Assembly (NCBI GenBank): GCA_035274845.1
Contig: DATENU010000011.1
Coordinates: 1 to 64,000, forward strand
Length of the DNA stretch: 64,000 nt
Source of the DNA: Chthoniobacterales bacterium
Lineage (GTDB): Bacteria; Verrucomicrobiota; Verrucomicrobiia; Chthoniobacterales; UBA10450
Direction: 5' to 3'
The notes beneath the pieces are model-generated. The model made no database searches. It saw nothing but the letters and a program-made list of their open reading frames with translations, and was not told the origin of the DNA. This document shows, in pieces, positions 1-64,000 of the stretch. The number at the start of each line of letters is the position of its first letter. Position 1 is the first letter of the stretch. Position numbers and translations under genes: made by a program.

Positions 1-1809
1 GGCCAAAGTCGCCCGGAGCGCAGATTCGGCCGGAGCGCTGGGAGCCAGACCTTCCGCGGTGATTTGCGAAGCCTGCGGGCCGCTTCCCCAATTGTCGTTG
101 GTCGCGATGACGGCGCCGGAGGCGTCATACAGAGTAATGACCGGATCGGCCAGAGCGCCGGCGAGGCCGGTATTGCTGAGCGAAGGCCCGAGGGCGCGCA
201 GCACCACCGTCTTGGCTTCGTTCCCGGTGACGATAAATCCGCCGATGAGAGCGTTGGCGCCGGTCCCGACCATTCCGCGGGTGGAAAGGTTGAGCGCCTG
301 CGGTCCCACCGCCGGAAAGGCTGTGTTCTCCAAATGGAGCGGCACCGTGTTATAGGCCATGTTACAAGCGAACGTCGCATACTGGTAGGCAAAGATCAGC
401 TTGCCGCTCGCGTCCAAGCCGAGCAGCTGTGCCGTTGGCGCCGGAGGTCCAGGGAAGCCGACCATGGCGTAATCGATCACGTAGTTGAGCGGCGCGTCTT
501 CGTAAATGCTGCCGCAGAACGGGCTCGAAATGACTTGTCCCCGATCGTAGTTCCAAACCTCGGTCGCCGTCTTTGCCTCCAGGTCCAGTCGATACTTGCG
601 AACGGTTGTGTAACTGCGGTTCTCACCAGGGGGCATTTGGAACTGACTGGCAGACCCGTTATCAAACAGGAGAAGGTTCTGATCAAAGGTGATGGAGAGG
701 GCATGCTGGCCGATGGGCGGAAGGCTGCCCGCCGGCACGGTGAGCGCATACTTCGCCAGGGACGGGAACTGGTACCACTTCTTGGTCGTGTCACCGAGGA
801 TCCATTTGATCTCATCGGTCTTGTAATCGAGGCAAATGACAAAGCTTTCCCGGCTCGAGAAGAGCACGGAGTCGTCCGCGCGGTTATAAGTCGCGGCGTT
901 GCTGTGGAACCAATCGTGGGGAAAAGGAGAGATGAACTCGCTGGGATCATCCCCGCCCGCAATCATCGCCTTGCCAATGATGTCCGCGAGGTCCCAGCGT
1001 TTGAGGACATTGCCGGCCCGGTCGACTTCGAAATAGATGGACTCGAGTTGCTCAGGGGTATCCGGTTCCAAAAGCAGGCCGAACTTTCCGAAGTCGATAT
1101 TGTGATCGAAAACAGTGGCGCCGGTGTCCTGGTAATTGTGGAGCAGGCTGACGGTGCCATCGAGCTCCACCCGATAGAGATCGGCGTGCCGGGTTTGATA
1201 GATGGCGCTATCGAAAAAGATGGAAGGTTTGTCCGGGAAGTTTGTCGGGGCAATCCAACGCAACGCACCGTCTGTATCGATGATCACCGGTTGGGCACCG
1301 CTGGGACACCCTCCCTTCACCAGCATGTAGTCATAGCTCAGGGTCCTGTCGTTCGTTCTGGGCTGCAGGAGCGTGGGACTGTCCAAACCGCAGGGATGAG
1401 TGTAGCCGGCGGTGGTGATCGTGGTGCTGGCCTCCTTCGAGGAGCCGTCGTTGAAATAATACTTTAGCGTAACCATGTTGCTGAAACCGGCGTAGAGTCC
1501 GTAGACAGGCAAGAGAATGTCCCCGGAACCGGCCTGCAAAAAGCCGCGCTCGATCAAGTAACTCCTCGCGTAGTTTCCTGACAAAGGCCGGGTGACCGAG
1601 CCAGCCTTCGGAGCGACGGTAAATTGGATGCCTTTGAGGTTGCTGGTGTCACTGACGTTCAGCGTCACCTGGCTAATGAACGGCGTGACCCCCGGTGCAC
1701 TCCCCACGATGACGATGGTGGTGTCACCCGCCTGATCCGCCCTGGCGTCAGGAATCGGCGCAATCCCCAGGAGGACGACGACGATAAAACCGACAAAAAA
1801 GGTTTTCAT
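1..1809 (-). CDS. Secreted arylsulfotransferase-like protein, partial (cut by left edge)
   Basis: The minus-strand frame from ATG 1809 is open for 603 codons to base 1, so the 3' end is missing. Residues 1-24 form a signal peptide (hydrophobic core FFVGFIVVVLLG, cleavage near DARA). The middle matches the aryl-sulfate sulfotransferase (ASST) beta-propeller family: FDHNID (His236), DWFHSN (His302), SSRES (Arg320) and GQHAL (His369) followed by LLLFDNG, which line up with the catalytic His/Arg set of that family. From about residue 520 a second domain begins (LIGGFIVTG, VVLRALGPSL, NDNWGS), a beta-rich module I associate with secreted Verrucomicrobia proteins. Known family members move sulfate between phenolic esters outside the cytoplasm; the substrate here is unknown. 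It is divergent from ileS across 187 bp, and I see no strong Shine-Dalgarno sequence. Confidence 0.8.
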   Translation of the reverse strand, partial: MKTFFVGFIVVVLLGIAPIPDARADQAGDTTIVIVGSAPGVTPFISQVTLNVSDTSNLKGIQFTVAPKAGSVTRPLSGNYARSYLIERGFLQAGSGDILLPVYGLYAGFSNMVTLKYYFNDGSSKEASTTITTAGYTHPCGLDSPTLLQPRTNDRTLSYDYMLVKGGCPSGAQPVIIDTDGALRWIAPTNFPDKPSIFFDSAIYQTRHADLYRVELDGTVSLLHNYQDTGATVFDHNIDFGKFGLLLEPDTPEQLESIYFEVDRAGNVLKRWDLADIIGKAMIAGGDDPSEFISPFPHDWFHSNAATYNRADDSVLFSSRESFVICLDYKTDEIKWILGDTTKKWYQFPSLAKYALTVPAGSLPPIGQHALSITFDQNLLLFDNGSASQFQMPPGENRSYTTVRKYRLDLEAKTATEVWNYDRGQVISSPFCGSIYEDAPLNYVIDYAMVGFPGPPAPTAQLLGLDASGKLIFAYQYATFACNMAYNTVPLHLENTAFPAVGPQALNLSTRGMVGTGANALIGGFIVTGNEAKTVVLRALGPSLSNTGLAGALADPVITLYDASGAVIATNDNWGSGPQASQITAEGLAPSAPAESALRATLA

Positions 1810-1996
1810 GCGGCTGGCTAAGACTGTGCTGAGCGGCGTCGAGCGTTGGACCGATGTCGCTGGAAGATTATATAACGTTTGCACGGAATTAGCGAGTGTC
1901 CCGAAAACGGGCGCCGTTCGGAGCCCGGCCGGATTCCGGCAATCCCACCGCTCCGTTGCTTAGTCAAGTCCCGGGTGTTACCCTCGCCGCTCCGCG

Positions 1997-4750
1997 ATGA
2001 GCCAGAATTACAAGGATAGTCTGAATCTGCCAAAAACGGATTTCCCGATGAAGGCAAACCTCGCCAGCCGCGAGCCGGAAATGCTCAAGCGATGGGAGGA
2101 GGCCGGACTTTATGGGCAAATCCAGGCGGCGCGCGCGGGAGCGGAGTTATTCGTTCTCCACGACGGGCCCCCCTTTGCGAATGGCGACGTGCATATGGGC
2201 ACGGCGCTCAACAAAATCCTCAAGGATTTGGTCGTGAAATCGAAAACGATGGCTGGTTTTCGCGCGCCGTATCTGCCGGGCTGGGACTGCCACGGATTAC
2301 CCATCGAATACAAAGTGGTGAAGGAGTCGCGCGGGTTGTCGCCGCTCGAAGTGCGGAAGCGATCGGAAGCGTTCGCGCGCAAATTCATCGACATCCAGCG
2401 CGGGCAATTCAAGCGGCTGGGCGTTTTTGGCCAATGGGAAAGGCCTTACCTCACGCTGAACCCTGAATACGAAGCCGAAATTCTCCGAGCCTTCGCCATT
2501 TTCGTGGAGAAAGGGCTCGTTTACGAGAGTCTCAAGCCGGTTTTCTGGAGCAGCGGCGCGCAAACGGCGCTGGCGGAAGCGGAGGTGGAATATCAGGACC
2601 GCCAGGACACGGCCGTTTATGTGAAGTTTCCGATTGTCTCCGGTGACCTCGCCGGAAAGGCGAGCATCGCGATCTGGACGACAACGCCATGGACGTTGCC
2701 GGCAAACCTCGCCATCGCTGTTCATCCGAAGGAGCTCTATGTCAGGCGCGAATTCCGGAAGGAGGGCGTTTCCGAGATGCTCGTGCTCGCCGCCTCGCTT
2801 GTGGAAGCATTTTGCGCCTCGACCGGGTTCGAGCCAACGGGCGAACCGGTCAGCTCATTTCCCGGCAGCCAGCTCGAGGGGGCGACGGCCCAGCATCCGT
2901 TCCTCCCGCGCACCGCGGCGCTGGTCGCGGCCGATTTTGTCACCATGGACTCGGGCACCGGAGCGGTGCACATCGCGCCGGGACATGGTGAGGAAGACTA
3001 TTCGTTAGGCCGGGCCCGCGGACTGCAGATTCTTTCGCCGGTCGACGACCATGGGAAATTCACTGACGAAGCTGGGTTGCCTGACCTGACGGGCAAATAT
3101 GTCTTCGACGCGAACCCCGACATCGTGGCCTTGCTGCGTTCGAAAGGGATGCTGCTCGCGGAACAGGTTTACCAGCATTCCTATCCGTATTGCTGGCGCT
3201 CGAAGACGCCGATCATCTTTCGCGCAGTCGAACAATTCTTCATCCGGATCGACGACCTGCGCGCGAACGCGCTGGCGGCCATCAAAGGAGTGAACTGGAT
3301 TCCCGCCTGGGGCGAGAACCGCATCGCCGGCACGGTGGAATCACGGCCGGACTGGGTGATTTCCCGGCAGCGCAGCTGGGGAGTGCCGTTGCCGGTGTTC
3401 TATTCGGCCGGCGGCGAAACCATTCTTGATCCGAAATGGATCCGGAAACTGGCGGACGTCGTCGAAACGCGCGGCTCGAATGTCTGGTTCGAACTGGATG
3501 ACGCGACCCTGGCCCGCGAGCTCGGTTTGCCGGAAGGAACGCGGCATCGCACCGACACGATCGATGTCTGGATCGATTCCGGCGTCTCGCATTACGCGGT
3601 CCTGCGGCCAAACCCTGAGCTGCGCGATCCGGCCGACATGTATCTCGAGGCGACCGATCAGCACCGCGGCTGGTTCCAGTCCTCGCTCATGACCAGCATC
3701 GCGTTGCACAATCGGTCCCCCTACAAAACCTGCGTCACACACGGCTTTGTGGTCGATGTCGACGGCAAGAAAATTTCGAAGTCGAGCAGCTACACGAAGC
3801 CGATGGACGCTGGCCATTTCGTGACGAAGCACGGCGCCGATATTGTGCGGCTCTGGGTCAGCAGCATCAATTACACGGACGACGTGCCATTTTCGGAGGA
3901 AATGTTTACCCGGCTCGGTGACACGTATCGGCGGATCAGGAACACATTGCGCATTCTGCTGGGGAATTTGTCTCCCCAAGGAGCGGCGCTTTCCCAACCG
4001 CCGTCTTTGAGCGTGACTCCAGAGGGCGGTTTGGAAAGCGCCCCTCCTTGGAGCTTCACGCTGGTCGATCGCTGGATTCTGGACCGGCTCGAGAACGTAA
4101 TCGCGGAGTGCCGCGCCGCCTACGCCGCTTATGAATTCCACAAGGTGTACCACACGCTGAATCAATTCTGCGCCGTCGATCTCAGCAGCCTTTACATCGA
4201 CATTACCAAGGATCGAATGTATTGCGATGCGCCCGATTCCCCCCGGCGCCGCGCTACCCAAAACGCGATGCGCCATATCTTTGACTCGCTCTGCCGGTTG
4301 TTGGCGCCGATCCTCGTTTTCACGGCGGAAGAAGCGTGGGGATACCTCGGCGGGTCCGATTCGGTCCACCTTCAGACGTTCCCTGGAGGAGATGCGCAGC
4401 GTCGAAGTCCGAAGGTAGTGGAACAAGTCACGGACCTGTTGAGTCTGCGCGCGCTGATCGGCCAGGCGGTGGAACGCGCGCGCCAGGAGAAGCTGATCGG
4501 CAATGCCCTCGAAGCCGCGGTCACGTTAACTTGCGACGAAGCGATCGTCGGCGCGATTCCGAAAGAGGAGCTCGAGGAATTCTTTATCCTCAGCGATCTG
4601 ACTTTGCAGCCGGGCAAGGAATCGGCCGCTTCCATTTCCAAAACCAGCCACCAAAAATGCGCGCGCTGCTGGCGGCACCGGCCCACGGTCGGGAAGAGCT
4701 CCGCGCATCCGGATTTGTGCGATCGCTGCGAGGTAGTCGTCACGGCGTAA
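1997..4750 (+). CDS. ileS: Isoleucyl-tRNA synthetase
   Basis: 917 aa, close to the usual length of bacterial IleS (about 940). It charges tRNA-Ile with isoleucine in the cytoplasm. The ATG at 1997 gives an N-terminus (LNLPKTDFPMKANLASREP) that aligns well with other bacterial IleS proteins. The HIGH signature is HMGT at residues 66-69, an HxGT variant seen in many bacterial IleS. The KMSKS loop is KISKS at residues 592-596. The C-terminal zinc finger is intact (CARCW and CDRC near the end). WVISRQRSWGVPLP and the class I core between them are typical. lspA follows after five bases, the common ileS-lspA pairing. Confidence 0.98.
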   Translation: MSQNYKDSLNLPKTDFPMKANLASREPEMLKRWEEAGLYGQIQAARAGAELFVLHDGPPFANGDVHMGTALNKILKDLVVKSKTMAGFRAPYLPGWDCHGLPIEYKVVKESRGLSPLEVRKRSEAFARKFIDIQRGQFKRLGVFGQWERPYLTLNPEYEAEILRAFAIFVEKGLVYESLKPVFWSSGAQTALAEAEVEYQDRQDTAVYVKFPIVSGDLAGKASIAIWTTTPWTLPANLAIAVHPKELYVRREFRKEGVSEMLVLAASLVEAFCASTGFEPTGEPVSSFPGSQLEGATAQHPFLPRTAALVAADFVTMDSGTGAVHIAPGHGEEDYSLGRARGLQILSPVDDHGKFTDEAGLPDLTGKYVFDANPDIVALLRSKGMLLAEQVYQHSYPYCWRSKTPIIFRAVEQFFIRIDDLRANALAAIKGVNWIPAWGENRIAGTVESRPDWVISRQRSWGVPLPVFYSAGGETILDPKWIRKLADVVETRGSNVWFELDDATLARELGLPEGTRHRTDTIDVWIDSGVSHYAVLRPNPELRDPADMYLEATDQHRGWFQSSLMTSIALHNRSPYKTCVTHGFVVDVDGKKISKSSSYTKPMDAGHFVTKHGADIVRLWVSSINYTDDVPFSEEMFTRLGDTYRRIRNTLRILLGNLSPQGAALSQPPSLSVTPEGGLESAPPWSFTLVDRWILDRLENVIAECRAAYAAYEFHKVYHTLNQFCAVDLSSLYIDITKDRMYCDAPDSPRRRATQNAMRHIFDSLCRLLAPILVFTAEEAWGYLGGSDSVHLQTFPGGDAQRRSPKVVEQVTDLLSLRALIGQAVERARQEKLIGNALEAAVTLTCDEAIVGAIPKEELEEFFILSDLTLQPGKESAASISKTSHQKCARCWRHRPTVGKSSAHPDLCDRCEVVVTA

Positions 4751-4755
4751 TCCAA

Positions 4756-5220
4756 ATGAAATACATCCTTTTGCTGTCGTTGCCGCTCTACGCGCTCGAC
4801 CAAATCACCAAGGGACTCGTCCTGCGTAACATCCACCCCGACGACCTGCGGGTCATCATTCCGGATTTCTTCAGTATCGTGAATATCACCAACGACGGGG
4901 CGGCGTTCGGATCGTTCAAGAACAACAACACGTTTTTTATCGTGCTGTCGTGCGTTGCGTTTTCGGTGGTGTTTGCCTTGCTTGTCCGGCGCCGTTCCCG
5001 CGACATTCTGCGCGACGTTTCGCTGGCCTTGCTACTCGCCGGGATCATGGGCAACCTGACCGACCGTTTTCTGCACGGTCACGTCATCGATTTCGCGCTC
5101 TTCGATCTGCATGTCCCGTTCGCGCACCCCTGGCCCGCGTTCAATGTCGCCGACTCATGTATCTTCATTGCGGTCTTTTGCTTTATCATTCATTCCTTCC
5201 GGAAACGGAAAGAGACGTAG
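4756..5220 (+). CDS. lspA: Lipoprotein signal peptidase (signal peptidase II)
   Basis: 154 aa with four hydrophobic segments, as expected for this inner-membrane aspartic protease that removes signal peptides from diacylated prolipoproteins. The conserved blocks are visible: NDGAAFGSF, then GIMGNLTDRF with the first catalytic Asp, and FNVADS with the second. A longer reading frame runs upstream inside ileS, but the ATG at 4756 gives the normal start (MKYILLLSLPLYALDQ, with the DQ of the first membrane segment). It lies five bases after ileS and seven before phoD, so the three are probably cotranscribed. Confidence 0.96.
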   Translation: MKYILLLSLPLYALDQITKGLVLRNIHPDDLRVIIPDFFSIVNITNDGAAFGSFKNNNTFFIVLSCVAFSVVFALLVRRRSRDILRDVSLALLLAGIMGNLTDRFLHGHVIDFALFDLHVPFAHPWPAFNVADSCIFIAVFCFIIHSFRKRKET

Positions 5221-5227
5221 CCGCACG

Positions 5228-7294
5228 ATGAAGATTAGCCGCCGATCCTTTCTCAAAGCTGCGGCGGCAATGGGTGCTTCGCTTGCATGGGTCGGACCAG
5301 CCCGCGGTTCGCGTGTCCGCTGGCAGGACCGGCGTGATCTCTATCCTCAAGGGGTCGCCTCGGGCGACCCCGACCCGCACAGTGTCATCCTGTGGACGAG
5401 ACGTCCGTTCGATCAGGGCACCCGCCAGCTCCTAACCGTCGAGGTAGCCGAGGATGAGGCATTCCGCCGAGTCATTGCGCACGCGCGGGCACCGGTCTCG
5501 AGCGCCGCGGACTGGACCGCGCGCGTCTTAATTGGCGGACTCAAGCCGGCGCGCACTTACTGGTATCGCTTTACCGACACCGACGGGAATGGCAGCCGAG
5601 TCGGCCGCACGATTACCGCGCCGTTGCCGAGCGATCCCCGCACGGTGAACTTCGCATTCGTCAGCTGCCAGGACATCAACGAGGGCAAGCTCAACGCCTA
5701 TCGCCGGATGATTTACGAAGATGAGCGCGCTCCCGACGCCGAGCAGCTGGATTTCGTTCTGCACCTCGGAGATTTCATCTACGAGGTGGTCGAGTATCCC
5801 GACGAGGTGAAGACGCGCTATGACCGCACGATCTACGAAGTCACCCGCATCCCGGACGGCCACAAGGTCGGCAATTTCCACATCCCGCTGACCGTTGATG
5901 GCTACCGGGCCATCTACAAAGGCTATCTCGCTGATCCGGATCTCCAGGACGCGCGCGCTCGCTGGCCGTTCGTCGCGATCTGGGATAACCACGAATTCTC
6001 CTGGCAGGGTTGGCAAAGCATCGTCAAGGCTGGGAAGTTCGAGCAGCCGGGCCAGAGCGTGAAGGTCGCGGCGAATCAGGCCTGGTTTGAATATATCCCC
6101 GCACGTATCGATCGTCCCGGCGGCTCGCTCGAGCGCTTCGATCCACCGGCCGTAAAGAACGTTCCGATCGACAAGTTCGATAGCGATGGGCTGGGAATGG
6201 AACCGAACAACCTGACGGCGATTAACAGCCTCAAGGGTTACCGGGCGCTGCGGTACGGCCGCCACCTGGACCTGATCATTACCGACCAGCATAGCTATCG
6301 GAGCGCGGATCCCTTCAGCGATCCGTCTCTTGGAAAACTCGGCGGCGACGAGTTCATCGGAATGGCTTCTGAATCTCTGATGCAAATTCTCGACGGCGGC
6401 CGCGCCTTCAACGGCGGCAATCCTCCTCCGGAAGTTCGGTTCAACGATGCGCATGTCCCCAACCCGCAACGGAGCGCGCCGCCGCAAACGATTCTTGGTG
6501 CGGCGCAGAAGGCTTGGTTCAAGGACAAGCTCAAGAGCTCAAAAGCTGCGTGGAAAATCTGGGCAAACTCCATGGGTGCGCTCGATGAGCGCGCCGACCC
6601 GCAGAACCTGCCGCTCGGTCTCACCAAGGAGGCGTGGCCGAAAGAGGGCGGCTACGCGAACATGGGCGGGGGTGATTTCGGTACCGCTTACCTGGAGCGC
6701 GCTGAAATCTACAATCTCGTGCGCGACGCGAAGATCACAGGCTTCGCCATCGTCTCGGGCGATCGCCACAGCTTCTGGGCCGGATATGCGACCGCGGAAC
6801 TTCCGCCCGGCAAGTTCGAGCCGGTCGGCTTGAGCTTCATTGGCGCGTCACTCACCAGTCCCGGTCCTATGGAAGCTAATGAGCATAATCTTAAGAAGGA
6901 TGCTCCGCTGCGCGCGCTGTTTCTTGCGGACAAGGAGGCGGGGGCCCAGCCGGAATGGACCTTCAACATGCTGCTGAGGCACGGTGTCCGTTCCTGCCTC
7001 GAATATGCAAAGAGCTTCGACCTGAAGCGTGCGCGGTCGCTTTCCAATCCTGACCTCGCTCCGCACCTCGAGTTCGTCGACCTGGGAGGACACGGTTATG
7101 CGAAGGTCCAACTGTCGGCCGATGTGATGCGCACCGAGTTTGTCTGCGTCCCGCGCCCCATTACCCGCAGCGAAAAACCAGACGGCGGGCCGCTCCGGTA
7201 TCGCACCTTGCACACCGCCGCCCTCTGGAAGAGCGGCGAGCGCCCGCAGCTGAAGACATCCGTTCTCGAAGGCGACGCTGGACTATCGATTTGA
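5228..7294 (+). CDS. phoD: PhoD-family alkaline phosphatase, Tat-exported
   Basis: 688 aa. The ATG at 5228 gives a twin-arginine signal (SRRSFLK followed by AAAAMGASLAWVG), so the protein should be exported folded across the inner membrane. The N-terminal PhoD domain has YPQGVASGDPDP and VILWTRRP; metal-site motifs of the PhoD metallophosphatase domain follow: VSCQDINEG, HLGDFIYE, IWDNHEF and SGDRHSFW. The family hydrolyses phosphomono- and diesters using Ca2+ and Fe3+; the substrate is not evident here. It starts seven bases after lspA. Its last 160 codons have a close copy at 10150-10632. Confidence 0.92.
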   Translation: MKISRRSFLKAAAAMGASLAWVGPARGSRVRWQDRRDLYPQGVASGDPDPHSVILWTRRPFDQGTRQLLTVEVAEDEAFRRVIAHARAPVSSAADWTARVLIGGLKPARTYWYRFTDTDGNGSRVGRTITAPLPSDPRTVNFAFVSCQDINEGKLNAYRRMIYEDERAPDAEQLDFVLHLGDFIYEVVEYPDEVKTRYDRTIYEVTRIPDGHKVGNFHIPLTVDGYRAIYKGYLADPDLQDARARWPFVAIWDNHEFSWQGWQSIVKAGKFEQPGQSVKVAANQAWFEYIPARIDRPGGSLERFDPPAVKNVPIDKFDSDGLGMEPNNLTAINSLKGYRALRYGRHLDLIITDQHSYRSADPFSDPSLGKLGGDEFIGMASESLMQILDGGRAFNGGNPPPEVRFNDAHVPNPQRSAPPQTILGAAQKAWFKDKLKSSKAAWKIWANSMGALDERADPQNLPLGLTKEAWPKEGGYANMGGGDFGTAYLERAEIYNLVRDAKITGFAIVSGDRHSFWAGYATAELPPGKFEPVGLSFIGASLTSPGPMEANEHNLKKDAPLRALFLADKEAGAQPEWTFNMLLRHGVRSCLEYAKSFDLKRARSLSNPDLAPHLEFVDLGGHGYAKVQLSADVMRTEFVCVPRPITRSEKPDGGPLRYRTLHTAALWKSGERPQLKTSVLEGDAGLSI

Positions 7295-7628
7295 CCGCGC
7301 CGCGTTAAAGGGAATCAGCGACGTGAGCCGAAGGCTTTTACGTGGCTTGTGCCGGCGGTCATTACGGCCAGACGGTCGACTCCGAATCCGTGACCTTTGT
7401 TGGAGCACGAGACGCCGGCCCCATGTCGAGATTCACACACTGACCCTGTTTTTGTTCCTGGTAGGAATAGAGTGCCCTCGTGTTTTCCGCGTGGAAGACG
7501 AAATAATCCATCGAACATAATTGATCCGGACGGCTGGGTTTGGCTCGCCACAATCTTTCCTTCGCACGCATCAACAACGATGCCTTGCTTCTTCTACGTG
7601 GGATCGCTATTCCACAAGGATATTCCCC
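7295..7628 (+). other. Intergenic stretch between phoD and the TIR-NACHT gene
   Basis: 334 bases without a convincing gene. Short frames on both strands show no motif or biased composition that I recognise. The only functional element I can point to is AAGGA at 7616-7620, eight bases before the ATG at 7629, a good Shine-Dalgarno sequence for the TIR gene. The left junction of the putative insertion should lie here or at the phoD stop. Confidence 0.4.
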
Positions 7629-10070
7629 ATGGAATTTGATGCCTTCCTCTGCTACAGCCATACGGATTCCCATCTTGCCGGCCTCATAGCGGTCAGACTA
7701 AAGAAACTAATCGGCAGCGCTCGTGGTCAGCATCGTGGACGCATTTTCCACGATGTCTCAGATCTTTCGGCTGCGGCGAACTTACGCCCGACCATTCTGA
7801 AAGCCCTCGATGACTCCCGATTCCTGATTCTTCTGGCTTCTCCGAGCGCAGCGCGGTCTCAGTGGGTCAATGTCGAAGTGGAGTATTGGTTGAAGCGCAA
7901 TTCTCCCGAAACTATTTTGGTTGTTCTTACAGACGGACAAATAGTAGGCGACCGATCCGGAGTAACGCACGGCCAGCCGGCCACTACAGCCCTCCCACCA
8001 TCGCTAATCGGAGCGTTCGCTGTTAACGCGGTGTACATTGACCTGCGGTGGGCGAAGAACGCCACTGCCGATATTACCGATCGTTTCGAGTTTGCTCAGG
8101 CCGTGGCTCGATTAGCAGCCGCTGTGACCGGGCGTTCGGTTGACGATATCGTTCAGCGGAGCGCCCGACGGGTCCGCCAACGTAGGCAACTGCTAATTAT
8201 GTCAGCCGGGGTGCTGGGGCTTTTCGCGGCCGCTTTTTTTTGGCTAAGCATCCAACGGACACGTGATGCACTGGTTTTGCGTGAGAGCGCACTTCGAGCG
8301 CGCGCGGTCGCCGAGCAACTAAATCAGGAACTGACTGCTCTGCAGGCGCGCCAAACGACTCTGGAGAGCGAACTGTTATTTCGGCAACCGTTCAGCTGGC
8401 TGTCTCCTGGCAACGAAGGCCAAGGACTTTCCTTGTCGCCGCTGTTGAACAACGAGCAGCTGCGCATTCCAGATCTTTTGGCTGCTATCGGGCCCTCACA
8501 GGTCGACAATTTTGTATTCCAGCGCCTAGCGAGAGAGCGACTCCAGGAAATCGAGACTCTGAACCGCCTACTCCAAGAACAAAAAGACCGACTCCAGAGT
8601 CAGAAGACGCTAATCGATTCCCTGCTTAAACCTGAGGTGCCGAAGCAAGGAATGGTGGTTGAATTTATCAAGACCAATGCGGCGCTTCTCTCCGCTGGCT
8701 GCGCGATCACTCTCGCGTTGCTGGCGCTGTCTACGCGTTACGTCGATATCCTGCTAGGATTTGATCTCCCGATTGTGCGGAACATCGCGGCTTTATTCTA
8801 CCTGACTCGCATTGGGCGGTACCGACTCTTTTCTCGATACGAAAAGAACCTGTTGAAAGACGAACAAATGGCGGCGGCTTCCAGTCGCTATGTCGATTTG
8901 CCGTTCGAGACAAAGGGCGTAGAATGCGAAGATAAGGCTTCCCTTGCACGGGCGCTGACTGCAGTTCTGACTTTGGAAAATGCTTCCGTGATAGCTGAAG
9001 GGGGTAAAGGAAAAACGACCCTAGCGTATAAGATAGCGTTGGCAGTACTGCGCGGAGAATTGCAGCCTGAGGGAAAGCCGACGACGCCCATCGTGGTCGA
9101 TGGGTTGGAGTACGATGGAGATCTTCTCGGTTCCATTACGACCAGTCTCCAGCAGCGCAAGGTCACCATTAACCGGGAAGTCGTGAAATCACTCCTGAAG
9201 GCTGGTCACCTCTTTGTCACGTTCGATGGTTGGTCGGAAGTGCGAGAGTTTTATGTAGCGACTCAGTCGCAGACGGAGGTGGCTAACCTAATCAGGCAAA
9301 ATGCGGCGAGTCGCTTTTTATTTACTTCCCGAAATGAGCTCCCGGCTTCGCTGCAGGAGGCTCTCGGAAGAACTCGATTCTATTTGAAGGATGTGAATGC
9401 TGAGTCACTCGAAACATTCCTGAAGCAGTACCTGCCTGCGGGCACCGATGCCGCCAAACTATTGGAGGATCGCCTCCAAGATACTTCGATGGAAGTTCCC
9501 TGGACGCCGCTGATGTTACGCATGGTCGCTCGCATTTACGGGCAACATTCCAAGATCCCCACAGAACGGATCGAGCTATTTGAAGAATATTTTCATGAGT
9601 TGCTAGATGATCGCGTAGTCGGAAACGCGGACATCAGCGGTTTCACTTACTTGGTAGAACATTTGGTTCGAAGCACATTCCTTGCATCACACGGTGTTCG
9701 GGGTTTCGAGATCGAAAAAGGCGTTTCCTTGTTGGAAAACATCAAAGCCAAATTGGAAAGCTATAATATTCGGCAACTTCCGATCGACCTAATACGCAAA
9801 CTGGGCGGTGCGGGACTGTATCAGCGAAAAGGAAGTCGCATCCGTTTTTTTCACGACTCGTTTGAGAGTTTTTTTGCCGCCCGCTGCTTGTACCAGGATG
9901 TAAAGTCAGGATTAACTGAGACTTTGGCGCACTGCGCCAACGAACCACGCCTCGCCGAGCCATGGCAACTCCTGCACGAAATCGCGACTCGCGAGCGAGA
10001 TCAAAGCCTGCTGGAGCTGATGGCCCAATTGAGCCAAGCCAAAGCTATAAGATCTGAGGCTTTCGCTTAA
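7629..10070 (+). CDS. Membrane-anchored TIR-NACHT-type NTPase (candidate antiphage protein)
   Basis: 813 aa from ATG 7629, chosen because AAGGA lies eight bases upstream and MEFDAFLCYSH begins the TIR domain directly. Residues 1-165 are TIR: FDAFLCYSH, IFHDVSDLSAAANL, and SQWVNVEVEYW with Glu83 as the likely NADase glutamate. A hydrophobic segment at 187-206 is followed by coiled-coil-like stretches (about 208-250 and 295-330) and a second hydrophobic segment at 349-367. A STAND/NACHT NTPase follows: Walker A GGKGKTT (458-464), Walker B LFVTFDG (Asp533), FLFTSRNE (563-570) and the NACHT C-terminal signature FHDSFESFFAA (741-751). Only about 60 residues remain after that, so no long repeat sensor is present. 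Related TIR-STAND proteins deplete NAD on phage infection; that role is inferred. Base composition looks less GC-rich than its neighbours. Confidence 0.85.
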   Translation: MEFDAFLCYSHTDSHLAGLIAVRLKKLIGSARGQHRGRIFHDVSDLSAAANLRPTILKALDDSRFLILLASPSAARSQWVNVEVEYWLKRNSPETILVVLTDGQIVGDRSGVTHGQPATTALPPSLIGAFAVNAVYIDLRWAKNATADITDRFEFAQAVARLAAAVTGRSVDDIVQRSARRVRQRRQLLIMSAGVLGLFAAAFFWLSIQRTRDALVLRESALRARAVAEQLNQELTALQARQTTLESELLFRQPFSWLSPGNEGQGLSLSPLLNNEQLRIPDLLAAIGPSQVDNFVFQRLARERLQEIETLNRLLQEQKDRLQSQKTLIDSLLKPEVPKQGMVVEFIKTNAALLSAGCAITLALLALSTRYVDILLGFDLPIVRNIAALFYLTRIGRYRLFSRYEKNLLKDEQMAAASSRYVDLPFETKGVECEDKASLARALTAVLTLENASVIAEGGKGKTTLAYKIALAVLRGELQPEGKPTTPIVVDGLEYDGDLLGSITTSLQQRKVTINREVVKSLLKAGHLFVTFDGWSEVREFYVATQSQTEVANLIRQNAASRFLFTSRNELPASLQEALGRTRFYLKDVNAESLETFLKQYLPAGTDAAKLLEDRLQDTSMEVPWTPLMLRMVARIYGQHSKIPTERIELFEEYFHELLDDRVVGNADISGFTYLVEHLVRSTFLASHGVRGFEIEKGVSLLENIKAKLESYNIRQLPIDLIRKLGGAGLYQRKGSRIRFFHDSFESFFAARCLYQDVKSGLTETLAHCANEPRLAEPWQLLHEIATRERDQSLLELMAQLSQAKAIRSEAFA

Positions 10071-10083
10071 GAAAGGATCACGG

Positions 10084-10134
10084 GGGATCAGGGCTTACTT
10101 TCGTCACAAACTGTCACTACTTAGCTCTGATCCC
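10084..10134 (+). terminator. Imperfect inverted repeat after the TIR-NACHT gene
   Basis: GGGATCAGGGCT at 10084-10095 and AGCTCTGATCCC at 10123-10134 are inverted copies with one mismatch, separated by 27 bases and followed by a T-rich CCCTTTTCGCTTTTC. It begins 14 bases after the TIR stop. The long loop is unusual for an intrinsic terminator, so it could instead be an end of a former mobile piece: the phoD remnant begins 16 bases further on. Confidence 0.4.
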
Positions 10135-10149
10135 TTTTCGCTTTTCTGT

Positions 10150-10632
10150 AAGTTCGAGCCCGTCGGCCTGAGTTTCGTCGGTGCGTCTCTCACCAGCCCC
10201 GGCCCCATGGAAGCTAATGAGCACAATCTTAAGAAAGACAATCCGCTCCGATCGCTCTTTCTCGCGGACAAGGCGGGAGCGGAGAAGCCGGAATGGACCT
10301 TCAACATGCTGCTGAGGCACGGCGTCCGTTCGTGCTTGGAATACGCGAAGAGCTTCGATCTGGAGCGAGCCCGGTCACTCTCCAACCCGGACCTAGCTCC
10401 GCACCTCGAGTTCGTCGACCTGGGAGGACACGGTTATGCGAAGGTCCAACTGTCGGCCGATGTGATGCGCACCGAGTTTGTCTGCGTCCCGCGCCCCATT
10501 ACCCGTAGCGAAAAACCAGACGGCGGGCCAATCAGGTATCGGGTATTACACACTGTGGCACTGTGGAAAAGCGGAGAGCGCCCGCAGCTTAAGACATCGG
10601 TTCTTGAAGGGGACGCTGGACTGTCGATTTGA
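10150..10632 (+). pseudogene. 3' remnant of a second phoD gene
   Basis: The frame from 10150 (KFEPVGLSF) to the TGA at 10630-10632 matches the last 160 residues of the intact PhoD at 5228-7294, with about a dozen amino-acid differences and the same C-terminus (VLEGDAGLSI). Homology starts abruptly at phoD codon 529, and there is no upstream sequence for the catalytic core, so this cannot be a working phosphatase. An internal ATG at 10207 could give a 141-residue product, but nothing suggests it is used. Similarity is uneven: one 110-bp block is identical to phoD while the flanks differ at many positions. Confidence 0.85.
10396..10505 (+). repeat. 110-bp tract identical to phoD 7058-7167
   Basis: Base-by-base comparison shows no difference between 10396-10505 and 7058-7167, whereas both sides of the block carry frequent mismatches. 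Such a patch within otherwise diverged copies is typical of gene conversion or recent homologous recombination between two copies in direct orientation. Confidence 0.85.
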
Positions 10633-10701
10633 ATGAAACCAGCGGTCGCGGACCCGTAAGAAAGCTCCGTCTCCGGGCAGGAAGTAGCGGATCGCGCGCG
10701 A

Positions 10702-11808
10702 CTAATGCACAGGGACCTCGGAGCCGACATGCGGCTCCGGGAGATAGAAGAACAGAATGCCGACGATCAGGTAAACCGAGAGCAGCTGCACTCCCTCGAT
10801 CCAGTTCGTTTCGCCGTCGCCGCTGATCTGGAAAATAATGTAGACGGACGCAACCACGGCGAAAATTTCCGGCAGGGTAAACTCGAGGTCCATCGGGCGG
10901 CCGAAAAAGTAGGAGAGAAAAACCAGGAGCGGGGCGACGAAAAGCGCGATCTGCAGGCTCGAACCAATGGCGATGCCGACACTGAGATCCATTTTGTTTT
11001 TCATGGCCATGACGATGGCGGTCGAGTGCTCCGCGGCGTTACCGACAATCGCCACCACGATCACGCCGACAAAAACTTCCGTCACGCCGAAGGAAGCGCG
11101 GACACTTTCGATCGTGCCGACAAGAAATTCCGAGAGGACTGAAACTACCGCGGTCGCGATCACGAGGATTACCGCCGCTTTTGCGGAGCTCCAGTGCTCG
11201 ACGTGTTTATCCAGCTCCCCTTCGCTCCCGACGAAGAAATGTTTGTGCGTGCCCAGGGCGAACCAGAGCATGCAGAGGTAGGTCAGGAAAAGAACGATGG
11301 CGATGCTTAACGAAAGCTGGCGCTCGACCACCGGGCTCCACCCTTCGGGACTGGCGGCGGCGGCCATGTGAAAGACGGTCGGAATGATCAGGGCAATCGC
11401 GGCGAGGGAGAGCGAAATGACCACGGTGCGGGCGCCCGTCTTGTTAAAACGCTGTTCCTTGTGTTTGACCCCTCCGAGGAGAATCGACAAACCGAGGACG
11501 AGGAGAATGTTCCCAATGATCGAGCCGGTGATCGAAGCCTTCACCACGTTCGTCAGGCCCTTCGACAGCGCGATCCCGGCGATGATCAATTCGGCCGCAT
11601 TCCCAAAAGTGGCGTTGAGTAATCCACCGAGGCCTTCGCCCATCCGCGACGCGAGCGCCTCAGTGGCGCGCCCGATCCAACCGGCCACTGGAATAATGGC
11701 GAGGGCCGAGCAAATGAAGAGCGCGGTCGGATTGGCTATCGCGGGCCAGAAACGCAGGGCGATCGCGACCGGAACCAAAACGAGCAGCCAGTTCATCCAG
11801 GATTTCAT
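10702..11808 (-). CDS. Ca2+/H+ (CAX-type) cation exchanger
   Basis: 368 aa, polytopic inner-membrane protein with about eleven hydrophobic segments. It carries the two inverted alpha-repeats of the Ca2+/cation antiporter CAX family: [17 protein letters not shown] and, in the second half, [17 protein letters not shown] followed by [16 protein letters not shown]. Known members export Ca2+ (or other divalent cations) in exchange for protons. I chose ATG 11808 ([15 protein letters not shown]) because upstream in-frame starts at 11850 and 11892 add a non-conserved tail that overlaps the divergent cca gene. The distance to cca is about 40 bp, so the two promoters must be very close. Confidence 0.9.
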
Positions 11809-11848
11809 CTGTTGGACTTTATCGGCTAAGATGGCGTTCGGTTCTACC

Positions 11849-13219
11849 ATGAAATCAGCGATGGAAGACACTGCTCGCGAGATCGTGCGCAAATTGCGCG
11901 CGGCGGGGCACGACGCGTACTACGCCGGCGGCTGCGTCCGCGACCTCTTGAGCGGGACGCCGCCGAAAGACATCGACATCGCCACGGATGCGCGGCCGGA
12001 AGCTGTGCAAAAGCTTTTCCCGCGAACCTACGCGGTGGGCGCGCATTTTGGCGTCATTGTCGTGCTGGAGAAGGGTTTTCAGTTCGAGGTCGCGACCTTT
12101 CGTTCGGATGGAGTTTATCTCGATGGCCGGCGACCAATCGAAGTGCATTTCGCCACCGCGAAGGAAGACGCGGCCCGGCGCGATTTCACTATCAACGGAA
12201 TGTTCTTCGATCCGGAAAAGGAGGAGATCATCGATTTCGTCGGCGGTCGCGCGGATCTGAAGGCTGGAATGATTCGCGCCATCGGCGATCCCGCCCAGCG
12301 TTTCGCCGAAGACCGGCTGCGGATCCTGCGCGCGGTCCGGTTTTCTACCGTTCTTGGATTCGAGATCGAACCCGCGACCTGGGATGCGGTCATCGCCCAT
12401 GCCGCCTCGATCAATGAGATCAGCGCCGAACGAATCCGGGAAGAGCTGGTTCGAATCTTTCTTTCGCCGAATCGCGTTCGCGGGTGGGATTTGCTCGACG
12501 CGAGCGGATTGATGCGCGCGCTTCTTCCGGAACTCGAGGCGATGAAAGGCTGCCAACAACCGCCCCAATTCCATCCTGAAGGCGATGTCTTCCAGCACAC
12601 CCGGATCATGCTGGAGTTGCTGCCTGAGGACGTTTCCCTTCCGCTCGTTCTCAGCGTTCTCTTCCACGACATCGGCAAGCCGCCGACTTCAGCGGTGGAC
12701 GAAGAAGGGCGTATCCGTTTCAACGGGCATGACCGCGTGGGCGCCGAAATGACCGAGGCGATCATGGAGCGGCTTCGATTTTCGCGCGCTGAAATTGAGG
12801 CGACGGTGGAGGCGGTTCGGCAACACATGGTGTTCAAGGACGTGCCGAATATGCGGGTCGCGAAACTGAAGCGCTTCATGGCGCGGCCGACCTTCGACGA
12901 CGAATTGGAACTTCACCGGGTCGATTGTGCGAGCAGCCACGGGATGATGGATAACTATGATTTCCTGCGGCAAAAAAAGGAGGAGTTCGCGAACGAGCCC
13001 ATCATTCCGCCGCCGCTCGTGCGCGGAGATGATTTGATCGCGATGGGAATGAAGCCAGGGCCGAAGTTCGGGGAAATTCTCGAGGCGGTTGAGACGCGGC
13101 AATTGGAAGGAGCCCTCAAAGACCGCGAGGAAGCGCTGGCGTGGGTGAAGGCGGAATTCTTGCTGAGTGAAGAGGGGGAACCTCCAACGTCCAACGTCCA
13201 ACGTCCAACGTCGAACTAA
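11849..13219 (+). CDS. cca: CCA-adding enzyme / poly(A) polymerase-family tRNA nucleotidyltransferase
   Basis: 456 aa. Residues near the start hold the class II nucleotidyltransferase fold: [13 protein letters not shown], then the catalytic DIDIAT carboxylates, RRDFTINGM and the neck region [16 protein letters not shown]. An HD domain follows ([10 protein letters not shown]). The enzyme adds or repairs the 3' CCA of tRNA. ATG 11849 or 11861 are both possible starts; the long upstream frame is antisense to the exchanger gene. The C-terminus is odd: the last residues ([12 protein letters not shown]) are encoded by the left arm of a CCAACGT-unit hairpin repeat, so the original stop seems to have been lost or moved by the repeat. 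Confidence 0.93.
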
Positions 13220-13286
13220 GAGACGCCCCAGCTGCTTTTTTTCTGCAATTGGACGTTGGACGTTGAGCGTTGGACGTTGAACGTTC
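13183..13286. repeat. CCAACGT-unit hairpin repeat between cca and glgA
   Basis: About five CCAACGT-type heptads run from 13183 to 13216, and their reverse complement (TTGGACG units with one GTTGAGC variant) fills 13249-13286. The two arms could pair over more than 30 bases around a loop of about 32. The left arm is read as the end of cca; the right arm ends 13 bases before the glgA ATG. Repeats of this kind, giving peptides such as SNVQRPTSN, recur in Verrucomicrobia genomes as far as I know. It may end cca transcription or damp read-through into glgA. Confidence 0.85.
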
Positions 13287-13299
13287 TGTCTTCAATCCC

Positions 13300-14754
13300 A
13301 TGCGAATCCTGATGATCAGCGCAGAAGGTCCTCCGCTCGCTCGCGCTACGGCCCTCGTAGACGTGCTGGAAGCGTTGCCGCGAGAACTTCGGGCCCGCAA
13401 ACACGAGGTCGGGATCGCGATGCCGTACTATCGCGAGATCAGCGAAAACCCCGCCATCGATTTGCGGGACACGGGCATCACCGTGGACGTCCGCGTCGGC
13501 GCCAAGACGTATGTCGCGGAGTTCGTCGAAGGCCGCACCGCGGGTGGCGTCCAGACTTTCTTTGTGCGCTGCGACGAATTTTTCGGTCGCGCGGGAATCT
13601 ATGGGGAACACGGCGTGGCTTACGAGGATAACGCGGCCCGGTTCATCTTCTTTTGCAAGGCGGCATTGGAATTGGCCCGGCGGATGACCCCGACGCCCCA
13701 GATCCTGCACGTCCATGATTGGGCCGCCGCCCTTGTTCCCGTCCTGGTTTCCGAGCAGCGGCTTCCGTTTGCCACCGTGCTGACCATTCACCACCTGGCG
13801 GAGCAGGGGAGTTTCTGGGGCCTCGATTTTGAGCTGACTAATTTGCCCGAGAAATATTTCAAGCCGGCAGGCGTCGAGTATTTCGGCCGGCTCAATCTGC
13901 TCAAGGGCGGAATTGTTGCCGCCGACAAGATCACCACGGTAAGCGAGCGATACCGGCGCGAGATCCTGAGCCCCGAAGGCGGCTGCGACCTCGATATCGT
14001 GTTGCGCGAGCACGCTCATCGCCTGGTGGGCATTTTGAATGGCGCAGATTACCAGCGCTGGAATCCCGAGACTGATTACCTCCTGCCGCGTCAATTCGGT
14101 CCGGGGAATCTGCATGGCAAGACTGTCTGCCGCGACTTGCTTCTCGACGGACTCGGTCTTGCCGCGGCGCCTTCAGGTCCCGTCTTCGGAATGGTAACGC
14201 GACTTGTTCCCGAAAAGGGATTCGATCTCTTCATGCCGCTTTTGGATCGCCTCCTTTCGGACGACGTGCGCCTGATCATTCTCGGGGAAGGCGACGCCGG
14301 GTACGAAACCGCGCTCGCCATCGCCGCCCGCAAGTACCCGACGAAGTTTGCCTACCGCAGTCATTACGACGAGTCGCTGGCGCACCTGATCGAAGCCGGC
14401 GCCGACATCACCCTGATCCCGTCGAAGATCGAGCCGAGCGGCTTGAGCGCGATGTACAGCCTCAAGTACGGTGCTCTCCCCGTCGCCCGCGCGACCGGTG
14501 GCATCCAGGAGATCATCGAGGATTACGATCCGAGCATGGATGCCGGCTTCGGTTTCCTCTGCTACGAAAAAACGCCCGACGCCTTCTGGGATTCCATCAA
14601 ACGCGCCCGAGAAATCTTCCACGATCAGCCGACGTGGAGGACTCTGATGGAGCGCGCCATGGCCCGCGATTTTTCGTGGAGCGAAGCAGCGGCGCGTTAT
14701 GAAAGCATTTACGCAGAGTTGAGAGGCGCGACAGCAAAGATAGTTGCTGCTTAA
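13300..14754 (+). CDS. glgA: Glycogen/starch synthase-like glycosyltransferase (GT5)
   Basis: 484 aa, the normal size for GlgA, which transfers glucose from ADP-glucose to growing alpha-1,4-glucan. The family pattern is clear: MRILMISAEG at the N-terminus, HVHDWAAALVPV, the TIHHLAEQG region, GILNGADYQRWNP, GMVTRLVPEKGFDL, and the C-terminal EPSGLSAMYSLKYGALPV followed by RATGGIQEII with the retaining-GT ExxG pattern. One key element is changed: where GlgA has K-x-G-G-L near residue 15 for ADP-glucose binding, this protein has LARATALVDV. So it may use another donor or be impaired. ATG 13300 is the first start after the hairpin repeat. Confidence 0.82.
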   Translation: MRILMISAEGPPLARATALVDVLEALPRELRARKHEVGIAMPYYREISENPAIDLRDTGITVDVRVGAKTYVAEFVEGRTAGGVQTFFVRCDEFFGRAGIYGEHGVAYEDNAARFIFFCKAALELARRMTPTPQILHVHDWAAALVPVLVSEQRLPFATVLTIHHLAEQGSFWGLDFELTNLPEKYFKPAGVEYFGRLNLLKGGIVAADKITTVSERYRREILSPEGGCDLDIVLREHAHRLVGILNGADYQRWNPETDYLLPRQFGPGNLHGKTVCRDLLLDGLGLAAAPSGPVFGMVTRLVPEKGFDLFMPLLDRLLSDDVRLIILGEGDAGYETALAIAARKYPTKFAYRSHYDESLAHLIEAGADITLIPSKIEPSGLSAMYSLKYGALPVARATGGIQEIIEDYDPSMDAGFGFLCYEKTPDAFWDSIKRAREIFHDQPTWRTLMERAMARDFSWSEAAARYESIYAELRGATAKIVAA

Positions 14755-14833
14755 CGGCGTGTTCTCGTCCGCTCCAACCTTCGTGCCTGCCGGTGCCGAC
14801 GCGTGAATCGCCTAAACGGGACCGACTTTCGCA

Positions 14834-14858
14834 GCGCTTAAACGCTGCCGTTTAGCGC
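14834..14858 (+). terminator. Possible hairpin terminator after glgA
   Basis: GCGCTTAAACG (14834-14844) and CGTTTAGCGC (14849-14858) pair with one bulged base around a four-base loop. It sits 80 bases after the glgA stop and 82 before the Roco start. There is no clean T-run after it, so a role as terminator is only possible. The rest of 14755-14940 shows nothing recognisable. Confidence 0.35.
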
Positions 14859-14940
14859 AAGAACGCCCTTGTTACTCCTTTCCCAGACGGGGCTAATCTG
14901 GCATTGATGCTGTTGCGACAAGACCGTTCACCGAAGTTCT

Positions 14941-17900
14941 ATGGCTAAAAACGCAGCATATCGAGAAGCGGAGAAGAAGATCGAAGAAGCGCGGCGGTCG
15001 GGGGCGAAGGTACTCGATCTCGGTTGGAAGTATGGCCGAGACGAATCCGCGAAACTGACCGATGTGCCGGAGTTGCTCGGGCAGCTCACGCAGTTGCAAT
15101 CGCTGGATCTCTCCGGTAACCAACTCACGGTGGTGCCGGACTCGCTGGGCCAGCTCGCACGGTTGCAGTCGCTGAACCTCTCCGGCAACCAGCTGGCGAC
15201 GCTGCCAATATGGCTGGGCCAGCTCACGCAGTTGCAGTCGCTGAACCTCTCCGGCAACCAACTGGCGACGCTGCCAATATGGCTGGGCCAGCTCACGCAG
15301 TTGCAGTCGCTGGATTTAACCAACATTGGGCTCTCTTCGTTTCCCATCTGGCTGCGCACGACGACATCGTTGATCAACCTGGACGTATCGGAAAATTCAA
15401 TTCCCGAAATCCCCTCATGGATCTCTGAACTTTCCAAGATCGAATGGTTCAGCGCCGATGCAAATGAGTTGGTTTACCTTCCAGACGAGCTGGGCGACTT
15501 GCCCCACTTACGCTGGCTTCGCATTGGTTCTGGGAGAGGTGGCAATTTGTTTGGCTCCTTTCCTGCGGCGATTAGGAAAATCAAAGGGCTGCGCACCTTG
15601 ATCGCGCTTCGATGTCGGTTCTCGGAAATCCCTGAGTGGATTGGTGACCTTGCGGAGCTAGACGAGCTAAGCCTTGAAGAAAATCATCTGGCGGACCTGC
15701 CTAGTTCGATTGCCAAGCTGGACTCGCTGAAAGAGCTTAGTCTCGACAAAAATCCACTGAACCCCGAGCTTGCCGCCGCCCACACGGAGGGCATCGTGGC
15801 GGTCATGCGCTACCTGCGTGCGAAGGCGGAAGCGCAGGTGGTGTTGAACGAGGCCAAGCTGATCCTGATTGGCGAGGGGGAGGTGGGGAAGAGCGCGTTG
15901 CTCGGAGCGTTGCGCGGCGACGAATGGGTGGAGAAGCGGGACAGCACACACGGCATCGAGATCAAGCCAGTGAAGGTGACCGATCCCGCCACCGGCACGG
16001 AGATCACACTCAACGGCTGGGATTTCGGCGGACAGCGGGTCTATCGGCCCACGCACCAGTTGTTCTTCAGCGCGCCAGCAGTCTATCTGGTAGTTTGGAA
16101 GCCGCGCGAAGGTTCGCAAGCAGGGGCGGTCAAGGAGTGGATCAAGCTGGTGAAACACCGCGAGCCAGATGCCAAAATACTTGTCGTGGCCACGCACGGC
16201 GGCCCCAAGGAGCGCCAGCCCGACATCGACCGACAGGAAATCTGGGACCTCTTTGGCAAAGACACGGTCGCCGATTTCTTCCACGTGGACAGTCAGCCAC
16301 CGAACGAAGATCCAAAGACGCGTCGTCGCACGGGAGAGTGCAAGGGCATCAAGGCCTTGAAGGACGCCATCACAAAGGTGGCGGTGTCGCTGCCGGAAGT
16401 CGGGCGCAGTGTTCCGAAACACTGGCAGGAAGCGCGAGAGGCCTTGCGCAAGAGAAAGGAGGCGTATCTGCCGCTCGATCACGTTTTCGTCATCTGCAAG
16501 GAACACAAGTTGGACGAAGAGGATGCCGGCCTACTGATCCGCATCTGCCGTCGCGTGGGAGACCTTATCCATTACGAGCATGATCTAATGCTGCGCGAAA
16601 TGGTGGTGCTCAAGCCGGACTGGCTGGCTACTGCCATGAGCTTTGTGTTGGATGATGAAAATACTCGTGCAAACCACGGACTCGTGTCATTTCGGCGGCT
16701 CGGGCAATTGTGGAATCATCGAACTAGGGCGCCTGAGTTTCGCTACCCAGCGCAGTTGCATCCGGTTTTTCTGCGATTGATGGAGCGCTTCGATCTGTCC
16801 TACCGCATTGCCGAAGGTGGTCGGATCGAGGGCGAGGGCACGAGCCTTGTCGCGCAATTGGTGCCCGATGTTCGTCCGGAAACGGACGTCACGCGTGTTT
16901 GGCCTGAAACGCTCGCGCGAGGAGACGAGCAGCAATTGCAAATCTGCCGAATCGTGGAGACCGCGAACAATCAATCCGCGACTGCGGAGGGACTCTTTTA
17001 CCAGCTCATCGTGCGCCTCCACAAATTCTCGCTGGGCCGCGCGAACTTCAAAGAAAGCGTCCACTGGCAGCGCGGCCTGTTGGTGGAAGACGACACGGGA
17101 GCACGTGCTTTTCTGGAGAACATCGGCAACGACGTGCGCATTACTGTCCGCTCGCCCTATCCGTCGCGGTTTCTCTCCGCGCTCACATATGAAGTGAAGT
17201 GGCTGGTTGAGAGCTTCTGGACTGGTCTGCGCTGCGACGTGACGGTGCCCTGTCTGGTTCCGTTACCGAACGGAGATGCGTGCAAGGGGTTGTTTGAAGT
17301 AGGGAAGTTGTTGGAAAATAAGAAGAGAGGCCGGCCCGAGCAGCCATGTCCGGTTTGCAACGAATGGCAGAGCATCGAACAACTGCTTAACAATGCTCCG
17401 GCGGCTCGCCCCAATCCACTCGATGAGCTGCTGGTGAACTTCACCGAAATGATGGGAATGCTTCAAGGCGTTCGGCGTCAATTAGGCGCACAGCAGGCGC
17501 AAATCATCGGGCGTTTTGACGATCTCGACGCGAGTAGCAAGGAGATCGTGAGCAAGGTTGAATCGGCTTACTCAGGCCTTATGCACCCGCTGCTGGACGA
17601 GGCGAAAGAGGGCCCGCGGCTATTCAGCTTCGAGCCGGTGGAGCCAGGGTTTTTCGATCGGCCGAAATGGATGAGTGCTAAGTTTCGGTTGACGCTGTGG
17701 TGCGAACACTCTCGCCGCCCGCTGTGGTTTTATTCGGACGGTGCGGACGCGGGGGTTTACACCATTGACTTTCCCCGTGAGTGGCTGGTAAAGGCTGCGC
17801 CTTTCTTGAAGGTGTTATCGAGCACCCTCGGGCTGCTCCTACCAGTCGTCGCCGCAACGGCAAAGGTAGCGCTACCGGAAGCTAGTTATAAGGGGATCGA

Positions 17901-18153
17901 AGCGCAGCTTGCGCTGGGAAAAGCGACCGCGGAATCGCTTCTCAAAGGGGGAGGAGAGGTCGGCGAGTGGCTGACGAAGGATGACGGCGTCGAGTTTCAG
18001 ACCGCGACAGCGATTCGGGCGGAGGGTGGCGTTCTGCGGCAGTTACACGCGTTGCTAAAGGAAAAAGACCCGACTTTTGGTGGCCTGGTGCGAGTGCAGA
18101 ATAAGCGGCAGGAGTTCCTCTGGGTCCACCCTTCATTTGAAGGAGAATATTAG
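14941..18153 (+). CDS. Roco-family protein (LRR-Roc-COR GTPase)
   Basis: 1070 aa. After a short N-terminal helix, leucine-rich repeats run from about residue 45 to 275, including 23-residue units of the form LGQLxxLQSLxLSGNQLxxLP. The Roc GTPase follows: P-loop GEGEVGKS (311-318), THGIE as the G2 region, DFGGQ (361-365) as switch II, and VVATHGG where G4 lies. A COR dimerisation domain occupies about 490-730. A zinc-ribbon-like Cys set follows (PCLVPL, DAC, PCPVC, about residues 760-810), then a C-terminal region of about 250 residues that I do not recognise. Bacterial Roco proteins are dimeric GTPases cycling between monomer and dimer; their cellular role is mostly unknown. The gene stands alone, with no partner in the same operon. 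Confidence 0.9.
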   Translation: MAKNAAYREAEKKIEEARRSGAKVLDLGWKYGRDESAKLTDVPELLGQLTQLQSLDLSGNQLTVVPDSLGQLARLQSLNLSGNQLATLPIWLGQLTQLQSLNLSGNQLATLPIWLGQLTQLQSLDLTNIGLSSFPIWLRTTTSLINLDVSENSIPEIPSWISELSKIEWFSADANELVYLPDELGDLPHLRWLRIGSGRGGNLFGSFPAAIRKIKGLRTLIALRCRFSEIPEWIGDLAELDELSLEENHLADLPSSIAKLDSLKELSLDKNPLNPELAAAHTEGIVAVMRYLRAKAEAQVVLNEAKLILIGEGEVGKSALLGALRGDEWVEKRDSTHGIEIKPVKVTDPATGTEITLNGWDFGGQRVYRPTHQLFFSAPAVYLVVWKPREGSQAGAVKEWIKLVKHREPDAKILVVATHGGPKERQPDIDRQEIWDLFGKDTVADFFHVDSQPPNEDPKTRRRTGECKGIKALKDAITKVAVSLPEVGRSVPKHWQEAREALRKRKEAYLPLDHVFVICKEHKLDEEDAGLLIRICRRVGDLIHYEHDLMLREMVVLKPDWLATAMSFVLDDENTRANHGLVSFRRLGQLWNHRTRAPEFRYPAQLHPVFLRLMERFDLSYRIAEGGRIEGEGTSLVAQLVPDVRPETDVTRVWPETLARGDEQQLQICRIVETANNQSATAEGLFYQLIVRLHKFSLGRANFKESVHWQRGLLVEDDTGARAFLENIGNDVRITVRSPYPSRFLSALTYEVKWLVESFWTGLRCDVTVPCLVPLPNGDACKGLFEVGKLLENKKRGRPEQPCPVCNEWQSIEQLLNNAPAARPNPLDELLVNFTEMMGMLQGVRRQLGAQQAQIIGRFDDLDASSKEIVSKVESAYSGLMHPLLDEAKEGPRLFSFEPVEPGFFDRPKWMSAKFRLTLWCEHSRRPLWFYSDGADAGVYTIDFPREWLVKAAPFLKVLSSTLGLLLPVVAATAKVALPEASYKGIEAQLALGKATAESLLKGGGEVGEWLTKDDGVEFQTATAIRAEGGVLRQLHALLKEKDPTFGGLVRVQNKRQEFLWVHPSFEGEY
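15145..15351 (+). repeat. Tandem 69-bp leucine-rich-repeat units
   Basis: Units start at 15145, 15214 and 15283, each 69 bp or 23 codons. The first two differ at only a handful of bases and encode nearly the same peptide; the third diverges in its second half. The near identity at DNA level points to recent unit duplication and a site where repeat number could vary between strains. Confidence 0.9.
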
Positions 18154-18203
18154 CATTCACAGCACGCGAATGCCGGTGGCGCGGCTCCGAATAATTTTCT
18201 GCT

Positions 18204-18395
18204 CTATTTCCCCGCGATTGGATAATCCGGCCAGTCATATTTTTTCGCGATGACGCCGAAAATCGCAGCCTTGGTGGACGCGGGATGGTTTTTGTTAAGC
18301 ATGATCACCGCGCCTTTGCCGAGGTGCGCATAAGCTTTCATCGACGCTTCGTAACCGGCATGCACCCCATCGTGTCCGAACAGAAGTGTCTTCCG
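18204..18395 (-). pseudogene. 3' remnant of a serine hydrolase (beta-lactamase/PBP-like) gene
   Basis: The minus-strand frame ending at 18204 reads TRKTLLFGHDGVHAGYEAS, then GAVIMLNKNH and KKYDWPDYP. That is the C-terminal part of class C beta-lactamase-like serine hydrolases: the HxG motif (here GHDG), the strand with VVMxN, and a final YxWPDY. The catalytic S-x-x-K and Y-x-N parts are absent: upstream of 18395 the same frame loses all resemblance and the neighbouring NUDIX frame takes over. So only the last 63 codons remain. Confidence 0.7.
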
Positions 18396-18657
18396 TGTGT
18401 TCATCGCTAATGGCGGGGCGAAACTCGCCAACGAGAGCGCAGCCATAGGTGACGATGAACACATGCCGGCCGGGAATAACCTCGAAAAGGTAAGAGTCGA
18501 TCTGGGCGTCCGCCCGGACATTGATCGCCAGTTCCTCGGCAAATTCGCGGACCAGGGTGCGAGCGTGGTCTTCTCCCGGCTCGGCCCGCCCGCCAGGCAG
18601 CTCCCACTCGTCCCGTGAGTTGTGAACCAGCACAACTTGCCCATCAACAAGCAACAC
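18295..18657 (-). pseudogene. NUDIX hydrolase gene, apparently broken at both ends
   Basis: The minus-strand frame from GTG 18657 encodes VLLVDGQVVLVHNS, DEWELPGG and the NUDIX box (GRAEPGEDHARTLVREF, then AEEL), the Mg2+-binding helix of nucleoside-diphosphate-x hydrolases. Two oddities suggest decay. Upstream, NUDIX-like coding (ITTPTSIKG) continues in frame past the GTG without any ATG, GTG or TTG. Downstream, after SDEHTE (about 18397), the frame runs out of phase over the serine-hydrolase remnant and ends at 18295. A short working enzyme of 120 residues is possible but less likely. It is divergent from the GIY-YIG-like gene. Confidence 0.65.
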
Positions 18658-18775
18658 GCCTTTGATTGAGGTTGGAGTCGTAATCGCCGACAGACTATTT
18701 CCCGCGGCGAAGAAGCGCGAGTTGAAACCAGGGCAATTGATGAATGTCGCGCGGACCTGCGGTATCGTGTCGCGG

Positions 18776-19147
18776 ATGGCGCGGCTGCGATACCGACGGG
18801 AAGATGCGACTGAATCGGCATCGGAGAAATTCCATCACAACGTCTATGTGATCCTGCTTGATCCGAAGGTCGCAAAACATCCGACGGTCCTCCGGATGAA
18901 CCCGAAGCGCGATCCGGCGAAACCGTGCGTTTATGTCGGAATGAGCGGGCTGCCGCCGGAGCACCGGTTCGAGAATCACAAGCACGGTTACAAAGCCGCG
19001 TGGGTCGTTGAGAAATATGGCGTCCAGTTATTGCCCGAATTGTACGAGCACCTGAACCCGATGCCGTACGAAGCGGCGCTCCAGATGGAGCTGGAACTGG
19101 CGGAGGATTTGCGGAACGAAGGCTATACGGTGACGGGCGGGCACTAG
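18776..19147 (+). CDS. GIY-YIG-like small protein
   Basis: 123 aa from ATG 18776. NVYVILLD is followed by CVYVGMSGLPPEHRFENHK and KYGVQLLPELYEHLNPMPYEAA, ending ELAEDLRNEGYTVTGGH. The VYV and CVYVGMSG strands, the arginine in the EHRF segment and a Glu in the later helix resemble the GIY-YIG nuclease fold, though the first motif is VYV rather than GIY, so activity is uncertain. Upstream ATG/TTG starts back to 18662 give an unconvincing extension antisense to the NUDIX frame. Downstream it is convergent with ppa across a hairpin repeat. Confidence 0.6.
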   Translation: MARLRYRREDATESASEKFHHNVYVILLDPKVAKHPTVLRMNPKRDPAKPCVYVGMSGLPPEHRFENHKHGYKAAWVVEKYGVQLLPELYEHLNPMPYEAALQMELELAEDLRNEGYTVTGGH

Positions 19148-19158
19148 CGTTCGGGCTC

Positions 19159-19220
19159 GTGAATGGTGATAGGTGACTGGTGAATAGTATTCCATTCACT
19201 AATCACCGATCACTATTCAC
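19159..19220. repeat. GTGAATGGTGAT-unit hairpin repeat between convergent genes
   Basis: Arms 19159-19184 and 19195-19220 are inverted copies over 26 bases with four mismatches around a ten-base loop, built from short GTGA(A/T)-type units. A C-T-T-T-T run follows on the plus strand. The ppa stop codon (19217-19219) lies inside the right arm, so the repeat defines the end of ppa and probably acts as a two-way terminator. Confidence 0.8.
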
Positions 19221-19753
19221 CTTTTCTTCCTGCGTCCACGCAGGACCAGCCGCCGCGCCCGCTCCGGCCCGTAGCGGCCGAGCGGCTTGAACTTTTTCCC
19301 CTTCACTTCGTTATAGGAGATGAAGAAATGCTCGATCTCGTCGAGCAGCTTCGGGCTGAGGTCGGTGAGCGTTTTCAGATCGCCGTGGGTGCGCGATTTG
19401 GAGGCGACGGCGATCAGACGATCGTTCCGCTCGGTTTCGCCCTTCTCGGTTTGCTCGGCCTCGATGACGCCGAGCAACCGCGACCGGACCAGACATCCGC
19501 TGAACGCCGGCTCGTCCATGAGGACAAGCACGTCCAAGGGATCACCATCGCCGCCCCGGGTATTCGGAATAAACCCGAAGTCATAGGGAAAAACGGCGCC
19601 TGCCGGCAGGACACCGCTCAATTCGAAGAGCAGGCGTTTCTCGTCCCAGGCGAATTTGTTCCGGCTTCCCTTGGGGGTGTCGATGATGATGTTGAGATCG
19701 CCTGACTCACGGTCGGTCGGCGGCAGTTTCGAAATCGGATGCATTGCGGCCAT
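19217..19753 (-). CDS. ppa: Inorganic pyrophosphatase, family I
   Basis: 178 aa from ATG 19753 (19744 is also possible). It hydrolyses pyrophosphate to phosphate in the cytoplasm, pulling biosynthetic reactions forward. Motifs: NIIIDTPKGSRNKF, FPYDFGFIPNTRGGDGDPLD with the D-x-D-P-x-D metal signature, and DRLIAVASKSRTHGDLKTL. The longer frame to 20002 covers the divergent membrane-protein gene and lacks family resemblance, so I rejected it. The last residues (GRRKKR) are basic and border the hairpin repeat that contains the stop codon. Confidence 0.92.
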   Translation of the reverse strand: MAAMHPISKLPPTDRESGDLNIIIDTPKGSRNKFAWDEKRLLFELSGVLPAGAVFPYDFGFIPNTRGGDGDPLDVLVLMDEPAFSGCLVRSRLLGVIEAEQTEKGETERNDRLIAVASKSRTHGDLKTLTDLSPKLLDEIEHFFISYNEVKGKKFKPLGRYGPERARRLVLRGRRKKR

Positions 19754-19916
19754 AACGAATAAACGCAGGAGCGCCCCGTCCAAGTTTGCTCTGAAAATGG
19801 AAACCTGCGTCCAGCCTCCGGCACCAGCACGATTCTCCCCTGTGGTCGCACCCGGGACGAAACCTTGCCATCCCGCGGCCTTTGGTGTCTCCTCGGCCCT
19901 TCCGAGGCCAGCCGTG

Positions 19917-21143
19917 ATGAACTCCAAGTCCAGCGCATTTAAACCCCTCGGCCTGGCCTTGTTTGTGACGCTCGTCCAGATCTTTGTGGCCGTCGCGCTC
20001 ATCGCTCCGCCAGGGCCGCTCTCCTTCCGCTACGACACCCTCATTCAACACGACAGCTATTGGTTCGCGAATATCGTGGACCGCGGCTACGACACGACCG
20101 TTCCGCCCATCAGCCACAAAATGATGGAAGTCTCGAATGTGGCCTTTTTCCCGGCCTATCCGGCCATCGCGGCGATGCTGCATTACGGGTTGAATTTGAG
20201 CATCTACAACGCCCTCCTCATTACTGCCCAAACCGCTGCCTGGGGTTTCTGGAGTTACTTCTTTCTCTTTTGCGAACGGTGGAATATTTCGCCGCTGCTC
20301 CAGTTCTTTGGGGCGCTGGCGGTCATCGCTCATCCGACGGCTTTCTTTCTCGTCGCTGGATATTCGGAATCGGTTTTCATGATGGGGCTTTTTGGCTTCA
20401 TGTATTGGAGCACCGCGGAGGGTCGCGCCGCCAGGTTCCTGGCCGCGCTCCATGGTTTCTTGATGTCGGCGACGCGGATCGTCGGGATTCCGTGCGCGGC
20501 GTATCCGGTCGTGCAGGCCGTTTTCCAAAACGGATGGCGGGGCCTGGCCGAGCCGCGAAGCTGGATCCGCCGCTATGGGCCGGCGGTGGTGGTCATGGTG
20601 GCAGCCACGCTGGGAGCCGGAGCCTTCTTTTTCTATTGTTTGGTGCGGTGGGGGCGGTGGGATCTTTACATGCTCACTCAGCAGGCAGGCTGGGCGGTGA
20701 TTCCAGATTACCTGGCCGTCTTCAAACCGGCCAGCTACCGATGGCTGGTTCCGGCCCTGAAGAACCCGACCGAGGCGAGCCAGATGACCATGACGCTGGG
20801 GGGGCTGCTTCTGCTCGCGGTGGGTCTTTGCGAGCTGGTTCCAATGATCCGGCGCAACCTGGCGTGGACGGCCAGAGTCGGCTTCTATTTCTGCGCGGTG
20901 GTCATTTATTACATCTCTGTCAGCGGCGTTGCCTCGGTGGAGATGGAGAGCATGCTCCGCTACGAATTTTGCGTGCACGCGTTAATCGTGCTGGCAATTA
21001 TCCATTTTCTGCATCAATTACCGGCCCCGCGACTGTGGGTGCGCGCCAGCGGCATGGCGGCCATGGTGTTGCTCAGCGCGGCTGGGCTCAGCGTCCAAGG
21101 GTGGTACGTATGGAATTTTACGAGGGGCAACTGGGTCGCTTAA
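19917..21143 (+). CDS. GT-C (PIG-V-like) membrane mannosyltransferase
   Basis: 408 aa with about ten hydrophobic segments. ATG 19917 (MNSKSSAFKPLGLALFVTLV) places the first membrane helix at the N-terminus; the longer frame upstream is antisense to ppa. After helix one comes HDSYWFANIVDRGYD and then VAFFPAYPAIAAML, the pattern of lipid-linked-sugar mannosyltransferases of the PIG-V/GT-C type (acidic residue in the first periplasmic loop, then FFPxYP). It would transfer a sugar from a polyprenyl carrier on the outer face of the membrane; the acceptor is unknown. The FAD oxidoreductase starts six bases later, suggesting an operon. Confidence 0.75.
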   Translation: MNSKSSAFKPLGLALFVTLVQIFVAVALIAPPGPLSFRYDTLIQHDSYWFANIVDRGYDTTVPPISHKMMEVSNVAFFPAYPAIAAMLHYGLNLSIYNALLITAQTAAWGFWSYFFLFCERWNISPLLQFFGALAVIAHPTAFFLVAGYSESVFMMGLFGFMYWSTAEGRAARFLAALHGFLMSATRIVGIPCAAYPVVQAVFQNGWRGLAEPRSWIRRYGPAVVVMVAATLGAGAFFFYCLVRWGRWDLYMLTQQAGWAVIPDYLAVFKPASYRWLVPALKNPTEASQMTMTLGGLLLLAVGLCELVPMIRRNLAWTARVGFYFCAVVIYYISVSGVASVEMESMLRYEFCVHALIVLAIIHFLHQLPAPRLWVRASGMAAMVLLSAAGLSVQGWYVWNFTRGNWVA

Positions 21144-21149
21144 GAATTA

Positions 21150-22673
21150 ATGAAAACTAACGTAGCAATCATAGGGGCGGGACCGGCTGGTTTGACGGCG
21201 GCGTATCTTCTCTCCAAGAACAACGTCCCGGTCACCGTGCTCGAGGCCGACCCGGTTTACGTGGGCGGCATCTCCCGGACGGCAACCTACAAGGGTTTTC
21301 ATTTCGATATCGGCGGGCACCGTTTCTTCTCGAAGTCGAAAGAGGTCAACGATTTCTGGAACGAAATTCTGCCCGACGACATGCTCGATCGGCCGCGGTC
21401 ATCCCGGATTTTTTACAACGGCAAATTCTTCGCCTATCCGCTTCGGGCCTTTGAAGCGCTGATCAAACTGGGTGTCGTCCGCTCGACCCTTTGTGTCCTT
21501 TCGTATTTCAAAGCCAAGATGTTTCCGGTGAAAGATCCGCGGAATTTCGAGGACTGGGTGACCAATCAGTTCGGCAAACGTCTCTTCAACACGTTCTTTA
21601 AAACCTACACCGAGAAGGTTTGGGGAATGAGCTGCAAGGAAATCTCAGCGGACTGGGCCGCGCAGCGAATCAAGGGCCTGTCGCTAGGCAGCGCCATCAA
21701 GAACGCCCTTCTGCCCGCAAAGCAGCCGAAGGACAGCAGCAAAGTCATCAAGACGCTGATCAATTGCTTCAAATACCCGCGCAAAGGTCCCGGCATGATG
21801 TGGGAAGCCTGCGCCGAAAAAACCAAAGCCATGGGCGGCCAGATCGAGATGGGCTCGAAGGTTGTCGGTCTGGAATACGACGCAGCCAGCGAAAACTGGA
21901 CGGTGTCGTTCAAGAATCCGCAGGGCGAGGTGCAAACGCTCGAAGCCGAGCACGTCATTTCTTCCGCGCCGATGCGCGAGCTGGTGCGCGGCATTCAGCC
22001 GGCGGTCGCGGAAGCGGCGAAGACAGCGGCCGATTCGTTGAAGTACCGTGATTTCCTCACCGTGATGTTGATCGTGAAGAACCGGGATGCTTTTCACGAT
22101 AACTGGATTTACATCCATGACCCGAACGTGAAGGTCGGCCGGATCCAGAACTTCCGTTCCTGGTCGCCGGAGATGGTGCCGGACGAAGACAAGGCCTGCT
22201 ATGGCCTCGAGTATTTCTGTTTCGAGCACGATGGTGTTTGGGACGCGAAGGACGAAGACCTGATCAAGCAAGCGGAGCGCGAGCTCCTTCAGATCGGTTT
22301 GGCGAAGTCGGGCGACGTTCTGGACGGCACGGTCGTTCGCCAGAAGAAAGCGTATCCGGTTTACGACGACGATTACGCGACGCACGTCGAGACGATCCGC
22401 GAAGAGCTCGAATCCCGTTATCCGAACCTGCATCTGGTGGGACGCAACGGGATGCACAAATACAACAACCAGGACCACGCCATGATGACCGCGATGTTGT
22501 GCGTGGAAAATATCCTGGCCGACACCAAGCTTTACGATCTCTGGGATGTGAACAGCGACGCCGAGTATCACGAAGCCGGTCAAGCCGCGGCGGAGGAATC
22601 CAACGGCACCGCCTTGCGCGATGTGCCGAGCCGCGTCAGCGCTACGCCCGAACTCGCGTCCGAGCAGACATAG
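21150..22673 (+). CDS. FAD-dependent oxidoreductase (UDP-galactopyranose-mutase/protoporphyrinogen-oxidase-like)
   Basis: 507 aa. The N-terminus holds the FAD-binding Rossmann motif (VAIIGAGPAGLTAAYLL) and GGISRTATYKGFHFDIGGHRF, as in amine-oxidase-like flavoproteins and UDP-galactopyranose mutases. A central FEDWVTNQFGKRLFNTFF and KVWGMSCKEISADWAAQRI match the group often annotated as NAD(P)/FAD-dependent oxidoreductase beside glycosyltransferases. The C-terminal LVGRNGMHKYNNQDHAM supplies the second FAD contact. The exact reaction cannot be read from sequence; it may rearrange a nucleotide sugar or oxidise a lipid carrier-linked sugar. It is cotranscribed with the PIG-V-like protein and convergent with gcvP. 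Confidence 0.75.
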   Translation: MKTNVAIIGAGPAGLTAAYLLSKNNVPVTVLEADPVYVGGISRTATYKGFHFDIGGHRFFSKSKEVNDFWNEILPDDMLDRPRSSRIFYNGKFFAYPLRAFEALIKLGVVRSTLCVLSYFKAKMFPVKDPRNFEDWVTNQFGKRLFNTFFKTYTEKVWGMSCKEISADWAAQRIKGLSLGSAIKNALLPAKQPKDSSKVIKTLINCFKYPRKGPGMMWEACAEKTKAMGGQIEMGSKVVGLEYDAASENWTVSFKNPQGEVQTLEAEHVISSAPMRELVRGIQPAVAEAAKTAADSLKYRDFLTVMLIVKNRDAFHDNWIYIHDPNVKVGRIQNFRSWSPEMVPDEDKACYGLEYFCFEHDGVWDAKDEDLIKQAERELLQIGLAKSGDVLDGTVVRQKKAYPVYDDDYATHVETIREELESRYPNLHLVGRNGMHKYNNQDHAMMTAMLCVENILADTKLYDLWDVNSDAEYHEAGQAAAEESNGTALRDVPSRVSATPELASEQT

Positions 22674-22690
22674 TTTCGCGTCTCCTGTAG

Positions 22691-22709
22691 CGGCGGTCTC
22701 TGGCCGCCG
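22691..22709. repeat. CGGCGG/CCGCCG hairpin between convergent genes
   Basis: CGGCGG (22691-22696) and CCGCCG (22704-22709) pair around a seven-base loop, in the context CTGTAGCGGCGGTCTCTGG. It lies midway in the 63-bp gap between the oxidoreductase and gcvP stops. I recall similar CTGTAGCGGCGGTCT elements as dispersed repeats in this phylum. A bidirectional terminator is likely. Confidence 0.55.
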
Positions 22710-22736
22710 AGATGTTTAGGGAGGCTCGTTCAGGAT

Positions 22737-25646
<2,910 letters not shown>

Positions 25647-25718
25647 CCCAAATCCTACGGAGTGCGATTACCGGTTCAAGCGAAACGCTACGCTCGGGAT
25701 ACAAGGCGCGCTAACGCC

Positions 25719-26930
25719 CTACTTCGATTCGAACGTCTGCACGCCGTGGTCTCGCAATCGCGCCCTGACTTCGGCGAGATGCTCGTGATTCCGCGTCTCC
25801 ACCGTGCAAAGAACGTGAACTGCGGAGACGTCCGAACCCGCGAAGGCGCGATCATGCACGACCTGTTTGATGCTCGCCCCGGTCGAAGCAATTTGCGTCG
25901 CGAGATCAGCCAGTCCGCCCGGGCGATCACTGATCATGGCAGTGAACCGGCAGAGCCGGCCATCCGCGACCAGTCCTCGTTCCACCACGCGACTCAGGAC
26001 GTTTGGGTCGATGTTTCCTCCGCAAAGGAGGAGGACAACCCGTTTTCCGGCGAGCTCGGGAAGTTGACCGGAGAGACAAGCCGCCAGGGGCGTGGCCGCC
26101 GCGCCTTCTACGACGCCTTTCTCGAGCTCGACAATTCGCAGAATCGAAACCGCAATCTGTTCTTCCGTCACGACAACTGTGCGTTCGATCAGCGGCGCGG
26201 CGGTGGCGTAAGCATTCTTTCCGACCTGGGCGATGGCCAGACCGTCCGCCAGCGTCGGCTGCATTTCTATCCGCACCGGCTTTCCAGAGTCCAAGGCGGC
26301 GGAAAAGCTCGCGACATGGTCCGCTTCCACGGCGATGATTTTCGTCTGGGGTCGCAGACTTTTCACCGCGAGTGCGACTCCCGCGAGCAAACCGCCCCCA
26401 CCCACGGGAATAACGACGGCATCGAGGTCAGGCACTTGCTCGACGATCTCCAGGCCCATTGTCCCTTGCCCCGCGATGATGGCGGGATCGTCGTAGCCGT
26501 CGATGTAGGCAAGCCCCCGTTCCTTTGCGATCTCGTGCGCCCGTTCCTTCGCCTCAGTGAAATCTTTTCCATGCAGGACAACGTTGGCGCCCAGCTTCTG
26601 GCAATTACCGATCTTAATGAGCGGCGCGTATTTCGGCATCACGACAGTTGCCGGAATGCCGAGCAATTTGCCCTGATAGGCCAGGGCCTGCGCGTGGTTG
26701 CCGGCCGAGGCCGCGATCACGCCGCGCTTTTGTTGTTCCGGCGGCAACTGGGCCAGGGCGTTGCGCGCCCCGCGTTCCTTGAAGCTGCCGGTGCGCTGCA
26801 AGTTGTCGAGCTTGCAGAAGATCGTCATCCCGGTGAGCTCGCTGAGCGGGATCGATTCCGGGCAGGGCGAATAGTAAACGGCGCCCTTAATTCGTTCGCG
26901 CGCCGCTTCGATGTCTTTCAGTGTGATCAC
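25719..26930 (-). CDS. ilvA: Threonine ammonia-lyase (threonine dehydratase) with ACT domain
   Basis: 403 aa. It deaminates threonine to 2-oxobutanoate, the entry to isoleucine synthesis, with PLP on Lys51 (TGSFKERGARN). ASAGNHAQALAY binds substrate and PVGGGGLLAGVA the cofactor phosphate. A single C-terminal ACT domain (FTAMISDRPGGLADLATQIA) suggests allosteric control. The length and single ACT domain match the short bacterial type rather than the 510-residue E. coli IlvA. The start is GTG 26930 (MITLKDIEAARERI fits the family). A perfect 7-bp hairpin ends directly at the start codon. gcvP follows 72 bp downstream. Confidence 0.94.
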   Translation of the reverse strand: MITLKDIEAARERIKGAVYYSPCPESIPLSELTGMTIFCKLDNLQRTGSFKERGARNALAQLPPEQQKRGVIAASAGNHAQALAYQGKLLGIPATVVMPKYAPLIKIGNCQKLGANVVLHGKDFTEAKERAHEIAKERGLAYIDGYDDPAIIAGQGTMGLEIVEQVPDLDAVVIPVGGGGLLAGVALAVKSLRPQTKIIAVEADHVASFSAALDSGKPVRIEMQPTLADGLAIAQVGKNAYATAAPLIERTVVVTEEQIAVSILRIVELEKGVVEGAAATPLAACLSGQLPELAGKRVVLLLCGGNIDPNVLSRVVERGLVADGRLCRFTAMISDRPGGLADLATQIASTGASIKQVVHDRAFAGSDVSAVHVLCTVETRNHEHLAEVRARLRDHGVQTFESK

Positions 26931-26952
26931 GCGAGGTTTTTATATACCTCGC
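26931..26952 (-). promoter_or_regulatory. Hairpin abutting the ilvA start codon
   Basis: On the minus strand GCGAGGT and ACCTCGC form a perfect 7-bp stem around a TATA-rich loop; the last stem base is adjacent to GTG 26930. The left arm contains GAGG, 16 bases from the start, too far for a normal Shine-Dalgarno. The loop (TATATAAAA) could also be a -10 element, which would make the mRNA nearly leaderless. Function is inferred from position only. Confidence 0.4.
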
Positions 26953-27014
26953 TGGCGTCACGGGAAAGGTTGAATCGTCGAGGCGGCAGAAACGCCGAGG
27001 CGTGCCGCGACGCT

Positions 27015-28679
27015 TCAGTTGCGGGCCGAATCCAAGGCTTCGCGGATTTTCCCGGCGAGCTGTTCGGAATCGAATGGTTTTGGGAGGAAGAACATTTCCT
27101 GGTCGCGGCGGTCGCCGGGATGGAGGGATTCCTCGAGATAGCCGGAGATGAAGACAACTTTCGTATGCGGGCTCGTTTTGCGCATCCAATCGGCAAAATG
27201 CCGGCCGCTCATTTGCGGCATGACCATGTCGGTAAGAAGCAAATCGATCTGCTTGTTCTGGCTCTTGGTGACGAGCTGCTGGGCGTCGTCGCCGTTGGCG
27301 GCTTCCAAAACGTCGTAACCGAGGCTACGCAGCACCCGCACTGAGATGTGGCGCACGCTGACATCGTCTTCGAGGACGAGAATGGTTTCAGCCCCCGTGG
27401 GCAGCTTGTTCGCGCCAGGGCGTTTGTAAGAAGGAGCAGGGGGAGGTGGGAGTTGCGGGAGGAAGATCTTAACGGTTGTTCCCTGACCAAGTTCGCTTTC
27501 CACGCAAATGTGGCCGCCACTTTGCCGGACAATCCCGTAGCTCGTAGCGAGACCCAGTCCGCTGCCACGGCCTTCGTCTTTCGTGGTGAAAAACGGCTCG
27601 AAGAGATGTTGTTTCACTTCATCGCTCATGCCCGCGCCGGTGTCGGTAACGCTGATCTGGACGTAATTGCCGGGAGAAATCTCGTCGACCGCGGACTCGT
27701 GTTCTTCGGCAGGCTCAATGGTGACGGTGGAAGTCTCCAGGATGAGTGATCCGCCGTGGTCCATCGCGTCGCGCGCGTTCACGACGAGGTTGAGAATAAT
27801 CTGGGTGAGCTGGCTTGGATCGACTCTCGTGTAGGTGCCGTCTTTCCCACGGTGCAGATGACACTCGACCGTGATGTCTTCACCGAGGAGGCGCAGCAAC
27901 GAGCGTTCGAGATTCGTGACCAGGGAGTTAACTTCGAGAACAGACGGCGCGAGGGGATGCTTGCGGCTGAAGGCGAGCAGTTGCGCGGTCAAGACGGAAG
28001 CACGCCCCGCGGCATTCCGAATTTCACTAACGTGGTCGCCGATTGCGCCCTTCATTCCGAGCTCATTCAGGAGCAGGTCGCTGTAACCGAGAATGGTGGT
28101 GAGGAAATTATTGAAGTCGTGGGCGACGCCACCGGCCAGTTGGCCAAAGGCTTCCATCTTCTGGGAACGAATGAGCTGATCCTGGAGTTGCTTTCGCGCG
28201 GTGACATCCATGAGCGAACCGACGAACTGCACGGCCCGCCCGTTGTCCTCGCGAACGATGAACCCGCGTTCGAGTAAGTCGAGATACGATCCGTCCGCAT
28301 GCCGGAAACGGTACTCTCCCGTCCAGTGATTACCCTCGCCGGCCAGAGCGTCGCGGAGGGCGACGGCGGTGCGCGCCCGATCCTGGGGATGAATCTGTTT
28401 TTGCCAGAACCCGATTTCGTGGGTGATGGCGGAATGGGGGTAGCCGAGCAGGCTCTCAAGGCCTTGCGGCCAGTCGAGTGCGCCGGAGGCTAGAGTCCAA
28501 ACCCGAACAGCATCATTCGTAGCCTGGGCAGCGAGCGCAAGATGTTGCGAGATTTCATTCGGGCCGCCCGATAAGTCAGAAGGAGTTTCATGTTTTTTCG
28601 AAAGATTTCTGTCCGTTTCGCCTCGGTGAAGATTTCGCTGGGATACCTCATCTCCCTGAATTTCAGTGGCTAATCGCAT
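27015..28679 (-). CDS. PAS-containing hybrid sensor histidine kinase
   Basis: 554 aa, no membrane segment, so cytoplasmic. A PAS domain spans about residues 45-160 ([20 protein letters not shown] and a PAC-like [18 protein letters not shown]). The kinase core follows: H-box [22 protein letters not shown]-box [16 protein letters not shown]-boxes DTGAGMSDE and [16 protein letters not shown]-terminal receiver domain has acidic EDD, the phospho-acceptor Asp in [13 protein letters not shown] and the Lys in FLPKPF. The signal and output partner are unknown; no separate response regulator is next to it. It lies downstream of the TPR gene in the same direction, 151 bp away. Confidence 0.9.
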
Positions 28680-28830
28680 CTTCAGGTCGTTGTGGTGCCC
28701 ACTCTCAAAGGAGAGCTAGTTCCATGCCTTTGCGGAGACGCTGATTGCCGATGGAATTACGTAAGGGAGACGGCTTTGTTGTCGCTGGGGGGATGAAGTT
28801 TTATCCCCTATTTCGCCAAGCGGCTGACAC

Positions 28831-30615
28831 TCAGGGCGCGGTCGAATCGGCCGCGGCGACGCTCTTCGACACGTTCTGCGAATCATGCGTGAGGAGCTTG
28901 CGCGTCGCGGTCGTAAGCAGCTGCTGCTCTTCCGGCAGAAGCGTGGCCTTGTTCGCTGCGGAAAGATAAAGATGGGCGCGGTCCATGTTTCCATTCTCGA
29001 CCAGCATCACGAAGTAATAAGTGGCGACCGAGGGATTGCGCAGCTGCGCTTCCTTCAGGATCTCCATCTCCTTGAGCGCCTCACTTGTTTTGCCTTCGGT
29101 GAATAATGCGAACGCGTACGTCGTCCGGAAAATCGCGTTGTCCGGGTTTTCGGTATGTAGCCTTGTCGCGAGGCGGCGCGCGGAAATATCGCCGGTCAGG
29201 AGCAGGCCGAGACTCGCGCAATTGTTCGCGGCGACTAGATCCGCGGGATTCAATTCCAGGGCGCGCTTTGCCACCCGGAGTAACCCGTGCGTGTTCTGCT
29301 TCGATTTGTAAAGGCGCTGCAGCGCCGTAAGAGCATCTTTCGCATTTTCGTTTCCATTCGCGATCATCCACCAGGCTTCCGCGGCTTCATCAGAGTAACT
29401 CCATCCCTCCGCGAGCTGCGCGATGGTGGCGAGTCGGTCCGGGCGCCCCTGCGTTGCCTTGAGGGCGGCTGTCCAGACGGTCTGCGACTCCATTGAGGCG
29501 CGGTCCGCGGGACCGAGATGATGCAACGCGTGGCTCAGCACGGCGAGACGCAAGAATTCCTGCTCGCCCCACTCCTTGCCTTCCACCCACCCCCGCAAAC
29601 CGTTCCAGTCCTGGAGAAAGCTGTAGGCTTCGGAAATCGCGAGAGGGACAGGCTGTGCGCTGAGCGTTTCCTTCGGCAGGGCCAGACCCCAGTCGAGGGC
29701 GGACTGCGCCATCTCGTGCCGGTTCATCCAGGTAATGAGGGCCGCGGCCGGCCCAGGCGAGAGAGTCGCGGCCAACTGTGCTTCGTGGAGCACGGCCTGG
29801 CCGGCGTTCGTTTCGCGCGCGGCTTCGAGATAAAGCAACAAATCCGAGAGCGTGGCTCCCTTTTCTGATTTCAAGGCGGTTGCCCATTTTTCAGCGTCAG
29901 CCAGTGACTTGCGAGCAAGGGAATCGGAGGTAAGGGCCCTGAGCGATTCGAGGCGCAGGGTGGGATGCTCCGAAAGTCGGATGAGCTCAGCGCGCGCCTT
30001 TTCAGCGGAGGCGGCGTCATTCGATGCCAGCCGGACCATTGCAAGGTTGAGAGCCAGCCGGGAGTTATTTGGATCGAGCTGAAGCGCGGCGGCAAACTCG
30101 GTTTCAGCCGTGGCGGATTGCTTCTCGGCAATGGCAACCGCTCCGGCCAATTCGTGATACTTCACAGTGCCCCGGGCCCCCGGCATTACGGAGTCGAGAA
30201 TATTGCGGGCCAGATTGAGCTGGCTGAAGCGGAGCGCGGTGGCGGCGAGCGCAATATTATTGTTCGCTACGCCTGGTTCCAGCGCCACGATCTTTTCGCG
30301 CCAGGAAAGGGCCTCCCGATGTCCTGATCGCTCTGCGGTGTCCGCCATGATGCGGCAGGCGGCGACGTTGTCCGGATCCAATTGCAGGAGATGACGCGCC
30401 ACCAGCACAGCGCTCTGAAGATCGCCCCGGTTGAAGAATTCCTGCGCCTGGTTTGATAAATGCCTTTTGCGCCACGTTTGGTAACCGCGGAAACCACCGA
30501 ACGCTAGAATTGCGACGACAACAACGGCCGCGATACGCCGGCTCCAACGCCGGTAAAAATCGCGTCGTGCTAATGCACGGACATTGCCGAAGCAGTCGTT
30601 ATTTTCGGCGGGCAT
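28831..30615 (-). CDS. Membrane-anchored TPR protein
   Basis: 594 aa from ATG 30615; an earlier in-frame start at 30663 lies within the upstream gene. A single hydrophobic segment at about residues 28-45 (IAAVVVVAILAFGGFRGY) follows a basic stretch, so the long C-terminal part is probably periplasmic. That part is alpha-helical with TPR-like units: residues beginning AQEFFNRGDLQSAVLVARHLLQ and later ATAETEFAAALQLDPNNSRLALNLA. No enzymatic motif was seen. It overlaps the upstream PEP-CTERM-like gene by 17 bp. TPR proteins also occur in exosortase/EPS loci (PrsT-like), which may be its role, but this is inference. Confidence 0.75.
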   Translation of the reverse strand: MPAENNDCFGNVRALARRDFYRRWSRRIAAVVVVAILAFGGFRGYQTWRKRHLSNQAQEFFNRGDLQSAVLVARHLLQLDPDNVAACRIMADTAERSGHREALSWREKIVALEPGVANNNIALAATALRFSQLNLARNILDSVMPGARGTVKYHELAGAVAIAEKQSATAETEFAAALQLDPNNSRLALNLAMVRLASNDAASAEKARAELIRLSEHPTLRLESLRALTSDSLARKSLADAEKWATALKSEKGATLSDLLLYLEAARETNAGQAVLHEAQLAATLSPGPAAALITWMNRHEMAQSALDWGLALPKETLSAQPVPLAISEAYSFLQDWNGLRGWVEGKEWGEQEFLRLAVLSHALHHLGPADRASMESQTVWTAALKATQGRPDRLATIAQLAEGWSYSDEAAEAWWMIANGNENAKDALTALQRLYKSKQNTHGLLRVAKRALELNPADLVAANNCASLGLLLTGDISARRLATRLHTENPDNAIFRTTYAFALFTEGKTSEALKEMEILKEAQLRNPSVATYYFVMLVENGNMDRAHLYLSAANKATLLPEEQQLLTTATRKLLTHDSQNVSKSVAAADSTAP

Positions 30616-31387
30616 GGGAACTGTGACGAAGGATGAGGCCGGCCGCGATGAGACAGGAAGCAATCGTGCTCCAGGCCGGGTTTATTTCGGGAACAGGGGT
30701 GAACGTCAGGTCATGCATGGCAATTCCCTGGGTCGTTGGGTTGGCCGGTGCGTTGGATCCGCTTCCGTAGGTGAAAGTGAACGACTTGATCGCAGCCGCG
30801 CCGAAACTGATCGTAACGTTTCCGTTGCCGGAAGTAGCGCCGGTGTCCGAGTTGCCGGTCATCCCGGTTACAACCTGATTGAGGCCAGTGCCGCTGAGCG
30901 AATTGGAGCTACTCGTCGTGATCGTCGGCGCGATCAGCGTTGTGCCGTCAATCGAAAGGGCGCTGATGGAACGCAGCTGATCCTGAAACCCGCCGCTGCT
31001 GAAATCCACGTCAAAGATGGTAAAGGAGACATTCGAGACGCCGGCCGTATACTGGGCGGAAAAATTTACCGACATGGTGACGGACTGGCTGGCGTTCGCG
31101 AGATCGAGATGGAGAACCAGCGCGTTTTGGACAGGGCTGAGCCCGCCCTCGATAAAGTTTTGAATCGACGGCATCGTGAATCCGTTTTTCGGGGCGAACT
31201 GGCCCGTGTCGCCGGTGAGAGAGAGGGTGACATCGTTTCCAGGCTTTGTTGGATCGACATCGTAGGAGTTGCTGAGCGATCCCGGGGTCCAGGTAACGCC
31301 ATCCCAGTCCAGGGTGACGGCATGGCCCGCCGTGGAGAAAGCCACGAGCCCAATGAACGTGGCCATTAAGCGGCGTTTAAGAGTCAT
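30599..31387 (-). CDS. Secreted protein with PEP-CTERM-like sorting signal
   Basis: 262 aa from ATG 31387. Residues 1-23 are a signal peptide (MTLKRRLMATFIGLVAFSTA, then GHA). The body is beta-rich and Ser/Thr/Gly/Asn-rich with no known domain. The C-terminus has the tripartite sorting pattern: VPEINP, then a hydrophobic helix (STIASCLIAAGLIL), then basic RHSSHARRK. The usual PEP is PEI here. Such proteins are cut and anchored by exosortase, and one is encoded divergently 137 bp away. A good sigma-54-like site lies upstream. The start overlaps nothing; its stop overlaps the TPR gene. Confidence 0.72.
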   Translation of the reverse strand: MTLKRRLMATFIGLVAFSTAGHAVTLDWDGVTWTPGSLSNSYDVDPTKPGNDVTLSLTGDTGQFAPKNGFTMPSIQNFIEGGLSPVQNALVLHLDLANASQSVTMSVNFSAQYTAGVSNVSFTIFDVDFSSGGFQDQLRSISALSIDGTTLIAPTITTSSSNSLSGTGLNQVVTGMTGNSDTGATSGNGNVTISFGAAAIKSFTFTYGSGSNAPANPTTQGIAMHDLTFTPVPEINPAWSTIASCLIAAGLILRHSSHARRK

Positions 31388-31410
31388 AAAACCGGTCACC
31401 CCAGCTTTAT

Positions 31411-31426
31411 AGCAACGGCTGTGCCG
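31411..31426 (-). promoter_or_regulatory. Candidate sigma-54 promoter of the PEP-CTERM-like gene
   Basis: On the minus strand CGGCACAGCCGTTGCT matches the consensus TGGCAC-N5-TTGCW at all but the first base, with the essential GG and GC ten bases apart. The expected start point is near 31400, just before ATG 31387. PEP-CTERM genes in Proteobacteria are often sigma-54 dependent through PrsK/PrsR, which makes the match worth noting. Confidence 0.45.
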
Positions 31427-31524
31427 CCCTCTGAGGAACAAGATCCGTTGCGGCAATCGATGCTTGAACTGAAATCGTTAAACCGGTTGGTTTTTTAGGG
31501 TTCTCCGAACGAATCTCTTCCGAA

Positions 31525-33057
31525 ATGTCGAAGTTCCGTGATCAGGCAGTCCCGTGGATTGTGCCCGGCGTTCTCTGGTTTTGGCTCTTTTTTCACCTGC
31601 GCGCGGAATGGACGCTCAATCCGCAATACAACTACGGCTGGGCGGTGCCTTTTCTAGCGCTCCTCCTCTTCTATTTTCGCTGGCAACGCCGCCCGGACCC
31701 GGACCCGGCTGGCCGGCAACATCGTTGGCCGGCCACCGGGATTTGGCTCTTGCTCGTGATTTTGTTTCCAATCCGCGTGATCGAGGAGGCGAATCCGGAT
31801 TGGCGTTTGCTCAGTTGGATCCTCGCCTTCGACGTCATTGCGATTTCTCTCCTTTCGGTTTTCCGCGCGGGAGGAAAGAGTTGGCTCAAACATTTCGCCT
31901 TCCCGGTCTGCCTACCCCTGGCGGCGGTTCCGTGGCCGGTCCAGTTTGAAAACCTGGTCGTGCAGGGCATGATGCGCGCCGTTGCGTACGTCGCGGTGGA
32001 GATCGCCGGATGGCTGGGAGTTGGGGCGTATCAGATCGGCAACGTGATTCAGTTGCGGAACGGCTTTGTCGGAGTCGATGAGGCGTGCAGCGGAGTGAAG
32101 ACTCTGCAGGCAGGAATTCTTGTGGCGCTGGTCCTCGGCGAACTATTTCGACTTCCGTCGCAGAGGCGGATCGCCCTCGGCTTGCTGGGATGCGCCTGGA
32201 TTTTTGTCTGCAACGTTTTTCGGGCGACAACGCTGGTCCTCGTGGCGGCCAATAGCGGCCTCGACTCGCTCGGACGCTGGCATGATACAATCGGCACCGC
32301 CGCACTCCTGTGTGGGATGGCCGGGATAATGGCGTTGGCCTGGCTCTGGAAGCTGGAACCGCCGGAGATTCCGTTGCGGGCGAAAACGTCCTCGATTCTT
32401 CGCCAAAATTTCGGCGCGCATTTTGTCGCCCTCGCCTGGCTGGCCCTGATATTTGCTGGAACCGAAGTCTGGTACCGCATCCATGAGCGCAACCTGGTCG
32501 AGCTCCCGCGCTGGCAGCCGAAATGGCCGCAGGCGAACGGGACCATGACCCATCTCTCCATTGCGGAAACGACCCGGGTAATTCTGCGCTACGATGATGC
32601 GGAGAGCGCGGCCTGGGAGGATCCACGAGGCGTGCGTTGGTGGAGTTTTTTTGCCGCCTGGAAACCGCAACGCGCCGCCCTCCAATTGGTCCGAAGCCAT
32701 TCGCCGGAAATCTGTTTGCCCGCGATTGGCCGCACTTTTCGTTCAGCTCGCCCGGACTTAAGTCTGCGCGCCGGTGCGAGCGTGCTGGACTTTCAATCCT
32801 ACGAATTTGAGCAGGAAGGGCGTCCGCTTTTTGTTTTCGTCTGTATCCAGGAAGACAAGCGCGTGCCCTCAGACGAAAAACAGCCAGCGGAGTGGAACCT
32901 GCAGGGACGGGTGCGTGCGGCTTTTCAAGGAAAGCGCAATCTTGGTCAGCGCCTTCTGGAGATCGCGGTCACCGGGTTGGATGATTCTGCCAAGGCACGC
33001 GATGCCGTCGCGAGAACCGTCAACGAAATGGTCGCGGTCGAACAGCCTAAGGGCTGA
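31525..33057 (+). CDS. Exosortase with C-terminal EpsI-like domain
   Basis: 510 aa. The first 300 residues are a multi-spanning exosortase/archaeosortase domain with the catalytic triad in place: Cys188 in VDEACSGVKTLQ, Arg233 in CNVFRATTLV and His253 in RWHDTIG. This transpeptidase-like membrane enzyme processes PEP-CTERM-type proteins at the cell envelope. The C-terminal 200 residues are periplasmic, with SHSPEICLPAIG, resembling the EpsI (DUF3485) part found fused to or beside exosortases. It is divergent from the PEP-CTERM-like gene, overlaps the convergent secreted-protein gene by 11 bp and precedes the EPS cluster. Confidence 0.88.
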   Translation: MSKFRDQAVPWIVPGVLWFWLFFHLRAEWTLNPQYNYGWAVPFLALLLFYFRWQRRPDPDPAGRQHRWPATGIWLLLVILFPIRVIEEANPDWRLLSWILAFDVIAISLLSVFRAGGKSWLKHFAFPVCLPLAAVPWPVQFENLVVQGMMRAVAYVAVEIAGWLGVGAYQIGNVIQLRNGFVGVDEACSGVKTLQAGILVALVLGELFRLPSQRRIALGLLGCAWIFVCNVFRATTLVLVAANSGLDSLGRWHDTIGTAALLCGMAGIMALAWLWKLEPPEIPLRAKTSSILRQNFGAHFVALAWLALIFAGTEVWYRIHERNLVELPRWQPKWPQANGTMTHLSIAETTRVILRYDDAESAAWEDPRGVRWWSFFAAWKPQRAALQLVRSHSPEICLPAIGRTFRSARPDLSLRAGASVLDFQSYEFEQEGRPLFVFVCIQEDKRVPSDEKQPAEWNLQGRVRAAFQGKRNLGQRLLEIAVTGLDDSAKARDAVARTVNEMVAVEQPKG

Positions 33058-34240
33058 CGACAGGAATCACCGGCGGTTGCGGGAGGACCGGCGGACGTTC
33101 CAGAGTCATGGAAGCGTCCGCATAGAAGTCTGGAAATTCCGTGGTGCTCAGCATGGACAAGGGCATGTCGCCGAAGGCACTGAGTTCGGCTACGTCAAAA
33201 CTTTGTCCGGAACCCGCCTGGGCCGGAGTCCAGCGCAGGGCCACAAACCGCGCGCCTTCCGGATCGAAATTTACCGCGGCTTTGCCTCCGGCACTCGCAT
33301 CCGTCACGGAGGCAATTGGCTTGGCGTGGCTTAAATCCCCAGGATTCTCCGCGAGTTCCTGCAAGAGGAAGACGTCCAGTCTGCCGGCCTGCATTTTGTA
33401 GAGGGCGCTGACCCGATGCAGCCGCTGATGTTCGGCCAACTCGACGATCACGGTCGGATGCGGATCGGCAGGTGCGAATTGAAACGACGTGATCACGTCA
33501 TCGTCGATCATTCTCTTGGCGAACTCCGTCGATCCCGAACTGACAAAGACAACCCGGGCCTGGGCATACACGTTGGCAAAATTGAAATTCAGCATGTCTT
33601 CGAGGCGCCGGCTGGCCGTGGGGTTCGAGACGCGAATTACTCCACGCTGACGGGCCGCGAACTTCTGGAGTGATTGGCCGCCGTAAAGGCCCAGCGCCGC
33701 GATTCGTCCTCCTTTTCCGACGTGAAAGGAGAGCCTGACGTAGCGGGCTTCCACTCCGAGCAGGGACAAGTTGAAGAGCCGTTTGCCAGTGAAAGTGCTG
33801 CTGCCGTTCACCTCCACCCATTTGGAACTCCGCGCCGGCAGGCGATAATTAGAGACTGAAATTTGCAAGTCGCCTTCGGCGGTTGCGTTTTCGTTCACAA
33901 ACGTAAACCGGTCGAGCAACGAGGTGTCCGGGAAGGTGAGGACAAAGGTGGTGTCGCCCTCGGGCAGCGGGTAACTAAGCGTATCGTCATCCATGATCAG
34001 CGCCGTCGCGCCGGAATCTGCTTGCGCGGTGCTGGGCAGCACCACCGCCCGGCCATTGGGACCGATGAGATCGATCGTCGTGCCGCAATTCATACGGGCG
34101 AGGTTCTTCGCCGCATTGCTCGTCTCGCCGAAGGCGGGGACAACCTGGCTTTCACCGGCAACGCAATTGACGACCTGGAGAATGACAAGAGCCGCCACGG
34201 GCAAGACGCGGACAGCTTTGGGAAACCGAAACCAACTCAT
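33047..34240 (-). CDS. Secreted protein with discoidin-like regions
   Basis: 397 aa from ATG 34240 (TTG 34249 is three codons upstream). The N-terminus is a signal peptide (VRVLPVAALVILQVVNCVAG). Two beta-rich parts follow that look like F5/8 type C (discoidin) folds: ALIMDDDTLSYPLPEGDTTF with LLGVEARYVRLSF, and MIDDDVITSFQFAPADPHP with ARFVALRWTPA. These patterns (DDDxxT near the start, YVRL/FVALRW at the end) resemble carbohydrate-binding modules. The C-terminus is proline-rich. Its position between exosortase and EPS cluster suggests an extracellular polysaccharide-binding role, an inference. No PEP-CTERM tail is seen. Confidence 0.65.
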   Translation of the reverse strand: MSWFRFPKAVRVLPVAALVILQVVNCVAGESQVVPAFGETSNAAKNLARMNCGTTIDLIGPNGRAVVLPSTAQADSGATALIMDDDTLSYPLPEGDTTFVLTFPDTSLLDRFTFVNENATAEGDLQISVSNYRLPARSSKWVEVNGSSTFTGKRLFNLSLLGVEARYVRLSFHVGKGGRIAALGLYGGQSLQKFAARQRGVIRVSNPTASRRLEDMLNFNFANVYAQARVVFVSSGSTEFAKRMIDDDVITSFQFAPADPHPTVIVELAEHQRLHRVSALYKMQAGRLDVFLLQELAENPGDLSHAKPIASVTDASAGGKAAVNFDPEGARFVALRWTPAQAGSGQSFDVAELSAFGDMPLSMLSTTEFPDFYADASMTLERPPVLPQPPVIPVVSP

Positions 34241-34571
34241 AATCGTCAAGACAAAGCTAGGAATGCGCCAAGCGGCGTGGTTTTCTCTAATGGCCTGCGC
34301 CGAGGCCTTTTATTACCAGAATTTGGTAAAACGAACGGCGGATCGATTGATTTCTCCCATCCGCGCGGACAAAGGGAGGCGATTTTCCTTGCCGCAGAGG
34401 TCTTCTCTGGCTAGAAGAATCGGCGTCTATTGCCTTAACCAATTGAAACAGCAAATATCATATTCTAAAACTGCTTCCGCCGAATCTGCGCGAGGCAATC
34501 GGAACGCCGCCGCGCGATCCCCAAAAAGTTTTGGTATCACATCTGCTAACCAACACCGAACTGACACCCAA
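34241..34571. promoter_or_regulatory. Divergent regulatory region upstream of the EPS cluster
   Basis: 331 bases with no gene. It holds three candidate signals: a minus-strand sigma-54-like site TGGCGC-N5-TAGCT (34255-34270) facing the secreted-protein gene, a perfect palindrome TTACCA-N5-TGGTAA (34313-34329) that could be an operator, and a weaker plus-strand GG-N10-GC site (TGGTAT-N5-CTGCT, 34532-34547) 25 bases before the first EPS gene. An AT-rich stretch at 34443-34471 could hold a sigma-70 promoter (TTGAAA, 17 bases, TAAAAC). No Shine-Dalgarno is obvious before ATG 34572. Confidence 0.35.
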
Positions 34572-35936
34572 ATGAGTCAAGCAACTCCTCTTTCTTCTTT
34601 TGCCCGCAGAGTGGCCCTCGCTCTTCTTGTTCCACTGCTCAGCGCGGCTCCTATTGCGCTTTCTCAGGATGCCATTCGGCCTTCCCTCGCCGGTGAGGCG
34701 GCTGCCGAAGCACGCCGTCAGTCCATCGACCACATTCCTTACAATCTTCAGCTCGGCCCCATTAAGTTCCGCTTGAGCGCGACTTTGGGTCTCGAATACA
34801 ACGACAATATCAATCTGGCCGAAGATGGCTCGGTCCTCGTCGCCACGCCCTTCGGCACCACCGTGCTGACGACTTCGCCGCAGAGCGACTTCATTCTGCG
34901 TCCTCAGGTCAACATCAACGCTCTGTGGCCGATCACGCAGTTGAATACCCTCAAATTCGATATTGGGATCGGTCATGCGTTTTACCTCGACCACTCGAAC
35001 TACGACACCAATAGCATCCTCCTGACGCCAGGCTCACAGCTCGCCTTCGATATTTTTGTGGGCGATTTCCGGATCAACATCCACGACCGATTTTCGCTGG
35101 AGCAGGATCCAGTCTCCGAAATCGCTCTGAGCAACGTTGCCGATTACGGCCGGTTCCAAAACAGCGCGGGCATCGCCGTCCTGTGGGATCTGAACCAGGC
35201 GGTGGTCACCCTGGGGTATGATCACTACAATTTTATCGCCACCAACGATCTCTTCGAATACCTGGATCGGAACGCCGATATCCTCTCGGCCTCGATCGGC
35301 TACACCCCAACCGCGACCATGACCGTTGGGCTTGAGGGCTCGATCGTCAATACCTACTACGACCAGACTGTCCTGAATGATTCGCTCACCTACAGCATCG
35401 GTGCGTTCATGGAGACCCAGCTGACGAGTTATCTGAGATTGCGCGTTGCAGGGGGCTATCAACAGATCGATTTCGACATGGGGGGCCTGGTCAACGACCC
35501 GCAGGACCTTAACGATTACTATGCGAACGCTCTGCTCTCGCATCGCGTCAACTCCGTGCTGACGCATAATCTTTCCGTAGGCCACGAGACGCAGCTGGGC
35601 GTGAACTCAAATTATGTGAAGCTGAATTATGTTCGCCACACTGCGACCTGGAATATTTTGTATCACACGCTTCTTTCGACGGAACTGTTTTACGAGGATG
35701 CGGACGAATCTGGCGGCAACGGGACGTTGTTCACGCCGATACCGGGCATCCCAAACATCAATCCTTTTGTTTCCGAGCACATTCATCGCTACGGGGGCGC
35801 GCTCTCGCTGGGATATCAGCTGACTCCTCACGTCACGCTCGGGCTTCGCTATCAATACACTCAGAAAGATTCGGATCAGCCGTTACGCGATTACAGGCAG
35901 AATCGCGTCGCGCTGGACGGGACCTACAGCTTCTAA
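34572..35936 (+). CDS. Outer-membrane beta-barrel protein of the EPS cluster
   Basis: 454 aa from ATG 34572, with a signal peptide (RRVALALLVPLLSAAPIALSQ). The mature part alternates short amphipathic strands with aromatic girdles (ATLGLEYNDNINLAEDG, LRLRVAGGYQQIDFDMGG, GLRYQYTQKDSD) and ends with an aromatic residue (LDGTYSF), typical of an outer-membrane barrel of about 16-20 strands. Proteins of this kind are encoded in many exosortase-linked EPS loci and may help polymer export. It is the first gene of the cluster; the Wza-like gene follows after 21 bp. Confidence 0.75.
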   Translation: MSQATPLSSFARRVALALLVPLLSAAPIALSQDAIRPSLAGEAAAEARRQSIDHIPYNLQLGPIKFRLSATLGLEYNDNINLAEDGSVLVATPFGTTVLTTSPQSDFILRPQVNINALWPITQLNTLKFDIGIGHAFYLDHSNYDTNSILLTPGSQLAFDIFVGDFRINIHDRFSLEQDPVSEIALSNVADYGRFQNSAGIAVLWDLNQAVVTLGYDHYNFIATNDLFEYLDRNADILSASIGYTPTATMTVGLEGSIVNTYYDQTVLNDSLTYSIGAFMETQLTSYLRLRVAGGYQQIDFDMGGLVNDPQDLNDYYANALLSHRVNSVLTHNLSVGHETQLGVNSNYVKLNYVRHTATWNILYHTLLSTELFYEDADESGGNGTLFTPIPGIPNINPFVSEHIHRYGGALSLGYQLTPHVTLGLRYQYTQKDSDQPLRDYRQNRVALDGTYSF

Positions 35937-35957
35937 CAAGGAGACAATTGCAATTTC

Positions 35958-36635
35958 ATGAGAATCTGGGCTTTTACATTCCTCGCCGCTGCCTCGATCG
36001 CGGGGCCGTTGCCGCTCCTGGCGCAGGAATCCAGCCCGGTGCCTTCGATTCCGAAAGCTACTTCGGTCGAGCCGCCCACTACGAGCACGGTCATGCGAAC
36101 CAATTCCATGACGGTGCTCGACGAGAAAAAGCGTCTCGGGGCTAACGACTACGTCAGCTTCCGCGTTGTCGAAGACCGCGACAACGAATCACAGCATTTG
36201 CGCGTTAACGATAATGGGGAACTGGAAGTTCCCTACATCGGCCTCGTTCCCGCCTCTGGGAAGAGCTGCAAGGAACTGGCCTATAATGTGAAGGCCGCTC
36301 TCGAGCGGGAATATTATTATCACGCGACCGTGATCATTGCCGTAGACCGGGTCAGCGAAAAATCTCGCGGCAAGATTTACGTCTACGGTTCGGTGAAGGG
36401 ACAGGGGCCGCAGGAAATCCCGCCCGATGAAACCTATACGGTCAGCAAAGCTATCATTCGCGCCGGTGGTTTCGGCGATTTCGCCGACAAGAAGAAAATC
36501 AAGCTGACCCGGAAAAACGGAGAGACCGTCGTTATCAATTTGAAACGCGTGATCGAGGAAGGACACACCGACGAAGATGTGACCGTGGGGCCCGATGACC
36601 AGATCTACGTTCCGCAGAGGCTGGTGAATTTCTAA
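35958..36635 (+). CDS. Polysaccharide export protein (Wza/OPX family, short form)
   Basis: 225 aa from ATG 35958, with an N-terminal signal (FTFLAAASIAGPLPLLAQ). A Poly_export domain follows (LGANDYVSFRVVEDRD, NDNGELEVPYIGLVPASGKSCKEL) and one SLBB-like domain (KIYVYGSVKGQGPQEIPPDETYTVSKAIIRAGG). These proteins form or complete the channel that carries capsule or EPS chains through the periplasm and outer membrane. It is shorter than E. coli Wza and lacks an obvious lipobox Cys and the C-terminal helix, so the neighbouring barrel may provide the outer-membrane pore. The Wzc-like gene follows after two bases. Confidence 0.87.
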   Translation: MRIWAFTFLAAASIAGPLPLLAQESSPVPSIPKATSVEPPTTSTVMRTNSMTVLDEKKRLGANDYVSFRVVEDRDNESQHLRVNDNGELEVPYIGLVPASGKSCKELAYNVKAALEREYYYHATVIIAVDRVSEKSRGKIYVYGSVKGQGPQEIPPDETYTVSKAIIRAGGFGDFADKKKIKLTRKNGETVVINLKRVIEEGHTDEDVTVGPDDQIYVPQRLVNF

Positions 36636-36637
36636 TC

Positions 36638-38803
36638 ATGCCAGCACCCGCCGCCACCGACCGTCCCGCCTCCGCCCCATGGAGCACAGCGCTCATTACG
36701 CGCCTCCATCGTTACAAAGCGCTCCTGCAGCGTCGTTGGTGGATCCCAGTTTTGACCATTTGCCTCGGGCTTTTTGTCCAGGCCTGGCTCATCTATCAAA
36801 CGCCGCCCTCCTTTGAGTCGCGCAGCAAAATGATGCTGGCGGGCAAGATGAACATCTCCCAGGGCGCGGTTTACAGCGAAGACACCGTCAATTTTTTCGG
36901 GACCCAAATTCAACTCATGCAGAGCGCCGAAGTTCGTCGCAGTGCGGAATCGCTGGTCCGTTCCACCCATCCGGAAATGCAACCGGTGGTGGTTGACATC
37001 ACCGTCGCGCAAAAGCCGCGCACCTCGATTTTCGATTTGATCGCCATTGGGACCACGCCGGACTACACCCAGGCCTATTTGAACGCCCTCATGCAGAAGT
37101 ATGTGGATTTCAAAAAAGGCATGCGCGAAAACCAGGGCTCCACGGTCACGACCGCGATCACCGAGCAACTGATTCAAGTAGAAAAGGATTTGCGGGCCAG
37201 TGAGGACGAAATGCTCGATTTCCAGAAGCAAAACAACATTGGGTTCATCCAGGAAGAGGGCAACAGTGCGGCCCAATACCTGGTCCGGCTTAACCAGCAA
37301 TACGCCCAGCTCAAGACCGAATACGATCTGCTCAGCCTCCTCGATCTCGACCAGAATCTGGACCGCACCCAGGGCAGGACGGATAGCAATCCTGCGACAA
37401 ATCCCGCTCCGCCTTCCGACGATCGGCCTCCGGGACTGGCATTCTCCGATGTGGGGCCGGAGGCAGATTACCTCAAGGCGAAGCAAAATGTTCAGTTGCT
37501 GAAGGCCGAGCGTGAAACGCTGTCAAAAGATCTGCGGCCCAAGCACCCCAAAATCATCAAGCTCAATGACGAGATCACCAAGCAGGAGAAGCTGATCGAT
37601 TTGTTTCGCCAGGACACGGTGGAAAAACTCGAGACCCGCCGGAAGTCCATCGGCAAGCAAATGGAAAACCTGCAGGTGAATATCAAAGAGTGGGAGAACA
37701 AGGCGCTCGATCTCAGCCAGCGATTGGCGCAGTTCAATCGCATTAAAGGAAAAGCCGAGCGCTTAAAAACCCTCTACGATCGGCTCACCAACAATCTCAA
37801 GGACATCAACGTGTCCCAAAGCGTGGACAGTGCCGACCAGATCTCCATCATGGAAATGGCGTCGCCGCCTCTTTCCGTCCGGCCCGGCTTGTTCAAGAGT
37901 CTCCTGATCGGGTTAGGCTGTGGAGCGCTCGCCGGTATCGGCATCCTGCTCCTGCTCGATCGGATCGACGACCGGATGGCTTCGTTTGGTGAATTCCAGC
38001 ACCAATTCTCCGAGAATGTTCTGGGGCAAATCCCCAAGGAAAAAACCAAGGGTCGCGTCACCCTTCTTCAACCCGACGATGCCCGCCACGTTTTCGCCGA
38101 ATCGTATCGGAACATTCGCTCCTCCATTTTCTTTATGCCCTACGAGGGGCCACGGCCGAAGACCATGCTCGTCACCAGTTCGGTGCCTAATGAAGGCAAA
38201 TCGACGATCTCTTCTAACCTCGCGATTACGATGGCTCTCTCCGGAGCGCGGACCCTGCTTATCGACGGCGATCTTCGTCGCGGCGCCTTGCGCGAATCGT
38301 TCGGGGTCTCATCGAAAATAGGCTTCTCAGAAGTTCTGAAGCAGGAAGTGAATTGGCAGGAAGTAGTCGTTCCGACGTCATATCCGAACCTGTTTCTACT
38401 CCCGCGCGGCAAGACGCTGGGCCAGCCGAGCGAACACCTCCTTCGCGAATCGACTGATGCTCTTCTTCGTGAGATGTACAATCATTACGATTACATCATC
38501 ATCGATAGCTCGCCGGTTCTCGCGGCAGACGATTCCACCAGCCTTGCGCCGAAGATCGATGCGACCCTCTTTGTTATCCGTCTCTCCTACACCTCGGCGC
38601 GTCTCACCCGGAAATCGCTTGAGTTGCTGTACAATCGGCAGGTCAATGTCCCGGGCGTTATCCTCAACTACGTCGATACTTCGCTGCCGGAATATTATTA
38701 CTACCAATATTCGGAGTACTACAACACGCCGGCGCCAATTGAAGAGCACGACGAAGTTGCGGCCTCGCATCGGCATCAGCCCCGGCAGATTCAGTCCTCG
38801 TAG
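36638..38803 (+). CDS. Polysaccharide co-polymerase with tyrosine autokinase domain (Wzc-type)
   Basis: 721 aa. The N-terminal Wzz domain starts with a membrane helix (WWIPVLTICLGLFVQAWLIY) and ends with a second one near residue 425 (LLIGLGCGALAGIGILLLLD), bracketing a long coiled-coil periplasmic part. The cytoplasmic BY-kinase follows: Walker A VPNEGKSTISSN (Lys521), Walker A' LLIDGDLRRG, Walker B YIIIDSSPVL, and a C-terminal tyrosine cluster (YYYYQYSEYY) as autophosphorylation sites. It controls chain length and drives polymerisation/export by cycling phosphorylation; a partner phosphatase is not seen in the window. Confidence 0.92.
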   Translation: MPAPAATDRPASAPWSTALITRLHRYKALLQRRWWIPVLTICLGLFVQAWLIYQTPPSFESRSKMMLAGKMNISQGAVYSEDTVNFFGTQIQLMQSAEVRRSAESLVRSTHPEMQPVVVDITVAQKPRTSIFDLIAIGTTPDYTQAYLNALMQKYVDFKKGMRENQGSTVTTAITEQLIQVEKDLRASEDEMLDFQKQNNIGFIQEEGNSAAQYLVRLNQQYAQLKTEYDLLSLLDLDQNLDRTQGRTDSNPATNPAPPSDDRPPGLAFSDVGPEADYLKAKQNVQLLKAERETLSKDLRPKHPKIIKLNDEITKQEKLIDLFRQDTVEKLETRRKSIGKQMENLQVNIKEWENKALDLSQRLAQFNRIKGKAERLKTLYDRLTNNLKDINVSQSVDSADQISIMEMASPPLSVRPGLFKSLLIGLGCGALAGIGILLLLDRIDDRMASFGEFQHQFSENVLGQIPKEKTKGRVTLLQPDDARHVFAESYRNIRSSIFFMPYEGPRPKTMLVTSSVPNEGKSTISSNLAITMALSGARTLLIDGDLRRGALRESFGVSSKIGFSEVLKQEVNWQEVVVPTSYPNLFLLPRGKTLGQPSEHLLRESTDALLREMYNHYDYIIIDSSPVLAADDSTSLAPKIDATLFVIRLSYTSARLTRKSLELLYNRQVNVPGVILNYVDTSLPEYYYYQYSEYYNTPAPIEEHDEVAASHRHQPRQIQSS

Positions 38804-38863
38804 CGCGCTCCTCAGTTTTCGGGCCGTGACTTCGGATCGCTCGGCCCGTCGCGAAATCAACCG

Positions 38864-40183
38864 ATGAGCTTCTTCGGCCCGATTTCGCCACCCGTCCTCA
38901 ACGAAGCTTCGACTCCCCTGATCAGGCGTGCTCTCCATCGCGCTCGAGTTGTCGGCAATTTTGCCTTCGTCCAGGGGGTGGTGCAGCTGATTAGCTTTCT
39001 CAGCGGCATTTTGGTTATCCGGCATCTCGACCAGCGAGAATACGGTTACTTCACCATTGCGAATACGATGCAGGGCACGCTTAACGTCCTGGCGGATATC
39101 GGCATTAGTATTGGACTCATTTCTATTGGCGGACGCGTCTGGCAGGATCGGCAGCGTTTCGGCCAGCTCGTAAACACCGCCCTCGGTCTTCGGCGCAAAC
39201 TTGGCGCCGCTGTGGCCATTGTTGTGACGCCGATTCTCTATTTCATGCTCGTGAAGAACGGGGCTTCCGTGAGCTATGCCGGAATGCTGATCGCTGTGGT
39301 TCTCGCCGGGCTCGCGGTTCAACTCTTGATCGGCGTATTTAGCGTAGTTCCCCGCCTCCGGTCCGACATCAGCCGAATTCAGACGATCGACATCACGGGC
39401 GCCGTGGCGCGTTTGCTTGCCCTGCTGCTCCTGATGTTTTTGTTTCTCAACGGCGCCATTGCGCTGGTTATCGGCTCTGCCACGTTGCTTCTCCAGTATT
39501 GGATGCTGCGAAAGTATGTTGCCGGAGTCGTTGATCTCTCCGCTCCAGAAAACCCGGAAGACCGGGCGGCGATGCGCGGCTTCATTCGAAGCCAGGCCGC
39601 GAACGCCATTTTCTTCTGTCTTCAGGGCCAAATTACGGTCTTTCTCATCAGCTTTTTCGGCCGGGCCGTCAGCTCGGTCGCAGAGGTTGGCGCGCTTGGC
39701 CGGCTGGCTATGATCTTTGCCGTTCTCAGCCATCTCCTTGCGAATGTCTTTGCGCCTGCTTTCGCGCGTTGCCAGAGCCTGAGAAAACTTCGCTGGCAAT
39801 ATGCAGCCATCGTTGGCTGCGTCGTGTGTTTCAGCCTTGTCATCCTGGCCGCGGCCGCGTTTTTTCCCCGCCAGTTTCTTTTCGTCCTGGGCAACAAATA
39901 CGCTCACCTCGAGCGCGAGTCAGTGCTCATGGTCGGCGGCGCGGTTATCTCTGCCTTGGCCGGAACTCTCTGGTCGTTGAACGCGGCAAAGGCATGGGTC
40001 GCCGGATCCTGGCTTTACATTCCTCTCACCCTCGCGACCCAGCTGGCGATGATTCCTTCCACGGATTTCTCCAGCGTCATGGGCGTGCTCAAGTTCAACC
40101 TTGTCTCCGCGATTCCGAGTTTGGTGCTCAATCTCATTCTGAGCTATCGCGGTTTCCGGAACTGGCGTCCCGCAGCCGGCTGA
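38864..40183 (+). CDS. Polysaccharide flippase (Wzx-like, MOP superfamily)
   Basis: 439 aa with about twelve hydrophobic segments. FVQGVVQLISFLSGILVIRHLDQREYG at the N-terminus is the typical start of PST-family flippases (short loop with RxLxxxEYG after helix one). It would move undecaprenyl-diphosphate-linked repeat units to the periplasmic side. It lies 60 bp after the Wzc-like gene and four before the next glycosyltransferase, so the order export-kinase-flippase-glycosyltransferases fits a Wzx/Wzy pathway. Confidence 0.82.
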   Translation: MSFFGPISPPVLNEASTPLIRRALHRARVVGNFAFVQGVVQLISFLSGILVIRHLDQREYGYFTIANTMQGTLNVLADIGISIGLISIGGRVWQDRQRFGQLVNTALGLRRKLGAAVAIVVTPILYFMLVKNGASVSYAGMLIAVVLAGLAVQLLIGVFSVVPRLRSDISRIQTIDITGAVARLLALLLLMFLFLNGAIALVIGSATLLLQYWMLRKYVAGVVDLSAPENPEDRAAMRGFIRSQAANAIFFCLQGQITVFLISFFGRAVSSVAEVGALGRLAMIFAVLSHLLANVFAPAFARCQSLRKLRWQYAAIVGCVVCFSLVILAAAAFFPRQFLFVLGNKYAHLERESVLMVGGAVISALAGTLWSLNAAKAWVAGSWLYIPLTLATQLAMIPSTDFSSVMGVLKFNLVSAIPSLVLNLILSYRGFRNWRPAAG

Positions 40184-40187
40184 GCCA

Positions 40188-41018
40188 ATGCCAAATTACG
40201 GCTACCATCTTGCTCGAGCGAAGGGGAGAGCGATCCGTGCGCTGTATACGGCATTTCTGGGCCGCCTTCCCGAAATTGAATCAACCCGCCCCTTCTCCCT
40301 GGAAGTTTTCTCGTATTCGGGCGAAGCCGCCTTACCGGAACAGGTCGCCTCGATCAGGTCGTTTCTGCGACACGTCGGACAGCCGCCGCATTTCACCGTC
40401 GTGTCGGATGGCACCTATTCAAATGAGAGCAGGCGCGTGCTAAAGGCGATCCATCCTTCAATTACCGTGAGCGATTTCCACGAATGGATCCCGGCTAATC
40501 TTCCAGAGGCGATCTATCCTTATTTGAAAAACCATCCGACGGGCCGGCAGCTCGCTCTTATCATGTCGCTGGCCCGGAATGGACCGGTCTTGTATCTCGA
40601 TTCGGATATCCTGTTTTTCGCGGGAGCGAACGACCTGCACGGCTACGCGAAAGCGACTGGCGTTTCCGCCTTCTACCTGGCCGATTGCCGTTTTTCGGGG
40701 GACGAACGCCTGTTGCGCGATCACGCAGAAGCAAATGATCCGGTCAACACCGGTTTCCTCCTGCTTTTCCAGCCACTCGATTGGTCGCTCAGCGTCCAGC
40801 GATTTTTGGAATTAGACGGCGCGCCGAATTTCTTTACCAATCAAACAATGACTCACCTGACGATGCACGCGAATGGGGCCAGCCCGTTCGATCCTCGAAA
40901 ATATCTCCTGAAGCTCGATGATCAGTTCGTTTACCCGGATCGCCACGTTCATTCGGGAGTCGCGTTGCGCCACTACGTAAACCCGGTTCGCCACAAATTT
41001 TGGACAAGCCTTCTTTGA
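40188..41018 (+). CDS. Glycosyltransferase-like protein (GT-A, possibly GT8-like)
   Basis: 276 aa. The main motif is PVLYLDSDILFF, a D-x-D of a GT-A nucleotide-diphospho-sugar transferase preceded by hydrophobic strand, and DPVNTGFLLLFQP in the place where GT8-like enzymes have the acceptor-loop N-x-G. The family assignment is tentative. It has no membrane segment and overlaps the next gene by four bases if that gene starts at TTG 41015. A role in adding one sugar of the EPS repeat unit is inferred from context. Confidence 0.6.
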   Translation: MPNYGYHLARAKGRAIRALYTAFLGRLPEIESTRPFSLEVFSYSGEAALPEQVASIRSFLRHVGQPPHFTVVSDGTYSNESRRVLKAIHPSITVSDFHEWIPANLPEAIYPYLKNHPTGRQLALIMSLARNGPVLYLDSDILFFAGANDLHGYAKATGVSAFYLADCRFSGDERLLRDHAEANDPVNTGFLLLFQPLDWSLSVQRFLELDGAPNFFTNQTMTHLTMHANGASPFDPRKYLLKLDDQFVYPDRHVHSGVALRHYVNPVRHKFWTSLL

Positions 41019-42244
41019 AGACCGATCCCCCGTTGAATCAGCCGCTTCGTATCCTGGCGATCGTTAATCTTCCCTGGGATCCGCGGTTTGGCGCCGCCCG
41101 CGTTTGGATCGAGCTGGCCGAGGAATGGAGCAGGGCGGGGCATCTCGTGGAGAGATTTTGCCTGACGGATGCCTTTCCGACTCCGGCCTCGTCTAGCGCG
41201 CTGGCCGCGGTTCGCCTGTTTCTCTTTCCGTTTCGAGCCGCCAAATTTGTCCGGCAAAACGCGGACCGTTTCGATGTTATCGATGCGCTCGTGGGCACGC
41301 TCCCGTTCTCGAAAAAGTCGCTCGCCTTTTCCGGCCTGCTCGTCGCCCGCTCAGTCGGCCTCTATTATCTTTACGAAAAGTTCGAGCGCACCGCGGCGAA
41401 ACGCTGGCCGCCGCCCTCAAAAGGAAAGCTGCTCGGACGGCCATTCTACTGGTTCTTCCGTAACCGGGCGCGGTTGGCATCGGACGCGTCCGTTCGCCAT
41501 TGTGACATGATGAATCTGCCGAACTCGGACGAATTGCGTTGTCTCCGGGACGAAATGCGTTCTGCGAAGCCGGCGGCCGTCCAGCCCTACGGCATCACGC
41601 CCATCCGGCAGCAGGCGCTTCTCGCCGCAGCCGCTCCGGCCGACGAACGCTGGCGGAAGAAGAAGGTGGCGTTTATCGGCATGTGGAGCCCGCGAAAAGG
41701 GGCCAGGGATTGGGGAGGGATTATCGAGCGAATTCGCGCCAAACTGCCTGACGCCTGCTTTCTGTTCCTCGGCACCATGATTAACACCCAAAATGTCTGG
41801 AACGACCTCGGATTCGGACCCGTCGATTTTGTCGAGATCGTTCCGCAATTTCAACCGGACGAGCTGCCGCGACTTCTGTCGGATTCCGCGGTCGGCGCGT
41901 TTCCGAGTTACGTCGAGGGGTTTGGATTGGCTGTCGTTGAACAGCTCGCGGCGGGCCTTCCGACGGTGGCCTACGACACTCCCGGACCACGCGACATTCT
42001 AAGAGACAGTCAGCCCAATTCGCTCGTGCCGCCCGGCGATGTAAACCGATTTGGTGCCGCCATCGTCGAAATCTTCGAAAATGGCTTCGAGCGTTATCGG
42101 GAATTGAGCGATCGAAGCGCAAAGGCGGCGCTCCGATTTTCCTGGCCTGAGATCGCTCGCGATACGGCCGAAGAATATCGCAAGCGGCTCGGTGATCTGG
42201 GTTCACGGTCCGGCAACGATCTTTCCCATAATGCCCACGCGTGA
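41015..42244 (+). CDS. Glycosyltransferase, GT4 family
   Basis: 409 aa starting at TTG 41015, which overlaps the upstream stop as TTGA; TTG 41000 is the next upstream choice. GT-B fold: N-terminal ILAIVNLPWDPRFGAARVWIELAEEW (acceptor side), and a C-terminal donor side with VAFIGMWSPRKGARDW and AFPSYVEGFGLAVVEQLAAGLPTVAYD, the E-x7-E nucleotide-sugar signature of GT4. It should add a sugar to a lipid-linked intermediate in the cytoplasm. Donor and linkage cannot be told. Confidence 0.82.
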   Translation: MKTDPPLNQPLRILAIVNLPWDPRFGAARVWIELAEEWSRAGHLVERFCLTDAFPTPASSSALAAVRLFLFPFRAAKFVRQNADRFDVIDALVGTLPFSKKSLAFSGLLVARSVGLYYLYEKFERTAAKRWPPPSKGKLLGRPFYWFFRNRARLASDASVRHCDMMNLPNSDELRCLRDEMRSAKPAAVQPYGITPIRQQALLAAAAPADERWRKKKVAFIGMWSPRKGARDWGGIIERIRAKLPDACFLFLGTMINTQNVWNDLGFGPVDFVEIVPQFQPDELPRLLSDSAVGAFPSYVEGFGLAVVEQLAAGLPTVAYDTPGPRDILRDSQPNSLVPPGDVNRFGAAIVEIFENGFERYRELSDRSAKAALRFSWPEIARDTAEEYRKRLGDLGSRSGNDLSHNAHA

Positions 42245-43337
42245 CACCGTATTGCAGATCGTGCCGCGTTTGCCGGGCACGTTTGACGGGGTGGGCGATC
42301 ACGCCCTCAATCTCGCGAAAGCGTTAAGCGCGAATCACGGAATCACAACTACTTTTCTCGTGGCGGAGAAAACCGCTGTTGAATCCAAGGAAGGTTACGC
42401 CGTCATCTCCGGGATCGATAGCAACTCCCCGGTGGAATTGGCGCGGAAATACGCGCACGTGATTTTACATTACGTGAACTATGGCTATCAGCCCCGGGGC
42501 GTTCCCTTCAAGTTGCGGAGCTTCGTGCGGAAACTGCGAGGAGAATTGGGCGGTCGCTGGGTGACGACGTTCCACGAGATCTATGCTTCAGGTCCCCCCT
42601 GGAAAAGCGCATTCTGGCTCCGACCCTTCCAGGTAAAGATCGCACGCGACCTCATTGACGCTTCTACTGCCTGTGTCGTTAGCAATGCCCCAATTGAAAA
42701 AGTGATTCATGCTTACGACGCCGAAAAGAAAGTTTATCTCCTTCCGATCATGTCGAATTTTGGCGAACCGGACCTCGATGATTTCGAGGCCGCCTCGCCG
42801 GCCCGGTGGGTGATTTGCGGCGGAACCGCGTTGATCGCCCGATCGCTGGGATGGTTTGAGGAAATGCAGGCACTGATCCCGAAAAGCTTCGCCCCGGAAC
42901 AATTGGAGATTGTGGGCGGCCGCGAAGATATTTCCATCCGCACCACCCTGGAGAGATTGAGCCGCGGCCAACCCGGTTTGTCGTGCCAATACTATCCCGA
43001 GATCGCTCCCCAAGCCGCGTCGGAGATTCTCAGGCGCTCGTGTTTTGCTTTGCTCGATTATTTTGGCGCGGGCAAGGTCTGGCCCGGGATGGTTCTTAAG
43101 TCGAGCGTATTTGCGGGGCTCTGCGCGCACGGGATCGTGCCGATTTTGTCTCACCAGGAAAAAGCCATTTCAATTAACGGCGATCCATTGCCGGGGCCCT
43201 ATTACCTGACGCCGGGGGCAACGAGCTTTCCGGCGCCCGAGGAATTGCACGAAATTCAGCGAAGGATCTATCGCTGGTATCACGCGCACGCCCATTCTCG
43301 CCGTCTGGCCGAGGCTTACGCGGAGGCGTTGCGATGA
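42231..43337 (+). CDS. Glycosyltransferase-like protein (GT-B)
   Basis: 368 aa from ATG 42231, which overlaps the preceding stop by 14 bases; an upstream in-frame start at 42192 lies in the previous gene. VLQIVPRLPGTFDGVGDHALNLAKAL is a GT4-like N-terminus with the acceptor-binding G-x-G-D-H; the middle has VTTFHEIYASGPPW and VVSNAPIEKVI. The donor half is weakly conserved (LLDYFGAGKVWPGMVLKSSVFAGLC), so the family assignment is less certain. The next gene begins with an ATGA overlap. Confidence 0.65.
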   Translation: MPTRDTVLQIVPRLPGTFDGVGDHALNLAKALSANHGITTTFLVAEKTAVESKEGYAVISGIDSNSPVELARKYAHVILHYVNYGYQPRGVPFKLRSFVRKLRGELGGRWVTTFHEIYASGPPWKSAFWLRPFQVKIARDLIDASTACVVSNAPIEKVIHAYDAEKKVYLLPIMSNFGEPDLDDFEAASPARWVICGGTALIARSLGWFEEMQALIPKSFAPEQLEIVGGREDISIRTTLERLSRGQPGLSCQYYPEIAPQAASEILRRSCFALLDYFGAGKVWPGMVLKSSVFAGLCAHGIVPILSHQEKAISINGDPLPGPYYLTPGATSFPAPEELHEIQRRIYRWYHAHAHSRRLAEAYAEALR

Positions 43338-44230
43338 CTCATTTCTCCGATCTCACCCTGGCCACGACGACCCACAACAACGCTCGGATGTCCGCCGAGA
43401 TGCTGCATTCGTTCGAAACGAATCTGGGCACGGTCGACAAAATTGTGATCGTCGACGATGGCTCGAGCCGGCCCTGCCCGCTCCCGCCGGTAAGCAGCGG
43501 TGTCCGCATGATCCGGATAGAGCCGGCTCACGGCTTTTGCCAGGCCTCCGATATCGCGTTGCGCGCTGTGCGAACCAGATTCGCTCTCCTCGTCGATGCC
43601 GATGTCCTGTTCGAGCCGGGTGATTTCGCCGGAGGTTTCGCGGAATTCCAGCAGGGAAATTGGGCCTGGGCTAATTTCCGGCAGATGAATTTTCAGGGCC
43701 AGCCGCAGGCCGCCTACGAACAGCCATTAATGCCGGCCTGGGTCTTCGCGGCGGGGAACCAGGTCTCTAAGCTGTGGGAGAAGTTTCAGCGCGAGCCAGC
43801 GCCTCTGCCGGGCCAGCGGATCGCGGAGGTGGAAGCGGCCCATTCCAGCTGCACGCTGGTTAATCTGGAAGCATTCCGTGCCGTCGGGGGATTCGACCGC
43901 TGGTATTGGCAATGCCAGTCGGAGATTGATCTCTGTTTGCGTCTGCGAAAAAAAGGCCGTCGCGTCGGCATTGATTTCGGCTATTGCGTAAGACACGAGG
44001 GGGCCGGTGGAAAAGGAGGCGGCGCGCCGCGCGTCCTGGATCTCTATCGGTCACGTCTTCATCTCTATGAGCGCTTTGCCCCCTCATCCCGTTATTACTT
44101 GCGGCCGCTCTTGTTCATCAGGCATTTGCTTGAGGTGGGTTGGTTCGCGCTGGTTGCTCTGTTCAAAAAGGAGCCGAGACTGCAATTGCGCCTCGAAATG
44201 CTGAAAGGAGTTCTGAAGGGTTATCACTGA
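43334..44230 (+). CDS. Glycosyltransferase, GT2 family
   Basis: 298 aa; the start ATG overlaps the preceding stop as ATGA. DLTLATTTHNNARMSAEML begins the GT-A fold, IVIVDDGSSRPCP is the first Asp motif, and FALLVDADVLFEPG the D-x-D that binds metal and nucleotide sugar. NLEAFRAVGGFDRWYWQCQSEIDLCLR is the ED-type acceptor motif. A C-terminal hydrophobic helix (LLEVGWFALVAL) may attach it to the membrane. The next frame starts within its last codons. Confidence 0.82.
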   Translation: MTHFSDLTLATTTHNNARMSAEMLHSFETNLGTVDKIVIVDDGSSRPCPLPPVSSGVRMIRIEPAHGFCQASDIALRAVRTRFALLVDADVLFEPGDFAGGFAEFQQGNWAWANFRQMNFQGQPQAAYEQPLMPAWVFAAGNQVSKLWEKFQREPAPLPGQRIAEVEAAHSSCTLVNLEAFRAVGGFDRWYWQCQSEIDLCLRLRKKGRRVGIDFGYCVRHEGAGGKGGGAPRVLDLYRSRLHLYERFAPSSRYYLRPLLFIRHLLEVGWFALVALFKKEPRLQLRLEMLKGVLKGYH

Positions 44231-44906
44231 ATTCAATCCGCTCGAAACTCAGCTAGAGCGCCTCATCGACAAATATCACGGCGAGAATCCACCCGCCGAG
44301 ACTCCTATCTGGATCCTTCCACCGCTGAGTTGCCGTTTCCTGGAAGAGGTGGCGGCGCTTTTACCTGCCGGCAGCACGGCTTTTGAATTCGGTTCGGGGC
44401 GCTCGACCCTTTCGCTCCGTCGCGCTTCCGCGGCCACCGCCAGTGTCGAAGATTCTGCGGATTGGTTGGATCGCACGGAAAAACTCGACGACCAGATCAA
44501 ACAGCGGGAAACAGATTTTTCCGCGGTTATCCCGCTCACGCGTTGCTGGAATCGGCTTCGCCCCATCGAATCCTTCAATGTCGCGGCCCAGCGGGAATCT
44601 CTCCAGCGTTTGCAAGGGGCGCGGCTTATCCTGGTGGATAGCCCGCCCAACCCCGCGAAACGCGAGCATGCTCTTTTCTTGGCGATGGACCAGGCGCCCG
44701 TGGGCGCCGTTATTGTGCTGGACGATCTGGATGTTTCTGCCACGTCGCGTTTCGCCCATCGTCTTGCCCGGCAGAATGCCAACTGCTTCCGGTTTTGGCT
44801 TTTGAATATCGATCACAAGCTTGGCGTTTTTCTGAAACTGCGTGCGGGCAGGATTCGGTCGCGCCCTTCGTTCAGGGAATTCGTCGGCACCTGGCTCCGC
44901 GCTTGA
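44223..44906 (+). CDS. FEFGSG-type methyltransferase-like protein with no standard start codon
   Basis: The frame encodes ITEFNPLETQLERLIDKYHG through WILPPLSCRFLEEVAALL to AFEFGSGRSTLSLRR, a glycine-rich SAM-binding-like motif. It resembles the protein at 53801-54430, including the stretch before the motif (LPWFSYGAIDFLDNFL there), so translation should start near 44223. But between the in-frame stop at 44214 and GTG 44349 there is no ATG, GTG or TTG. ATC at 44223 overlaps the upstream stop as ATCACTGA, like other overlaps in this operon. So either an ATC start is used, the GTG gives a truncated 185-residue protein, or the sequence has an error. Its function is not known. Confidence 0.6.
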   Translation: MTEFNPLETQLERLIDKYHGENPPAETPIWILPPLSCRFLEEVAALLPAGSTAFEFGSGRSTLSLRRASAATASVEDSADWLDRTEKLDDQIKQRETDFSAVIPLTRCWNRLRPIESFNVAAQRESLQRLQGARLILVDSPPNPAKREHALFLAMDQAPVGAVIVLDDLDVSATSRFAHRLARQNANCFRFWLLNIDHKLGVFLKLRAGRIRSRPSFREFVGTWLRA

Positions 44907-45904
44907 AATTGAAAATCCTGCTCGGCTCCCACCATTTTCTTCCCAGCACCGGCGGCATCGAAACGGCGTCGAACCTTCTCGCGCGCGAATTCGTGGCTCT
45001 GGGGCATGACGTGCGCGTCATCACTCAAACTGAGGGCAACGGTTCCTTTCCTTTCCCGGTGACTCGCCGGCCGGGACTGGTCGCACTCTGGCGCGAAGTC
45101 CGCTGGTGCCACGTCTTCCTTCAAAATAACATTTCCCTGCGGACCCTTTGGCCGTTGCTCCTCTTGCGCCGCCCGCTTTTTATCGTGCATCAAACCTGGA
45201 TCGCGAACTCTGATGAAAGTGTCGGCTGGAGACATCGCTTGAAGAACTGGGTGTTGCGGCATGCAACTTCCCTGGCCATTAGCCGCGCGATCGCGGACCG
45301 TCTTCCCACTTCTTCGATCCAGGTCGGTAATCCTTACGATGACAAGATCTTCACGGATTCTTCGGCCGGTCCGCGATCTAGAGAGCTGATCTTCGTCGGC
45401 CGCCTGGTTTCCGATAAAGGCGTCAATCTCCTCCTCGAAGCCATGGCGACCCTCGAGTCGAAGCCTCGCTTGACGATTGCCGGAGACGGCCCGGAACGCG
45501 AGCATCTCGAAAAACAGGCGGCCGAGCTGAAGTTGCAATCGCGCATCGAATTTGTCGGTTCGCAAACCAGCCACCAATTAGCGGAATTGTTGCGCCAGCA
45601 CCAAATCCTCGTCGTTCCTTCGCGGTGGCGAGAGCCATTTGGCATCGTTGCCCTGGAGGGGATTGCGTGTGGTTGCGTCGTCGTGGGATCGGCGGAGGGC
45701 GGTCTGGCTGAAGCGATCGGGCCGTGTGGGTTGACGTTCCCCAATGGTGATGCTCGCGCGCTCGCGGGCATTCTCGCCAGAGTTCTGACGGATTCCGCGG
45801 AGCGCGACCGTCTTCGTCAGCATGCCGGAACGCACCTGGCCCGTTTCGCTCCGCGCCAGGTGGCGGCGGCATACCTCTCCGCGATGGAAACAGCGCTGCG
45901 ATGA
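44903..45904 (+). CDS. Glycosyltransferase, GT4 family
   Basis: 333 aa from TTG 44903 (TTGA overlap with the preceding stop). KLKILLGSHHFLPSTGGIETASNLLAREF is a typical GT4 N-terminus with the GG acceptor loop; an upstream ATG at 44795 would add 36 residues read from the previous gene's sequence. The donor half has LIFVGRLVSDKGVNLLLEAM and PSRWREPFGIVALEGIACGCVVV with E-x7-E. It probably adds one hexose to the repeat unit. The next gene starts with an ATGA overlap. Confidence 0.86.
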   Translation: MKLKILLGSHHFLPSTGGIETASNLLAREFVALGHDVRVITQTEGNGSFPFPVTRRPGLVALWREVRWCHVFLQNNISLRTLWPLLLLRRPLFIVHQTWIANSDESVGWRHRLKNWVLRHATSLAISRAIADRLPTSSIQVGNPYDDKIFTDSSAGPRSRELIFVGRLVSDKGVNLLLEAMATLESKPRLTIAGDGPEREHLEKQAAELKLQSRIEFVGSQTSHQLAELLRQHQILVVPSRWREPFGIVALEGIACGCVVVGSAEGGLAEAIGPCGLTFPNGDARALAGILARVLTDSAERDRLRQHAGTHLARFAPRQVAAAYLSAMETALR

Positions 45905-47130
45905 TTCTGCTTACCCATCCTTTCGGCAACACCAACGTTCGCGCGGTCCTGGCTGCGCTCCATCGGGCGGGTTTGCTGGCAAAGTTCGTCACGACGCTGG
46001 GATGGTCGAAGGACTCTCCCTTCGTCAAGGCATGGCCTTCGAATCTCCGAGCGCAAATTATGCGTCGGGGTTACGATCTTCCGCGCCGCAAAATCAAGGC
46101 TTACCCCGCGCGCGAAATGGTCCGCTTGCTCGCCGGAAAGCTGGGACAGGATTGGTTGACCAAACACGAAACAGGGAAAGCCAGCCTGGACCAGCTCTGG
46201 AACGGTCTCGACCAGGCAGGCGCTGATTATCTAAAAAAAAATCACGGACGCCTGAAGATTCGTGGCATGTATGCCTACGAAGATGGCGCGGAACGTTCAT
46301 TCGAAGTTGCTCGTGAACTCGGACTTCGCCGTATATACGATTTGCCCATCGCCTATTGGCAGACAGCGCAGCGTCTCCTGCGGGAACAAGCCCAGCGTTG
46401 TCCTCAATGGGAGCCAACTCTCGGTGGCACGCGCGACTCCGAGGACAAGTTGGCGCGCAAGACTCGCGAGCTAGATCTCGCGGAGACGGTGATTTGCCCC
46501 AGCGCCTTCGTTTTCGATTCGTTGCCAGAAGAGGCGCGCGCGTCGAAAAAATGCGTGATAGCGCCGTTCGGTTCGCCGCCGCAGGCGGATAAGTCCGATA
46601 AAACCCATACGTCCCATAACAAGATGCGGTTCCTCTTCGCCGGCGCTCTCACGCAGCGAAAAGGACTGGCTGATCTTTTCGCCGCGATGAAACTGGTCCG
46701 ATCCGCTCAGGCCGAGCTCATTGTGATGGGTTCGCCCATTTTGCCGATGTCTTTTTATCGAAAAGAATTTCCAGATTTCGTTTACGAGCCGCCTCGACCG
46801 CATCAGGCGGTTCTGCGTCTAATGCGGACGTGCGATGTGCTTATTCTCCCCTCAATCTTGGAAGGTCGTGCGCTTGTCCAACAGGAGGCGATGGCCTGCG
46901 GGCTGCCCCTGATCGTCACCAGGAATGCCGGGGGAGAAGACTTGATTATTGAAGGAAAAACCGGATTTCTGGTCCCGGCCGGGGCTCCGGAAGCCATCGC
47001 GGAAAAGATCGATTGGTTTCTGAAAAACCGTGGTCAATTAGCAACTATGAGCTCAGCTGCGCGCGCGAAAGCTGCTGAGCTTACCTGGCCGGCTTACGGT
47101 GACTTAATTTTGCATGCAATCAGCCACTAA
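45901..47130 (+). CDS. Glycosyltransferase, GT4 family, with in-frame repeat insertion
   Basis: 409 aa; ATGA overlap at the start. The N-terminal half (MILLTHPFGNTNVRAVLAAL) is distinct from the neighbouring GT4 genes. The donor half has MRFLFAGALTQRKGLADLFAAM and ILPSILEGRALVQQEAMACGLPLIV. Between the two domains the protein carries ADKSDKTHTSHNK, encoded by a repeat of CCGATAAAACCCATAC-type units at 46586-46622; the insertion keeps the frame and lies in the inter-domain linker. It overlaps the polymerase gene by 17 bp. Confidence 0.82.
   Translation: MILLTHPFGNTNVRAVLAALHRAGLLAKFVTTLGWSKDSPFVKAWPSNLRAQIMRRGYDLPRRKIKAYPAREMVRLLAGKLGQDWLTKHETGKASLDQLWNGLDQAGADYLKKNHGRLKIRGMYAYEDGAERSFEVARELGLRRIYDLPIAYWQTAQRLLREQAQRCPQWEPTLGGTRDSEDKLARKTRELDLAETVICPSAFVFDSLPEEARASKKCVIAPFGSPPQADKSDKTHTSHNKMRFLFAGALTQRKGLADLFAAMKLVRSAQAELIVMGSPILPMSFYRKEFPDFVYEPPRPHQAVLRLMRTCDVLILPSILEGRALVQQEAMACGLPLIVTRNAGGEDLIIEGKTGFLVPAGAPEAIAEKIDWFLKNRGQLATMSSAARAKAAELTWPAYGDLILHAISH
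46586..46622. repeat. In-gene GATAAGTCC/CCCATAC-unit repeat
   Basis: Short AT-rich units (GGATAAGTCCGATAAAACCC, then ATACGTCCCATAACAA) interrupt the GC-rich glycosyltransferase gene. On the opposite strand it would read as MGRMGFIGLI-type peptide, a pattern that I associate with dispersed repeats of this phylum. It sits exactly at the linker between the two GT-B domains. Confidence 0.65.
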
Positions 47131-48544
47131 CGAAAAATCTTTGACTGTCATCAGGCGCCTGATCTGGCTCTATTTTTGGCTGCTCATTTTCGAAGGAACA
47201 TTTCGAAAGTGGATCCTGCCCGCGTATTCGGACGTCCTCCTGGTCATTCGCGATCCGGTTGTTCTCCTCATCTATTTCACGGCCCTCAGGGCCCGCGTTT
47301 TTCCGAAGAATCACTACATCATTTGGCTCGGCGTAATTGCCATCCTTTCCTGGCTTGTATCTCTTATCGTGCTCGAGCCCTTTCTCTCTATTAAGCCGCT
47401 CTTTCTCGTCACCGGCTTTGGATTTCGCTCAAACTTCCTTCATTTGCCCCTCATTTTCGTCATGGCCAACGTCCTCGATCTCGATGACGTGAAGAGATTG
47501 GGCTGGTGGGTTCTGATTGGGTTGATTCCGATGGCCGTTCTACTCGCCATCCAGTTCAACTCGTCGCCAGACGCGTATATCAATCGCACCGCCGGTCTCG
47601 GCGATACCACCCAGATCACGGCCGGTGGCGGAAAAATCAGGCCGCCAGGCACATTTTCATTCGTTTCCGGGGTCATTTTTTACGCCGCGCTTTCCGCGGC
47701 CTATCTGCTTTACGCGTCGTTGACCCGTGGCGTTTACCGCAACTGGCTCCTCTATGCGGGTGGTCTGGCGCTTGTCATTACGATCGGGGTTTCCGGCAGC
47801 CGTTCCGTCCTGCTGGCCGTGCTCGTCGTCATTTCGTCCTTGCTCGCTATTATCATCTTTCGACCCAACGCGATTAATCAGTTTGGACGAAATCTACTCA
47901 TCGTCGTCGTGGTGCTGCTTATCGCCGTTCGCCTGCCAGTCTTCAAGGAGGGTGTCCAGATCCTTTCGGATCGTTTCACTGCCGCGGCCGAGGAGGAGGA
48001 TAAAACCATCGCCGGCGGTCTGGTGGATCGGATGTTCAGCGGTTTCAAGGAGGGGATTCTTCTTGTCACCACGGCGCCGATCGGGGGTTACGGGTTGGGC
48101 ATCGGGACTAATGGCGGCGCGAAATTTCTCACCGGGCGCTTTATCTTTCTTTTGACGGAGGGCGAATGGGGCCGCGTCGTTTTGGAAAGCGGGCCGATTC
48201 TTGGCCTGGCGTTCCTGGCCTGGCGCACCATGCTCGCCGGGACGCTTGGCCTGGTCAGCCTCAGGCATCTGAAGCGAGGCGAAATTCTTCCCATCATGCT
48301 GTACGGCGCCGGTTTCATTTCCCTCTTGAACGGGCAATTTGGCCAGCCCACCAACCTGGGGTTCTCCTGTTTCATCTGCGGCCTTTGTTTGGCCGCGGGC
48401 AATACCAAGACTCTGCCTGAATCCGAGCTCCCGGCCCCGCCCGAGCCCGCGCGTCGGCGGGTGGCCAGGCGTTCTCGTTACGCGGAAGGTTTGCATACCT
48501 CGTCCGCCGCACCGCGCCAACCCGATGATTTTGCTGATCGGTAA
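47114..48544 (+). CDS. O-antigen-polymerase/ligase-like membrane protein (Wzy candidate)
   Basis: 476 aa with about eleven hydrophobic segments and a large loop containing GGYGLGIGTNGGAKFLTG, as in the periplasmic loop of Wzy/WaaL proteins. The N-terminus (LIWLYFWLLIFEGTFRKWILPAYSD) is one I recall from exopolysaccharide-locus membrane proteins. As the only multi-spanning protein inside the glycosyltransferase run besides the flippase, it is the best candidate polymerase. It overlaps its upstream gene by 17 bp and its downstream gene by 20. Confidence 0.75.
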   Translation: MQSATNEKSLTVIRRLIWLYFWLLIFEGTFRKWILPAYSDVLLVIRDPVVLLIYFTALRARVFPKNHYIIWLGVIAILSWLVSLIVLEPFLSIKPLFLVTGFGFRSNFLHLPLIFVMANVLDLDDVKRLGWWVLIGLIPMAVLLAIQFNSSPDAYINRTAGLGDTTQITAGGGKIRPPGTFSFVSGVIFYAALSAAYLLYASLTRGVYRNWLLYAGGLALVITIGVSGSRSVLLAVLVVISSLLAIIIFRPNAINQFGRNLLIVVVVLLIAVRLPVFKEGVQILSDRFTAAAEEEDKTIAGGLVDRMFSGFKEGILLVTTAPIGGYGLGIGTNGGAKFLTGRFIFLLTEGEWGRVVLESGPILGLAFLAWRTMLAGTLGLVSLRHLKRGEILPIMLYGAGFISLLNGQFGQPTNLGFSCFICGLCLAAGNTKTLPESELPAPPEPARRRVARRSRYAEGLHTSSAAPRQPDDFADR

Positions 48545-49652
48545 TTACCCGCTCGATCGTCAGCAAAGCATGCAACGATTTGCGGCGATGATGTTGCGTG
48601 AACTCACCACGGCCGGAGTTCCCGCGCACCTGATCCAGCCCGAACCATTTTTTGGTCGATTACGTTACGCGGGCGGATTTGTGGCCAAATGGCTCGCGTA
48701 TCTCGACAAATTTTTTCTCTTCCCGCGAACGCTTCGAAGAGAACTGCGGAAGCGGCCAGCCCTTGTGCACATCTGTGATCACTCCAATGCGATGTATGCC
48801 GGCGCAGTTCGCGGAACGCCCGTGGTCATCACCTGCCACGATATGCTCGCGGTCCGCGGCGCGCTGGGCGAAGAGACCGGCTGTCCGGCCAGCGCCACTG
48901 GCAAAGTGCTCCAGCGTTGGATCGTTGCCGGCCTCAGGAAAGCGAACGCCATCGCCTGTGTTTCCCAGGCAACTCTGGAGGACGCGCAACGCTTCGTTCA
49001 CCCCAAGAATGGCCGGCCAAAACTCGAAGTGATTACGCTCGGGTTGCACTATCCGTATCGAAAGCTGCCGCCCGATGAAGCGCGAACGCGGCTAGCGGAA
49101 TTTTCGCCGCTGGGGGCCGGCGCTTCGTTCGTTCTTCATGTCGGCTCGAATTTGCGTTACAAAAATAGAGAAGCGGTCCTGCGGATCTTTGCGCGCTCCC
49201 GGGAACATTGGAACGGGCTGCTCGTTTTCGCAGGCGAACCCCTTTCCGGGCCGCTTCGGGCCCTGAGCCGGCAGCTCGCCGTTTCCGATCGGATTGTTGA
49301 ATTGTCCGGAATCTCCAACGAGTTGCTCGAAGCTCTTTACAATTGCGCGGTGGCCCTGCTGTTTCCGTCCAGCTGCGAAGGATTCGGTTGGCCGATCGCG
49401 GAAGCGCAAGCCTGCGGCTGTCCCGTCCTCTGCGCGGACCGCGCGCCTATGAGTGAAGTGGCCGGGCCGGCCGGTTTGACGCACAGCCTCGATGACGAAG
49501 CGGGATTTGCGGCCGACATCCTGCGCCTGGCCGATCCGGTCGAACGCGAGCGCTGGCGCACAAAGTCCCTCGAAAACGCGCAGCGATTTTCCACTACCCG
49601 GATGATTTCTGAATACCGCGATCTTTACCGCGAGATGGCGCCGATCCCATGA
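48525..49652 (+). CDS. Glycosyltransferase, GT4 family
   Basis: 375 aa from ATG 48525, which overlaps the end of the polymerase gene; the longer upstream frame is out of phase with that gene and not supported. MILLIGNYPLDRQQSMQRFAAMML begins the acceptor domain, TPVVITCHDMLAVRG is the middle His motif, and FVLHVGSNLRYKNREAVLRIF and LFPSSCEGFGWPIAEAQACGCPV form the donor site with E-x7-E. An 80-bp gap separates it from the amidotransferase gene. Confidence 0.86.
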   Translation: MILLIGNYPLDRQQSMQRFAAMMLRELTTAGVPAHLIQPEPFFGRLRYAGGFVAKWLAYLDKFFLFPRTLRRELRKRPALVHICDHSNAMYAGAVRGTPVVITCHDMLAVRGALGEETGCPASATGKVLQRWIVAGLRKANAIACVSQATLEDAQRFVHPKNGRPKLEVITLGLHYPYRKLPPDEARTRLAEFSPLGAGASFVLHVGSNLRYKNREAVLRIFARSREHWNGLLVFAGEPLSGPLRALSRQLAVSDRIVELSGISNELLEALYNCAVALLFPSSCEGFGWPIAEAQACGCPVLCADRAPMSEVAGPAGLTHSLDDEAGFAADILRLADPVERERWRTKSLENAQRFSTTRMISEYRDLYREMAPIP

Positions 49653-49732
49653 AACCTTTCACGCCGGGCGAGTCGCGCAGATTCTTGCCGGCGAACTTTC
49701 GCCAACCTGGCCAACGCCTTCGGTAAATCAAG

Positions 49733-51523
49733 ATGTGCGGGATTGCAGTTCACTTTAGCTCCAGCGGTCGAGCGACGCCTCTCGATCTTCGCTTGATCGC
49801 GCATCGCGGGCCGGACTCCTCGGGAGAATGGGCTTCGCCGGATGGCCGGTGCTGGCTTGGAAACACGCGGCTGGCCATCGTGGATTTGTCTCCAACGGGT
49901 GCGCAGCCGATGACCGACCCTGCCACCGGGAATGTCATCGTCGTTAACGGCGAAATCTACAACCACCGCGACTTACGGGAGCAGTTGGGACCAAACGTGG
50001 CCTGGCGAGGTACGAGCGATACCGAAACGCTCTTGCTGGGCTATGCCCGGTGGGGCCACGACGTCGTCAGCCATCTCAAAGGAATGTTCGCTTTTGCCAT
50101 CTACGATGCTTCGCGAAACGAACTGTTCCTGGCTCGCGATCGTCTGGGGATCAAGCCACTCTATTACGTTAATAACCACCAGGGATTCCGGGCCGCCTCC
50201 GAAGTAAAGGTTCTCGTTCGAGGGTCAGAGGCGATCACCGCGGAATCTGTCTCCGGTTATTTGCAATGGGGAGCCTGCCCTGAGCGTCGCCTCCTTTATT
50301 CTGAAATGAACTCGTTGCCCGCTGGCCACGCCATGACGATCGATTCCGAAGGCGCGGTCAAGACATGGCAATATTGGCCGCCCAGACAGATCGTTGTTAG
50401 ATCGACGGAGAACGTTGTTCCGCGTTTACGCGTCCTGATCGAGAAGGCCGTGGAGGAACACCTCCTCTCCGACGTGCCGGTCGCGAGTTTTCTGAGCGGC
50501 GGGATCGACTCGTCCATCGTCACCGCGATCGCCGCCCAAAAATTGGAGAACAGACTTCAGACTTACTCGATCGGATTCGATCTTGCGGAATTCGATGAGA
50601 CCGAGATCGCGCGAGAAATCGCGCAGCGTTACGGGACAGATCATCATCGGATTCAACTCTCCGAACAGGAGGTGATTCATTCCGTTACGGAAGCGGTGGC
50701 GAAACTCGACCTGCCGTCCGTAGATGCAATCAACACCTACATTGTGTCGCGCGCGGTTGCGGACCATGGCGTGAAGGTCGCTTTGTCCGGTCTGGGTGGC
50801 GATGAATTGTTCGGCGGTTATCCTAGTTTTCAGGACGTGCCGCGCTTGCAGCTGGTTGCAACCTTCCCGCGCTTTCTTCGCCAGCTTATCGGCGTTCTCC
50901 GCGGCGCAGGCGATCGTCTCGCCGATCTTCCGGGCACGGGCCAGGCCGGCGAACTGGCCACCTGGCGGCGACGCTTTTTCACTGACGAAATGCTCGATCG
51001 GGCGGGACTTCCCGTTGCCTCCGAGCCTTTCAAAGCAGCAGTCGCGTTGCCGGACGATTTTTCGCGGATCAGCTGGGCGGAACTCACCGGCTATATGCGT
51101 CGCATGTTGTTGCGGGACGCGGATCAGATGAGCATGGCGGTTTCACTCGAAATGCGGGTACCATTTCTCGATCACGAATTAGTCGAGTACCTTCTTGGTC
51201 TTCCCGTCACGGTGAAGAAAAGTTATGCCGGGGTGAAAGGTTTACTCGTGGAGGCTTGCCGGGATCTTCTTCCTTCGTCGGTTTACGATCGTCCGAAATC
51301 CGGGTTCGCCCTGCCGATGAAACCGTGGATACGCGGGCCGCTCGCATCCTTTGTGGAGGAGGGACTTCGTGAAGCGACGGAGCGACATCTCTTGCCGCGA
51401 ACTTTTGTCGACGAAATGAGCGAAGCATTTCAGCGCGAGCGCCTGCATTGGACGCGTTTGTGGAGCATCGTTGTCCTGGGCCATTACGCGAAACGCTGGC
51501 AGCTGTCTGGTTCCGCCGATTGA
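49733..51523 (+). CDS. asnB: Asparagine synthase-type glutamine amidotransferase of the EPS cluster
   Basis: 596 aa. Cys2 is the glutaminase nucleophile (MCGIAVHF), with AHRGPDSSG and NGEIYNH as class II glutaminase motifs. The synthetase half has the ATP pyrophosphatase loop FLSGGIDSS (255-261 for SGGIDSS) and LSGLGGDELFGGY. It resembles AsnB, but in exosortase-linked EPS loci such proteins (exosortase-associated amidotransferases) are thought to amidate a sugar or lipid-linked precursor rather than make asparagine. Its place between glycosyltransferases supports that. The next gene starts with a TTGA overlap. Confidence 0.88.
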   Translation: MCGIAVHFSSSGRATPLDLRLIAHRGPDSSGEWASPDGRCWLGNTRLAIVDLSPTGAQPMTDPATGNVIVVNGEIYNHRDLREQLGPNVAWRGTSDTETLLLGYARWGHDVVSHLKGMFAFAIYDASRNELFLARDRLGIKPLYYVNNHQGFRAASEVKVLVRGSEAITAESVSGYLQWGACPERRLLYSEMNSLPAGHAMTIDSEGAVKTWQYWPPRQIVVRSTENVVPRLRVLIEKAVEEHLLSDVPVASFLSGGIDSSIVTAIAAQKLENRLQTYSIGFDLAEFDETEIAREIAQRYGTDHHRIQLSEQEVIHSVTEAVAKLDLPSVDAINTYIVSRAVADHGVKVALSGLGGDELFGGYPSFQDVPRLQLVATFPRFLRQLIGVLRGAGDRLADLPGTGQAGELATWRRRFFTDEMLDRAGLPVASEPFKAAVALPDDFSRISWAELTGYMRRMLLRDADQMSMAVSLEMRVPFLDHELVEYLLGLPVTVKKSYAGVKGLLVEACRDLLPSSVYDRPKSGFALPMKPWIRGPLASFVEEGLREATERHLLPRTFVDEMSEAFQRERLHWTRLWSIVVLGHYAKRWQLSGSAD

Positions 51524-52689
51524 AAATTCTTCGATCCATTCACACGGTTAATCCGGCACTGGGCGGCCCGATCGAATCGGTCAGGCAATCCTCGGCAATT
51601 CTCGCCGGCCGCGGGCATGCTGTTGATATTGTTTCCCTGGACGGTGCTTCCGATCCCTGGGTGCGGGATTTCCCCGTGCCCGTTTATGCGCTTGGTTCCG
51701 GGCGGGGCGGTTATTCTTACGCGCCGCGTTTTTCGGATTGGATCAGGAAGCGGCACGCGGAATATGACGCCGTGATCGTTCACGGCCTGTGGCGCTACAA
51801 TAGCTACGGCGTCTGGCGCGCTTTGCGCGGAACGGCCACGCCCTATTTTGTTTTTCCGCACGGCATGCTCGATCCGTGGTTTAAGCGAACCTATCCGCGG
51901 AAGCACTTTAAGAAATTACTCTATTGGCCGTGGGCCGAATATCGTGTCCTGCGCGATGCGGCCGCTGTTCTTTTCACGTCAGAGGAAGAGCGCCGTCTGG
52001 CTCGCGAATCGTTCTCGCTTTACCGCTGCAACGAGGTGGTCGTGAGCTACGGCACCGCCGCACCGGAGATCGATCTGGCAGGCGCTCGCGATGATTTTCT
52101 CCGCGATCATCCCCAGTTGCGCGAGAAGCGCTTGATCCTGTTCCTTGGCCGATTGCATGAAAAAAAGGGGTGCGAAATGCTGATCCAGGCATTTCTGACC
52201 CAGCGTTCGACGGCGGGAAATCTGCATCTGGTGATGGCCGGACCGGCGGCTGACGGGGCCTACCTCGAGCACCTCAAGCAGCTGGCCGGCGCGGCCGCTG
52301 ATGGTCCGGAAGCGGCTATTACTTTCACTGGTATGTTGACCGGCCAAGTCAAGTGGGGCGCGTTTAGCGCGGCAGAGGCTTTTATTCTCCCTTCCCACCA
52401 GGAAAATTTTGGAATTGCGGTGGTCGAAGCGATGGCCTGTGGCACGCCGGTTCTGATTTCAAACAAGGTAAATATCTGGCGTGAGATAGCCGAGGGCGGC
52501 GCCGGTTTCGTGGAGGAGGATGATGTCGAAGGAACCCTGCGTCTTCTTCGGAAATGGGTGGCTGTTCCGGACGACCAACGCGAGCGAATGCGCGTGAATG
52601 CCCGCGACCTGTTCCTAAACCGCTTCGAGATCAATCAGGCGGTGGATTCCCTGATCCACGCCCTGGGCGAAAGCGGATCCGCATCGTGA
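51520..52689 (+). CDS. Glycosyltransferase, GT4 family
   Basis: 389 aa from TTG 51520 (TTGA overlap). KILRSIHTVNPALGGPIESVRQSSAIL has the GGP acceptor loop of a GT4 subgroup; FVFPHGMLDPWFKRTYPRKH follows, as in enzymes annotated as WcaC/WcaL-like. The donor half has RLILFLGRLHEKKGCEMLIQAF and ILPSHQENFGIAVVEAMACGTPVLIS with E-x7-E. A GTGA overlap links it to the next gene. Confidence 0.87.
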   Translation: MKILRSIHTVNPALGGPIESVRQSSAILAGRGHAVDIVSLDGASDPWVRDFPVPVYALGSGRGGYSYAPRFSDWIRKRHAEYDAVIVHGLWRYNSYGVWRALRGTATPYFVFPHGMLDPWFKRTYPRKHFKKLLYWPWAEYRVLRDAAAVLFTSEEERRLARESFSLYRCNEVVVSYGTAAPEIDLAGARDDFLRDHPQLREKRLILFLGRLHEKKGCEMLIQAFLTQRSTAGNLHLVMAGPAADGAYLEHLKQLAGAAADGPEAAITFTGMLTGQVKWGAFSAAEAFILPSHQENFGIAVVEAMACGTPVLISNKVNIWREIAEGGAGFVEEDDVEGTLRLLRKWVAVPDDQRERMRVNARDLFLNRFEINQAVDSLIHALGESGSAS

Positions 52690-53810
52690 AGATTACGATC
52701 GTGATGGGAGCATTCCTGCCCGTTCCTCCCATCATGGGAGGTGCGGTCGAGAAGGCGTGGTTTGCCCTTGCCCAGGAGTTCGCTTCCCGCGGCCATGACG
52801 TTGTGCAGATCTCGCGCTCGGTTTCCCGGCTTCCCGCTGAGGAGGTGATCGCCGGAGTGAAGCATATCCGCGTCCGCGGCTACGATACGCCTCGATCGCT
52901 TGCGTGGCTGAAGTTCCTCGACCTGATGTATTCGACGCGGGCTATCCGCAGGGCAGCGCCGTCAGACATTATCGTGACAAACACTTTTTGGAGCCCGTTG
53001 CTCTGGCGAAATCCGAAGCGCGGAAAGCTCTACGTCCACGTCGCTCGGTTCCCCAAGGGCCAGATGCGCTTTTACCGGCATGCTGCCCGGCTCCAGGCGC
53101 CCTCACAGTCTGTCGCCGACGCCATCCGGGCGGAAGTGCCCGAGGCGAGGGTAAAGGTAATCCCTTATCCGCGGCCCGATTCTCCGTCTGGGTCCCTCCC
53201 GGAATTCGGGGAGCGGGAAAAAACGATTCTGTATGTCGGCCGGGTGCATCCAGAAAAGGGCGTGCATCTCCTTCTCGAAGCTTTCGTTAGGCTGCCCGAG
53301 CGGGTTCGTGCTAAATGGAAGCTTGTGATTGTCGGTCCGATGGAAACACGGCTGGGAGGCGGAGGCGACGGCTATCGGGCACGCCTGGAAGAGCTGGCCG
53401 GAAAGGCGAAGGATCAGATCGACCTGCGCGGACCGATCTTTGGCACGGCTGAACTGGCGACGGAATTTCGAAGAGCCTCTCTTTTCGCTTACCCTTCCCT
53501 CGCCGAACGAGGTGAAACATTCGGTCTGGCCGCCCTCGAGGCGATGGCGCACGGTTGTGCCGTGCTCGTTTCCGATCTCGCCTGTTTTCGCGATTTTATC
53601 GAAGAAGGATCGACCGGCTTCTTTTTTGATCACCGTCTGCGCGATCCAGCCCAGGGTTTCTCAAATAAGATCGCGCAGATTCTTGAGGACGAGAGTCTGC
53701 TCGCGCGGGTAGCGGAAGCAGGATGGCGCAAGTCCGCGGCCTATGCCTTGCCCCGGGTAGCCGATCAGTTCCTGGACGATTTCGTCGAGTTACAAACCCA
53801 ATGCAGCTAA
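52686..53810 (+). CDS. Glycosyltransferase, GT4 family
   Basis: 374 aa from GTG 52686, overlapping the upstream stop as GTGA; the frame upstream of it reads the previous gene out of phase. KITIVMGAFLPVPPIMGGAVEKAWFALAQ is a typical acceptor-side start. TILYVGRVHPEKGVHLLLEAF and AYPSLAERGETFGLAALEAM, then AHGCAVLVSD, form the donor side. The gene overlaps the next one by ten bases. Confidence 0.86.
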   Translation: MKITIVMGAFLPVPPIMGGAVEKAWFALAQEFASRGHDVVQISRSVSRLPAEEVIAGVKHIRVRGYDTPRSLAWLKFLDLMYSTRAIRRAAPSDIIVTNTFWSPLLWRNPKRGKLYVHVARFPKGQMRFYRHAARLQAPSQSVADAIRAEVPEARVKVIPYPRPDSPSGSLPEFGEREKTILYVGRVHPEKGVHLLLEAFVRLPERVRAKWKLVIVGPMETRLGGGGDGYRARLEELAGKAKDQIDLRGPIFGTAELATEFRRASLFAYPSLAERGETFGLAALEAMAHGCAVLVSDLACFRDFIEEGSTGFFFDHRLRDPAQGFSNKIAQILEDESLLARVAEAGWRKSAAYALPRVADQFLDDFVELQTQCS

Positions 53811-54430
53811 CGAACCTCCAACGCGTCCGCAAACTTGGTGGCGACCTCCTGCAACGGCCATCGAATATTCCGCGTTATGTTTCGCAGAATATTCTCCTCC
53901 GGCGCTCGCCGATTGATCTGGAATTACCCTGGTTCTCGTATGGAGCGATCGATTTCCTGGACAATTTTCTCCGGACGGAAATGCGGGTGTTCGAATTTGG
54001 CAGCGGCGGTTCCACGATCTTCTTTGCCCGCCGCTGCGCCAGAGTCGAAAGTGTGGAAGACGATCCCGCGTGGGCCTCGCGGGTCCGCGAGCGCCTGAGC
54101 CAGCTTGGTCTAACCAATGCCGAAATCGCTGAACGCCCCTTCGATTTCAATTCGCCCGCGGGATTCGCCGAGTCGCAATATCTCGGCCGGATCAAAGAAG
54201 GCTCCTACGATGTGATCATTGTGGACGGGGCGGATAACGATTATTCGATTCGGCCCCAGTGTTTCGAAGTTGCGGAAGGTCAGGTGAACCCCGGGGGTAT
54301 TATTGTGGTCGACGATTCGTGGCGTTACCGCCAGCTGCGCAAAGCCCACCGCGCGCGGCGAGTCGAGGTTTTCGAGACTGTCGGTCCGGCTCGCTATGGT
54401 GTGACCAGCACTGATATCTATTTTTACTAA
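53801..54430 (+). CDS. FEFGSG-type methyltransferase-like protein
   Basis: 209 aa from ATG 53801, inside the end of the preceding gene. MRVFEFGSGGSTIFFARR is a SAM-binding-like glycine loop, VESVEDDPAWASRV the acidic second strand, and YDVIIVDGADNDYSIRPQC a third conserved strand. VNPGGIIVVDDSWRYR follows. It is a relative of the 44223-44906 protein. The fold is that of class I methyltransferases, but the reaction is unknown; it may modify a sugar of the polymer. Confidence 0.68.
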   Translation: MQLTNLQRVRKLGGDLLQRPSNIPRYVSQNILLRRSPIDLELPWFSYGAIDFLDNFLRTEMRVFEFGSGGSTIFFARRCARVESVEDDPAWASRVRERLSQLGLTNAEIAERPFDFNSPAGFAESQYLGRIKEGSYDVIIVDGADNDYSIRPQCFEVAEGQVNPGGIIVVDDSWRYRQLRKAHRARRVEVFETVGPARYGVTSTDIYFY

Positions 54431-54439
54431 CGTGTTGCC

Positions 54440-55012
54440 ATGACCAACGACGCACCCACGCCGGTCAAAGCGGATCAAAGCTCACCCTATGAATCTCCGT
54501 GGCCGAAGGAGGACCGAGCGCTCCGTTTGCTCTGGGGATTCTGCTGGGCCCTGTTTTGCCAATGGACGCCAAAACCAGCCAATGCCTGGCGACTCTGGTG
54601 GTTGCGAGTTTTTGGCGCCACCATCCATGGAACGCCCTTCGTCCATCAGCGCGCCCGGATCGAAATTCCCTGGAATCTGACCCTGCACGATCGCGCCTGT
54701 CTCGGCGACCGGGCGAACGCCTACTCGCTGGGACGAATCGAAATTGGCGCGCGCGCGACCGTCGCGCAGGAAGCTTATTTGAGCACGGGGACTCACGATT
54801 TTGCCCGCGCTGAGATTCCGCTTCTGACGGCGAAAATCACGATCGGCCAGGACGCATTTGTCGGGGCTCGCGCTTTTATCATGCCGGGCGTAACCGTTGG
54901 GAATGGAAGCGTGATCGGGGCCTGTTCCGTCGTTACCAAGGACGTCCCGGAGAACAGTATTGCCGCGGGCAATCCGTGCCGCGTCATCGGCCAGCGGAAA
55001 TTTTCTCCATGA
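54440..55012 (+). CDS. WcaF-like acyltransferase (left-handed beta-helix)
   Basis: 190 aa. The C-terminal half is built of hexapeptide repeats ([86 protein letters not shown]). The N-terminus with [24 protein letters not shown] matches the colanic-acid WcaF type. It would transfer acetyl from acetyl-CoA to a sugar hydroxyl. It sits nine bases after the previous gene and overlaps the FkbM gene (ATGA). Confidence 0.88.
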
Positions 55013-55818
55013 GTTTTCCAGGAAGAAACCGCCTGCGTCACTGGTTTTGGATCCTGATGTTTCGTTACCCGCGCCTGCGCGTGGCGCTCACGCGCCTGTT
55101 CGTCCCCGCGCGCGAGGTCGACGTCCAAATCTTTGGCGCACCGCTTCACATCAGTACGCGGGAGGAGATCGGTTTGTGGCGGGCGGCGAAGATGGCCGAC
55201 GACAATATCATCTTTCGCGACGAGGCCGCGACGCTCCTCAACCTCGCGCTCCTGCTTCGCCCCGGTGACGTCTTCGTCGATGTCGGCGCGAACGTCGGGC
55301 TCTACAGCTCCGTCCTTTCCAGGTATCGGCAGTTGTTCCCGGAAACCAAATACGTCGCCATTGAGGCTAATCCCACCACCGCGCAGCGCCTGAAGCAGTC
55401 GGTCGCAGGGCGGGAGGTGACCGTGATAAATATGGGAGCATCAGACCGCGCCACCGAGCTTGCTTTTGAGCCCGGCGTCACTTCCGGCGTGTTTAGGGTG
55501 GTGGAATCGGGAGGAGCGAACGGGGCGACCAGGATTTCCTGCGAACGTCTCGATGCGCTGTCTCTTCCCGCTGGGGATCTGGTAATCAAGATTGATGTCG
55601 AAGGCCACGAGCTGCCCGTCCTAAAGGGAGCTGCGCGGCTTTTCGACGAGCAGCGGGTCAAGGTGGTTTATCTCGATGGCTACACCAGCAAGGAAATCCC
55701 GTCCTTGCTCCAGGAATCTGGATTCGAGTTCTTCGATGGCCGGACTCTGGAGCGGTGCCCTTCTGGGGCCCCCGATTATTCGCTGCTCGCTGTGCACCGG
55801 AGCCGCCTCTCTAAATGA
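55009..55818 (+). CDS. FkbM-family methyltransferase
   Basis: 269 aa from ATG 55009, ATGA overlap with the acyltransferase. [21 protein letters not shown] is the SAM-binding loop, [18 protein letters not shown] the acidic strand, and [19 protein letters not shown] the signature KxDVEGxE of the FkbM domain. It would O-methylate a sugar in the polymer. The next gene begins with another ATGA overlap. Confidence 0.88.
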
Positions 55819-56690
55819 ACGGAACCACCAGCGAGCGCGTGCCGGTTTCCGTGATCGTCCCGATCCGAAACGAAGCCGCCAATCTTCCGCGTTGCCTCGC
55901 CTGCCTTTCCTGGGCCGATGAAGTTATTGTGGTCGATTCACAGAGCACTGATGCATCGATCCAAATCGCCGAAGCGGCGGGAGCGCAGGTCGTTCAATTC
56001 CAATTCAACGGGACGTGGCCGAAGAAGAAAAATTGGGCGCTCGAGAACCTGCCCTTTCGGAATGAATGGATTTTCATCCTCGACGCCGATGAAGTTTTGC
56101 CGCCTGGAGCCGGCCAGGAATTCGCCCGGGCCATCGCGGAGGCTGGAAGTATCGCGGGGTACTGGATCAACCGGCGCTTTATGTTCATGGGGAAATGGCT
56201 GCGCCACGCCTATTACCCAAACTGGAACCTGCGTCTTTTCCGGCATTCGTTAGGCCGGTACGAGAAACTAACCGAGTCCGACACCCGCAGCGGCGACAAC
56301 GAAGTCCACGAGCATGTGATCGTGCAGGGACCGACTGGCCGGCTGCGCTCGGAGATGGACCACTACGCTTTTCCTTCCGTCGACGTTTTTGTCGAGAAGC
56401 ACAACCGGTATTCAAACTGGGAGGCGCGCGTTTCAGCCGACCGTCAACTTGCGGGCAGCGCTGCCCGGATCCGCAGCAGCACGGTGGAGCGCCGCCGAAG
56501 GCTGAAACAATTTTCGCAATACCTGCCGTTCCGGCCGCTCCTGCGTTTCCTCTATGTTTATCTCTGGCAAAAAGGCTTTCTCGACGGCCGGGAAGGTTAT
56601 TACTTCGCCCGGCTCCATGGTTTCTACGAATTCCTTTCCGTCGCGAAGACCTACGAGTTGACCCGGACGAAGGCGGCGCCTAACGAGTAA
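55815..56690 (+). CDS. Glycosyltransferase, GT2 family (WaaE/KdtX-like)
   Basis: 291 aa. PVSVIVPIRNEAANLPRCLACL begins the GT-A fold, VIVVDSQSTDASIQIAE gives the first Asp, and WIFILDADEVLPPG the D-x-D. NWALENLPFRNEW before it and WLRHAYYPNWNLRLFRHSLG after it are typical of the WaaE/KdtX subgroup. It has no strong membrane segment except a weak one near 245. It lies five bases before the next gene. Confidence 0.87.
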   Translation: MNGTTSERVPVSVIVPIRNEAANLPRCLACLSWADEVIVVDSQSTDASIQIAEAAGAQVVQFQFNGTWPKKKNWALENLPFRNEWIFILDADEVLPPGAGQEFARAIAEAGSIAGYWINRRFMFMGKWLRHAYYPNWNLRLFRHSLGRYEKLTESDTRSGDNEVHEHVIVQGPTGRLRSEMDHYAFPSVDVFVEKHNRYSNWEARVSADRQLAGSAARIRSSTVERRRRLKQFSQYLPFRPLLRFLYVYLWQKGFLDGREGYYFARLHGFYEFLSVAKTYELTRTKAAPNE

Positions 56691-56695
56691 GGCCG

Positions 56696-57919
56696 ATGCG
56701 AATCGTTGTCTGGGGGATCAACTACGCGCCGGAGTTTACCGGCATTGCGCCTCATAGCGTGGCGTTGTGTGAGTTTTTGGAAGCTGAGGGCCACGAGGTC
56801 GAAATGATAGCCGGCTTCCCCTATTATCCCGCCTGGCAAAAACGTCCGGAGGATCGGGGACGGCTTTACCGGACGGACACAATCAAGGGCGTTTGCGTGC
56901 GGCGTTGCTGGCAATTTGTTCCGAGCCGCGTTTCGGCGCTGAAACGCATTTTTCATGAAGGGAGCTTTGTTTTCACTTCCGCCTTGCGAGCTCTCACTCT
57001 GCCGCAACCGGAGGTCTACGTCGTGGTTTCCCCTCCTTTGCTCCTTGGGGTTGCGGCCTGGATCGTGGGGAAAATCAAGCGGGCGCCATTTGTTTTCCAT
57101 GTCCAGGACATGCAACCCGACGCAGCGGTGAGCCTTGGCATGTTGAAAGCGAACTGGTTTACGCGAGCGCTCTATGCTCTCGAGGCTTTCGCCTACCGTG
57201 GGGCCGCCCGGGTTTCGGGGATTACGCGGGGAATGCTGGCGAGTTTCCGGCGAAAGGGCGTGCCGGAAGCGAAGCTCATCTACTTTCCGAACGCGATCGA
57301 TTTGAGAAGCGCGGCGGACGGCGAAGCGCGCGGAGATTTTCGGGAACGTCACGGCTTCGTCGCCGAAGATTTTCTCGCGGTATACGCCGGCAATCTGGGG
57401 GTAAAACAGGGCCTGGGGGTGCTGCTCGACACCGCGCCGTTGCTCCGCAATCCGCGCATTCGCCTCCTGATCTGCGGCGACGGCGCCCAGCGGGAAGTGC
57501 TCGGGGCGCGAGCTCGCGAGATGAACCTTCCAAATTTCAGCATGCTTCCCCTGCAAGCCGCGCCGAATTATCAGGCCCTGCTCAACAACGCCGATCTTTG
57601 TTTCATCACGCAGCAGGCTGGCGCTGGGAACTCGTTTTTTCCGAGCAAACTTCTCGGCTTGCTCGCCGCCTCGAAGCCGGTCGTGACCGTCGCGTCGCCC
57701 GAATGCGAGCTCGCCCTTTCCCTGGCCGAAGGAAATTTCGGCGTCAACGTTCCACCAGAGCGGCCTCAGGAATTGGCCGAATTGCTTGACTCGCTCGCGA
57801 GCGATCCGGAGCGCCTCTGGATTTACGGGGCTAACGGCCGGCGCTACGTCGAGCAGTTCGACAAGCCACAGGTGATGCGGAATTTCGAGAACGAATTACG
57901 ATCGCTCTGTTCCTCTTGA
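56696..57919 (+). CDS. Glycosyltransferase, GT4 family (WcaI-like)
   Basis: 407 aa. MRIVVWGINYAPEFTGIAPHSVALCEFL with the YxPExTGI motif is characteristic of colanic-acid WcaI-type fucosyltransferase-like enzymes. GFPYYPAWQKRPEDRG, VFHVQDMQPDAAVSLGML and VYAGNLGVKQGLGVLLDTA also fit that group. The donor side ends in FFPSKLLGLLAASKPVVTVA. It is the last gene of the plus-strand cluster and faces the WcaJ-like gene. Confidence 0.88.
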   Translation: MRIVVWGINYAPEFTGIAPHSVALCEFLEAEGHEVEMIAGFPYYPAWQKRPEDRGRLYRTDTIKGVCVRRCWQFVPSRVSALKRIFHEGSFVFTSALRALTLPQPEVYVVVSPPLLLGVAAWIVGKIKRAPFVFHVQDMQPDAAVSLGMLKANWFTRALYALEAFAYRGAARVSGITRGMLASFRRKGVPEAKLIYFPNAIDLRSAADGEARGDFRERHGFVAEDFLAVYAGNLGVKQGLGVLLDTAPLLRNPRIRLLICGDGAQREVLGARAREMNLPNFSMLPLQAAPNYQALLNNADLCFITQQAGAGNSFFPSKLLGLLAASKPVVTVASPECELALSLAEGNFGVNVPPERPQELAELLDSLASDPERLWIYGANGRRYVEQFDKPQVMRNFENELRSLCSS

Positions 57920-57981
57920 TCGTGATCGCGCCCCTGATCCCTCCTTGAGAGCCTGGGCCGCAAGATCATGAGCAGGATTGC

Positions 57982-59391
57982 TTAATACGCGCTCCGCGGC
58001 GGGACGATGAGGTGCACGAAAGTGCGCAGGATGATTCCGCACTCGAGGGAGAGGTTCCAGTTTTCCAAATACTCGATGTCGCAGGCCACCCGGTTTTCGA
58101 TGTCCGCGTTGTTCCGGGCTTCGCCGCGAAAACCTCGCACCTGGGCCAGGCCCGTGATCCCCGGCTTCACAAAGGCGCGGACGTGGTAGTTCGCCATCAA
58201 CTGGGAGAATTGGTTGTTGTGCTCGATCAAGTGCGGCCGCGGACCAACGATGCTCATGTCGCCGAGCAGCACGTTCCAAAACTGCGGGACCTCGTCGATG
58301 CTCAATTTCCGGAACCACTTTCCGAGCGGATAGACGCGCTCGTCTTCCGCTCGCGCCTGCCGGGTCACCTCTTCATGATCGGGACGCATCGTACGAAACT
58401 TGTAGATCGTGAACTGCCGGTTCTGCATTCCAGCCCGGGTCTGGACATGAAAGAGGGGGCCGGGCGATTGGATTCGTTGCGCGATCCAGACAATCAGGGC
58501 GAGAATGGGAAAAATGAAGATCATGACCGGCAGCGAGATCGCGATATCGAGGGCGCGCTTGAAGAAGCGATTGAGCGGGTTCTCGAGCGGCTCTTCCCGC
58601 AAGCCGATGAACCGGAAGCCGTCGTCTTCAAAGTGAGTCACGGGATGGCGAAGTTTTTCCTCGAGATCGCTCACGATGAGGAGCCGGATTCCGAGATGGT
58701 CGCAAACCCGGATGATGTGACGATTGCTTTCGTTGAACAGCGGGAACTCGAGCATGATCACCTGCGTCACGCCGCGCTCGACGATGATTTTCTCCAGGCT
58801 GCTGGAGTCGCCCAGGACGGGGATTCCGTCATCCGTTTTTTCAATTTGCTCGTCGCAAACCAGACCGATGGTGCGCAAACCGATGTCCGCCTTCCGCCGC
58901 AGCCAGGCCCGGAGTTGGGCCGCTTTCAGGCTCGATCCTATCAGGATTGTCTTTTCCTCGCGAGAGCCGGTAAAGATTCGCCGGGCCAGGAAGGATGGCA
59001 GATAATGATGCGAAAAAAGCAGGGCCACGTAGAGCCAGGGAACGAAATTGAAAAAGAAAATTCGGGAGATGAAGGCATCCTTCGTCCCGATCAGGTAGAG
59101 AAGGAGGGTGCCGACGCTGGCGAAGGTCTGGCGGAGACTCAGCCGATGCTGGCGCAGGAGTTCGTTCTGCAGAAAATAATTCTTCGAACCATCCCGGCTG
59201 AGCGACTCGATCGTCATTCCCAGGACGAGCAAACCGCAGTAAATGCTATAGCGGCGCCAGGTCCATTCCGCGTCGCCGCCGGTATAGAAAGTGACCATCA
59301 CCCAGACGCCAAACCAAAACAGGACGGCCACGAGGACGATCTGGCAAAGCAGGAATACGCGATAGAGGCCCTGCGTGCGTTGCGTAACCAT
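57982..59391 (-). CDS. Undecaprenyl-phosphate sugar phosphotransferase (WcaJ/WbaP-type priming enzyme)
   Basis: 469 aa. Four to five hydrophobic segments in the first 130 residues, a Rossmann-like CoA-binding domain (KTILIGSSLKAAQLRAWLRR), then one membrane helix (ISLPVMIFIFPILALIVW) and the catalytic C-terminal domain: SPGPLFHVQTRAGMQNRQF, YKFRTMRP, RKLSIDEVPQFWNVLLGDM, VGPRPH and KPGITGLAQVRG. It transfers a sugar-1-phosphate to undecaprenyl phosphate, the first step of the repeat unit. It is transcribed against the cluster, so its expression may be set separately. Confidence 0.93.
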   Translation of the reverse strand: MVTQRTQGLYRVFLLCQIVLVAVLFWFGVWVMVTFYTGGDAEWTWRRYSIYCGLLVLGMTIESLSRDGSKNYFLQNELLRQHRLSLRQTFASVGTLLLYLIGTKDAFISRIFFFNFVPWLYVALLFSHHYLPSFLARRIFTGSREEKTILIGSSLKAAQLRAWLRRKADIGLRTIGLVCDEQIEKTDDGIPVLGDSSSLEKIIVERGVTQVIMLEFPLFNESNRHIIRVCDHLGIRLLIVSDLEEKLRHPVTHFEDDGFRFIGLREEPLENPLNRFFKRALDIAISLPVMIFIFPILALIVWIAQRIQSPGPLFHVQTRAGMQNRQFTIYKFRTMRPDHEEVTRQARAEDERVYPLGKWFRKLSIDEVPQFWNVLLGDMSIVGPRPHLIEHNNQFSQLMANYHVRAFVKPGITGLAQVRGFRGEARNNADIENRVACDIEYLENWNLSLECGIILRTFVHLIVPPRSAY

Positions 59392-59542
59392 GATTACTTT
59401 CCGATGCCGTTGCTGAGAGTACGCGATGGCACGCCGCGTTCAACTCGTGGTAAAACCGGGTCGGCCATAGGGCTTTTGCGGCGCCATTAGCGCCCCTGAC
59501 TTACCTAGCTAATCCCATACCACCACTTCCTTCGCAGGCTCG

Positions 59543-61921
59543 ATGCAAAGCTCTCCCGATCAACCAGCTAGAAGGCGCGTTAGGGTTGCTTCCGCTCCTG
59601 CCCGGGGATGGAGAACTTTCTTCCTGCCAGCGCTCCCGGTGCTCGCCTGTTTTTTCGGCGGCGCGACCGCAAAATGGGCCGAAGGAATTGTGATCGCGTT
59701 CCTCGGCCTGATTCTTCTGGCCGATCCGCCGCGGCGTTCGCTCGGCCTTTTCCTGAACGTGATCTTTCTTGGGATTCTGGCCTGTGCGGCTACCGCATTT
59801 CTGCCGGCGGCCTGGTTTTCGGACCCGGGGTGGCGTCAGGCCATGGTTAGCGATTTCAACATCAGGCTTCCCGACACGGTCTCGCCGCAGCCGTGGATCA
59901 CGCTCGGATGCCTGGTCAGTTTTCTGGCGGCGCTCAGCTGGCTTTATTACGTCAGTGCGCTGGATCTGGAGCTGCGCGCCGTGCGTTCGCAGCTGCGTCT
60001 GTTCGCCATCGGTATCGTTCTCCTCGCGGCGCTTTGCATTGCGCTGTTTTACGCGAAGGCGGCGCTTCCCTTCTGGCATAACGAGCGCGGCTTCGGCCCT
60101 TTTCCGAATCGCAATCAAACCGGAAATCTTTTTGGACTGGCCGCGATCATAGTTTTGGCCTGCGGCCAGGATGATATCCGGCACAACCGGAAGCGCTGGA
60201 TCGTTTGGCTGGTTGGCCTTGGCATTCTCGTCGCCGGGGTCGTGCTCAATTTATCGCGCGCCGGGGTTCTTCTTCTGCTGGCCGGCAGCGCCCTCTGGCT
60301 CGGAGCGTTTGCTCTCCGGAAAGGCTCGGCCGCCCGGATCGCCCTCGGCGTATCGCTGTTGCTCATTTTGCTTACGGCCCTGCTTCTCTTCGGCGGGCAA
60401 ACCGTCGAGCGCTTCAATCTCCGCGGCACTGGCACCAGCATCTTTTCTGATTTCCGCGTCCTGATTTTTCAGGACACGCTGCACCTCATTCGCGTTTCGC
60501 CGTGGTGCGGCATCGGGTTCGGCAACTTCGACGAAATCTTCGCGGTTTTCCGTGATGCTTCCCTGACCACGGCGCGCGCGATCCATCCCGAGAGTGATTG
60601 GCTTTGGCTCTGGGCGGAGGCCGGTTGGCCCGCAATCCTCCTCGCTATCGTCGGAATTGTCCTGCTGGTTCGACAGGTCTTCCCGTTGCAAGAGGGAACC
60701 AACCAGCGTTTCCGGTTGGCCGCCCTGATCGCCGCCGTTCTTTTTGCGCTTCACGGGCTCGTGGATGTTTCGGGGCACCGGATCGGGACCGCGTTTGCCG
60801 GAATATTATTGCTCGGCCTGGCGCTGAAACGCCCGGCTCAATTTCTCCCCAGTGCCGTTCTTCCATTTCTCTTCCGGTCCATTGGGCTCCTCCTCGTTAT
60901 CGCCGGCGGCGCCTGGGTTTTCGCGACTCGTTACGACAAAGCGTTGCCGGGAGCGGTCGGCGTGGAGAATGAATTGCGCGGGGCGGCCGCAGCCAGCAGC
61001 GGCCGGAATTTTGACGAGACCATCGAGCGCACGACTCGCGCGCTCACTTGGGCGCCGCTCAAATGGCAGCTCTATTTTTCCCGCGCCCTCGGCAAGGTGG
61101 GAGCGAAACGCCCGCCGGCCGACGCGCTCGACGATTTCCGGCGGGCGCGCTTTCTGGAGCCGAACGCTTACCAGGTGCCTTTCCAGGAAGGGGTGGCCTG
61201 GCTTGGGTCCCAGCCCGTTCTCGCTTTCACCGCGTGGCGGGAAGCGTTGCGCCGCGCCGGTGAGCAGCGGACCGAGGTCTACGGCCGGATGCTCGGCCTC
61301 GCCGCCCGGCATAATCCCCCGGTGCACTTAAGCCTCGAAGAATTCGGCATGGCTCATCACGATCTGGCCCTTATTTTTCTTCAGCAAGCCGGCGGCGCCC
61401 GTTTCATGGCGGCGGTCCAGCGTTTCCTCAACAACGATCCACGTCTCGAAACCTTCACTGCGGAAGAGAAGCGCCTGTTCTTCAAGACCTGGGCCGAACG
61501 GGGCGATGCGGGCGAGCTGGCCCGGGCCGTGGAAACCCACCCCGAATGGATGAGCGACGCCTGGCCGGGAGTCGCGAAATATTACGCGACCCAGAATAAT
61601 TTTCGCAAAGCCTACGAAATAACCCGGCGTTATGGCGCGGCGCCTCCGTTACCTCCCACGGCCGAGGGCTCGTCGATCGACCAACTGCGCCAGGCCCTCC
61701 ATGCTAGTCCTGACAATTTCGGCCTCGGCTTCCAATTGTATCGCGAGCAGATGCGGCAAGGACAAGTCGATGAAGCGCTCGTGACCGTGCGTCATTTCAC
61801 CGAGTTGCCCGGAGCTCCGCGCTATTTTGATTTTCTGGAAGCGGAGGCCTGGGCCGCGAAAGATAATTGGGAGCGGGCGTGGAAAGCGCGCCAGAAATTT
61901 GAGGCGGGCCAGGCGAAATGA
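59543..61921 (+). CDS. O-antigen-ligase-like membrane protein with TPR-like C-terminal region
   Basis: 792 aa. About residues 25-460 contain a dozen hydrophobic segments with the Wzy_C/WaaL pattern: FGPFPNRNQTGNLFGLAAII and VLNLSRAGVLLLLAG, then the large loop with GFGNFDEIF and IHPESDWLWLWAEAGW. The last 330 residues are helical and TPR-like (FDETIERTTRALTWAPLKWQ, FRRARFLEPNAYQVPFQEG, FGLGFQLYREQMRQGQVDEA). It may ligate or polymerise the EPS, with the TPR part binding a partner in the periplasm. Upstream 151 bp contains no gene. Confidence 0.82.
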   Translation: MQSSPDQPARRRVRVASAPARGWRTFFLPALPVLACFFGGATAKWAEGIVIAFLGLILLADPPRRSLGLFLNVIFLGILACAATAFLPAAWFSDPGWRQAMVSDFNIRLPDTVSPQPWITLGCLVSFLAALSWLYYVSALDLELRAVRSQLRLFAIGIVLLAALCIALFYAKAALPFWHNERGFGPFPNRNQTGNLFGLAAIIVLACGQDDIRHNRKRWIVWLVGLGILVAGVVLNLSRAGVLLLLAGSALWLGAFALRKGSAARIALGVSLLLILLTALLLFGGQTVERFNLRGTGTSIFSDFRVLIFQDTLHLIRVSPWCGIGFGNFDEIFAVFRDASLTTARAIHPESDWLWLWAEAGWPAILLAIVGIVLLVRQVFPLQEGTNQRFRLAALIAAVLFALHGLVDVSGHRIGTAFAGILLLGLALKRPAQFLPSAVLPFLFRSIGLLLVIAGGAWVFATRYDKALPGAVGVENELRGAAAASSGRNFDETIERTTRALTWAPLKWQLYFSRALGKVGAKRPPADALDDFRRARFLEPNAYQVPFQEGVAWLGSQPVLAFTAWREALRRAGEQRTEVYGRMLGLAARHNPPVHLSLEEFGMAHHDLALIFLQQAGGARFMAAVQRFLNNDPRLETFTAEEKRLFFKTWAERGDAGELARAVETHPEWMSDAWPGVAKYYATQNNFRKAYEITRRYGAAPPLPPTAEGSSIDQLRQALHASPDNFGLGFQLYREQMRQGQVDEALVTVRHFTELPGAPRYFDFLEAEAWAAKDNWERAWKARQKFEAGQAK

Positions 61922-62319
61922 TTGCAGCCCCGGCCGGGCATTAGAATACAGCCCGGAGTGGAGCGAAGCGGAAGTCCCGGGGTTCCGTTTTCAAACGGAA
62001 CCAGCCCCGGAGGAGCGACGGATCGGGAGGGCGCGGTGGATCCTCGCCATGTTTTCGGGAATCCGTCACCCCTACCGGGGTTCTTGATTGTTCATTGCCG
62101 TCTCCCCCGGAGTTCGCTGGCTCACTCCGGGCTTTAATCCGTCGCGCCGCCGGCGCTTCTCGTTCCCCGAAGGGATGCCGCAGAAAGTCCGAAGTCTCAG
62201 TCCCGAAGGGACGCCGGAATAAAGCCCGGAGTGAAGCGAAGCAGAGCTCCGGGGTTAGGATTCCCCAGCCAGATCAAGCCCCGAAGGGGCGACGGAAGGC
62301 GGCTTCCAGCGTCGCCTTC
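61922..62319. repeat. Cluster of CCCGGAGTG and CCCGAAGGG-type dispersed repeats
   Basis: 398 bases without a gene. It contains an AGCCCGGAGTGGAGCGAAGC element (61950-61983), a related inverted piece ending CACTCCGGGCTTTA (62105-62136), a second AGCCCGGAGTGAAGCGAAGC copy (62223-62255), and three CCCGAAGGG units (62166-62180, 62202-62216, 62279-62295). Each core is palindromic (CCCCGAAGGGG, CCCGGAG/CTCCGGG) and could fold. Similar sequences occur widely in soil Verrucomicrobia, Planctomycetes and Acidobacteria to my knowledge. Between two convergent genes it probably also ends transcription. Confidence 0.75.
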
Positions 62320-63441
62320 TCAGATACTCTGCGCGAAATCGCTGAGCGAGACTTCCAGGCGCGCTTCGGCGTCGAACACCGTCGGGCCTGGTTCCTGGAA
62401 AGCGTCCTGCGAGATCAAATCGTTCACGATCCGTTCCGCGACCAGTTGCCAATCCACCGTGACGAGGTCCACCCGCGCGTCCGGCACCTTCGCAAAGGGC
62501 ATGCTCACCGGCCCGTTGATGAATGCGACCCGATGGGTGGCCAACAGTTCCGAGACTGCCGTGGGCGAGCGAAAACAAAGCTTCGAAGCCAGGGCGGACG
62601 AGGCAAAAATGATCCCGCCGGCTTTGGTTTTTTGCAGGGAGCGCAAGAACGGATCGCTTCGCTGCCCCTCGTAAACCACGGCCGACCATTTCATTTCCAG
62701 TTCGTCCAGGATCGAATGCAAGATCTCCTCGAGCGCGGCGGAGCGTTGCTCTTTCGCCTGAACCAGAACCACGCGGTCGGACGTGCGTTCTTTCCATTTC
62801 GAAAGCAGAGCGCGGATCGCCGGTTCGCGACGCACCTGGTAGCGGCAGGGAATGTTCGGGAAACCGTCATTAGCCACGCCGAGAAGGCGAATTCCCAAAT
62901 CGGCCAGGTGCAACGCCGTTTCCTTCGCTTCCTTCATCGGTTGAAACCAAATGACGGTATCCACTTCGTAAGCCTTGAGACGCTTGCTCAAGGCGTCCGT
63001 GCTGGCCTCGCGCGGCTCAAAAAAGGCCGTCGCCGTGGCAAATCCACGGAGCCGCAACTCGCGCCGGATCCGGATAAAGAACATCCGGTAATCCTGAAGG
63101 GTCACAAAAGCGGAGAGCGAGGCCGGCAACCCGACGAAGGCGCGAACGGAGAGCTGGCGATCGAAGTGCAGTCCCTGAAGGATCGTCTTCGAGCCGCGGA
63201 CGCTGCTGAGGAGGCCCTCCTGCTCGAGCCGTTGGTAGGCGCGCGAAACCAGCGAAAACGGCGCGCGAAAATGCGCCGCCACTTCTCTCACCGAATAGAA
63301 TGTGCGCGGTTGCTCCAGCTGGTTCTTCACCGCCACGCCCCGCAAAATTTCAGTTAAAGTCTCTCCCTTATGGTGCGCGTTCTGGAACGTGCGCCGGCTT
63401 GGCAGCGCTGGGAGTGTGCGAGGAGCTTTTTTGCGGGCCAT
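62320..63441 (-). CDS. GntR-type regulator with LacI-like ligand-binding domain
   Basis: 373 aa. Residues about 45-95 form a winged helix of the GntR type (TFYSVREVAAHFRAPFSLVS, then RAYQRLEQEGLLSSVRGSKT). The rest resembles the periplasmic-binding-like sensor of LacI-family repressors (VDTVIWFQPMKEAKETALHL, LLGVANDGFPNIP, AGGIIFASSALASKL, VDLVTVDWQLVAERIVNDL). This combination is frequent in Verrucomicrobia, where it is thought to answer to sugars. Targets are unknown; the position next to the EPS genes makes them candidates only. Confidence 0.8.
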   Translation of the reverse strand: MARKKAPRTLPALPSRRTFQNAHHKGETLTEILRGVAVKNQLEQPRTFYSVREVAAHFRAPFSLVSRAYQRLEQEGLLSSVRGSKTILQGLHFDRQLSVRAFVGLPASLSAFVTLQDYRMFFIRIRRELRLRGFATATAFFEPREASTDALSKRLKAYEVDTVIWFQPMKEAKETALHLADLGIRLLGVANDGFPNIPCRYQVRREPAIRALLSKWKERTSDRVVLVQAKEQRSAALEEILHSILDELEMKWSAVVYEGQRSDPFLRSLQKTKAGGIIFASSALASKLCFRSPTAVSELLATHRVAFINGPVSMPFAKVPDARVDLVTVDWQLVAERIVNDLISQDAFQEPGPTVFDAEARLEVSLSDFAQSI

Positions 63442-63602
63442 CGTGTTCGAGAATTGAAACGTCTGCGGGCGACCGGCCCGAATGTGTTCTCAAAGTGAAG
63501 GTTTCCCCATTGATTGTCTAGCGCCGCCACGCCTCTCGGCGAGGATTTGGCGTCGCACAGGCCAGGCGCGAGCGATACAAGCGCAAGGCGGGTGTTTCGC
63601 GC

Positions 63603-64000
63603 GGCGAAACTGCCCAGGTTTCCTGGACAAAGAACGAAAAGACGGACAGCTACCTAAACCTGCAGACGAAGATCGAATTTCCACGCCGAGTAGCTGGCTT
63701 TACCAGGGGTACCGCATTCCCCGCACATGACGACGGGAGCGCTTCGTTTAGTTACGATGGGAACGGCGGAGTGATCACGCTTTATCTCAGACATCGCGGC
63801 ATTTCCGGCTGTGCGCGGGAGGGGGACTGCGTGCCTCGCTTCCTGGCCGGTTACCGCGAAGAGTTGAAGCAGATGCACGGGACGTGGGATTCAGATTTAT
63901 CGTTTTCCCTTGGCGGAAGGTGCGGCGGGCGGACAGTTCGAGGAGCAGGCACTACCTACCATTTTCCGCATCTCCTAAAAAACGGACCGAGTGCTTATTC
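63603..64000 (+). CDS. Unrecognised protein fragment, no start found, cut by right edge
   Basis: The plus-strand frame in phase with 63603 is open from 63522 to the window end. From GETAQVSWTKNEKTDSYLN onward it looks like a real beta-rich protein: FPRRVAGFTRGTAF, GNGGVITLYLRHRG, ISGCAREGDCVPRFLAGYRE with two Cys, and MHGTWDSDLSFSLGG. There is no ATG, GTG or TTG before GTG 63771, no signal peptide in any nearby frame and no Shine-Dalgarno, so the gene is probably 5'-truncated or frameshifted. I do not recognise a family. The region 63442-63600 shows nothing else. Confidence 0.45.

What the first reader, a model, noticed from the sequence alone, without database searches (positions are those of the whole stretch)
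7629..10070. Two-transmembrane TIR-NACHT protein without a long sensor
The sequence shows TIR, membrane segment, coiled coil, membrane segment, NACHT-type NTPase, and then only about 60 residues. Known defence STAND proteins usually have a large C-terminal repeat sensor. Here sensing may be done by the segment between the two membrane helices, or by a membrane change, which would be an unusual layout for a NADase effector. Alternatively the sensor was lost when the gene was cut at its 3' side.
Basis: partly seen in the sequence, partly recalled or inferred. Interest (0 to 1): 0.65.

Follow-up and report, generated by a model that had tools for sequence, protein, structure and literature searches.

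The report
Membrane-spanning TIR-NACHT protein lacking a sensor
A bacterium carries one apparently intact gene for a suspected suicide switch (a TIR enzyme joined to an NLR-like NACHT motor) that is threaded twice through the membrane and ends where its relatives carry a target-sensing tail, so it is either a new membrane-sensing layout or a gene that lost its sensor.

Summary
Window 7629-10070 encodes 813 residues: TIR (catalytic-type WVxxE, Glu83), one clear transmembrane helix (188-208), a helical/coiled-coil segment (209-350), a second transmembrane helix (351-369), then a complete NLR-type core (NBD-HD1-WHD; Walker A Lys462) that superposes on NLRC4, NOD2 and NLRP3 and stops inside the HD2 equivalent. 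Only 64 residues follow the winged-helix motif; all relatives measured have 176-620. The TIR-TM part is a module common in the genus, where it normally carries WD40, TPR or other domains and has one membrane helix. The NACHT part resembles soluble NACHT proteins, mainly cyanobacterial. No second protein with both parts was found in samples of three phyla. Horizontal gain is likely (GC3 0.56 against 0.67-0.76 for neighbours). The gene lies between an intact phoD and a 161-codon remnant of a second phoD, beside a palindrome, at a site empty in five of seven congeners. Its 3' end thus abuts a recombination junction, so loss of a sensor cannot be excluded. Best reading: a chimeric two-TM TIR-STAND NADase with cytosolic TIR and NACHT and a periplasmic helical hairpin. 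Whether that hairpin senses anything is open. New variant of a known kind, seen once.

The parts
7629..10070 (+). TIR-TM-CC-TM-NACHT gene, 813 aa
   Evidence: AAGGA box upstream of ATG
7629..8048 (+). TIR domain (residues 1-140), WVxxE catalytic-type Glu83
   Evidence: Pfam TIR_2 8.8e-9; E83 invariant in A2
8190..8252 (+). transmembrane helix 1 (residues 188-208)
   Evidence: the same TIR-then-TM order in 13 of 14 TIR proteins of relatives
8253..8678 (+). inter-membrane segment (residues 209-350), two long helices, presumed periplasmic
   Evidence: AlphaFold helices to 251 and 289-333; heptad test
8679..8735 (+). transmembrane helix 2 (residues 351-369)
8952..9890 (+). NACHT NBD-HD1-WHD core (residues 442-754); Walker A 458-464, WHD motif 740-749
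9891..10067 (+). short C-terminal helices (residues 755-813), early-HD2 equivalent
   Evidence: model pLDDT 73-89 for residues 761-800; aligns to NLRC4 up to residue 518
10084..10135 (+). palindrome / hairpin after the stop, also present on the phoD contig in two congeners
   Evidence: fold z -5.3
5228..7294 (+). intact phoD (TAT-signal PhoD phosphatase)
10150..10632 (+). remnant of a second phoD: 3'-terminal 160 codons plus stop

Best explanation
It is a chimeric STAND protein made by joining a genus-typical TIR-TM-coiled-coil module to a second membrane helix and an NLR-type NACHT core. TIR and NACHT both face the cytosol and a helical hairpin of about 140 residues faces the periplasm (inferred). 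Proposed mechanism: the resting ADP-bound core keeps the TIR domains apart. A change in the envelope or in the membrane segments, or a cytosolic partner, lets the NACHT core exchange nucleotide and oligomerise. This brings TIR domains together below the membrane, which then consume NAD+ and stop the infected cell. Shown here by sequence and fold: the domain order, the conserved catalytic-type residues, the two membrane segments, the complete NBD-HD1-WHD core and the absence of a repeat sensor. Inferred: topology, NADase activity, role in phage defence, and what triggers it. The specific claim that the hairpin is the sensor I put at about 0.3.
For: TIR with WVxxE. NACHT core with invariant Walker A, Walker B and R-sensor positions and NLR fold (Z 24.4 NLRC4, about 22-24 NLRP3 and NOD2 over residues 387-813; fragment model Z 20.9). 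Two membrane segments only. TIR-TM1 module shared with TIR proteins of the genus and of plasmids (37% to Methylorubrum, 33% to Streptomyces). The ORF is undamaged. GC3 is 0.56 against 0.67-0.76 for neighbours, as expected of a gained defence gene. phoD in two congeners neighbours a Pycsar cyclase or a SIR2-TPR gene.
Against: No other protein with this order was found, so conservation of the layout is untested. Relatives of the NACHT half all carry a longer C-terminus. The gene ends beside a recombination junction. The second helix shows no significant heptad pattern. The Walker B region reads DGWSE where relatives have DGLDE. The full-length model is low-confidence in the TIR and in residues 361-441. 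Nothing here demonstrates NADase or anti-phage activity.
Confidence: 0.5

Rival explanations
1. The gene is a 3'-truncated remnant: it once ended in HD2 plus a sensor, which was lost when the region was joined to the phoD remnant. What is left is inactive or constitutively restrained.
For: All NACHT relatives measured have at least 176 residues after the WHD motif against 64 here. The chain stops inside the HD2 equivalent. A palindrome and a 5'-truncated phoD copy begin within about 14 and 80 bp of the stop.
Against: The stop comes before the palindrome, not inside recognisable foreign sequence. The last residues form confidently predicted helices. The ORF, start site and all motifs are intact. 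The relatives compared are only about 19-30% identical. Short C-termini exist in other bacterial NACHT clades (SNaCT, PMC12169576).
Confidence: 0.37
2. The protein is complete but is not a self-contained sensor: it is a membrane-bound adaptor/effector whose NACHT core is switched on by another protein, with the periplasmic part serving only to anchor or oligomerise.
For: No recognisable sensor domain; helical inter-membrane segment of the kind used for oligomerisation; bacterial NACHT proteins with short C-termini are active (PMC12169576).
Against: No partner gene: the neighbours are phoD and a calcium exchanger gene.
Confidence: 0.25
3. It is not a defence protein but a housekeeping or developmental signalling protein with TIR and NACHT parts.
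For: No direct defence assay; TIR-TM-WD40/TPR proteins are numerous in the genus with unknown roles.
Against: Present in one genome only, atypical GC3, insertion at a site empty in five of seven congeners, absent from order and class samples.
Confidence: 0.12

Closest known systems
TIR-TM-WD40/TPR proteins of the same genus and of plasmids (for example Methylorubrum WP_012606285.1)
   Same: TIR sequence (37% identity), arginine-rich stretch, then one TM helix, then a helical stretch
   Different: They continue into WD40, TPR or other domains and have one TM helix (13 of 14 TIR proteins have a TM after TIR); no NACHT
Bacterial NACHT proteins with NCH2 C-termini (for example Calothrix BDA75957.1)
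   Same: NBD-HD1-WHD core, about 24% identity over 350 residues
   Different: No TIR or clear TM helix, and about 265 more C-terminal residues ending in NCH2
bNACHT proteins with SNaCT C-termini (clade 14; bNACHT02, bNACHT12)
   Same: NACHT protein with a short C-terminus
   Different: No readily discernible effector domain reported (PMC12169576); no TIR or two-TM layout mentioned in the passage read. Their sequences were not compared here
TIR-NLR systems and plant TIR-NLRs
   Same: N-terminal TIR with a central STAND NTPase
   Different: Not recalled to have membrane helices between the two; large C-terminal sensor present (own knowledge)
Metazoan NLRs NLRC4, NOD2, NLRP3
   Same: Fold of residues 387-813 matches NBD-HD1-WHD and early HD2
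   Different: They have full HD2 plus LRR sensor and CARD or PYD instead of TIR (own knowledge)

Membership tests
TIR domain NADase | TIR fold family match | tested here: met
   TIR_2 E 8.8e-9 and ThsB_TIR E 6e-6, both above curated cut-offs
TIR domain NADase | catalytic glutamate in the (S)xWVxxE motif | tested here: met
   E83 invariant in five TIR proteins aligned
TIR domain NADase | NAD+ cleavage | not testable with these tools
   needs an enzyme assay
NACHT-clade STAND NTPase | Walker A, Walker B and R-sensor motifs | tested here: met
   G459, G461, K462, T464, D533, E537, R568 invariant across 13 sequences; S in place of the otherwise nearly invariant D at 536
NACHT-clade STAND NTPase | Pfam NACHT gathering score | tested here: not met
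   20.2 bits against 26.7; fold and alignment support it nonetheless
NACHT-clade STAND NTPase | NBD-HD1-WHD fold | tested here: met
   Z 24.4 NLRC4, 23.7 NLRP3
tripartite NLR-like defence protein (effector-STAND-sensor) | large C-terminal sensor | tested here: not met
   64 residues after the WHD motif against 176-620 in relatives
Thoeris ThsB / ThcB4 | full-length family match | tested here: not met
   only weak TIR-region matches; ThcB4 17 bits against a cut-off of 220
genus TIR-TM family | TIR followed by one TM helix and a C-terminal repeat or other domain | tested here: not met
   TIR-TM part shared, but a second TM and NACHT replace the repeats
bNACHT SNaCT clade | SNaCT domain | not tested
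   no SNaCT sequences at hand
anti-phage defence system | protection against phage | not testable with these tools
   needs a plaque assay

The most novel reading that the evidence does not exclude
A STAND protein in which the C-terminal sensor is dispensable because sensing moved to a periplasmic helical hairpin between two membrane helices, so that envelope or infection-entry events are read outside and answered by a TIR NADase inside through a NACHT motor on the same chain.
Probability: 0.2. Interest if true: 0.8.

Novelty: new variant of a known kind. Interest (0 to 1): 0.45.

Why it matters
Known STAND defence proteins detect phage proteins in the cytosol through C-terminal repeats. A receptor-like layout, with a periplasmic segment between two membrane helices and both the NACHT switch and the TIR enzyme inside, would link envelope sensing to NLR-type signalling in bacteria and resemble a Toll-like receptor fused to an NLR. 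If the gene is instead truncated, it is an ordinary loss event.

Tried and rejected
Searching for the same architecture: 58 relatives, 387 genomes of the phylum, 213 of the order, 384 of the class, 398 of the phylum of a Colwellia MAG and 292 of the phylum of a Scytonema genome (samples overlap), two genome-contig scans, two viral-contig scans and two plasmid tblastn searches gave NACHT-only or TIR-only relatives, never both in the hits inspected. Twenty NACHT proteins from the second outside phylum were checked one by one: none has a TIR domain or a predicted membrane helix. A third hydrophobic stretch (374-392) was rejected as a membrane helix because it holds D, P, R and N and scores +4.8. 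Structural searches list NLRs above all others; absence of other families there is not evidence. The paper defining bNACHT clades (10.1016/j.cell.2023.04.015) is not held. The idea that the phoD repeats are site-specific integration ends was dropped: the repeat is 483 bp long, diverged and mosaic, which points to homologous recombination.

Full report
Observation. The ORF at 7629-10070 is 813 codons long and undamaged. Pfam finds TIR_2 (8.8e-9) and ThsB_TIR (6e-6) in residues 6-102 and a sub-threshold NACHT (5.7e-4, residues 457-603). The TIR alignment keeps the WVxxE glutamate, Glu83. One oddity is DGWSE where relatives have DGLDE.

Membrane and linker. Hydropathy and a rough version of the biological insertion scale single out 188-208 and 351-369; nothing else scores below zero. 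Arginine clusters before TM1 and after TM2 suggest that both ends are inside and residues 209-350 are outside, but basic residues also follow TM1, so this is an inference. AlphaFold draws long helices 171-251 and 289-333 with a loose turn between (pLDDT about 80-86 in the helix cores). The heptad pattern is significant for 212-251 only.

NACHT core and the missing sensor. Residues 387-813 of the full model superpose on NLRC4 93-518 (Z 24.4, rmsd 4.2, 373 aligned), on NLRP3 (Z up to 23.7) and on NOD2 (Z up to 22.4); the separate NACHT model agrees (Z 20.9). From my knowledge of NLRC4 (WHD about 356-463, HD2 about 464-622, then LRR), the protein has NBD, HD1 and WHD and ends early in HD2. I measured the residues left after the WHD motif in 26 relatives (one Calothrix protein is listed twice): 64 here, 176 to 620 in all others.

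Where the parts come from. In relatives, 13 of 14 TIR proteins have a TM helix right after the TIR domain and then WD40, TPR or other domains. The window protein shares this TIR-TM start, best with Methylorubrum (37%) and Streptomyces (33%) plasmid proteins. Its NACHT half is closest to NACHT proteins without TIR, several with NCH2 C-termini. Twenty of these from one phylum have no TIR domain and no predicted membrane helix. No hit inspected in the genome, plasmid and viral searches holds both halves. It is thus a fusion of two known modules, seen once.

Locus. The gene has GC3 0.56 against 0.67-0.76 for ileS, phoD, chaA and cca. In five of seven congeners ileS is followed, after a gap that fits one small gene (lspA), by chaA; two others carry different insertions there. 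In the window the insertion is phoD, the TIR-NACHT gene, a palindrome (stem of about 14 bp, z -5.3) and the last 161 codons, stop included, of a second phoD. The two phoD tails are mosaics: 83% identical in the first 245 bp, 98.5% over 135 bp (7057-7191), 76% in the next 67 bp, where the remnant is closer to a congener (90%). This fits homologous recombination and gene conversion. Recombination between the two direct repeats would remove the TIR-NACHT gene and leave one phoD (inference).

phoD and defence genes. In G002 the phoD orthologue follows a capP-like gene (4.4e-57), a Pycsar cyclase (4.7e-98) and a second cyclase-like ORF; in G004 it follows a SIR2-TPR gene (pAgo-type SIR2 5.4e-26). 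With the window this makes three species with three unrelated defence-type genes next to phoD. It supports a defence reading by neighbourhood but is only three cases.

Mechanism and verdict. The best-supported reading is a membrane-spanning TIR-STAND suicide protein with a cytosolic TIR and NACHT. What triggers it is not known. The hairpin is a candidate because presumed sensors of the genus TIR-TM proteins also lie after TM1. Against this stands the truncation rival, which I rate at 0.37: every relative is longer, and the gene stops about 14 bp before a palindrome and 80 bp before a cut gene. For the natural end speak the confident terminal helices, the intact frame and the existence of other short-C-terminus NACHT clades (SNaCT, PMC12169576). 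One close homologue would decide it. Interest 0.45: unusual layout, but single and possibly truncated.

Noticed in passing
window 6812-7294 and 10150-10632: Direct repeat of the phoD 3' end flanking the TIR-NACHT gene; mosaic identity with a 135-bp nearly identical tract, suggesting gene conversion and possible excision of the gene by homologous recombination.
   Followed up: partly
L072 8777-14255 and L071 7802-11994: phoD orthologues in two congeners sit next to anti-phage genes (capP-like plus Pycsar cyclase; SIR2-TPR). phoD may mark a defence-gene hotspot in this genus.
   Followed up: partly
L072 11265-11999 (-): 244-aa ORF between PycC and phoD with cyclase-like sequence (IDLTSSTEAS, KEIGDATLFIF) but no Pfam or PADLOC match.
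   Followed up: no
window 10084-10135; L072 2398-2445; L071 7508-7542: REP-like palindrome (GGATCAGGGCTTACTTTCGTCAC...GCTCTGATCCC) found once or twice per genome, on the same contig as phoD in three genomes.
   Followed up: partly
L073 and L074 (congeners, between lspA and chaA): The lspA-chaA gap takes different insertions in different species (several genes in one, a 1219-aa protein in another).
   Followed up: partly
L040 2990-4126: Second TIR protein in the same genome: TIR-TM ORF of 378 aa, short.
   Followed up: no
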